Source of the DNA: a virus
Reading direction: 5' to 3' (one strand)
DNA length: 23,611 nucleotides
Virus record (IMG/VR): IMGVR_UViG_3300025276_000219
Coordinates: 1-23,611 of that record
Shown here one piece after another: positions 1 to 23,611 of this stretch (positions are counted from its first letter, which is position 1; every line of letters starts with the position of its first letter). Below the pieces are notes generated by a model. The model saw nothing but the letters and a program-made list of their open reading frames with translations, made no database searches and was not told the origin of the DNA. The translations under genes were made by a program, and so were the position numbers.

Positions 1-794
1 CACATGGAAGTAAACCAAACATATCAGGTAAAGTTTATGATGCATATTCATATGGAGTAGATGTAAATGGTTACTTAGATTATGAAGCAATACGTACTAA
101 GGCAGTAGAAGTTAAACCTAAAATGTTGATAGCTGGTGCAAGTGCATATTCAAGAATAATAGACTGGAAGAAGTTTAGAGAAATAGCTGATGAAGTTGGA
201 GCAATACTATTAGTAGATATGGCTCATTACTCTGGTCTTATCGCAGGTGGAGAATATCCTAACCCAGTTGAGTATGCCGATGTAGTAACTTCAACAACTC
301 ATAAAACTCTAAGAGGACCGAGAGGTGGGATTATTATTTGGAATAACTCAGAGTACACAAAGAAAATAAATGGAGCAATATTTCCTGGAACTCAAGGTGG
401 ACCACTAATGCATATAATTGCTGCAAAAGCACAATGTTTTATAGAAGCAAATACTGATGAGTTTAAAGAGTATTGTTCTCTGGTAAAAGAAAACGCAAAC
501 CATATGTGTGATATATTCAAAGAAAATGATATACCGATTCTAACAGATGGAACTGATTCACATTTAATTCTAATTGATTTATCAAGTAAAAAACATAGTG
601 GAAGAGTAATTGCAGATAGGTTAGAAGAAAATGGTATTACAGTTAACAAAAACGGTATACCTAATGATCCAAGAACTTTTATAGAAACAAGTGGTATACG
701 AATAGGAACAGCAGCCGAAACAACAAGAGGTCATACAAGAAATTGGTTTAGAGAAGTTGCAAGACAAATAAGTAAAGTAATAAATGAAAAATAG
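1..794 (+). CDS. glyA: Serine hydroxymethyltransferase, 5'-truncated by the window edge
   Basis: SHMT is a PLP enzyme that converts serine plus tetrahydrofolate to glycine plus 5,10-methylene-tetrahydrofolate. The frame is open from base 3, and about 263 C-terminal residues are visible of the usual ~415. Diagnostic stretches are HGSKPNISGK near the left edge, AGASAYSRIIDW, LLVDMAHYSGLIAGG, and TSTTHKTLRGPRGG, whose Lys (codon 303-305) is the PLP Schiff-base lysine. FPGTQGGPLMH and the C-terminal GIRIGTAAETTRG follow the family order. The true start lies left of the window. The protein may feed methylene-THF to the thymidylate synthase at 9834-10853; that link is inferred. The stop overlaps the next start by 11 bases. 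Confidence 0.95.
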   Translation, partial: HGSKPNISGKVYDAYSYGVDVNGYLDYEAIRTKAVEVKPKMLIAGASAYSRIIDWKKFREIADEVGAILLVDMAHYSGLIAGGEYPNPVEYADVVTSTTHKTLRGPRGGIIIWNNSEYTKKINGAIFPGTQGGPLMHIIAAKAQCFIEANTDEFKEYCSLVKENANHMCDIFKENDIPILTDGTDSHLILIDLSSKKHSGRVIADRLEENGITVNKNGIPNDPRTFIETSGIRIGTAAETTRGHTRNWFREVARQISKVINEK

Positions 795-957
795 AAATAA
801 AGAAATAGAAAAAATAGCTGATGAAATCTCATTTAGATTATTAGCTACACGTAATCATGCAGATTATGAATGGTTATATAGTAAATTAGAAACTACTATA
901 CACCCAATTAAATCGGCACTTAGAACTTATTGGAACTTATTTTTTAAAAATAAATAA
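784..957 (+). CDS. Small hypothetical protein (57 aa)
   Basis: This short ORF starts inside the last codons of the SHMT gene (ATG 784, SHMT stop 792-794) and ends 2 bases before the next gene, which fits translational coupling. The product begins MKNRNKEIEKIADEISFRLL, is predicted mostly helical with a basic N-terminus, and ends in an aromatic WNLFFKNK tail. I recognise no family. It is supported by tight packing in the operon and by filling an otherwise empty 165-base gap. Confidence 0.6.
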   Translation: MKNRNKEIEKIADEISFRLLATRNHADYEWLYSKLETTIHPIKSALRTYWNLFFKNK

Positions 958-959
958 AG

Positions 960-1472
960 ATGAAATATAAATTTACAGACACCCTAGGCATTGCCGTAAT
1001 AACTCCAGACGTATTCCACGATTTTAGAGGAGAGTATATTGAGACTTGGAACGTAGAAAATTATAAAATCTTTCACGGCGTAGAATTTAAACAAGATGAT
1101 ATAAGTACATCTGGTAAGCATACACTAAGAGGTTTACATGGAGACTTTACTACTTGGAAATTAGTATCTTGTTTGTACGGATCACTCCTGCAAGTGGTAG
1201 TGGATATGAGACCTAAAAGTAAGACATATTTAAAGCATGAGATGTTTAGCATCAATGATAAGAATAGAAACCAAGTACTAATCCCACCAGGCTTTGCTAA
1301 TGGGCATTTAGTTATGAGTGACTTTGGTATATTCTCCTATAAGCAATCAACTCTATATAAAGGAGCATCTGAACAGTTTACTGTAAGATGGGATGATCCT
1401 AAAGTAGGAATAGAGTGGCCTATTAATAACCCAATTCTTTCTTCGAGAGATAAAAATGCAAAAGCGATATGA
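960..1472 (+). CDS. dTDP-4-dehydrorhamnose 3,5-epimerase-like (RmlC-type cupin)
   Basis: At 170 aa this is close to the 180 aa of typical RmlC proteins, which epimerise C3 and C5 of dTDP-4-keto-6-deoxy sugars. Family signatures in order are FHDFRGEYIETW (17-30), QDDISTSGKHTLRGLHGD (45-62) with the expected catalytic His60, VVVDMRPKSKTY (79-90), LIPPGFANGHLV (107-118), the SYKQSTLY tyrosines (127, 133), and WDDPKVGIEWP (144-154). The canonical GFAHGF is GFANGH here, so the second His is displaced by two positions, and the exact substrate is uncertain. It overlaps the next gene by 4 bases (ATGA) and belongs to a sugar-nucleotide cassette. Confidence 0.85.
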   Translation: MKYKFTDTLGIAVITPDVFHDFRGEYIETWNVENYKIFHGVEFKQDDISTSGKHTLRGLHGDFTTWKLVSCLYGSLLQVVVDMRPKSKTYLKHEMFSINDKNRNQVLIPPGFANGHLVMSDFGIFSYKQSTLYKGASEQFTVRWDDPKVGIEWPINNPILSSRDKNAKAI

Positions 1473-2410
1473 AAAATAAAGTCCTAATTACAGGTGGAGC
1501 AGGCTACATAGGTTCGGTACTAACACAGGAGTTACTTAACCACGATTATCATGTAACAGTATTAGATAACCTGGCATACAAACAAACGTCATTGTTACAC
1601 GTATGTAATGATAGAAACTTTATATTTGTTAAGGGAGATGTTACAAATAAAGCTTTACTTCAACATTTAGTTTACAAAGCTGATATTATTATTCCTCTAG
1701 CAGCTATTGTAGGAGCACCAGCTTGTGATGCTAATAAAGAACTGGCTACTGCTATTAACTTTACTCAAATTAAAAACATAGTAGACATCTTAACAGATGA
1801 TCAAAAAATACTAATGCCTAATACTAACAGTCAGTATGGTAGTTCAAAAGATATAATTACAGAAGATAGTCCATTCAATCCTTTATCACATTACGCAGTA
1901 ACTAAGTGTAACGCAGAGGATTATATAATGAAAAATACTAACGGTATATGTTTACGTTTAGCAACTGTATTCGGTGCATCTCCTAGAATGAGAACAGACT
2001 TATTAGTAAATGATTTTGTTTATAAAACAATGACAGAAGGAGTATTAGTATTATTCCAATCTAAATTTAAAAGAAACTATATACACGTAAGAGATATAGC
2101 TCAAACATTCCTATATTGTATCGAAAACTACGGGTACTTAAAAGGAGAGGTATTCAATGTAGGGTTATCAGATGCTAACCTTAATAAATTAGAATTAGCT
2201 AATGAAATTAAAAGGTACTTTAATAAGTTAGTTATAATTGAAAATGAATTCTCTGCAGATTTTGATAACAGAAACTATATTGTATCGAATAAGAAGTTAG
2301 AAGCAACTGGTTGGAGTCCTAAATACAGTATTGGAGACGGTATTGCAGAACTTACACAAGCTTATGAAATGGTTATAAACGATAATAATAAAAAATACAC
2401 AAACCTTTAA
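1469..2410 (+). CDS. NAD-dependent epimerase/dehydratase (extended SDR)
   Basis: This 313-aa protein of the extended short-chain dehydrogenase family acts on nucleotide sugars. The N-terminal Rossmann motif is TGGAGYIGS (8-16). The acidic residue after beta-2 is in VLDNL. The catalytic set is NTNSQYG (118-124) and YxxxK at Tyr142-Lys146 (HYAVTKCNAE). The substrate-binding half has LRLATVFGASPRMRTDL and RNYIHVRDIAQ, as in UDP-glucose 4-epimerase/dTDP-glucose dehydratase relatives. Exact substrate cannot be told from sequence. It is coupled to the RmlC-like gene by ATGA and is followed 2 bases later by another SDR. Confidence 0.88.
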   Translation: MKNKVLITGGAGYIGSVLTQELLNHDYHVTVLDNLAYKQTSLLHVCNDRNFIFVKGDVTNKALLQHLVYKADIIIPLAAIVGAPACDANKELATAINFTQIKNIVDILTDDQKILMPNTNSQYGSSKDIITEDSPFNPLSHYAVTKCNAEDYIMKNTNGICLRLATVFGASPRMRTDLLVNDFVYKTMTEGVLVLFQSKFKRNYIHVRDIAQTFLYCIENYGYLKGEVFNVGLSDANLNKLELANEIKRYFNKLVIIENEFSADFDNRNYIVSNKKLEATGWSPKYSIGDGIAELTQAYEMVINDNNKKYTNL

Positions 2411-2412
2411 TA

Positions 2413-3300
2413 ATGAGAATTATAGTTACAGGTGCAACAGGTTTTGTTGGTAGACATTTAGTTCCTAAGTTAAGAGCATTAGGTCATTCTGTAATGGAAT
2501 ACGACTCTAAAACTCTAAATAGACTAAGGATCGTTGAAGGTCTTCATCCAGTAGACTATATAATACATTTAGCTGTAAAAACAGCAGCAGGAGGTTACTG
2601 TCAAACTCATTCCGGAGACCAGTATCTAATTAATAATGAGATTAACTCACTAGTTATGAGTACTTGGAAGAAGGACTTCCCTAAAGCAAAGATGATAACG
2701 TTTGGTTCTTCATGCTCTTATGATAAAAATATCGTTAAAACTGAAGACAATTACCTTAAAGGTGAAGTAGAAACTGGATACGAAGTATACGGAAACGTAA
2801 AGAGAAACTTACTCATAGGATTAAAAGCTATGAAACAGCAATTCGATATGAAGTATTCATTTCTAATACCATCTGTATTCTACGGACCAGAGTATGACTT
2901 AGATGATAAGCATTTTATATTTGATCTTATACGTAAAATAGTAGAAGCTAAAGAAGGAGGCCCAGCAGTAACACTATGGGGAGACGGAAAACAGACAAGA
3001 GAACTAATCTATATTGACGATGCAGTCGATATTATTATTAATGCTATGGTTTGGAATCTTGAGATAGTAAACTTATCAAGCGGTAAAGAGTACCCAATAC
3101 AGGAATATGCTGAAGCTATATGTAATATAGTTGGCTACGATAAGAGATTTATAAAGTATGATACTACTAAGTTCGTAGGATCTAAAAGTAAGAATTTAAT
3201 TAACTCACATCTAAAGTACTTTCCTTTTACTCCAATTGAGGAAGGTCTTAAGAAGACAATAAAATATTATTATGAAAATAGGATCAGTAGTCGTAAATAG
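2413..3300 (+). CDS. NAD-dependent sugar epimerase/reductase, GDP-fucose synthase-like
   Basis: This 295-aa extended SDR has the nucleotide-binding motif GATGFVG (7-13), the serine-bearing FGSSCSYD that resembles GSSCIY of GDP-L-fucose synthases, YEVYGNVKR (YxxxK, with Lys in NVKR), PSVFYGPEYD and LWGDGKQTRELIYIDDAVD. Such enzymes convert GDP-4-keto-6-deoxymannose to GDP-fucose or run related epimerisations. The assignment to this branch rests on motif resemblance. It sits between another SDR and a glycosyltransferase-like gene, which fits synthesis of an activated deoxy sugar for transfer. Its 3' end overlaps the next gene by 29 bases. Confidence 0.85.
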   Translation: MRIIVTGATGFVGRHLVPKLRALGHSVMEYDSKTLNRLRIVEGLHPVDYIIHLAVKTAAGGYCQTHSGDQYLINNEINSLVMSTWKKDFPKAKMITFGSSCSYDKNIVKTEDNYLKGEVETGYEVYGNVKRNLLIGLKAMKQQFDMKYSFLIPSVFYGPEYDLDDKHFIFDLIRKIVEAKEGGPAVTLWGDGKQTRELIYIDDAVDIIINAMVWNLEIVNLSSGKEYPIQEYAEAICNIVGYDKRFIKYDTTKFVGSKSKNLINSHLKYFPFTPIEEGLKKTIKYYYENRISSRK

Positions 3301-4156
3301 AAACGATGGGTATAAGGATTACGAAAGAGGTATAATACATTTTAAAGCAGCTTTGAGTTCTTTTGATGAAGTAACCTACATTGACTGGAACTCTCCAACA
3401 GGTTCTTTTCTATGGGAAGTACAAGATAAACTTCCGGAGACAGGTAAGCTTAAGCATTTTGTTATACCTCCTCATGTAGTAGAGTACATAGTTCCTGTAG
3501 AAGATGCTCAACTGTGTAACGAATCTCTAAGTAGAAACATTGGAATAAGACGTTCAGAATGTGATTGGATAGTATCTACTAACATAGACATTATTCCTCC
3601 TAAGAGAGAGGACCTATTAAAGCTTATTGCAGGACTGGATAAGGATACCTTCTATACTATCTCCAGACGAGAAGCACCAAAGGATGTAGTATACAAATAC
3701 GGACATGAGAAGTTTGAAGAGCTAAGAGATGAACTCTATAACACCATACCTGAAAGAAGGTTTCCTGCTAAAGTTACTCATAACGATGAGTTCAGTTTAA
3801 TTAACTGCTGTGGTGATTTTCAAATAGCTCATAAAGATGTATGGAATAAGATTAGAGGCTTTGAAGAGAGGATGCACTATGCATGCTTTGTAGATACTAA
3901 CGTACAAAAGAAAGCTGTACTTAATGGGTTTAAGTTAGTAGACTTATATGATCCACCTTTATTTCATATGGAGCATGGAGCTTACTACACTAAGGCTGAT
4001 GGAAGCAGAGTACAGGACGAAGAAAACAAAGGAGCACATACAGGAGACGCAAAAGCATACAATAATGTTTATGAATGGGTTGAGATCTTTTCAGCAACAA
4101 GAAACGATGAGTCATGGGGCTTATCAGAAACAACAATAGATTTCGAAAATTTTTAA
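3272..4156 (+). CDS. Glycosyltransferase-like protein
   Basis: This 294-aa protein has a GT-A/family-2-like look: an N-terminal VVVNRNDGYKDYERG, IDWNSPTGSFLWE, and STNIDIIPPKREDL, where NIDI takes the place of the metal-binding DxD. The second half, with CCGDFQIAHKDVWNKIRGFEE, DTNVQKKAV and LFHMEHG, matches the acceptor-side part of glycosyltransferase-2-like proteins. It starts inside the previous gene and is the last member of the sugar cassette. It is inferred to transfer the deoxy sugar made by the upstream enzymes onto a host or virion glycan; the acceptor is unknown. Confidence 0.7.
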   Translation: MKIGSVVVNRNDGYKDYERGIIHFKAALSSFDEVTYIDWNSPTGSFLWEVQDKLPETGKLKHFVIPPHVVEYIVPVEDAQLCNESLSRNIGIRRSECDWIVSTNIDIIPPKREDLLKLIAGLDKDTFYTISRREAPKDVVYKYGHEKFEELRDELYNTIPERRFPAKVTHNDEFSLINCCGDFQIAHKDVWNKIRGFEERMHYACFVDTNVQKKAVLNGFKLVDLYDPPLFHMEHGAYYTKADGSRVQDEENKGAHTGDAKAYNNVYEWVEIFSATRNDESWGLSETTIDFENF

Positions 4157-4166
4157 TTTAAACCAA

Positions 4167-4174
4167 CTATTTAT
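4167..4174 (+). promoter_or_regulatory. CTATTTAT motif, possible phage-specific promoter element
   Basis: The octamer CTATTTAT lies in the short gap before the gene at 4195, which lacks a host-type TTG-N20-TAnnTTT promoter. The same octamer is seen in three other gaps (6053, 10871, 20998). A role as a late promoter core is a guess from position and recurrence. Confidence 0.25.
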
Positions 4175-4194
4175 TATAGTAAAAAGAACTTCAC

Positions 4195-4560
4195 ATGAGT
4201 AAAATAGAAAACCTAGTTAAAGAGGTATTATCCGAAGCTGCAAAGATTAATTTTGCAGGTCATAAATTCCTATTGAAGATCGATGTTAACGAAGACCCAC
4301 AAAAGAAAGGTCTTAAGATTCAATTTCTACCAACACAATTTGGTGGAATTACTACTACAGAGCAAAACGATATAGCTATCGAATTAGAATCTAGACTTGA
4401 AAAAGGTTTAGCAGCTTATGAGCTTAGAGTAGAAAGAGATAGAAATCTTAAGGACAAAACTATTATTGGTTTTTTTGTATACATCGAATATTTTGACAAG
4501 ATTGTTCGTAAAGCACTTTCCGGTCAAAATGCTGACATAGGAAATAGTGATGAAGAATAA
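4195..4560 (+). CDS. Hypothetical protein (121 aa)
   Basis: I do not recognise this protein. The N-terminus MSKIENLVKEVLSEAAKINF looks like an amphipathic helix. A beta-rich middle (KFLLKIDVNEDPQKKGLKIQFLP) follows, and a second beta-strand (IIGFFVYIEYFDKIV) comes before an acidic tail. It is soluble in appearance, with no signal peptide or membrane segment. It begins a new unit after a 38-base gap that carries a CTATTTAT motif rather than the common promoter, and its end overlaps the next gene by 11 bases. Confidence 0.75.
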   Translation: MSKIENLVKEVLSEAAKINFAGHKFLLKIDVNEDPQKKGLKIQFLPTQFGGITTTEQNDIAIELESRLEKGLAAYELRVERDRNLKDKTIIGFFVYIEYFDKIVRKALSGQNADIGNSDEE

Positions 4561-4957
4561 AAAGGATATACACAAAGTACTTAAAAATTCCCTTAACCTT
4601 ACCTTTAGTATTAGAGCGTTAAGCCCTACACCTGAGCAAATAGAAAAAAGCTTATTTGTAGAAGCACTCGATACTATGGTACAGATTCAAGACCGTACAG
4701 AGTTTATGATATCAGAACTTGGTATCGATACAATCTCTTACGAAGACAAATACTATAGGGTTATTGAAAATCTGTTTAAGATTAACTTCAACGAACAACA
4801 ACTTTCATTAATCCAGATGTACCTGTACGATCTTATCATAGATAAAGAATGGGATGGAACGATAGAATTGGACTCAAAAGATGATGAAGATCCAAAGATT
4901 ATGGACTTTAAAAAAGCGACAGAGGTATGGAATGTAATAAATCTTTTTAAAGATTAG
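4550..4957 (+). CDS. Hypothetical protein (135 aa)
   Basis: The start chosen is ATG 4550; an in-frame GTG one codon upstream is possible but less likely. The product begins MKNKKDIHKVLKNSLNLTFS, has a mostly helical, charged composition with a central aromatic segment (IQMYLYDLI), and ends in an acidic stretch (ELDSKDDEDPK) before a final helix. No known domain was recognised. It overlaps the upstream gene by 11 bases, so co-expression is likely. A promoter for the next unit begins right after its stop codon. Confidence 0.75.
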   Translation: MKNKKDIHKVLKNSLNLTFSIRALSPTPEQIEKSLFVEALDTMVQIQDRTEFMISELGIDTISYEDKYYRVIENLFKINFNEQQLSLIQMYLYDLIIDKEWDGTIELDSKDDEDPKIMDFKKATEVWNVINLFKD

Positions 4958-4989
4958 TTGCCAGACCCACTTATAGTTCGTATATTAAG
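4958..4989 (+). promoter_or_regulatory. Host-type promoter (TTG-N20-TATATT)
   Basis: TTG at 4958-4960 and TATATTAAG at 4981-4989 are separated by exactly 20 bases, with TTCG just before the -7 element and GTATAA just after. This matches the Bacteroidetes -33/-7 pattern and drives the gene at 5014. Confidence 0.8.
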
Positions 4990-5013
4990 GTATAATTAAA
5001 AAGGTTATAATAT

Positions 5014-5421
5014 ATGCAAAACTTAAAAATGATTCCTTGCCCTAGATGTGGCGAAGATTTCCCCGAACTTAGGAAGACTCAATATGGATATAACTTCTGT
5101 GTTGAATGCTCAGATGTAGAAGGAGTAGTAGGTGTTACTACAGTAGAAGGAAGTGGTGACCATACCTATAACGGTTTAATCATTATGGAAAAATCTCAAT
5201 TTATAGAATTAGCTAAACAAGAAGCTAACTTAATGGGACGTAAAGCACCAGATCCTATCGAACTTTTAGAGATGGACAGAGATGAAACTGAAGCATCTCA
5301 ATCTATAAAGGAAAAAGTAATTAAGATATTAGATGAAGATTTACCTACTGGTATTACTAATAACGATGCTGATCCAAATGATGATGAAGTTCAAGGTCTT
5401 ATAAAAGGAATTGACTATTAA
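5014..5421 (+). CDS. Zinc-finger protein (CxxC...CxxC), 135 aa
   Basis: Four cysteines near the N-terminus, in CPRCGED and FCVECSD about 17 residues apart, form a likely zinc ribbon (residues 9-32). The rest is acidic, including LLEMDRDETEAS and a C-terminal NNDADPNDDEVQ stretch, and has no recognised fold. It is the first gene after a clear promoter and its stop overlaps the next start by one base. The zinc-binding module suggests a nucleic-acid or protein contact role in host takeover or transcription control, but nothing in the sequence fixes this. Confidence 0.8.
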   Translation: MQNLKMIPCPRCGEDFPELRKTQYGYNFCVECSDVEGVVGVTTVEGSGDHTYNGLIIMEKSQFIELAKQEANLMGRKAPDPIELLEMDRDETEASQSIKEKVIKILDEDLPTGITNNDADPNDDEVQGLIKGIDY

Positions 5422-6050
5422 TGGCAAGACCTTCTAAAATAATAACTAAGGAAGATCTTCTCCGTGCACAGAAAGTAACACGATCTAATATGGCAGCAGC
5501 CAGATACCTACACGTATCTTATAATCACTATAAGAAGTACGCTAAGATGTATAAAGACGATGACGGTGTTACGTTACTTCAGGTTCACATGAATCAATCA
5601 GGAGAAGGTATTCCTAAGTTTGCTATTGCTGGTATAGATAATATACCTTTAATGGATGTTTTAGAAGGTCGAGTTCCAATAGAACATTTTGATGCTAGGA
5701 AGATTAAAGCAAGGTTATTGAGTGAAGGTAAGTTAGTAGAAGTATGTGCTAAATGTGGTTTCGCTGAAAGAAGAGTAACAGATCTTAAAATACCAGTTAT
5801 ACTTAACTTCAAAGATGGTAATAAAAAGAATTGGCACTTAGATAATTTAGAGTTCCTCTGCTATAATCATTCTTTTCTTTATGCAGCATCTCCTATAGAT
5901 GAGAAACGTGCAGAGGCAATGGAAGATTACGTAAGAACTAAAGATGACGAGCCTGATTGGGAGTTAGATGAACATCATATAGAGCATTTAAGAGAGTTAG
6001 GACTGTTTCAAGAAGAGAAACCAGGTGAAGAATTTATCTCTAGAAAATAA
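5421..6050 (+). CDS. HNH-like protein with N-terminal helix-turn-helix, catalytic His missing
   Basis: Residues 1-45 (ARPSKIITKEDLLRAQKV... AAARYLHVSYNHYKKYAKMY) look like a helix-turn-helix of the type that adapts to ordered targets. Residues about 108-153 follow the HNH layout: VCAKCGFAERR, then DGNKKNWHLDNLEFLCYNHSF. The zinc-site cysteines and the DG..N...NL..LC.NH ending are present. The position where HNH nucleases have HH/HI before DG reads ILNFKDG, so the general-base histidine seems lost. It could be a DNA-binding regulator derived from a homing-type nuclease or a divergent nuclease. An acidic C-terminal tail follows. TAATG coupling joins it to the zinc-finger gene. Confidence 0.75.
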   Translation: MARPSKIITKEDLLRAQKVTRSNMAAARYLHVSYNHYKKYAKMYKDDDGVTLLQVHMNQSGEGIPKFAIAGIDNIPLMDVLEGRVPIEHFDARKIKARLLSEGKLVEVCAKCGFAERRVTDLKIPVILNFKDGNKKNWHLDNLEFLCYNHSFLYAASPIDEKRAEAMEDYVRTKDDEPDWELDEHHIEHLRELGLFQEEKPGEEFISRK

Positions 6051-6052
6051 AA

Positions 6053-6060
6053 CTATTTAT
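6053..6060 (+). promoter_or_regulatory. CTATTTAT motif, possible phage-specific promoter element
   Basis: This is the second copy of the CTATTTAT octamer, in the 14-base gap before the 45-aa gene at 6065. If it is a promoter core, the transcript would be nearly leaderless. Confidence 0.22.
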
Positions 6061-6064
6061 TTGT

Positions 6065-6202
6065 ATGAAAAAGAAATTATCTACATTTAAAAAGAAGAAA
6101 CCTTTAGAGAGAAAAATAGCTGATGACTTAGTTAGGACTCATGAACGTAATGAAAAGTTACGAGATAAAAATATCAATACATCATTCTTAGATTTATTTT
6201 AA
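6065..6202 (+). CDS. Small basic hypothetical protein (45 aa)
   Basis: The product starts MKKKLSTFKKKKPLERKIAD and is strongly basic at the N-terminus, then helical and charged (THERNEKLRDKN), ending SFLDLF. It fits the gap between the HNH-like gene and the lysozyme-like gene with 14 bases on both sides. A nucleic-acid-binding role is possible from charge alone. Confidence 0.6.
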   Translation: MKKKLSTFKKKKPLERKIADDLVRTHERNEKLRDKNINTSFLDLF

Positions 6203-6216
6203 TTTAAAAAAAGGTT

Positions 6217-6822
6217 ATGAAATATTTAATTGGACTAACAAGTAAATTTGTTGGATTGTTACTAATTGTATCCCTATTGGTAGCGTTTAGCACTTACCGT
6301 ACTCGACTTATTAAAGTAGTACCATTAGAATTATCAATCAAACCTGCTGTGGTAACTATAGTAGTTCCAGAAATTAAACCAGTAGAGATAATAATTGCAA
6401 CGAATAGACATGAAGACTTTCTAAATGCCATTGGGTTTAAAGAATCTGGTAACCGGTACGATATTGTTAATAGGTTCGGCTATATGGGAAGATACCAATT
6501 TGGTAAACGTACTCTTAGGTGGTTAGGGTTTAAAATGTCTAAAGAAGAGTTCTTAAACTCTCCTAGAATTCAGGAAGAAGCAATGCATACGTTACTAACT
6601 GCTAATAAAAAATCACTTCAAAAGTATATTGATAAGTACGGTGGAACATATCATAATGGAATACTGGTAACTGAATCAGGTTTACTAGCAGCAGCACATT
6701 TAGGAGGTTCCGGAAGCGTACGTAAATGGTTTAGGACTGGTAAGATTAGAAAAGATGGTAACGGAGTAAAAATTACTACTTACATGACAAAGTTTTCTGG
6801 TTATAAGTTGGTACTTCCCTAG
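6217..6822 (+). CDS. Membrane-anchored lysozyme/lytic transglycosylase-like protein
   Basis: Residues 9-25 form a hydrophobic signal anchor after a short basic start. A ~40-residue linker rich in Val, Ile and Pro follows. The catalytic-type domain runs from about residue 65: FLNAIGFKESGNRY with the presumed catalytic Glu76, GYMGRYQFGKRTL (88-100), then AAAHLGGSGSVRKWF (158-172). The order E-S-G-x-Y, G-x-Y-Q-F and AAH-L-G-G is that of goose-lysozyme/SLT-like muramidases. It likely cleaves peptidoglycan from the periplasmic face at lysis or infection. The start is set by the AAAGGTT motif directly before ATG 6217. The next promoter lies in its 3' end. Confidence 0.82.
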   Translation: MKYLIGLTSKFVGLLLIVSLLVAFSTYRTRLIKVVPLELSIKPAVVTIVVPEIKPVEIIIATNRHEDFLNAIGFKESGNRYDIVNRFGYMGRYQFGKRTLRWLGFKMSKEEFLNSPRIQEEAMHTLLTANKKSLQKYIDKYGGTYHNGILVTESGLLAAAHLGGSGSVRKWFRTGKIRKDGNGVKITTYMTKFSGYKLVLP

Positions 6823-6839
6823 ATATTTCTTATATTAAG
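6808..6839 (+). promoter_or_regulatory. Host-type promoter overlapping the end of the lysozyme-like gene
   Basis: TTG 6808-6810, 20 bases, then TATATTAAG 6831-6839 followed by GTATAG. The -33 element lies inside the last codons of the upstream gene. Drives the gene at 6867. Confidence 0.72.
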
Positions 6840-6866
6840 GTATAGTTAAAAGATAAAATAAAGGTT

Positions 6867-7196
6867 ATGTCAGAGAAAAAAGGACTCTTAGAAAAAATGC
6901 GATACGAATTTCCTACTGAAGCAGTATTGGAAGTTCAAATTAAAGGTACTTGGTATAGAACTACCTCAAGAGAATTTAGATCATTTGATGGTCATAGGAG
7001 GTATACTAAACCTGTTCAGCAACCCGGACTTGGGATGAAAGACTTAGATAGTTTAGAGTTTGTTACTACTTGTTTTGATGATGGACCTCTATATATGTTT
7101 AACTCTAATAAGGAAGTACGTAAGCTATGGGATGAAAAGATGGTAGCAACACCATACATGGATAAGATTAACGCAACATCAGCAAGCAGAGGATAA
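6867..7196 (+). CDS. Hypothetical protein (109 aa)
   Basis: I do not recognise this soluble protein. It begins MSEKKGLLEKMRYEFPTEAV and contains IKGTWYRTTSREFRSFDGHRRY and a FDDGPLYMFNSNKEV segment; the composition suggests a small beta-rich fold with a basic, aromatic surface. The start is fixed by AAAGGTTATG and a promoter 28 bases upstream. The stop is one base before the next ATG, so it forms an operon with the two genes that follow. Confidence 0.75.
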   Translation: MSEKKGLLEKMRYEFPTEAVLEVQIKGTWYRTTSREFRSFDGHRRYTKPVQQPGLGMKDLDSLEFVTTCFDDGPLYMFNSNKEVRKLWDEKMVATPYMDKINATSASRG

Positions 7197-7197
7197 T

Positions 7198-7509
7198 ATG
7201 AAAACATTTAATTTTAAGTCACCAGAGGAATTTAAAGGAGTGTTCAGTAATGATAGTCAAGAGATTACAGACGCTATCGTTAAAGCTATATCAAAAGCTG
7301 TAAAGCTTCAGAAAGATTCAGCTGATATGTTTGCAATATCATTCGGTGACGAAGATCTTGAATATGAGATTAGTCTTCCTAAAAATCAATTTGAATTAGC
7401 TCTAACTAAATGCTTAGAGAATTATCATTCATGGAAAGAAAGTGATCAAGCAATAGATACTTACTTACTATTAAAAGAAGTTAAGACATGGAACACAACA
7501 GAGTTGTAG
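7198..7509 (+). CDS. Hypothetical protein (103 aa)
   Basis: This is a small acidic protein starting MKTFNFKSPEEFKGVFSND. It has a helix (ITDAIVKAISKAVKLQKDSAD), a short strand region (MFAISFGDEDLEYEISL) and another helix (FELALTKCLENYHSWKESD). No family was recognised. It is packed directly behind the 6867 gene and overlaps the next start by 22 bases, so it is the middle gene of a three-gene unit. Confidence 0.72.
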   Translation: MKTFNFKSPEEFKGVFSNDSQEITDAIVKAISKAVKLQKDSADMFAISFGDEDLEYEISLPKNQFELALTKCLENYHSWKESDQAIDTYLLLKEVKTWNTTEL

Positions 7510-7685
7510 AGTTTAACGGTAAAATGTACATACTTGTTAGGACTATTAAAGAAACACAAGTAAATGGTAACTTAGAAGGTTTAAAAGCCTGGAAGGAACG
7601 ATTAAACTGCGACCATGTATTAAAGACTCAAGGTCACTATTTAATGGTAAGGTATATAGACGATATAGAGTGGGAAGAAATATAA
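7488..7685 (+). CDS. Hypothetical protein (65 aa)
   Basis: It begins MEHNRVVEFNGKMYILVRTI inside the end of the preceding gene, so translation is probably coupled. The pattern of alternating hydrophobic residues (KMYILVRTI, HYLMVRYIDDIEW) suggests a small alpha/beta sandwich, with strand, helix (LEGLKAWKERL), then strands. No known family is recognised. It is the last gene before the promoter at 7705. Confidence 0.65.
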   Translation: MEHNRVVEFNGKMYILVRTIKETQVNGNLEGLKAWKERLNCDHVLKTQGHYLMVRYIDDIEWEEI

Positions 7686-7704
7686 AAGAAAGTCACTTTA
7701 AAAG

Positions 7705-7737
7705 TTGCCTACTAACTTAATAATTCGTATATTTAAG
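7705..7737 (+). promoter_or_regulatory. Host-type promoter with upstream AGTCACTTTAAA box
   Basis: TTGCCT from 7705 and TATATTTAAG at 7728-7737 are 20 bases apart (TTG to TA), with TTCG before and TATAA after the -7 element. An AGTCACTT box lies 14 bases upstream of TTG, as at three other promoters. Drives the operon from 7768. Confidence 0.85.
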
Positions 7738-7767
7738 TATAAGATTAATAATTAAAAAGGTTATAAT

Positions 7768-8610
7768 ATGTCAGATGTAATTTTAGATTTAAGTGGTCAG
7801 CAAGAGTACATGACCAAAGCACAGTTAAAGAAAGTATGCCCCTTGGCATTCGCTGAAACTCCAACTAACCCTGAAGTTAGTGGAAAGTATTTATTCGTTA
7901 ATACTGAAACTATAGTAGACGATTTAGATAAATTAGGTTGGCAACCAGTCCAAGCTGCTCAAAGAAAAAGTAGAGGAAAGTCTACTATCTTTAGTAAGCA
8001 TATGGTTGCTTTCCAGAACCCAGGAATTAAGATTAAAGGATCAGATGGAGATGATTCATATCCTAGAATTATTATGACGAACAGTCATGATGGTATGCAA
8101 GCATTTAAATTCTCTGTGGGTATTTATCGTTTAGTTTGTTCTAATGGTTTAGTAATTGCCGATGAAGAGTTTTCTGATTTTAAAATTAAGCATAAAGGAT
8201 ATTCCTTTGAGGAGCTTAGAGGGGTAGTTAATGATGCAGTAGCGGACTTACCTAACAAAGTAGAAGTACTTAATACTATGAAGCAAAGGATACTAACTGA
8301 AGATGAGAAAGCTAAGTTAGCATTAGATGCAATGTTGGTTAGAGCTGGTATTGCACCAGGGTCAGAGAAAGCTAAAGAGTTTAACTATGACGATGCTACA
8401 ATAGAAGATATATTGCAACCTAAAAGATCAGCCGATGAAGGAGATGATTTATGGAGAGTGTTTAATGTAATCCAAGAGAAGATTACTCAAGGAGACTTCC
8501 ATGCAGCTTTAACAGGAGCGAAAGTTAGAAAGGTTCGTAAGATTAAGTCATTCGAAAAAGACTTGAAAGTAAATAAAGAACTTTTTAAACTAGCTACGGC
8601 ACTCGTATAA
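7768..8610 (+). CDS. DUF932 family phage/plasmid protein
   Basis: This 280-aa protein has the DUF932 layout: an N-terminal segment with TNPEVSGKYLFVNTETIVDD, a central region with KHMVAFQNPG and IIMTNSHDG, the hallmark GIYRLVCSNGLVIADEEF (118-135), and a C-terminal helical part (FEELRGVVNDAVADLPNKVE). DUF932 proteins are common in plasmids and tailed phages and have no settled function. It is the first gene of the operon that leads to the T9SS-domain gene and thymidylate synthase. Its start is two codons downstream of a shifted AAAGGTT motif (GGTTATAATATG). Confidence 0.88.
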   Translation: MSDVILDLSGQQEYMTKAQLKKVCPLAFAETPTNPEVSGKYLFVNTETIVDDLDKLGWQPVQAAQRKSRGKSTIFSKHMVAFQNPGIKIKGSDGDDSYPRIIMTNSHDGMQAFKFSVGIYRLVCSNGLVIADEEFSDFKIKHKGYSFEELRGVVNDAVADLPNKVEVLNTMKQRILTEDEKAKLALDAMLVRAGIAPGSEKAKEFNYDDATIEDILQPKRSADEGDDLWRVFNVIQEKITQGDFHAALTGAKVRKVRKIKSFEKDLKVNKELFKLATALV

Positions 8611-8611
8611 T

Positions 8612-8896
8612 ATGACGAATCAAAGAGAAGAATTTAAGAAATGGTGGAAACACCTACTTAAGCAAATGGTTAGGGATAGGAGACTGTCCCCAGCCGAACG
8701 CTTTGGTACTAGGATAGGGTATATGGGAGTAGGATTTTTGATAGCAGGTCAGTGGACCTTATCTCCTCCGATGTACGTATTAGGATTTAGTTGTGTGTTA
8801 GTGCAAGTATCAATCCGTAAACAATGGAACTTAGTTGCTTTACAGCTTAACGGATTAGCAGCTTGGACTATACATTTTATTAAGTCCTTTTTATAA
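8612..8896 (+). CDS. Small membrane protein (94 aa)
   Basis: The basic N-terminal 30 residues (REEFKKWWKHLLKQMVRDRR) precede two hydrophobic segments around residues 33-65 (IGYMGVGFLIAGQW, YVLGFSCVLVQVSI) and a weaker third one near the C-terminus (LNGLAAWTIHFIKSFL). It probably sits in the inner membrane with a positive cytoplasmic tail. No family was recognised. It starts one base after the DUF932 stop codon. Confidence 0.7.
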   Translation: MTNQREEFKKWWKHLLKQMVRDRRLSPAERFGTRIGYMGVGFLIAGQWTLSPPMYVLGFSCVLVQVSIRKQWNLVALQLNGLAAWTIHFIKSFL

Positions 8897-8918
8897 ATTA
8901 TAATTAAAAATACAAGTT

Positions 8919-9290
8919 ATGATGAATAAACTAATAATAGCAATTCTAATAGGAACAACTCTATCAGCTCAGCCTGTTGAACCAATAGATTCATTTGCAT
9001 TGCCTCCTATTCCAACGCTACCACAACCTGAGATTTATGTATTCATACCTAATGTTATAACACCAAATGGTGATGGTATTAATGATAGATTTGAATTGAT
9101 ACTACAACCTAACTATAAAGTTGTAATAAAGGTATACTCAAGATGGGGTAATTTAATTTATAAATCAGATGACTATCAGAATGATTACTCAGCAATGGGT
9201 GTTTCAGATGGTGTTTATGCATTCCATGTTCGTGTTTACGATGGGAATAGATATAGAGATTTTAATAAGATGATAACAATAATAAAATAA
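8919..9290 (+). CDS. Secreted miniprotein made of a T9SS type B (gliding-motility) C-terminal sorting domain
   Basis: Residues 1-17 are a signal peptide (hydrophobic core KLIIAILIGTTL, likely cut after SAQ/SA). A ~20-residue Pro-rich spacer follows, and the rest is one domain, residues 40-123. Key motifs are VFIPNVITPNGDGINDRFEL (41-60), IKVYSRWGNLIYKS (70-83), DGVYAFHVRVYDGNRYRD (97-114) and the closing strand KMITIIK. This is the gliding-motility-associated/CHU_C-like domain that targets exoproteins to the Bacteroidetes type IX secretion system. Normally it ends very large adhesins or enzymes; here there is no cargo. It may occupy the T9SS translocon or sortase, or act as a surface decoy; this is inference. 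The start is the first of two ATGs, next to the ACAAGTT motif. Confidence 0.88.
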   Translation: MMNKLIIAILIGTTLSAQPVEPIDSFALPPIPTLPQPEIYVFIPNVITPNGDGINDRFELILQPNYKVVIKVYSRWGNLIYKSDDYQNDYSAMGVSDGVYAFHVRVYDGNRYRDFNKMITIIK

Positions 9291-9301
9291 TAAAACAAGT
9301 T

Positions 9302-9490
9302 ATGAATGAAGAATATTACTTTCCAACAGTAAAGGTTAATGCTAAAGTAGCAGAGCTAGTTGAAGAAGGTCAGTACATGGAAATGGGTGGATACAGATAT
9401 GAAAGACTATCTAGGAAGCCTAGAGGCAGGAGCATCGCTCGTAGACTTCGAAACGAAGAAACTCAAACTAGAATTATAGTATACAAGTAA
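9302..9490 (+). CDS. Hypothetical protein (62 aa)
   Basis: This short charged protein begins MNEEYYFPTVKVNAKVAELV; its C-terminal half is very basic (ERLSRKPRGRSIARRLRNEE). It uses the same ACAAGTTATG start context as the T9SS-domain gene just upstream, and its stop overlaps the next start (TAATG). No family was recognised. Confidence 0.65.
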   Translation: MNEEYYFPTVKVNAKVAELVEEGQYMEMGGYRYERLSRKPRGRSIARRLRNEETQTRIIVYK

Positions 9491-9849
9491 TGGTTAAAGT
9501 TACTGATTTACTTTTAGGTATCAGCTGCTTTACAGTAGCTCATGTTCTTACTTTCTTTCAATTAAATGGTCAATTTCTTAAGACAGATTGGTTTAGAAAG
9601 AATGAATTCTTAGTTGCAGCAGCAGGAATTATCCTATCTTATTTCTATATTTGGGGAACTAAGTATACTGTTTCCGGAACCGATAGTTTACTTTGGCCTG
9701 CTAGATTTATAGGCTTTGGTGTTGGTATGGTAATTTATGCTGGGTTTGTCAGTTACTTCTTTAAGGAAGGGTTTACTTCAAAAACATTAGTTAGTTTGAT
9801 ACTAGCATTAATATTAATCTGCGTACAAGTACTATGGAAAACAAGTTAG
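9490..9849 (+). CDS. Integral membrane protein, four predicted helices (119 aa)
   Basis: Hydrophobic segments lie at about residues 6-25 (LLLGISCFTVAHVLTFF), 41-56 (LVAAAGIILSYFYIW), 72-90 (ARFIGFGVGMVIYAGFV) and 99-115 (LVSLILALILICVQVLW). It looks like a compact four-helix membrane protein with no recognised family. It could be involved in membrane remodelling or exclusion. It overlaps thymidylate synthase by 16 bases and so is translated with it. Confidence 0.72.
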   Translation: MVKVTDLLLGISCFTVAHVLTFFQLNGQFLKTDWFRKNEFLVAAAGIILSYFYIWGTKYTVSGTDSLLWPARFIGFGVGMVIYAGFVSYFFKEGFTSKTLVSLILALILICVQVLWKTS

Positions 9850-10853
9850 ATAAAGATTACCAATTATTACTTGGTTACATTCTAGGTAACGGTAGTGAAA
9901 AAGCAGATAGAACAGGCACAGGTACTGTATCTATATTCGGATGTCAGATAAGACATGAAATGTCAGATGGTTTTCCTCTTCTCACTACTAAGAAGATGGC
10001 AGTTAAGACTATGATGACTGAATTGAAGTGGTTCCTTAAAGGGGATACTAACATTAAGTACTTAGTTGAGAATGGATGTAAGGTATGGAATGGTGATGCT
10101 TATAAGAAGTATAAAGAAAACGGTGGTAAATTAGAAACTGAGGTTGAGTTTATAGATAAGATTAAAGGATGTGATAAGTTTGCTTCTAAGTGGGGTGAGT
10201 TAGGACCTATATACGGTAAGCAATGGAGAGATTGGAACGGAAAAGACCAAATCAAAGAACTTATTAAAAACTTAAATGAGAACCCTGATAGTAGAAGATT
10301 AATGGTATCAGCTTGGAACGTAAGTGAGTTAAGTTCGATGACCTTACCTCCATGTCATTACGGATTCCAAGTTTATACAAGAGAGTTATCTCCAATGGAA
10401 GTATTGGAACAAGCGAAGAAAGATGGTATATGGGATGATGGATCTAGTTTTGATGCTAAAGATGAATTTAGTAAGAATTCTGATGGAGAATTATTCCATG
10501 AATACCTTAGTAGAATTCAATGTGATTATAAAACTAGAGCTATATCTCTAATGTGGAATCAAAGATCTGTAGATACATTCTTAGGTCTTCCTTTTAATAT
10601 TGCATCGTACGGATTACTATTAGAGCTGTTAGCAATACAGGTAAATATGGTACCAGATGAGTTGATAGGTAACTTAGGAGATACTCATTTATATTCTAAT
10701 CATAAAGTACAAGCAGCTAAACAATTGGAAAGAGAAGGATATGACTTACCTAGAATTAAACTATCTAATGTAGATATACTAGAAGGTCAATTTGATTATG
10801 AGTTAATTAATTACAACTATCATCCTACTATCAAAGCAGCGTTAAGTAATTAG
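9834..10853 (+). CDS. thyA: Thymidylate synthase (ThyA type)
   Basis: The enzyme methylates dUMP to dTMP with methylene-THF. All core motifs are seen: ADRTGTGT (24-31), FPLLTTKK (47-54), ELGPIYGKQWRDW (122-134), SRRLMVSAWN, LPPCHYGFQVY (171-181) with nucleophile Cys174, QRSVDTFLGLPFNIASYG with Asn255, and GNLGDTHLYSNH. Asn255 points to dUMP rather than dCMP, although a dUMP hydroxymethylase cannot be excluded. An insertion of about 45 residues (185-232) after the Cys motif makes it 339 aa, longer than the 264 aa of E. coli. The C-terminus is KAALSN in place of the usual APVAV-like tail. The SHMT at the left edge could supply its cofactor. Confidence 0.95.
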   Translation: MENKLDKDYQLLLGYILGNGSEKADRTGTGTVSIFGCQIRHEMSDGFPLLTTKKMAVKTMMTELKWFLKGDTNIKYLVENGCKVWNGDAYKKYKENGGKLETEVEFIDKIKGCDKFASKWGELGPIYGKQWRDWNGKDQIKELIKNLNENPDSRRLMVSAWNVSELSSMTLPPCHYGFQVYTRELSPMEVLEQAKKDGIWDDGSSFDAKDEFSKNSDGELFHEYLSRIQCDYKTRAISLMWNQRSVDTFLGLPFNIASYGLLLELLAIQVNMVPDELIGNLGDTHLYSNHKVQAAKQLEREGYDLPRIKLSNVDILEGQFDYELINYNYHPTIKAALSN

Positions 10854-10870
10854 AAAGTAGTACTAGCAAG

Positions 10871-10878
10871 CTATTTAT
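10871..10878 (+). promoter_or_regulatory. CTATTTAT motif, possible phage-specific promoter element
   Basis: This is the third copy of CTATTTAT, in the 74-base gap between thymidylate synthase and the small coiled-coil gene at 10928. No host-type promoter is seen in that gap. Confidence 0.22.
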
Positions 10879-10927
10879 GTAAGATAAACAGAACTATTAA
10901 TATATTTTAAAACAAGGTAAGTAACAA

Positions 10928-11089
10928 ATGCAACAACTAGGTAAGTATCAAGACGAAAGAGCACACGATCAACTTATAGAAAAAATATTAGACCTTAAAA
11001 TGAGCAAGATTCAGACCCAAGGTACTAAGCTACAGATACAGAGATTACAACAGGAATTAGAAGACGTAGAAGCTAGATTAGATATATGA
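10928..11089 (+). CDS. Small coiled-coil protein (53 aa)
   Basis: The product begins MQQLGKYQDERAHDQLIEKI; the C-terminal 30 residues (KLQIQRLQQELEDVEARLDI) show heptad spacing of Leu/Ile and are very likely a coiled coil. An AAGGTAAG sequence lies 10 bases before the start. The stop overlaps the next start (ATGA), which supports both genes. No family was recognised. Confidence 0.62.
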   Translation: MQQLGKYQDERAHDQLIEKILDLKMSKIQTQGTKLQIQRLQQELEDVEARLDI

Positions 11090-11298
11090 TAGCACTACAA
11101 AACGCAACGATTTATTTAATGTTAGGTGCAATTTGGACAGGATGGTTCGAAATGTATACTACTAAAGAACTCCCTCCTCCTTATAACCAAGACTGGTCTA
11201 ATAAAGAAAGGATATATCATATTACTACATGGCCTATAAGTTTGGTTGTTTTTACTATCGCTTTCATAAAAGAAGTAATGAAACAAAATAAAAAATAG
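11086..11298 (+). CDS. Small membrane protein (70 aa)
   Basis: Two hydrophobic stretches at about residues 7-23 (TIYLMLGAIWTGWFEMY) and 48-63 (TTWPISLVVFTIAFIKE) are separated by a polar loop (KELPPPYNQDWSNKERIY). The layout suggests a hairpin in the inner membrane, with a short basic C-terminal tail (KEVMKQNKK). It is coupled to the coiled-coil gene by ATGA. Its stop codon forms part of the TAGTCACTTAAA box of the next promoter. Confidence 0.68.
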   Translation: MIALQNATIYLMLGAIWTGWFEMYTTKELPPPYNQDWSNKERIYHITTWPISLVVFTIAFIKEVMKQNKK

Positions 11299-11310
11299 TC
11301 ACTTAAATAG

Positions 11311-11343
11311 TTGCCTTACATAGTTATTTTTCGTATCTTTACA
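11311..11343 (+). promoter_or_regulatory. Host-type promoter (TTGCCT-N-TATCTTT), duplicated leader type
   Basis: TTG 11311-11313, 20 bases, TATCTTTAC 11334-11342. A TAGTCACTTAAA box is directly upstream. The stretch from the -7 element to the start codon is nearly the same as at 14047-14107. Confidence 0.85.
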
Positions 11344-11350
11344 TAGTAAG

Positions 11351-11374
11351 AGGGTGAGGAAATAACCTCATCTT
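11351..11374 (+). promoter_or_regulatory. 5' leader hairpin
   Basis: AGGGTGAGG (11351-11359) pairs with CCTCATCTT (11366-11374) over a 6-base loop AAATAA: nine pairs, two of them G-U. It lies about 8-10 bases after the -7 element, so it would form at or near the very 5' end of the transcript. An identical hairpin precedes the gene at 14108. mRNA protection from 5' decay is a plausible role. Confidence 0.7.
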
Positions 11375-11389
11375 AAATCACAAAAGGTT

Positions 11390-11887
11390 ATGGCAAAATT
11401 AATTAACATCACGAACATTAGAACAGTAGACATCATCAACAACGATCACTACGAAAACACACCTGGTAAATTCAGATTTATTACTAAATGTAAAGCAGGT
11501 TACTTCACATGTAATGACGCTAGAGATTTTGATGATAAGAGATTATTTGATAATCCATCAGCAGTTCTAAGTACTTATAAAAAAGGAGCATTACATACAG
11601 TAGAATATAAGCCAACAGGATCAGATCACTTCTTTACAGTTTTTGCTAAGAAAGGTAATAACGTAATTATGATGGATGAGGCTATTATGAGAGGATTAGA
11701 AGTTGGAACTGTTAATCAATTATGGTTCAATACTAATTTATATAACTCAAATCAATATAGAGCAGTCAATTCTAAGACTTGGGCTAGTAAAGTATTTGTA
11801 ATGAACGAAGTTAAAGTAGAAGATCTAGAGCCTGTTATTGCAGGAGTAGATTTCTCTGAGTCACTATCACAATTAGCAGCTCTTTAA
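11390..11887 (+). CDS. Hypothetical protein (165 aa)
   Basis: I do not recognise this protein. It is soluble, begins MAKLINITNIRTVDIINNDH, and has beta-rich segments such as KFRFITKCKAGYFTC, HTVEYKPTGSDHFFTVFAKKG and ASKVFVMNEVKVE. It has no signal peptide or obvious catalytic motif. It is a single-gene unit with its own strong promoter and a stabilising 5' hairpin, so high expression is likely. The start follows AAAAGGTT directly. Confidence 0.78.
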   Translation: MAKLINITNIRTVDIINNDHYENTPGKFRFITKCKAGYFTCNDARDFDDKRLFDNPSAVLSTYKKGALHTVEYKPTGSDHFFTVFAKKGNNVIMMDEAIMRGLEVGTVNQLWFNTNLYNSNQYRAVNSKTWASKVFVMNEVKVEDLEPVIAGVDFSESLSQLAAL

Positions 11888-11905
11888 AAAGAGTTACTAA
11901 GATAG

Positions 11906-11938
11906 TTGCCTCCTTGAGGTATTATTCGTATATTAAGG
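11906..11938 (+). promoter_or_regulatory. Host-type promoter (TTG-N20-TATATT)
   Basis: TTGCC from 11906, then TATATTAAGG from 11929, spaced 20 bases, with TTCG before and GTATAA after. Drives the gene at 11967. Confidence 0.82.
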
Positions 11939-11966
11939 TATAATAAGAAAGATAAAAATAAAGGTT

Positions 11967-12749
11967 ATGACAAAAGTAGAAATTATTGAGCAAATCATCG
12001 CAACGAAAAAAGTAGAATTAACTGAAGCGTATAATACTAAAAAGAAGTATAACGATAAAGTAGTTAATCCTGGATATCTAGCAATTACGCAGAAATTCTT
12101 TAACGGATTTACAACTGAAGAAGTCTACGTTAAAGTATCTAACGATGGAGAGTCTATTACATTCTTACGTCCTTGTGAGGAATCTAAATACGATAAAGAA
12201 GTAATGAACCTACGGTTAAGAACTGACTGGAGAACTGAGGAGATAACAGACCTAACAACTTCTGTTTACTCTACTAGTGATAATAGTCTATGGGAATTAG
12301 AAAGACTTCAATTAGTAGGAGAAGTTGCTTCAATCATAATTGACTTCAAAGATGATTTTATAGCTGAGATGAGTGCTTTTAAAGATGAAAGCAGACCTAA
12401 ATCTAAAGAATTACAAAAGGTAATTTATGCTATAGAAGCTGATATTACTTCTTGTACTAATGAGATAAATTCTATCAGATTAAAAATAGGAGAAGAGTTA
12501 TTAGAGTCTAAGAAAGGAATGGTATTTTCTAAAGACCAGTTAGGAGCAATAGATGTTTCTTGGGATCACTCTATTAGAAGAATTGTTAAGGCTAGAATTA
12601 TTAAGAAGACCGCTTCTGGTAAATCAGCTGACTTAGAGTTAACCTCACAATATGGACAAGAGACTTCAACTCAGGTATATGAAAAGGTAAGAATGTCTAA
12701 TGTAGAGACCTTACTATGGCAGTATAGAGACTATGTCTTAAACGCTTAA
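11967..12749 (+). CDS. Hypothetical helical protein (260 aa)
   Basis: The N-terminal 35 residues (TKVEIIEQIIATKKVELTEAY) are helical. A mixed segment (GFTTEEVYVKVSNDGESITFL) follows. A long helical centre, residues about 95-175 (WELERLQLVGEVASIIIDFK, IYAIEADITSCTNEINSIRL), has coiled-coil character. The C-terminus (KARIIKKTASGKSADLELTS) is beta-like. No family was recognised. It is a single-gene unit between two host-type promoters, with an AAAGGTTATG start. Confidence 0.78.
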   Translation: MTKVEIIEQIIATKKVELTEAYNTKKKYNDKVVNPGYLAITQKFFNGFTTEEVYVKVSNDGESITFLRPCEESKYDKEVMNLRLRTDWRTEEITDLTTSVYSTSDNSLWELERLQLVGEVASIIIDFKDDFIAEMSAFKDESRPKSKELQKVIYAIEADITSCTNEINSIRLKIGEELLESKKGMVFSKDQLGAIDVSWDHSIRRIVKARIIKKTASGKSADLELTSQYGQETSTQVYEKVRMSNVETLLWQYRDYVLNA

Positions 12750-12752
12750 AAG

Positions 12753-12785
12753 TTGGATTTCATCAGTATATTTCGTATATTTAAG
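12753..12785 (+). promoter_or_regulatory. Host-type promoter (TTG-N20-TATATTTAAG)
   Basis: TTG 12753-12755 and TATATTTAAG 12776-12785, 20 bases apart, with TTTCG before and TATAA after the -7 element. Drives the alpha/beta hydrolase operon. Confidence 0.82.
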
Positions 12786-12800
12786 TATAAAGAGTAGGTT

Positions 12801-13271
12801 ATGACAGTATGGTATTTACATGGATTAGAGAGCAAAGCAGGAGGTGCGAAGGTAGACTTCTTATATAGCAAAGCTGATAAAGTATATGCTCCGGAAATGG
12901 ACTATAATCATCCTGAAATGTTTACAAGCCTTCTTAAGCTAGCTAAATATAATAAACCAGATTTAATTATAGGTAGTAGTATGGGTGGTTACTTTGCAGA
13001 TGCATTAGGTAGTCATTTAGATGTAGAGGTACTACTCTTTAATCCTGCTCTTCATAGTAGAACGATAGAACCAGAAGGAGTAACTTACGGCGAATCTAAT
13101 TGGAAAAGAAACTTTGTAGTAGGTAATGATGATAAAGTTATAGACCCTAAAGCTACGCTAGTCTATAAGGACCTAGTTAAGAGTTATACAGAAGTAAAAG
13201 GAATGGGGCACCGAACGTTCTTAAGTGTTTTTATGGATATTTATACTAAATGGGAAACGAATCAATTGTAG
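12801..13271 (+). CDS. Small alpha/beta hydrolase, YqiA/UPF0227-like esterase
   Basis: The protein has 156 aa and starts MTVWYLHGLESKAGG, where YLHGLES is the oxyanion-hole loop of YqiA-like esterases. The nucleophile elbow is GSSMGGYFA with Ser60, the acid is probably Asp110 or Asp111 in GNDDKVID, and the base is His137 in GMGHRTF. The full triad is present, so it should be active on a small ester or acyl substrate, cytoplasmic since no signal peptide is seen. It is shorter than most family members (~190 aa). It is the first gene of a three-gene unit; GTAGGTT lies immediately before the ATG. Confidence 0.85.
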   Translation: MTVWYLHGLESKAGGAKVDFLYSKADKVYAPEMDYNHPEMFTSLLKLAKYNKPDLIIGSSMGGYFADALGSHLDVEVLLFNPALHSRTIEPEGVTYGESNWKRNFVVGNDDKVIDPKATLVYKDLVKSYTEVKGMGHRTFLSVFMDIYTKWETNQL

Positions 13272-13354
13272 ATCGTATATGGACTTGTGGATGTGGAGCT
13301 TTAAACTCTCCTTATAACGCAACCTGTGGAAGATGTAAAACTGTAAATAAATGA
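13250..13354 (+). CDS. 34-residue zinc-finger miniprotein, RanBP2-like spacing
   Basis: This tiny ORF overlaps the hydrolase gene by 22 bases and ends in ATGA with the next gene. The product has W-T-C-G-C-(x3)-N-(x6)-C-G-R-C (residues 11-29), close to the W-x-C-x2-4-C-x3-N-x6-C-x2-C plan of RanBP2-type zinc fingers except that only one residue separates the first two Cys. It could be a free zinc ribbon that binds RNA or protein. Tight coupling on both sides supports it being real. Confidence 0.6.
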   Translation: MGNESIVDRIWTCGCGALNSPYNATCGRCKTVNK

Positions 13355-13875
13355 AACTACTAAACGTATTATTAGAAAATAACTGGAGAGCTCTTTCATC
13401 AAAAGAGATAGAGGATACTAAAGAAGAATTGTTTGACTTAATTGATAGAGCTTATGCTCCATTAGGAGGACATCCAAACCTAAAGATACCAGACGATATT
13501 AAAACAGCAGGAGATAACTACTTAGTAATTGATTTAGATGATGATCCAGAAGATGATGCTACAGTGACTTACAAACATAGACCAGGAGGTACTAAGTTAG
13601 TTGCTATGGGTCATGACGGTTCTAAACCAGCCAGATCAGCAGCAGTAGCTAAAACAGTAAGTGATTTAAATCGTAAAGGATTCTACATAGAGGTTTCCGG
13701 AACGATACTAGACATATTAAAATCAAAAGGAGTTGCAATAGTAAATGACGAATCTACTGTTAGGGCAGCCCTTAAAGGAAAAGATATTACATGGCATGGA
13801 GATGGCTCTTACGATAGAAATCTAGGAGGTAAAGTACATCGAAAAGTTATGATGGGGAAACCCAATAAGAGCTAA
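13351..13875 (+). CDS. Hypothetical protein (174 aa)
   Basis: The N-terminal part is helical (RALSSKEIEDTKEELFDLID) with a long acidic loop (VIDLDDDPEDDATV). The C-terminal part (GFYIEVSGTILDILKSKGVA, then NDESTVRAALKGKDITWHGD and HRKVMMGKP) looks like a compact alpha/beta domain. The pattern 'NDE..VR..L.GK.I.W.GDG.Y.R..GG.VHRK...G.P' reminds me of a conserved tail found in T4-like phage proteins of unknown function; this is from memory. Start set by ATGA coupling. Confidence 0.72.
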   Translation: MKLLNVLLENNWRALSSKEIEDTKEELFDLIDRAYAPLGGHPNLKIPDDIKTAGDNYLVIDLDDDPEDDATVTYKHRPGGTKLVAMGHDGSKPARSAAVAKTVSDLNRKGFYIEVSGTILDILKSKGVAIVNDESTVRAALKGKDITWHGDGSYDRNLGGKVHRKVMMGKPNKS

Positions 13876-13881
13876 AAAAGG

Positions 13882-14010
13882 ACCCGCTAAAGGTTACAGC
13901 ACTGTAGGTTATGCCTAGAGAAAAGTTATAGTCTGATCAGCTATAGCAGATGTAATTAAGCACGTGGTATCAGGCTGCTGCACGGTTAGAGGTTATAACT
14001 GAGGCCTGAA
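13882..14010 (+). ncRNA. Structured non-coding stretch, candidate RNA element
   Basis: No ORF fits between 13876 and 14107. A bulged hairpin GTTATAG-t-CTGATCAGCTATAGC spans 13925-13947. A nested arm spans 13970-14009: TCAGGC pairs with GCCTGA, and inside it CGGTTA (13983-13988) pairs with TAACTG (13996-14001) over a 7-base loop. AGGTTA occurs three times. It lacks a tRNA cloverleaf and a U-tract. It could be an RNA processed from the upstream operon, or a 3' stabiliser. Confidence 0.4.
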
Positions 14011-14028
14011 GAATAAACGTAATAATAG

Positions 14029-14061
14029 TTGGAAGTTACAATTATATTTCGTATCTTTACA
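14029..14061 (+). promoter_or_regulatory. Host-type promoter (TTG-N20-TATCTTT), second copy of duplicated leader
   Basis: TTG 14029-14031 and TATCTTTAC from 14052, 20 bases apart. From about 14047 to the start codon the sequence nearly repeats the leader at 11329-11389. Confidence 0.83.
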
Positions 14062-14069
14062 TAGTAAGA

Positions 14070-14091
14070 GGGTGAGGAAATAACCTCATCT
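14070..14091 (+). promoter_or_regulatory. 5' leader hairpin, second copy
   Basis: GGGTGAGG (14070-14077) pairs with CCTCATCT (14084-14091) over loop AAATAA. It is identical to the hairpin before the 11390 gene apart from the outermost A-T pair, which is lost here. Confidence 0.7.
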
Positions 14092-14107
14092 AAAATCAAA
14101 AAAGGTT

Positions 14108-14290
14108 ATGAGCAGAATTAACGTTACTACAAGCAACTCTAAAATGATCACAGGTAAATTATTTATCACAGGTCTAAAAATGTCAAAACTTTCGAACAAG
14201 CTTAAAGAAGCTATTGTTCAAGGATCAACAGTAAAGCATCCTACTATGGGATTACTTTACGAATATGTAGGAGCTTATTCAAGAGCGTAG
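14108..14290 (+). CDS. Hypothetical protein (60 aa)
   Basis: This short basic protein begins MSRINVTTSNSKMITGKLFI and has a helical segment (MSKLSNKLKEAIVQ) and an aromatic end (LLYEYVGAYSRA). No family was recognised. It carries the duplicated promoter/hairpin leader but shows no sequence relation to the protein at 11390, so the leader seems to have been copied without its gene. AAAAAAGGTT sits directly before the start. Confidence 0.68.
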   Translation: MSRINVTTSNSKMITGKLFITGLKMSKLSNKLKEAIVQGSTVKHPTMGLLYEYVGAYSRA

Positions 14291-14313
14291 TTAAATATTA
14301 AAAAATAAAGGTT

Positions 14314-14535
14314 ATGGTAATAAATAAAGATAAAATAGTCGAGGAACTACTTGACTTGATCGCAAAGAGACAATTATTAGGAGAGACTTTTCCGGAACTT
14401 AGTAGCGATAGACTAGAAGCAATAGCTGAATCTATCAGATACGAATGGAATGAAGCTTATGACGGCGTTGGCCACATCGAAGAATTTAAAGATGTAGTTA
14501 AATGGAATCTAGAGCAAAACTTAACCCACTGGTAA
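14314..14535 (+). CDS. Hypothetical protein (73 aa)
   Basis: This acidic, mostly helical protein begins MVINKDKIVEELLDLIAKRQ and continues with LSSDRLEAIAESIRYEWNEA. It has its own AAAGGTTATG start motif 23 bases after the previous stop and overlaps the next start by one base (TAATG). No family was recognised. Confidence 0.7.
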   Translation: MVINKDKIVEELLDLIAKRQLLGETFPELSSDRLEAIAESIRYEWNEAYDGVGHIEEFKDVVKWNLEQNLTHW

Positions 14536-14621
14536 TGGTAGACCTCTTAGAGAAGTTATACCAGACAAATGAGATAAGTGAAGAAGTTAAACTGTTATTA
14601 ATAGCAAAGTTTTATGAGTGA
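14535..14621 (+). CDS. Putative 28-aa peptide
   Basis: The ORF encodes MVDLLEKLYQTNEISEEVKL and a short tail, starts at the last base of the previous stop codon and overlaps the next gene by 8 bases. It fills a 78-base gap exactly, and its predicted amphipathic helix is plausible. It may also act only as a translational bridge. Confidence 0.45.
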   Translation: MVDLLEKLYQTNEISEEVKLLLIAKFYE

Positions 14622-14856
14622 TAAAGAAAATAAAAGATACGTAGTGCAAATGGAAATGTACGTCTATGCCGATAATGATTATATGGCTAAGAAACGAGCT
14701 AATGATTTAAGATTGTCATTAGATAATAGAAGACATTCTCAAGATGTAGTAGTTAAAGAGATAGGTGAGCAACCATTCGCTAGTTTTAATTATAGAAAGC
14801 TAGACAATCCTCACTTTCATGCTAAAGATACATCTAAAGATCCACTACCGTTTTAA
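14614..14856 (+). CDS. Hypothetical protein (80 aa)
   Basis: It begins MSDKENKRYVVQMEMYVYAD; strand (YVVQMEMYVYA), helix (YMAKKRANDLRLSLDNRR) and strand (DVVVKEIGE) suggest a small ferredoxin-like alpha/beta fold. A polar tail (HFHAKDTSKDPLPF) follows. No family was recognised. Its stop overlaps the next start by one base (TAATG). Confidence 0.68.
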   Translation: MSDKENKRYVVQMEMYVYADNDYMAKKRANDLRLSLDNRRHSQDVVVKEIGEQPFASFNYRKLDNPHFHAKDTSKDPLPF

Positions 14857-15182
14857 TGAGTAGAAAGTATATAATAGCAAAGACTAATGTAGGCTTAGGA
14901 GGCTTCTTTAAAGTAGGCGGTAAAAGATACCATGGACCTTCTTGGCAAGAAGTAGAAGAAGATACTACGTTTACTGATCTAGAATTTGAACCTACTCCTT
15001 TTGCAGAGCTATTCGAAGAAAAGAAAGAAGAGAAGCAATGGAAGTTTATATCAGCTAGATCAGGAGATGAATATGTAGTTAGATTTAATATTAGAAACGA
15101 ATTGAGCTGCAGTTGCTGGGGCTATATTGGCCACGGAAAATGTAAACATATAAAAGAAGTTAAAGAGGAATTAAATGATTGA
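14856..15182 (+). CDS. SWIM-type zinc-finger protein (108 aa)
   Basis: The C-terminal segment SCSCWGYIGHGKCKHIKEV gives the SWIM pattern C-x-C-x(8)-C-x-H at Cys85, Cys87, Cys96 and His98. SWIM fingers bind DNA or proteins in transposases, SNF2 ATPases and recombination factors. The N-terminal half has a beta-like FFKVGGKRYHGPSW and an acidic linker (FEEKKEEK). As a stand-alone finger it may be an adaptor or DNA-binding accessory protein. It overlaps the preceding gene by one base and the following gene by 8. Confidence 0.78.
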   Translation: MSRKYIIAKTNVGLGGFFKVGGKRYHGPSWQEVEEDTTFTDLEFEPTPFAELFEEKKEEKQWKFISARSGDEYVVRFNIRNELSCSCWGYIGHGKCKHIKEVKEELND

Positions 15183-15336
15183 AGTAATTAAACATACACT
15201 AGGAATCTGTGGAGAGCACTGGCACCCAAATGTCATAACCTTGCTCGCCGGCTCTCCGCTGATCCTAACTACTGTACACTATATTAAATGTAAATGTGGA
15301 GGCTGGTTTAAACACAAAAAAGACTGTAGTAAATAG
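15175..15336 (+). CDS. Small Cys-rich hypothetical protein (53 aa)
   Basis: This ORF overlaps the SWIM gene by 8 bases and ends just before a promoter. The product has Cys12, a hydrophobic centre (VITLLAGSPLILTTVHYI) and a C-terminal CKCGGWFKHKKDC, so a small metal site is possible. The middle of the gene (15239-15264) is unusually GC-rich. GGAGAGC at 15211 can pair with GCTCTCC at 15251. Confidence 0.58.
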   Translation: MIEVIKHTLGICGEHWHPNVITLLAGSPLILTTVHYIKCKCGGWFKHKKDCSK

Positions 15337-15369
15337 TTGCCTTACATAGTTATTTTTCGTATCTTTAAG
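15337..15369 (+). promoter_or_regulatory. Host-type promoter (TTGCCT-N-TATCTTTAAG)
   Basis: TTG 15337-15339, 20 bases, TATCTTTAAG 15360-15369. The spacer CTTACATAGTTATTTTTCG is the same as at 11311. Drives the metallopeptidase gene. Confidence 0.85.
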
Positions 15370-15387
15370 TATTAAAGAGAGAGAGAT

Positions 15388-15777
15388 ATGAAACTAGATG
15401 AAGTTAAGAAAGTAATAGAAGAGGTTCTTCCAAAGGTAGAAGCTCATTATGGACATAGTAAGTTTTTTGATACGTTTCCTTATTTGGAATTTGAAACATC
15501 TATCTACGGCAGATTAGCTGATGAAGAGGATGATGGAGAGACAGGAGAAGAGACTCCTGAAGCAGAGTTCGATAGAATAGATAACTCAATTGTTATATAC
15601 TATCCTAGGATGCAGAACAGAGAACATATCATCCAGACGTTAGTTCATGAGTACCAACATTACTTACAATCTCCTCTATGGATGAAGAGATATTATACGA
15701 TGGGATATGATTACAGTGATCATCCTTATGAGGTTGCTGCTTATGCTGAGGAAAGTAATTGGAAAATATTTAACTAA
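15388..15777 (+). CDS. Minimal zincin metallopeptidase (HExxH), 129 aa
   Basis: The motif LVHEYQHYLQ contains HExxH (His87, Glu88, His91), and Glu115 in HPYEVAAYAEE is the likely third ligand, as in IrrE/SprT-like minimal zincins. The N-terminal half is helical (DEVKKVIEEVLPKVEAHYG), followed by an acidic loop (DEEDDGETGEETPEAE). No signal peptide, so a cytoplasmic target is expected, perhaps a host repressor or stress factor; the target is unknown. It is a single-gene unit with its own promoter, next to a predicted cysteine peptidase. Confidence 0.8.
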   Translation: MKLDEVKKVIEEVLPKVEAHYGHSKFFDTFPYLEFETSIYGRLADEEDDGETGEETPEAEFDRIDNSIVIYYPRMQNREHIIQTLVHEYQHYLQSPLWMKRYYTMGYDYSDHPYEVAAYAEESNWKIFN

Positions 15778-15781
15778 ATAG

Positions 15782-15814
15782 TTGCCTCACATAGTTATTT
15801 TTCGTATATTTAAG
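15782..15814 (+). promoter_or_regulatory. Host-type promoter (TTGCCT-N-TATATTTAAG)
   Basis: TTG 15782-15784, 20 bases, TATATTTAAG 15805-15814, with TTTTCG before and TATAA after. It starts 4 bases after the metallopeptidase stop and drives the cysteine-peptidase operon. Confidence 0.86.
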
Positions 15815-15837
15815 TATAAATCAAAACAATAAAGGTT

Positions 15838-16359
15838 ATGCAAAACACAATTCTATCTTACAACTACGCTTCAAATGCAATTAAAGGCTACAGTACTTCT
15901 GCAGTCGCTAAATCAGAAAAGAATGACTGCTTCGTAAGAGCCGTAGCTTCTGCTACTGGATCTAATTATGATACAGCTCATCAATTTGTTAAAGAAAAAC
16001 TAGGACGTGAAAATGGTAAAGGAGCTCAATTAGTTCCTATTCATATGATGTCTTTAGAGGATAACGGTATGGAACTTAATAACCTTAAGTACAAGGTTAA
16101 GGTTCTAGGTACTGATGAGATTACCAATCACTATAAGCTACATGGAGAAGTAGTTAAACGTCAGAAGACTGTTAAATCTTTTATTCATCAGTACCCTAAA
16201 GGAACGTTTATCGTAGGAGTTGCCGGACATGCTTTTACTATTAAAGATGGTCAGTTGATTGATAATGCAGGAGAAGAGTTTAGACCTACTCGTAAAGTTA
16301 ATATGGCTTTTAAGATTACTGCAGAGAAAGTAGAGTCTAATCAATTAACTTTATTTTAG
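15838..16359 (+). CDS. Papain-like (C39-like) cysteine peptidase
   Basis: The motif KNDCFVRAVASATGSNYDTAH places a nucleophile Cys31 at the start of a helix, followed by LGRENGKGAQ. The later GVAGHAFTIKDGQLIDNAGEE gives His131 and Asp142/Asn143, completing a Cys-His-Asp/Asn set in the order of papain-like folds. It has 173 aa and no signal peptide, so it works inside the cell. Similar small peptidases are found in many tailed phages without known substrates. It is the first gene of a long run of tiny genes. AAAGGTTATG fixes its start. Confidence 0.75.
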   Translation: MQNTILSYNYASNAIKGYSTSAVAKSEKNDCFVRAVASATGSNYDTAHQFVKEKLGRENGKGAQLVPIHMMSLEDNGMELNNLKYKVKVLGTDEITNHYKLHGEVVKRQKTVKSFIHQYPKGTFIVGVAGHAFTIKDGQLIDNAGEEFRPTRKVNMAFKITAEKVESNQLTLF

Positions 16360-16360
16360 T

Positions 16361-16555
16361 ATGAAGGTTATAAGCAGAGTTCATACTTTTACTAAAGCTC
16401 TACATATCATAGACAGTTGCGTTACTAGAGAGCAATTAGAATCAGCACAGAGATATGTAGAGTTGTTTGAGAAGATGTTCACAGGAGGTAGAAAAGAGCA
16501 GCAGATGTCAGCAGTACTCTACCTAAAGGTTAAAGAAAGAAGAAGGTTATTATGA
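16361..16555 (+). CDS. Small helical hypothetical protein (64 aa)
   Basis: It starts MKVISRVHTFTKALHIIDSC one base after the peptidase stop. It is mostly helical (TREQLESAQRYVELFEKMF) with a basic C-terminus (LKVKERRRLL). The stop overlaps the next start (ATGA). No family was recognised. Confidence 0.65.
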   Translation: MKVISRVHTFTKALHIIDSCVTREQLESAQRYVELFEKMFTGGRKEQQMSAVLYLKVKERRRLL

Positions 16556-16710
16556 AAAAAACAAAACATAGAATTAGAATTACGCCCATAGGCGATCCTG
16601 ATTCCGCTTACGTTATTACATTAGAGACGGATGACTTAGATTGGTCTATGCAGCAATATGCTAGAAATAGAGATCCATTCACCTTTGAAGTAGATACAGA
16701 ATGGGAGTAG
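16552..16710 (+). CDS. Small hypothetical protein (52 aa)
   Basis: The product begins MKKTKHRIRITPIGDPDSAY, with strand-like segments (HRIRITPI, AYVITLETDDL) and an acidic end (FEVDTEWE). It is linked by ATGA to the previous gene and by a 10-base overlap to the next. GAAGGTTATT precedes the start. Confidence 0.6.
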   Translation: MKKTKHRIRITPIGDPDSAYVITLETDDLDWSMQQYARNRDPFTFEVDTEWE

Positions 16711-16904
16711 AAAGACCAACAATTGTAGTAGTATATAAAAAGAAATGGGGTAATAAGGTTTACATGAAAGTGTTTACAGATCAACCAACTCCGGATAAGA
16801 TACTGCTAGAAAAGACTAAGTTAATTCCTAAAGGAGCAGAGATATTAGACCTAGGAGTAGGTAAATCATTTATAGAACGTTATAAAACCAAACATAAGTT
16901 ATGA
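16701..16904 (+). CDS. Small hypothetical protein (67 aa)
   Basis: It begins MGVERPTIVVVYKKKWGNKV, a beta-rich, basic protein (VVVYKKK, KVYMKVFT, KTKLIPKGAEILDLGVG) with a basic tail (ERYKTKHKL). It overlaps its neighbours on both sides by 10 and 4 bases. No family was recognised. Confidence 0.63.
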   Translation: MGVERPTIVVVYKKKWGNKVYMKVFTDQPTPDKILLEKTKLIPKGAEILDLGVGKSFIERYKTKHKL

Positions 16905-17047
16905 GTAAAACTAAACAACCCCGACAGTATAGAAGTAACCAAGGGAGATCACCTCGTCAACAGGAAGGATCTTACAAAGCAATCGCAGTCTCATTTATAG
17001 GCTTATGTGTAGTATGGATGTGTGAACTAATATATAGATCACTATGA
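16901..17047 (+). CDS. Single-pass membrane miniprotein (48 aa)
   Basis: A very basic, Gln/Arg-rich N-terminus (SKTKQPRQYRSNQGRSPRQQ) is followed by one hydrophobic helix (YKAIAVSFIGLCVVWMCELIY). Positive-inside topology puts the N-terminus in the cytoplasm. ATGA overlaps at both ends support it. Confidence 0.6.
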   Translation: MSKTKQPRQYRSNQGRSPRQQEGSYKAIAVSFIGLCVVWMCELIYRSL

Positions 17048-17304
17048 GTATAAAGAAAGTATCAGTAACTAAGACATCATCCTTTACAGTAGACGGAGAA
17101 GGTAGAGTATCAAGAGAAAGAATAGTAGACCTATCACATGATTGGTCAGAGAAGGATATAATTCTATTTAAGAAGATTGCCAAACAAGGAGGCGTCTGTA
17201 GAATTAAAGGTAAGAAGTATACAGTAGTACCAGGAGAGAAGATTACTAACTCTCAATTTCAGCCTGACGGAGGAGCAGCTAAGATGCATGGACCAGAAGA
17301 ATAA
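17044..17304 (+). CDS. Hypothetical protein (86 aa)
   Basis: It begins MSIKKVSVTKTSSFTVDGEG and has two beta-like halves around a helix (WSEKDIILFKKIAKQGG), ending in a Gly-rich, polar tail. No family was recognised. The start overlaps the previous stop (ATGA); the next gene begins 16 bases downstream after an AAGTTATG start context. Confidence 0.65.
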   Translation: MSIKKVSVTKTSSFTVDGEGRVSRERIVDLSHDWSEKDIILFKKIAKQGGVCRIKGKKYTVVPGEKITNSQFQPDGGAAKMHGPEE

Positions 17305-17320
17305 GTAAAATTGATAAGTT

Positions 17321-17515
17321 ATGGAATTATTTAATGTACCTAGAAATAGTAGAATAAAAGTAATAGTTGAGGATAAAGTACCTCCAGGAGCACCTCAAAT
17401 TGCAGAAGGTGAAGAGTTAAATTTTAGAAGCATAGATGGAATGTATAGTTACTGTACCAGAGATAATGGAGAAGTAGTACATCTAGCAGCTTGGACAGAA
17501 GTAGAAGTTATATGA
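17321..17515 (+). CDS. Small beta-rich hypothetical protein (64 aa)
   Basis: It begins MELFNVPRNSRIKVIVEDKV and reads as a small beta-barrel-like protein (SRIKVIVEDK, GEELNFRSIDGMYSYC, EVVHLAAWTEVEVI). No family was recognised. GATAAGTT directly precedes the ATG. The stop overlaps the next start (ATGA). Confidence 0.65.
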   Translation: MELFNVPRNSRIKVIVEDKVPPGAPQIAEGEELNFRSIDGMYSYCTRDNGEVVHLAAWTEVEVI

Positions 17516-17679
17516 TCAACAGCGGAAGAGAGTGGGATTGGATGGATGCATTTTCATTTGCCCTTATAACGTCTGATAAAGATGAAGATAATGATGATGA
17601 GTCTGCCTACATAGATGGAGTAGATGAGAGACCAGCTCCTAAGAAGACAGAGTATAACGACGACGAATACGATTATTAG
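17512..17679 (+). CDS. Small acidic protein (55 aa)
   Basis: The ATG at 17512 overlaps the previous stop, which makes it a better start than the upstream TTG at 17491. After MINSGREWDWMDAFSFALIT the rest is extremely acidic (DKDEDNDDESAYIDGVDE and a YNDDEYDY end). Such acidity suggests a DNA-mimic or inhibitor role, but this is only a compositional hint. Confidence 0.58.
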   Translation: MINSGREWDWMDAFSFALITSDKDEDNDDESAYIDGVDERPAPKKTEYNDDEYDY

Positions 17680-17680
17680 T

Positions 17681-17857
17681 ATGGCAATTAGACACTATTG
17701 TGAATTTGAAAGCTCTTTGTATAGAGAGATAGTAAAAGAGATGAGTGATAAGAAAGAGAAGAGTGGTGCTCTAAAAGAATTAGAAGCAGCAGGCTTTACT
17801 AAAAAGAATATCGAGGGGAGGAAGAGGGGGCGTTTCTCTCTTACTCACCGAAGGTGA
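17681..17857 (+). CDS. Small basic protein (58 aa) with 3' end inside GC-rich element A
   Basis: The start at ATG 17681, one base after the previous stop, is preferred to the in-frame ATG 17624 that would overlap the acidic gene. Residues 1-48 (MAIRHYCEFESSLYREIVKE, then KKEKSGALKELEAAGFTKKN) look normal. The last ~12 residues (KRGRFSLTHRR) are encoded by the GC-rich repeat, which may have replaced the original end of the gene. Confidence 0.55.
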   Translation: MAIRHYCEFESSLYREIVKEMSDKKEKSGALKELEAAGFTKKNIEGRKRGRFSLTHRR

Positions 17858-17864
17858 CACGCGC
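17824..17864 (+). repeat. GC-rich hairpin element, copy A
   Basis: This 41-base element shares GAGGGGGCGTTTCTCTCT, ACCGAAGGTG and CACGCGC in the same order with copy B at 18451-18488; the linker between the first two blocks is 5 bases here and 2 in B. CACC-GAA-GGTG forms an inner stem and GCGT/ACGC an outer one. The GC content is far above that of its AT-rich surroundings. It lies just before the RBS of the gene at 17883. Confidence 0.75.
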
Positions 17865-17882
17865 GAATTAAAAAAAGGTTAT

Positions 17883-18431
17883 ATGAGTAAGTTAGATTTT
17901 TATCCTATGATGACTCCTAGGGAGATGATAGAGGAAGGTGCCTTTGGAGGATGTTACTTCGGTCTTGAAATAGAAGAGTATACGGACTATAACTATCAAG
18001 AGTTATTCGACTTCCATTTTAAGGGCTTAGATACAAGCTTATACTTAGGAGAAACGTATAAACCTAGGCTTAATAAGTTTAAGATAAGGAGTGGTATGCC
18101 GTATGAGTATTGGAAGGAGATGAAATGGATGCATGAAGATGACCCATATGGTTGGTTTGAATGGTATTGTAAGTACAGTAGAGGTAGAAGGCATCCAGAC
18201 GACGATAGGCAGATCAGACGATGGCAAGACTTTTGTGGACATAATGGAAGATGGAGAAAGAGAATATACGGAAGGATAGAAGAGACTAATGATATGGATA
18301 TAAGTCCGAGGATACAACAATCATTACTTCATTGGGGTTATAGAGTGAATGAGAATGATAGAGAGGAATACAAACAATTAAAATTAATAGGTCATGACGA
18401 CAGAGCAGCAATTGATAGGATGGGAATTTGA
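17883..18431 (+). CDS. Conserved phage protein of unknown function (182 aa)
   Basis: This aromatic- and Arg-rich protein has the segments MTPREMIEEGAFGGCYF, EDDPYGWFEWYCKYSRGRRH (115-134), DDDRQIRRWQDFCGHNGRW and SPRIQQSLLHWGYRVNEND. The WF.WYC.Y..GRR..DD..QI.RW pattern with a later 'QSLLHWGY' resembles a widespread family found in diverse phages and also in some eukaryotes; that is memory, not a search. Function unknown. It is flanked by two direct copies of a GC-rich element, which suggests it travels as a cassette. Start set by AAAAAAAGGTTATATG. Confidence 0.78.
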   Translation: MSKLDFYPMMTPREMIEEGAFGGCYFGLEIEEYTDYNYQELFDFHFKGLDTSLYLGETYKPRLNKFKIRSGMPYEYWKEMKWMHEDDPYGWFEWYCKYSRGRRHPDDDRQIRRWQDFCGHNGRWRKRIYGRIEETNDMDISPRIQQSLLHWGYRVNENDREEYKQLKLIGHDDRAAIDRMGI

Positions 18432-18597
18432 TGTAACAGCTTTGAAGGGGGAGGGGGCGTTTCTCTCTCCACCGAAGGTGCCACGCGCATTTTCAACGAA
18501 AGTTATTACTAAGGACAGCCCTACCGACATACTAAAGGAGGAGGAATGGTGCAGTTATGGTGGTATGCCTTCACCAATGGCCTATATGAATGAATAG
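18394..18597 (+). CDS. Small hypothetical protein (67 aa) containing GC-rich element B
   Basis: The ORF overlaps the end of the 182-aa gene by 38 bases. Residues 1-18 (MTTEQQLIGWEFDVTALK) and 33-67 (FSTKVITKDSPTDILKEEEW and following) have ordinary composition, while residues 20-32 (EGAFLSPPKVPRA) come from the GC-rich repeat read in a different frame from copy A. The element is 38 bases, and with its flanks the frame stays open. This resembles an in-frame palindromic insertion into a coding gene. Confidence 0.55.
   Translation: MTTEQQLIGWEFDVTALKGEGAFLSPPKVPRAFSTKVITKDSPTDILKEEEWCSYGGMPSPMAYMNE
18451..18488 (+). repeat. GC-rich hairpin element, copy B
   Basis: This is the second direct copy, about 630 bases from A and on the other side of the 182-aa gene. 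The first 18 bases and the ACCGAAGGTG and CACGCGC blocks are identical to A. The stems CACC/GGTG and GCGT/ACGC are kept. It is read through in frame by the 67-aa ORF. Confidence 0.75.
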
Positions 18598-18833
18598 TGT
18601 CTAAGGTAGTGTAAGGCTGAGGCTATACCTATAATAAGGAACTAATAGATCATTGGAGAGAAATGAGCATATAAAGAGAGAACTACTAGTAATGTATGTA
18701 TCTTCACATGAAGCCTATTAATAATAGTAAGTGTATATAAACCTATATAGATATACTCATATAAACATATAAGATTGGTAAGGTTGTATAGAATAAAACG
18801 TAGGTAATGTATGAAAGGTAAGGATGTAAGTAC

Positions 18834-18864
18834 AGGCATGCATGTGCCTCTCCTCTTTTTTTTT
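18834..18864 (+). terminator. Rho-independent-like terminator
   Basis: AGGCA (18834-18838) pairs with TGCCT (18845-18849) around TGCATG, followed after six bases by a run of nine T (18856-18864). It would end the long operon that starts at 15782. The 6-base gap before the T-run is longer than ideal. Confidence 0.5.
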
Positions 18865-18915
18865 CCTATAGCAATTATTTTTCAACCCTACCGACCTAAA
18901 TAAAGGGGTAAAAAG

Positions 18916-18948
18916 TAGGTTATATGCGTAATATTTCGTATATTGTAG
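18916..18948 (+). promoter_or_regulatory. Degenerate host-type promoter
   Basis: TATATTG at 18939-18945 with TTTCG before it; the -33 position reads TAG instead of TTG. The stretch is closely similar to the intact promoter at 19210 (GTTATATGCGTAATATTTCG against CTTATATGAGTAATATTTCG), so it looks like a decayed duplicate or a weak form. Confidence 0.55.
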
Positions 18949-18957
18949 TATAAGGAT

Positions 18958-19197
18958 ATGGCAGATAAGAAGATGATACAGATAGATAAGGGGGTAGCCG
19001 ATAGGGTGAAAGAACTATACCCAGACCTCTCTTGGAATGCTATTGTCTCCTTACTCCTATCTAAAGATTCTACTAAAGATTCTTCTAAAGATGATTTTGC
19101 CATTGTGTATGCTACTAAAGATGATCTAAAGACTCTGAAGGATAAGTTCTCTATGGTGCTTACTCAGTTGATAGATAAGAATAAGTTACAAAGATAA
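18958..19197 (+). CDS. Predicted ribbon-helix-helix protein (79 aa)
   Basis: The N-terminal 35 residues MADKKMIQIDKGVADRVKEL and DLSWNAIVSLLL fit a CopG/Arc-type ribbon-helix-helix: one strand (MIQID), helix A (GVADRVKELYP) and helix B (SWNAIVSLLLSK). A repeated KDSTKDSSKDD linker follows, encoded by near-identical CTAAAGATTCT units. A helical C-terminus (KDDLKTLKDKFSMVLTQLID) could oligomerise. It is probably a transcription repressor; the nearby weak promoter might be its own target. An AAGGAT sequence lies just before the start. Confidence 0.65.
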   Translation: MADKKMIQIDKGVADRVKELYPDLSWNAIVSLLLSKDSTKDSSKDDFAIVYATKDDLKTLKDKFSMVLTQLIDKNKLQR

Positions 19198-19209
19198 CTG
19201 TGGTATTAG

Positions 19210-19242
19210 TTGCTTATATGAGTAATATTTCGTATCTTTAAG
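19210..19242 (+). promoter_or_regulatory. Host-type promoter (TTGCTT-N-TATCTTTAAG)
   Basis: TTG 19210-19212, 20 bases, TATCTTTAAG 19233-19242, with TTTCG before and TATAA after. Drives the gene at 19260. Confidence 0.84.
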
Positions 19243-19259
19243 TATAAATGATAAAGGTT

Positions 19260-19571
19260 ATGACATATACAGACAAGATTAAGGCTTCCAAGAAGGTATT
19301 TAACGCTATTACAGCTATGAAGGATGATGAATCCATTATGGTTTACTATGGTATAGGCTTTGAAGGCAGTCGAAACGAGTATAAGATACATGCTTACTCC
19401 GGTATAGCTGATAAGATGTCTTATAGTATCTGGAACAATGTACATGGGATGAATATAGATACCTTGTCAAAGACTACAGCAAAGGCTTATACATTTGATA
19501 TGATGTCACAAAGAACATCGTATGCCTTTCCATTATATGAGATGGAGCTAATGGATACTCCGGCAAAGTAA
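19260..19571 (+). CDS. Hypothetical protein (103 aa)
   Basis: ATG 19260 is chosen because the AAAGGTT start motif lies immediately before it; an in-frame ATG at 19248 falls between promoter and motif. The protein begins MTYTDKIKASKKVFNAITAM and has beta-rich segments (SIMVYYGIGFEGSRNEYKIH) and a Met-rich C-terminal half. No family was recognised. It is a single-gene unit between two promoters. Confidence 0.72.
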   Translation: MTYTDKIKASKKVFNAITAMKDDESIMVYYGIGFEGSRNEYKIHAYSGIADKMSYSIWNNVHGMNIDTLSKTTAKAYTFDMMSQRTSYAFPLYEMELMDTPAK

Positions 19572-19583
19572 TTGGGGTATTAG

Positions 19584-19616
19584 TTGCTAGTTACAATTAT
19601 AATTCGTATATTAAGG
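19584..19616 (+). promoter_or_regulatory. Host-type promoter (TTGCTA-N-TATATTAAGG)
   Basis: TTG 19584-19586 and TATATTAAGG 19607-19616, 20 bases apart, TTCG before the -7 element and TATAA after. Drives 19640-20105. Confidence 0.83.
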
Positions 19617-19639
19617 TATAAGATAAAGAGATAAAGGTT

Positions 19640-19900
19640 ATGAAAACAGAAACATTAAAGTATTTAGGACAACAGATTGGTAAGACATTTAGTGATAACT
19701 TTAGTAACACCGGGTCAAGCCTGTTGCTATCAATCAAAGGAACTAAGGCCTTCTATATGGAGTGCTATAGTGAGTATGCTAATTATACTGGACTAGACGT
19801 TCATGGTAATAAGAGAGTAGATAGCGTAAGGGTACCAGCCGTTGGATTAAAGACGATGACTGTATATAACTTAGAGAGATGTATAATAGGTTTAAAATAA
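19640..19900 (+). CDS. Hypothetical protein (86 aa)
   Basis: It begins MKTETLKYLGQQIGKTFSDN and has a hydrophobic strand (SSLLLSIKGTKAFYMECYSEY) and a Val-rich C-terminal half (RVDSVRVPAVGLKTMTVYNL). It is a small alpha/beta protein with no recognised family. The start follows AAAGGTT. It is followed 4 bases later by a membrane-protein gene. Confidence 0.7.
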   Translation: MKTETLKYLGQQIGKTFSDNFSNTGSSLLLSIKGTKAFYMECYSEYANYTGLDVHGNKRVDSVRVPAVGLKTMTVYNLERCIIGLK

Positions 19901-19904
19901 GACT

Positions 19905-20105
19905 ATGGCTACACATATAAAGAATACATTGTTAACATTAGTATTACTAACCATAGGTACGGCCTTGATGTATGGCCTAATACAACTAGCTACCTATAGT
20001 CTATATCAAATACTTATCCATACAGAGAGATCTGCCATAGTACTAACTACTATACTAGCCATAGGCGTAATAGTGAATCATATATTGAAAGAGAGAGTAA
20101 AGTAA
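19905..20105 (+). CDS. Small membrane protein, two helices (66 aa)
   Basis: Hydrophobic segments at about 9-30 (LLTLVLLTIGTALMYGLIQL) and 41-59 (SAIVLTTILAIGVIVNHIL) are joined by a short loop (LIHTER), with a basic C-terminus (KERVK). It is a probable helical hairpin in the inner membrane. The family is unknown. It is the last gene before the convergent intergenic region. Confidence 0.66.
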   Translation: MATHIKNTLLTLVLLTIGTALMYGLIQLATYSLYQILIHTERSAIVLTTILAIGVIVNHILKERVK

Positions 20106-20128
20106 TTCCTTCCTAAGTCCTTATAAAG

Positions 20129-20231
20129 CCTGACTGGTTCCTTCCGGTCGGGTGAAGGCATCTCGATATCATGGTGATAGAACACTGACAGTATAGTTCC
20201 CTAAGAGGTTGGTAACCTGCTCCTGCGGAGC
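20129..20231. ncRNA. Hairpin-rich convergent intergenic region, candidate RNA or bidirectional terminator
   Basis: Between the plus-strand gene ending at 20105 and the minus-strand gene ending at 20303 there is no ORF but a series of clean hairpins: CCTGACTGG/CCGGTCGGG (20129-20137 with 20144-20152, 9 pairs, two G-U), TATCA-tgg-TGATA (20167-20179), AGGTT-ggt-AACCT (20206-20218) and GCTCC-tgc-GGAGC (20219-20231). The loop TTCCTT of the first can also pair with AAGG at 20155-20158. No U-tract follows, and the strand is uncertain. Confidence 0.42.
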
Positions 20232-20302
20232 ATACGTGGGAGTATAAATCTGATAGAATTTAGGTGTATAGGTTAATATATATTTATATATTCATACCTT
20301 AC

Positions 20303-20416
20303 CTATAGTGATTCTCTATTAAACAGCCTATTAAGCGAATATCCTATTACACAAAACGATCCAACCACTAGTAATATACCTAGTATCTTCTCTATTATTA
20401 AAAACGTTTCATTCAT
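20303..20416 (-). CDS. Single-pass membrane miniprotein (37 aa)
   Basis: Read on the minus strand, this ORF encodes MNETFLIIEKILGILLVVGS followed by FCVIGYSLNRLFNRESL, one hydrophobic helix with a basic C-terminal end. It is the third gene of the only minus-strand operon, 40 bases after the 84-aa gene, with an ACAAGTT-like sequence 5 bases before its start. It is small enough that chance cannot be excluded. Confidence 0.5.
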   Translation of the reverse strand: MNETFLIIEKILGILLVVGSFCVIGYSLNRLFNRESL

Positions 20417-20456
20417 AATTAACTTGTTATCTTTCTTTATCTACCCTTATTCTCTC

Positions 20457-20711
20457 CTATCCCCACATAACAAATGATGTATAGAGAATTAAAAGGACCA
20501 AGAGACCACCTATTACCATACCGTCGTACTTAACTAAGTGATCATCAATTGGGTCTATATACCGTCCATATGCAAAGAAGGTTATGGCTATCGTCCATAT
20601 TATAGCTATTAGAGCTACTACGGATACAGATACTATGATTGTATACCATATTGCTACTGATACTAGGGTTATTACTCCCCAGACTATTGCCTTTAAATAC
20701 CTTCCTAACAT
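20457..20711 (-). CDS. Membrane protein, three predicted helices (84 aa)
   Basis: Hydrophobic segments span about residues 8-26 (AIVWGVITLVSVAIWYTII), 27-46 (VSVSVVALIAIIWTIAITFF) and 66-83 (MVIGGLLVLLILYTSFVMW), with a polar loop (YGRYIDPIDDHLVKYDG) between the second and third. No family was recognised. Its start is one base after the stop of the 53-aa gene, so both are translated from the same minus-strand transcript. Confidence 0.7.
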   Translation of the reverse strand: MLGRYLKAIVWGVITLVSVAIWYTIIVSVSVVALIAIIWTIAITFFAYGRYIDPIDDHLVKYDGMVIGGLLVLLILYTSFVMWG

Positions 20712-20712
20712 A

Positions 20713-20874
20713 TTACCCGGTTTTTAACACTATCTTATATGCTTCTTCATAAACATCTACCTGTGACATTTTACTTCCTGCGTCAGTCCTTTGGATTTCA
20801 ATGACTTTGTTAAGTAGAGCTTCTCTTTGACCATGCTCATGTGCAGTATATAGTAGATTCTCTATTGTGGACAT
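20713..20874 (-). CDS. Hypothetical protein (53 aa), first gene of the minus-strand operon
   Basis: The product begins MSTIENLLYTAHEHGQREAL and is helical and charged, continuing with VIEIQRTDAGSKMSQVDVYEEAYKIV. No family was recognised. A promoter with correct 20-base spacing lies 25 bases upstream on the minus strand, and the stop is one base from the membrane-protein start. Confidence 0.66.
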   Translation of the reverse strand: MSTIENLLYTAHEHGQREALLNKVIEIQRTDAGSKMSQVDVYEEAYKIVLKTG

Positions 20875-20894
20875 ATCTTATAATGTGTTATATA

Positions 20895-20927
20895 CTTTAA
20901 TATAAGAACTTTTATGGGTTTTTCCAA
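20895..20927 (-). promoter_or_regulatory. Host-type promoter on the minus strand
   Basis: On the minus strand TTG (plus CAA 20925-20927), 20 bases, then TATATTAAAG (plus strand 20895-20904), followed by TATATAA. It has the same spacing as all plus-strand copies. It drives the three-gene minus-strand operon. Confidence 0.75.
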
Positions 20928-20959
20928 CTAAATACGCAAAAATTTTTTAGCAATTTTTT

Positions 20960-20992
20960 TTGGCTATAGCGTTTTTTCTTCGTATATTGGTT
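20960..20992 (+). promoter_or_regulatory. Host-type promoter (TTG-N20-TATATTGG), divergent partner
   Basis: TTG 20960-20962, 20 bases, TATATTGG 20983-20990, with CTTCG before. It points away from the minus-strand promoter 33 bases to the left. Drives the gene at 21017. Confidence 0.75.
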
Positions 20993-20997
20993 TAACG

Positions 20998-21005
20998 CTA
21001 TTTAT
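20998..21005 (+). promoter_or_regulatory. CTATTTAT motif
   Basis: This is the fourth copy of the octamer, here between a host-type promoter and the start codon at 21017. It may be a second, phase-specific promoter core. Confidence 0.22.
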
Positions 21006-21016
21006 AATAAAGCAAT

Positions 21017-21451
21017 ATGCATAAGTTAGACCCACATACACTGTTTTCAATCTTCGAGAAAGGGGATGAAGAGGTATATAAAGAGCATGGATACGAAGAC
21101 GTATTAGATAATCCATTCGTTCTTATGAATATGGTTACCAGAGGCTTAGAGAATTACGATCTTCTATGTATCATATATAACCGTAACTATAAAGAACAGT
21201 TTGCTAATGTACAGCATTTAGTTAAAGATAAATACTTCGCCAAGCTATACAATTATTTACTACGTGTAAACATAGATACAGTAGATGATATATACGAGAT
21301 AGGAGAGTCATATGAGAGAAATGCCTCTAGACAAGCTCTTGATACTTTATTAGACTACTACGAAGATAAGGAAGAGTATGAAAGATGCAGCGTTATAACT
21401 AAGTATATAGAGATGTTAGTATTAGAAGAAGTAAATTCTTTTTTAAAATAG
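21017..21451 (+). CDS. Hypothetical helical protein (144 aa)
   Basis: This all-helical, acidic and Tyr-rich protein begins MHKLDPHTLFSIFEKGDEEV and includes LMNMVTRGLENYDLLCIIYN and ASRQALDTLLDYYEDKEEYE, which suggests a TPR- or HEAT-like helical repeat fold. No family was recognised. It is a single-gene unit between two promoters. Its stop codon begins the TAGTCACTTAAA box of the next promoter. Confidence 0.72.
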   Translation: MHKLDPHTLFSIFEKGDEEVYKEHGYEDVLDNPFVLMNMVTRGLENYDLLCIIYNRNYKEQFANVQHLVKDKYFAKLYNYLLRVNIDTVDDIYEIGESYERNASRQALDTLLDYYEDKEEYERCSVITKYIEMLVLEEVNSFLK

Positions 21452-21463
21452 TCACTTAAATAG

Positions 21464-21496
21464 TTGGCTAACATAGTTATTTTTCGTATCTTTATG
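21464..21496 (+). promoter_or_regulatory. Host-type promoter with TAGTCACTTAAA box
   Basis: TTGGCT from 21464, 20 bases, TATCTTTATG from 21487, TTTTCG before. The upstream TAGTCACTTAAATAG box is the same as at 11296. Drives the gene at 21513. Confidence 0.84.
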
Positions 21497-21512
21497 TATA
21501 AGAGATAGATAT

Positions 21513-21716
21513 ATGAAAACACTAAACTACAACAACACGACTACAAAAGTTCTTAGATTAAACAACAACTATTTTATTACCTCTTGGGAATATATAACTA
21601 CCAAGGAATTTCACGAATTTAAATTATCTAAATCGGTCATCAAACACCCTTCGTTTAAAACCCCTCTTAGTCAAATACTAAATCCAACACAAGAATTTAT
21701 ATCAAAACTTTCTTAA
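21513..21716 (+). CDS. Hypothetical protein (67 aa)
   Basis: This Asn- and Thr-rich small protein begins MKTLNYNNTTTKVLRLNNNY and contains FITSWEYITTKEFHEFKLSK; the second half has Pro-Ser-Phe-Lys-Thr segments. It is probably a small beta-rich fold. No family was recognised. The start is set by a promoter 17 bases upstream and by a leader ending in ATATATG without the AAAGGTT motif. Confidence 0.65.
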   Translation: MKTLNYNNTTTKVLRLNNNYFITSWEYITTKEFHEFKLSKSVIKHPSFKTPLSQILNPTQEFISKLS

Positions 21717-21733
21717 AATAGTCACTTAAAAAG

Positions 21734-21766
21734 TTGTTAGTTACAAAGATATTTCGTATCTTTAAG
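21734..21766 (+). promoter_or_regulatory. Host-type promoter with TAGTCACTTAAA box
   Basis: TTG 21734-21736, 20 bases, TATCTTTAAG 21757-21766, TTTCG before and TATAA after. A TAGTCACTTAAA box lies directly upstream. Drives 21790-22535. Confidence 0.85.
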
Positions 21767-21789
21767 TATAAGATAAAAAGATAAAGGTT

Positions 21790-22161
21790 ATGGCAAATTC
21801 AAACACATTCTCAATTACTAGTCAAAGTCAATTCAATGAAACCCTATTATGGATCTCAGACCTATACAAAGATGTATACGGATCTCGTCCTAGAGGATAT
21901 AACTTCAGCAACTTCACATTTAAGGAGTTAACTGAATTCGTTAATGACCTAAGTAACCAACAAGACAAAGATCTTGCCATAGAGAAGGCTTCTGAAATGA
22001 AGTCTCTTAAAGATGTAATGTCCGTAGGTGCTCCTAATAAGAAGACTGCCTTAAGATGGTTAGACCAAGCGGATGCTTACTTCATGTATGGGGATGATGA
22101 CTTCTATGAAGATAGTATAGAAAAGTACGGATGGGTGTCTAAACAGTATGAACTATGTTAG
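21790..22161 (+). CDS. Hypothetical protein (123 aa)
   Basis: It begins MANSNTFSITSQSQFNETLL and continues with DLYKDVYGSRPRGYNFSNFTF, then acidic helices (ELTEFVNDLSNQQDKDLAIE) and a Tyr/Asp-rich C-terminus (DAYFMYGDDDFYEDSIEKYG). The 'DLYKDVYGSRPRGYNF' element resembles a segment common in small phage proteins of unknown function, from memory. It is soluble in appearance. It starts at AAAGGTTATG and overlaps the septoil-knot gene by 7 bases. Confidence 0.75.
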   Translation: MANSNTFSITSQSQFNETLLWISDLYKDVYGSRPRGYNFSNFTFKELTEFVNDLSNQQDKDLAIEKASEMKSLKDVMSVGAPNKKTALRWLDQADAYFMYGDDDFYEDSIEKYGWVSKQYELC

Positions 22162-22535
22162 GTATAAATTTTTCGAGGCAACTTCGCGCGTTTCGCGCGG
22201 CGGCCTTCGGTATTTTCCTCACACTCGCCTTATTCCTCCCTTCCTTTACCTATGCACAAGCTGTCTTTGTAACTGATTATAAACCTGAGGCTGATGTCAT
22301 AGTCTACGTAACTAAGTATAGAGCAGATGCGGACTTGGTTGTTTTCGTAACTAAATACAAATACGAAGCTAACAGTAGTAATGGTATATGGTTTTACGTT
22401 GATTCTAAGTTTAAAAGTGATAAAAAGGTATTTTTTACTAAATATAGAGCCCAATCCGACGTAAAAGTGTACTATACTCACTATAAAAACCAGTCTAAAT
22501 GGAGAAATTCAGAAAAGTTTCATCTTTTTCATTAA
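22155..22535 (+). CDS. Secreted repeat protein of the 7(1) septoil-knot type
   Basis: Residues 1-36 are a signal peptide (basic RQLRAFRAAAF, hydrophobic GIFLTLALFLPSF, cut site AQA). After it come six copies of a ~13-residue repeat with consensus V-x-[FY]-[VT]-T-K-Y-[KR]-x-x-[AS]-[DN]: FVTDYKPEADV, YVTKYRADADL, FVTKYKYEANS, a variant with FYVDSKFKSDK, FFTKYRAQSDV and YYTHYKNQSKW. This repeat is the signature of the small 7(1) septoil-knot (Septknot) family, as I remember it. The mature protein is ~90 aa, basic and Tyr-rich, destined for the periplasm or outside. The signal-peptide DNA contains a GC-rich palindrome, which suggests recent acquisition from a host. Confidence 0.78.
   Translation: MLGINFSRQLRAFRAAAFGIFLTLALFLPSFTYAQAVFVTDYKPEADVIVYVTKYRADADLVVFVTKYKYEANSSNGIWFYVDSKFKSDKKVFFTKYRAQSDVKVYYTHYKNQSKWRNSEKFHLFH
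22172..22211 (-). repeat. GC-rich palindromic element, copy C (inverted relative to A and B)
   Basis: On the minus strand this reads ACCGAAGG, four bases, CGCGCGAA, matching the 3' half of copy A (ACCGAAGG, five bases, CGCGCGAA). CGCGCG-ttt-CGCGCG (22185-22199) makes a strong hairpin. It lacks the G-rich 5' block of A and B, so it is a divergent or partial copy. It lies in the signal-peptide part of the septoil-knot gene. Confidence 0.55.
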
Positions 22536-22540
22536 AAAAG

Positions 22541-22573
22541 TTGCTAGTCTGCCCAGAATTCAATACCTTCTAT
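22541..22573 (+). promoter_or_regulatory. Host-type promoter variant (TTGCTA-N-TACCTTC)
   Basis: TTG 22541-22543, 20 bases, TACCTTCTA from 22564. It fits TAnnTTTG with one change and lacks the usual TTCG before it. Drives the HD hydrolase through a very AT-rich leader. Confidence 0.65.
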
Positions 22574-22596
22574 ATGTTATATAAATCTTTAGAAAG

Positions 22597-22690
22597 ATAT
22601 AATAATAAAAATATATTTAATTAATAATATAATTATAATAATAAATTTAATAAAAAAAAATATTTAATACATAATAATAATAAATAAAAA
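22597..22690 (+). promoter_or_regulatory. Almost pure A/T 5' leader
   Basis: This 94-base run has a single C (22670) and no G, with many AATAAT and TATTTAA units. It lies between the promoter at 22541 and the AAAAAGGTTACCT motif before the HD gene. As RNA it would be unstructured and could help ribosome loading; as DNA it would be very flexible and easily melted. Confidence 0.7.
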
Positions 22691-22698
22691 GGTTACCT

Positions 22699-23433
22699 AT
22701 GTTAAATGCAGAACAAATACAAAAAAATTGGGATAAACATTTAAAAATTATCAATCACTACATTACCGGTGATAGAAAAGATAAGATACTTAAAATGGTA
22801 GAAACCCTTTCGGAAATCTATATAATGGCTCCTGCAAGCGGTAAAGCTTGGTTTCACAATGCTTTCGCCGGTGGATACGTTGATCACGTGAATAGAGTTG
22901 TACAATACTCCATTAAACAGCATAATTTATATAAAGAAATGGGAGGAACAACCGATTATACCGAAGAGCAATTGGTATTCTCTGCTTTATTCCATGATTT
23001 AGGTAAACTTGGTGATGGTGTTCAACCTAACTACTTACCTCAAACCGATAAATGGAGACAAGATAAGTTATCTGAGAAATATAAGAACAATCCAGATATA
23101 GATTTTATGTTAATTCAAGATAGATCTTTATATATACTTCAGAAATTTGGTATTCAATGTGATCAACAAGAGTTTATAGCTATCAGAATACACGATGGAG
23201 TGTTTGATAAAGCTAACGAAGCTTACTTCTTCAGTCATCAGGAAAGTTCTAGACAAAAAACTAACATGGTTTCAGTATTACACACAGGAGACTTCTTAGC
23301 CTCTAAGGTAGAATACGATTTATGGAAGAAAACTACCCCTTCAGGTGCTTCTAAACCTCAAAATGTTAAAACCTCAACAGGTAGACCAGTAAAATCATCA
23401 GAAGGATTAACTAACTTACTTAAAAACATATAA
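22699..23433 (+). CDS. HD-domain phosphohydrolase
   Basis: This 244-aa protein has the HD metal-binding set: GGYVDHVNRVVQYS (His63), FSALFHDLGKLG (His99-Asp100), IRIHDGVFD, and LHTGDFLASKVEYD (Asp198). HD enzymes cleave phosphoester bonds in nucleotides, cyclic dinucleotides or RNA. The substrate cannot be told, but nucleotide metabolism or destruction of a signal nucleotide are both possible. A Lys/Gln/Ser-rich C-terminal tail (PQNVKTSTGRPVKSSE) looks disordered. Similar proteins occur in T4-like marine phages, from memory. It is followed one base later by the next gene. Confidence 0.87.
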   Translation: MLNAEQIQKNWDKHLKIINHYITGDRKDKILKMVETLSEIYIMAPASGKAWFHNAFAGGYVDHVNRVVQYSIKQHNLYKEMGGTTDYTEEQLVFSALFHDLGKLGDGVQPNYLPQTDKWRQDKLSEKYKNNPDIDFMLIQDRSLYILQKFGIQCDQQEFIAIRIHDGVFDKANEAYFFSHQESSRQKTNMVSVLHTGDFLASKVEYDLWKKTTPSGASKPQNVKTSTGRPVKSSEGLTNLLKNI

Positions 23434-23434
23434 T

Positions 23435-23611
23435 ATGGACTTTCAACCTACAACTTTATTTATAATAGTAGCTATTTTAGTTGCTCTTTCCGGAATACTT
23501 TCGTATATTATTAGAAACCTATTAATACAGGTAGAGAAATACGAAGACATTACAGTAGACCAGACACAGTACCTACAGCGAATATCGGATCTCATTGGAG
23601 ATTCTAAGAAA
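23435..23611 (+). CDS. Membrane protein, 3'-truncated by the window edge (first 59 aa)
   Basis: It begins MDFQPTTLFIIVAILVALSG, with one hydrophobic helix at residues 8-30, followed by a charged, probably coiled-coil start (LLIQVEKYEDITVDQTQYLQ). It is open to the end of the window. The gene starts one base after the HD stop. A good promoter match lies inside it (23481-23513). Confidence 0.68.
   Translation, partial: MDFQPTTLFIIVAILVALSGILSYIIRNLLIQVEKYEDITVDQTQYLQRISDLIGDSKK
23481..23513 (+). promoter_or_regulatory. Possible internal host-type promoter
   Basis: TTG 23481-23483, 20 bases, TATATTATTAG from 23504, with TTTCG before the -7 element, all within the coding sequence of the membrane protein. 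It may drive genes beyond the window, or be chance in a Val/Ser/Tyr-rich region. Confidence 0.4.

Follow-up and report, generated by a model that had tools for sequence, protein, structure and literature searches.

Type B proteins of the type IX secretion system (T9SS), such as SprB of Flavobacterium johnsoniae and PG1035 of Porphyromonas gingivalis, carry a signal peptide and a C-terminal CHU_C sorting domain. They require a cognate PorP/SprF shuttle, which is usually encoded next door; these shuttles are in short supply and apparently not recycled, and when type B substrates are overproduced their secretion fails because the low shuttle abundance is limiting (PMC12618676). The shuttle is usually, though not always, co-encoded; among 12 in F. 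johnsoniae, 3 are orphans. Where a protein is localised depends on its sorting domain alone (PMC12618676), and type B sorting domains anchor proteins via PorP-like partners, with SprF retaining SprB at the surface (PMC9143113). In Flavobacterium columnare, phage-resistant isolates carry mutations in sprA, gldM, gldK, gldN and other genes (PMC9233685).

On the phage side, three T9SS type A cargo proteins have been reported in Cryophage, whose authors proposed competition or superinfection exclusion (PMC7468147). This was the only case that we found in the open-access literature on phage-borne T9SS sorting domains, which described no cargo-free phage version, and a phage inhibitor of the T9SS was likewise not found in the open-access literature. 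Superinfection-exclusion proteins, for example the Ltp lipoproteins (PMC3952083), can be small exported phage proteins that alter the envelope met by other phages.

Here we describe a miniprotein gene in a viral DNA of 23,611 nucleotides (the window). Its product shares with the type B proteins a predicted signal peptide, a C-terminal CHU_C domain and the PNGDGxND and RWG motifs; it differs from them in being cargo-free and phage-encoded, in having no shuttle gene in its record and in belonging to a family (family A) that scores under the TIGR04131 cut-off for type B domains. As with the Cryophage proteins, a phage gene uses the sorting signal of the host T9SS, whereas those proteins combine type A domains with an enzymatic or PA14 cargo and the miniproteins are cargo-free and CHU_C / type B-like. 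The likeness to the Ltp lipoproteins lies in a small, presumably exported phage protein that would alter the envelope; there is no known sequence relation between them, and an action via the T9SS is what we infer for the miniprotein. A cargo-free CHU_C domain is not predicted by the view of this domain as an address label on a large exoprotein.

The miniprotein gene in the window

The ORF starts with ATG, ends with TAA and encodes 123 aa. The relevant features of the window are as follows.

8919..9290, + strand: cargo-free T9SS sorting-domain miniprotein of family A (ORF, PF13585, whole-ORF homologues L002 and L003, dN/dS 0.22-0.35)
8919..8969, + strand: predicted signal peptide, residues 1-17, cleavage between A17 and Q18 by the Q-rule (sequence reading, Q conservation)
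8970..9041, + strand: Pro-rich spacer, residues 18-41 (sequence, alignment)
9042..9287, + strand: CHU_C / type B-like sorting domain, residues 42-123 (PF13585, sub-threshold TIGR04131, structure model)
7768..8610, + strand: DUF932 protein, context only (PF06067; by tblastn 65% identical to Flavobacterium phage immuto)
8612..8896, + strand: small membrane protein directly upstream of the miniprotein (ORF lists, similarity by eye)
9834..10853, + strand: thymidylate synthase, context only (phrog_160, 1.2e-95)

The predicted Sec signal peptide is clear by eye and from Q-rule conservation: the segment MMNKLIIAILIGTTLSA followed by Q is consistent with a Sec signal peptide and with the Q-rule of cleavage in Bacteroidetes (PMC5837995), and Q occupies the position equivalent to Q18 in 9 of 10 aligned phage miniproteins. 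By alignment, the Pro-rich spacer is not present in the other phage groups. The architecture proposed in the earlier note, a signal peptide, a Pro-rich spacer and a single sorting domain without cargo, is thus borne out by the ORF reading and by PF13585.

The PF13585 (CHU_C) profile matches residues 42-111 with an E-value of 1.2e-14 and 54.7 bits, twice the gathering score of 27. The type B profile TIGR04131 aligns over positions 3-56 of its 85 with an E-value of 4.6e-8 and 33.1 bits, just below the NCBIfam cut-off of 35 bits, and the close homologues L002 (31.2) and L003 (32.8) likewise remain under it. The motifs IPNVITPNGDGINDRF, YSRWGN and DGVYAF are all present, as first noted; the description of a full type B pattern was slightly overstated, because the WDG loop (NDYSAM) and the C-terminal G-h-V-t-l-I-R strand (FNKMITIIK) are degenerate in family A. 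The best PDB match by sequence was the C-terminus of the grappling hook protein GhpA (E 3.7e-12), and searches of PHROGs and PADLOC returned no family for the miniprotein.

Structure prediction agrees with the assignment. An AlphaFold2 model built on 39 aligned sequences reached a mean pLDDT of 86, with block means of 86-97 across the domain, and the C-terminal part is modelled as an Ig-like sorting-domain fold. Its best structural matches in the PDB are sorting domains of T9SS proteins solved in complex with the translocon, namely NucA (8glk, Z 9.2), FspA (8glj, Z 8.7) and RemZ (8gl8, Z 8.2) with rmsd 1.9-2.4, followed by PorZ (Z 7.6). Many unrelated generic Ig folds also reach Z 7-8, so the fold supports the T9SS assignment without proving it; the proof comes from the sequence. 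The titles of 8gl6 and 8glj read 'in vitro assembled ... CTD substrate bound complex', and therefore a (type A) sorting domain without cargo is apparently able to bind.

T9SS sorting domains are themselves generic Ig-like sandwiches, and the miniprotein could accordingly be a repurposed Ig-like domain, a periplasmic binder of some other target (lysis control, an outer-membrane receptor) whose T9SS link is ancestry. The degenerate strand and loop of family A would fit such a change, as would a 93 aa version (L100) whose lipobox-like LTMSC suggests that it may be membrane-anchored. We consider this improbable, given that the PNGDG motif and an above-cut-off PF13585 match are retained in every miniprotein group scanned.

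Conservation and genomic context

Two IMG/VR contigs, L002 (130 kb) and L003 (27 kb), carry homologues of the whole ORF with the same architecture and 85-90% identity. The window gene is not the tail end of a virion protein. Pairwise dN/dS among the three is 0.22-0.35, with substitutions mostly at third positions; the miniprotein is a real gene under purifying selection. It is highly unlikely that the gene is what remains of a longer one with cargo, or that it hitch-hikes neutrally: long CHU_C proteins do occur in phages, and some of them are close to family A in the tree, but the signal peptide is fused in frame to the domain, signal peptide and spacer are conserved together with it, the dN/dS is low, and the length is unchanged in phages with different neighbours.

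The neighbours are those first stated, a DUF932 protein, two small membrane proteins (by eye) and thymidylate synthase, and the gene is surrounded by nucleotide-metabolism genes and genes of no assigned function. A homologue of the upstream membrane protein sits two genes upstream of the L003 miniprotein (3453-3734; by eye). Among 13 miniprotein loci compared for a conserved partner gene, only thymidylate synthase recurs (5/13), so no obligate partner was seen. The nearest cultured phage is Flavobacterium phage vB_FspM_immuto (Immutovirus, 160 kb, host Flavobacterium sp. LMO8), which has a comparable gene run (sugar genes, HNH, DUF932); no CHU_C domain was found in its genome, and the window-type gene is therefore accessory.

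Cargo-free copies in other phages

Viral contigs were searched by a PNGDGxND motif scan and by profiles, yielding about 100 distinct viral CHU_C genes. Most of these carry cargo, and the cargo-free ones fall into several groups.

Group A, window type, 123 aa: window, L002, L003
Group B, 107-110 aa: L093 (149-kb contig), L102, L016, L122, L084, L155, L156
Group C, 108-109 aa: L045, L171
Group D, 93 aa: L100
Group E, 116 aa: 642-kb phage LR756502

Cargo-free miniproteins are thus carried by several different viruses of Bacteroidota (Flavobacterium-type) bacteria. All ten other miniproteins scanned (eight phage, two bacterial) passed PF13585, and four of the eight phage ones (L093, L016, L155 and L278) exceeded the TIGR04131 cut-off with 42.1-46.8 bits. 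A CHU_C search of the 130-kb and 149-kb contigs found none besides the miniprotein.

The L100 gene is an insert in a tail module, close to a tape-measure gene and opposite in strand; it is flanked by a virion structural gene on one side and by an unclassified gene on the other, a moron-like placement. This location, together with the frequency of Ig-like domains on virions, could point to a small Ig-like decoration protein of the virion or tail. Such a role is most improbable: every copy seen has an N-terminal predicted export signal, the L100 copy is on the strand opposite to the tail genes, and the window copy stands among nucleotide-metabolism and unassigned genes.

An apparent tandem pair in L155 was rejected, the upstream ORF being an unrelated lipoprotein with the N-terminal leader alone in common. 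This leader of about 36 codons (MIANYTDAELKKLMLSIM...NNMKK; L155:4077-4190) also occurs upstream of the miniprotein in L156 and L084; it is followed in frame by the miniprotein in two of these phages and by an unrelated lipoprotein in the third, and it looks like a cassette placed ahead of different exported proteins.

Bacterial counterparts and origins

In the motif-scan set, cargo-free genes make up 9 of the 69 distinct viral CHU_C genes with a complete 5' end. The bacterial comparison comprised about 204 CHU_C matches from 31 Bacteroidota genomes, among which a single complete cargo-free gene, that of Cryomorpha ignava, was confirmed; the difference (Fisher p 2e-5, with a bacterial count of 206) is only indicative, because the samples were drawn differently and related phages are non-independent. 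The other short bacterial frames that were checked were truncated at a contig edge, lacked a signal peptide or turned out to be longer genes. The Cryomorpha gene has full-length orthologues in at least 7 further genomes (199 of its order searched) at 40-57% identity. With the L093 miniprotein as query, 299 genomes of one family gave no match at 1e-12 in a search without a positive control.

Like the window gene, the Cryomorphaceae-type genes (L288-L293, mostly 126-133 aa) encode a signal peptide and CHU_C alone; they differ in being chromosomal, in their recurring neighbours, in forming their own clade and in their C-terminal strand, which is complete (the TIGR04131 match extends to position 85 of 85). 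The cargo-free architecture is therefore rare in bacteria, yet not phage-only. The earlier note had suggested that a phage copy with no cargo could jam or occupy the translocon; cargo-free versions on bacterial chromosomes mean that missing cargo by itself implies no inhibitor.

In a tree of 64 CHU_C domains, groups A, B and C are each supported, the bacterial miniproteins form one clade (100/98) apart from the phage ones, and group A lies near long phage CHU_C cargo proteins (87/76). In the AU test, a single origin of the phage miniproteins was not rejected (p 0.137), and a single origin of all miniproteins, phage and bacterial, was nearly rejected (p-AU 0.063). A repeated origin of the phage genes seems likely from these sequences. 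The domains nearest to that of the window belong to L069, L071, L072, L188 and similar long phage proteins, which end in a CHU_C domain and, where complete, measure about 690 aa; several of them carry an N-terminal GGDIQYKYVGDSTG motif.

These data bear on whether the phage gene is an analogue of the bacterial one, doing the same housekeeping job in T9SS regulation, quality control or as a helper. The conserved bacterial orthologues in C. ignava and the at least 7 other genomes, with their recurring neighbours, speak for such a job, but the separate bacterial clade, the closeness of group A to phage cargo proteins and the near, though not actual, rejection of a common origin make this analogy unlikely.

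A possible decoy role on the type B route

Our leading interpretation, to which we give a probability of roughly 0.4, is that the miniprotein is a decoy on the host type B route that lowers the display of adhesins or receptors and hence leads to superinfection exclusion. After export via Sec and cleavage behind A17, it would fold in the periplasm as an Ig-like sorting domain that carries no cargo. It could then engage SprA, the translocon, or the PorP/SprF-like shuttles, or both; the shuttles, which are scarce, are apparently not phage-encoded. It would titrate type B sites or sit on shuttles at the surface. Through this competition for shuttle or translocon sites, fewer new host adhesins and gliding proteins might be displayed, and competing phages would adsorb less to the infected cell, or progeny less to dying cells. 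Export, binding, titration and exclusion are all steps that we infer.

The decoy is favoured by the predicted signal peptide joined to CHU_C without cargo, the purifying selection, the further cargo-free groups (one of them, L100, in a moron-like position) and the higher cargo-free share in viral contigs, and the top structural matches to translocon-bound T9SS sorting domains. It is also favoured by the zero matches to PorP/SprF (PF11751) in 16 phage records searched, mostly fragments; because many viral contigs are fragments, a shuttle could lie elsewhere in the phage genomes. In Cryomorpha, PF11751 has 16 matches over cut-off, many beside CHU_C genes. Occupation of the type B route fits the published scarcity of shuttles (PMC12618676) and the T9SS mutations in phage resistance (PMC9233685).

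Several points weigh against the decoy. Since the architecture also occurs in bacteria, the role may be a non-inhibitory one. A length of up to 235 aa has been reported as necessary for efficient type B secretion (PMC12618676), and the window domain has about 82 aa; the miniprotein may therefore bind without secretion, or bind poorly. Surface proteins made before infection would persist, so that blocking new display would be of limited benefit. The sub-threshold TIGR04131 score, the degenerate last strand of family A and the lack of the gene in immuto also count against it. What stands of the first interpretation is a real, conserved phage gene for a cargo-free T9SS sorting domain, with cargo-free versions recurring in several phage groups; the match is to CHU_C and lies slightly under the TIGR04131 type B cut-off.

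The miniprotein might instead be secreted by the T9SS and docked on a PorP/SprF-like shuttle, masking a receptor or acting as a small surface protein with the translocon unblocked. Anchoring of type B domains via PorP-like partners (PMC9143113), localisation by the sorting domain alone (PMC12618676) and a domain intact enough for PF13585 agree with this, but the protein is very small for a mask, the published minimal secretion signal exceeds its length and the 16 phage records held no shuttle gene, and we regard surface display as rather unlikely.

The presence of cargo-free miniproteins suggests that phages may occupy or rewire the host machine for displaying surface proteins, on which other viruses depend. 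A broader form of the decoy reading, a widespread and repeatedly evolved anti-T9SS class whose cargo-free domains titrate PorP/SprF or plug SprA and stop display and gliding during infection, is possible though doubtful. If the decoy reading is true, the miniprotein would offer a natural means of probing type B sorting and would show phage control over the surface of gliding bacteria, in keeping with the prominence of T9SS genes among Flavobacterium phage-resistance mutations; even if it is false, CHU_C domains that lack cargo occur in phages as well as in bacteria.

The window also encodes a further small exported protein (22155-22535) with a signal peptide, DUF6150 (PF19647, E 7.9e-22) and repeated FVTKY-like units, and a protein (6217-6822) with a signal peptide or anchor and a transglycosylase-like domain (phrog_27932, E 4.9e-8; SLT sub-threshold).
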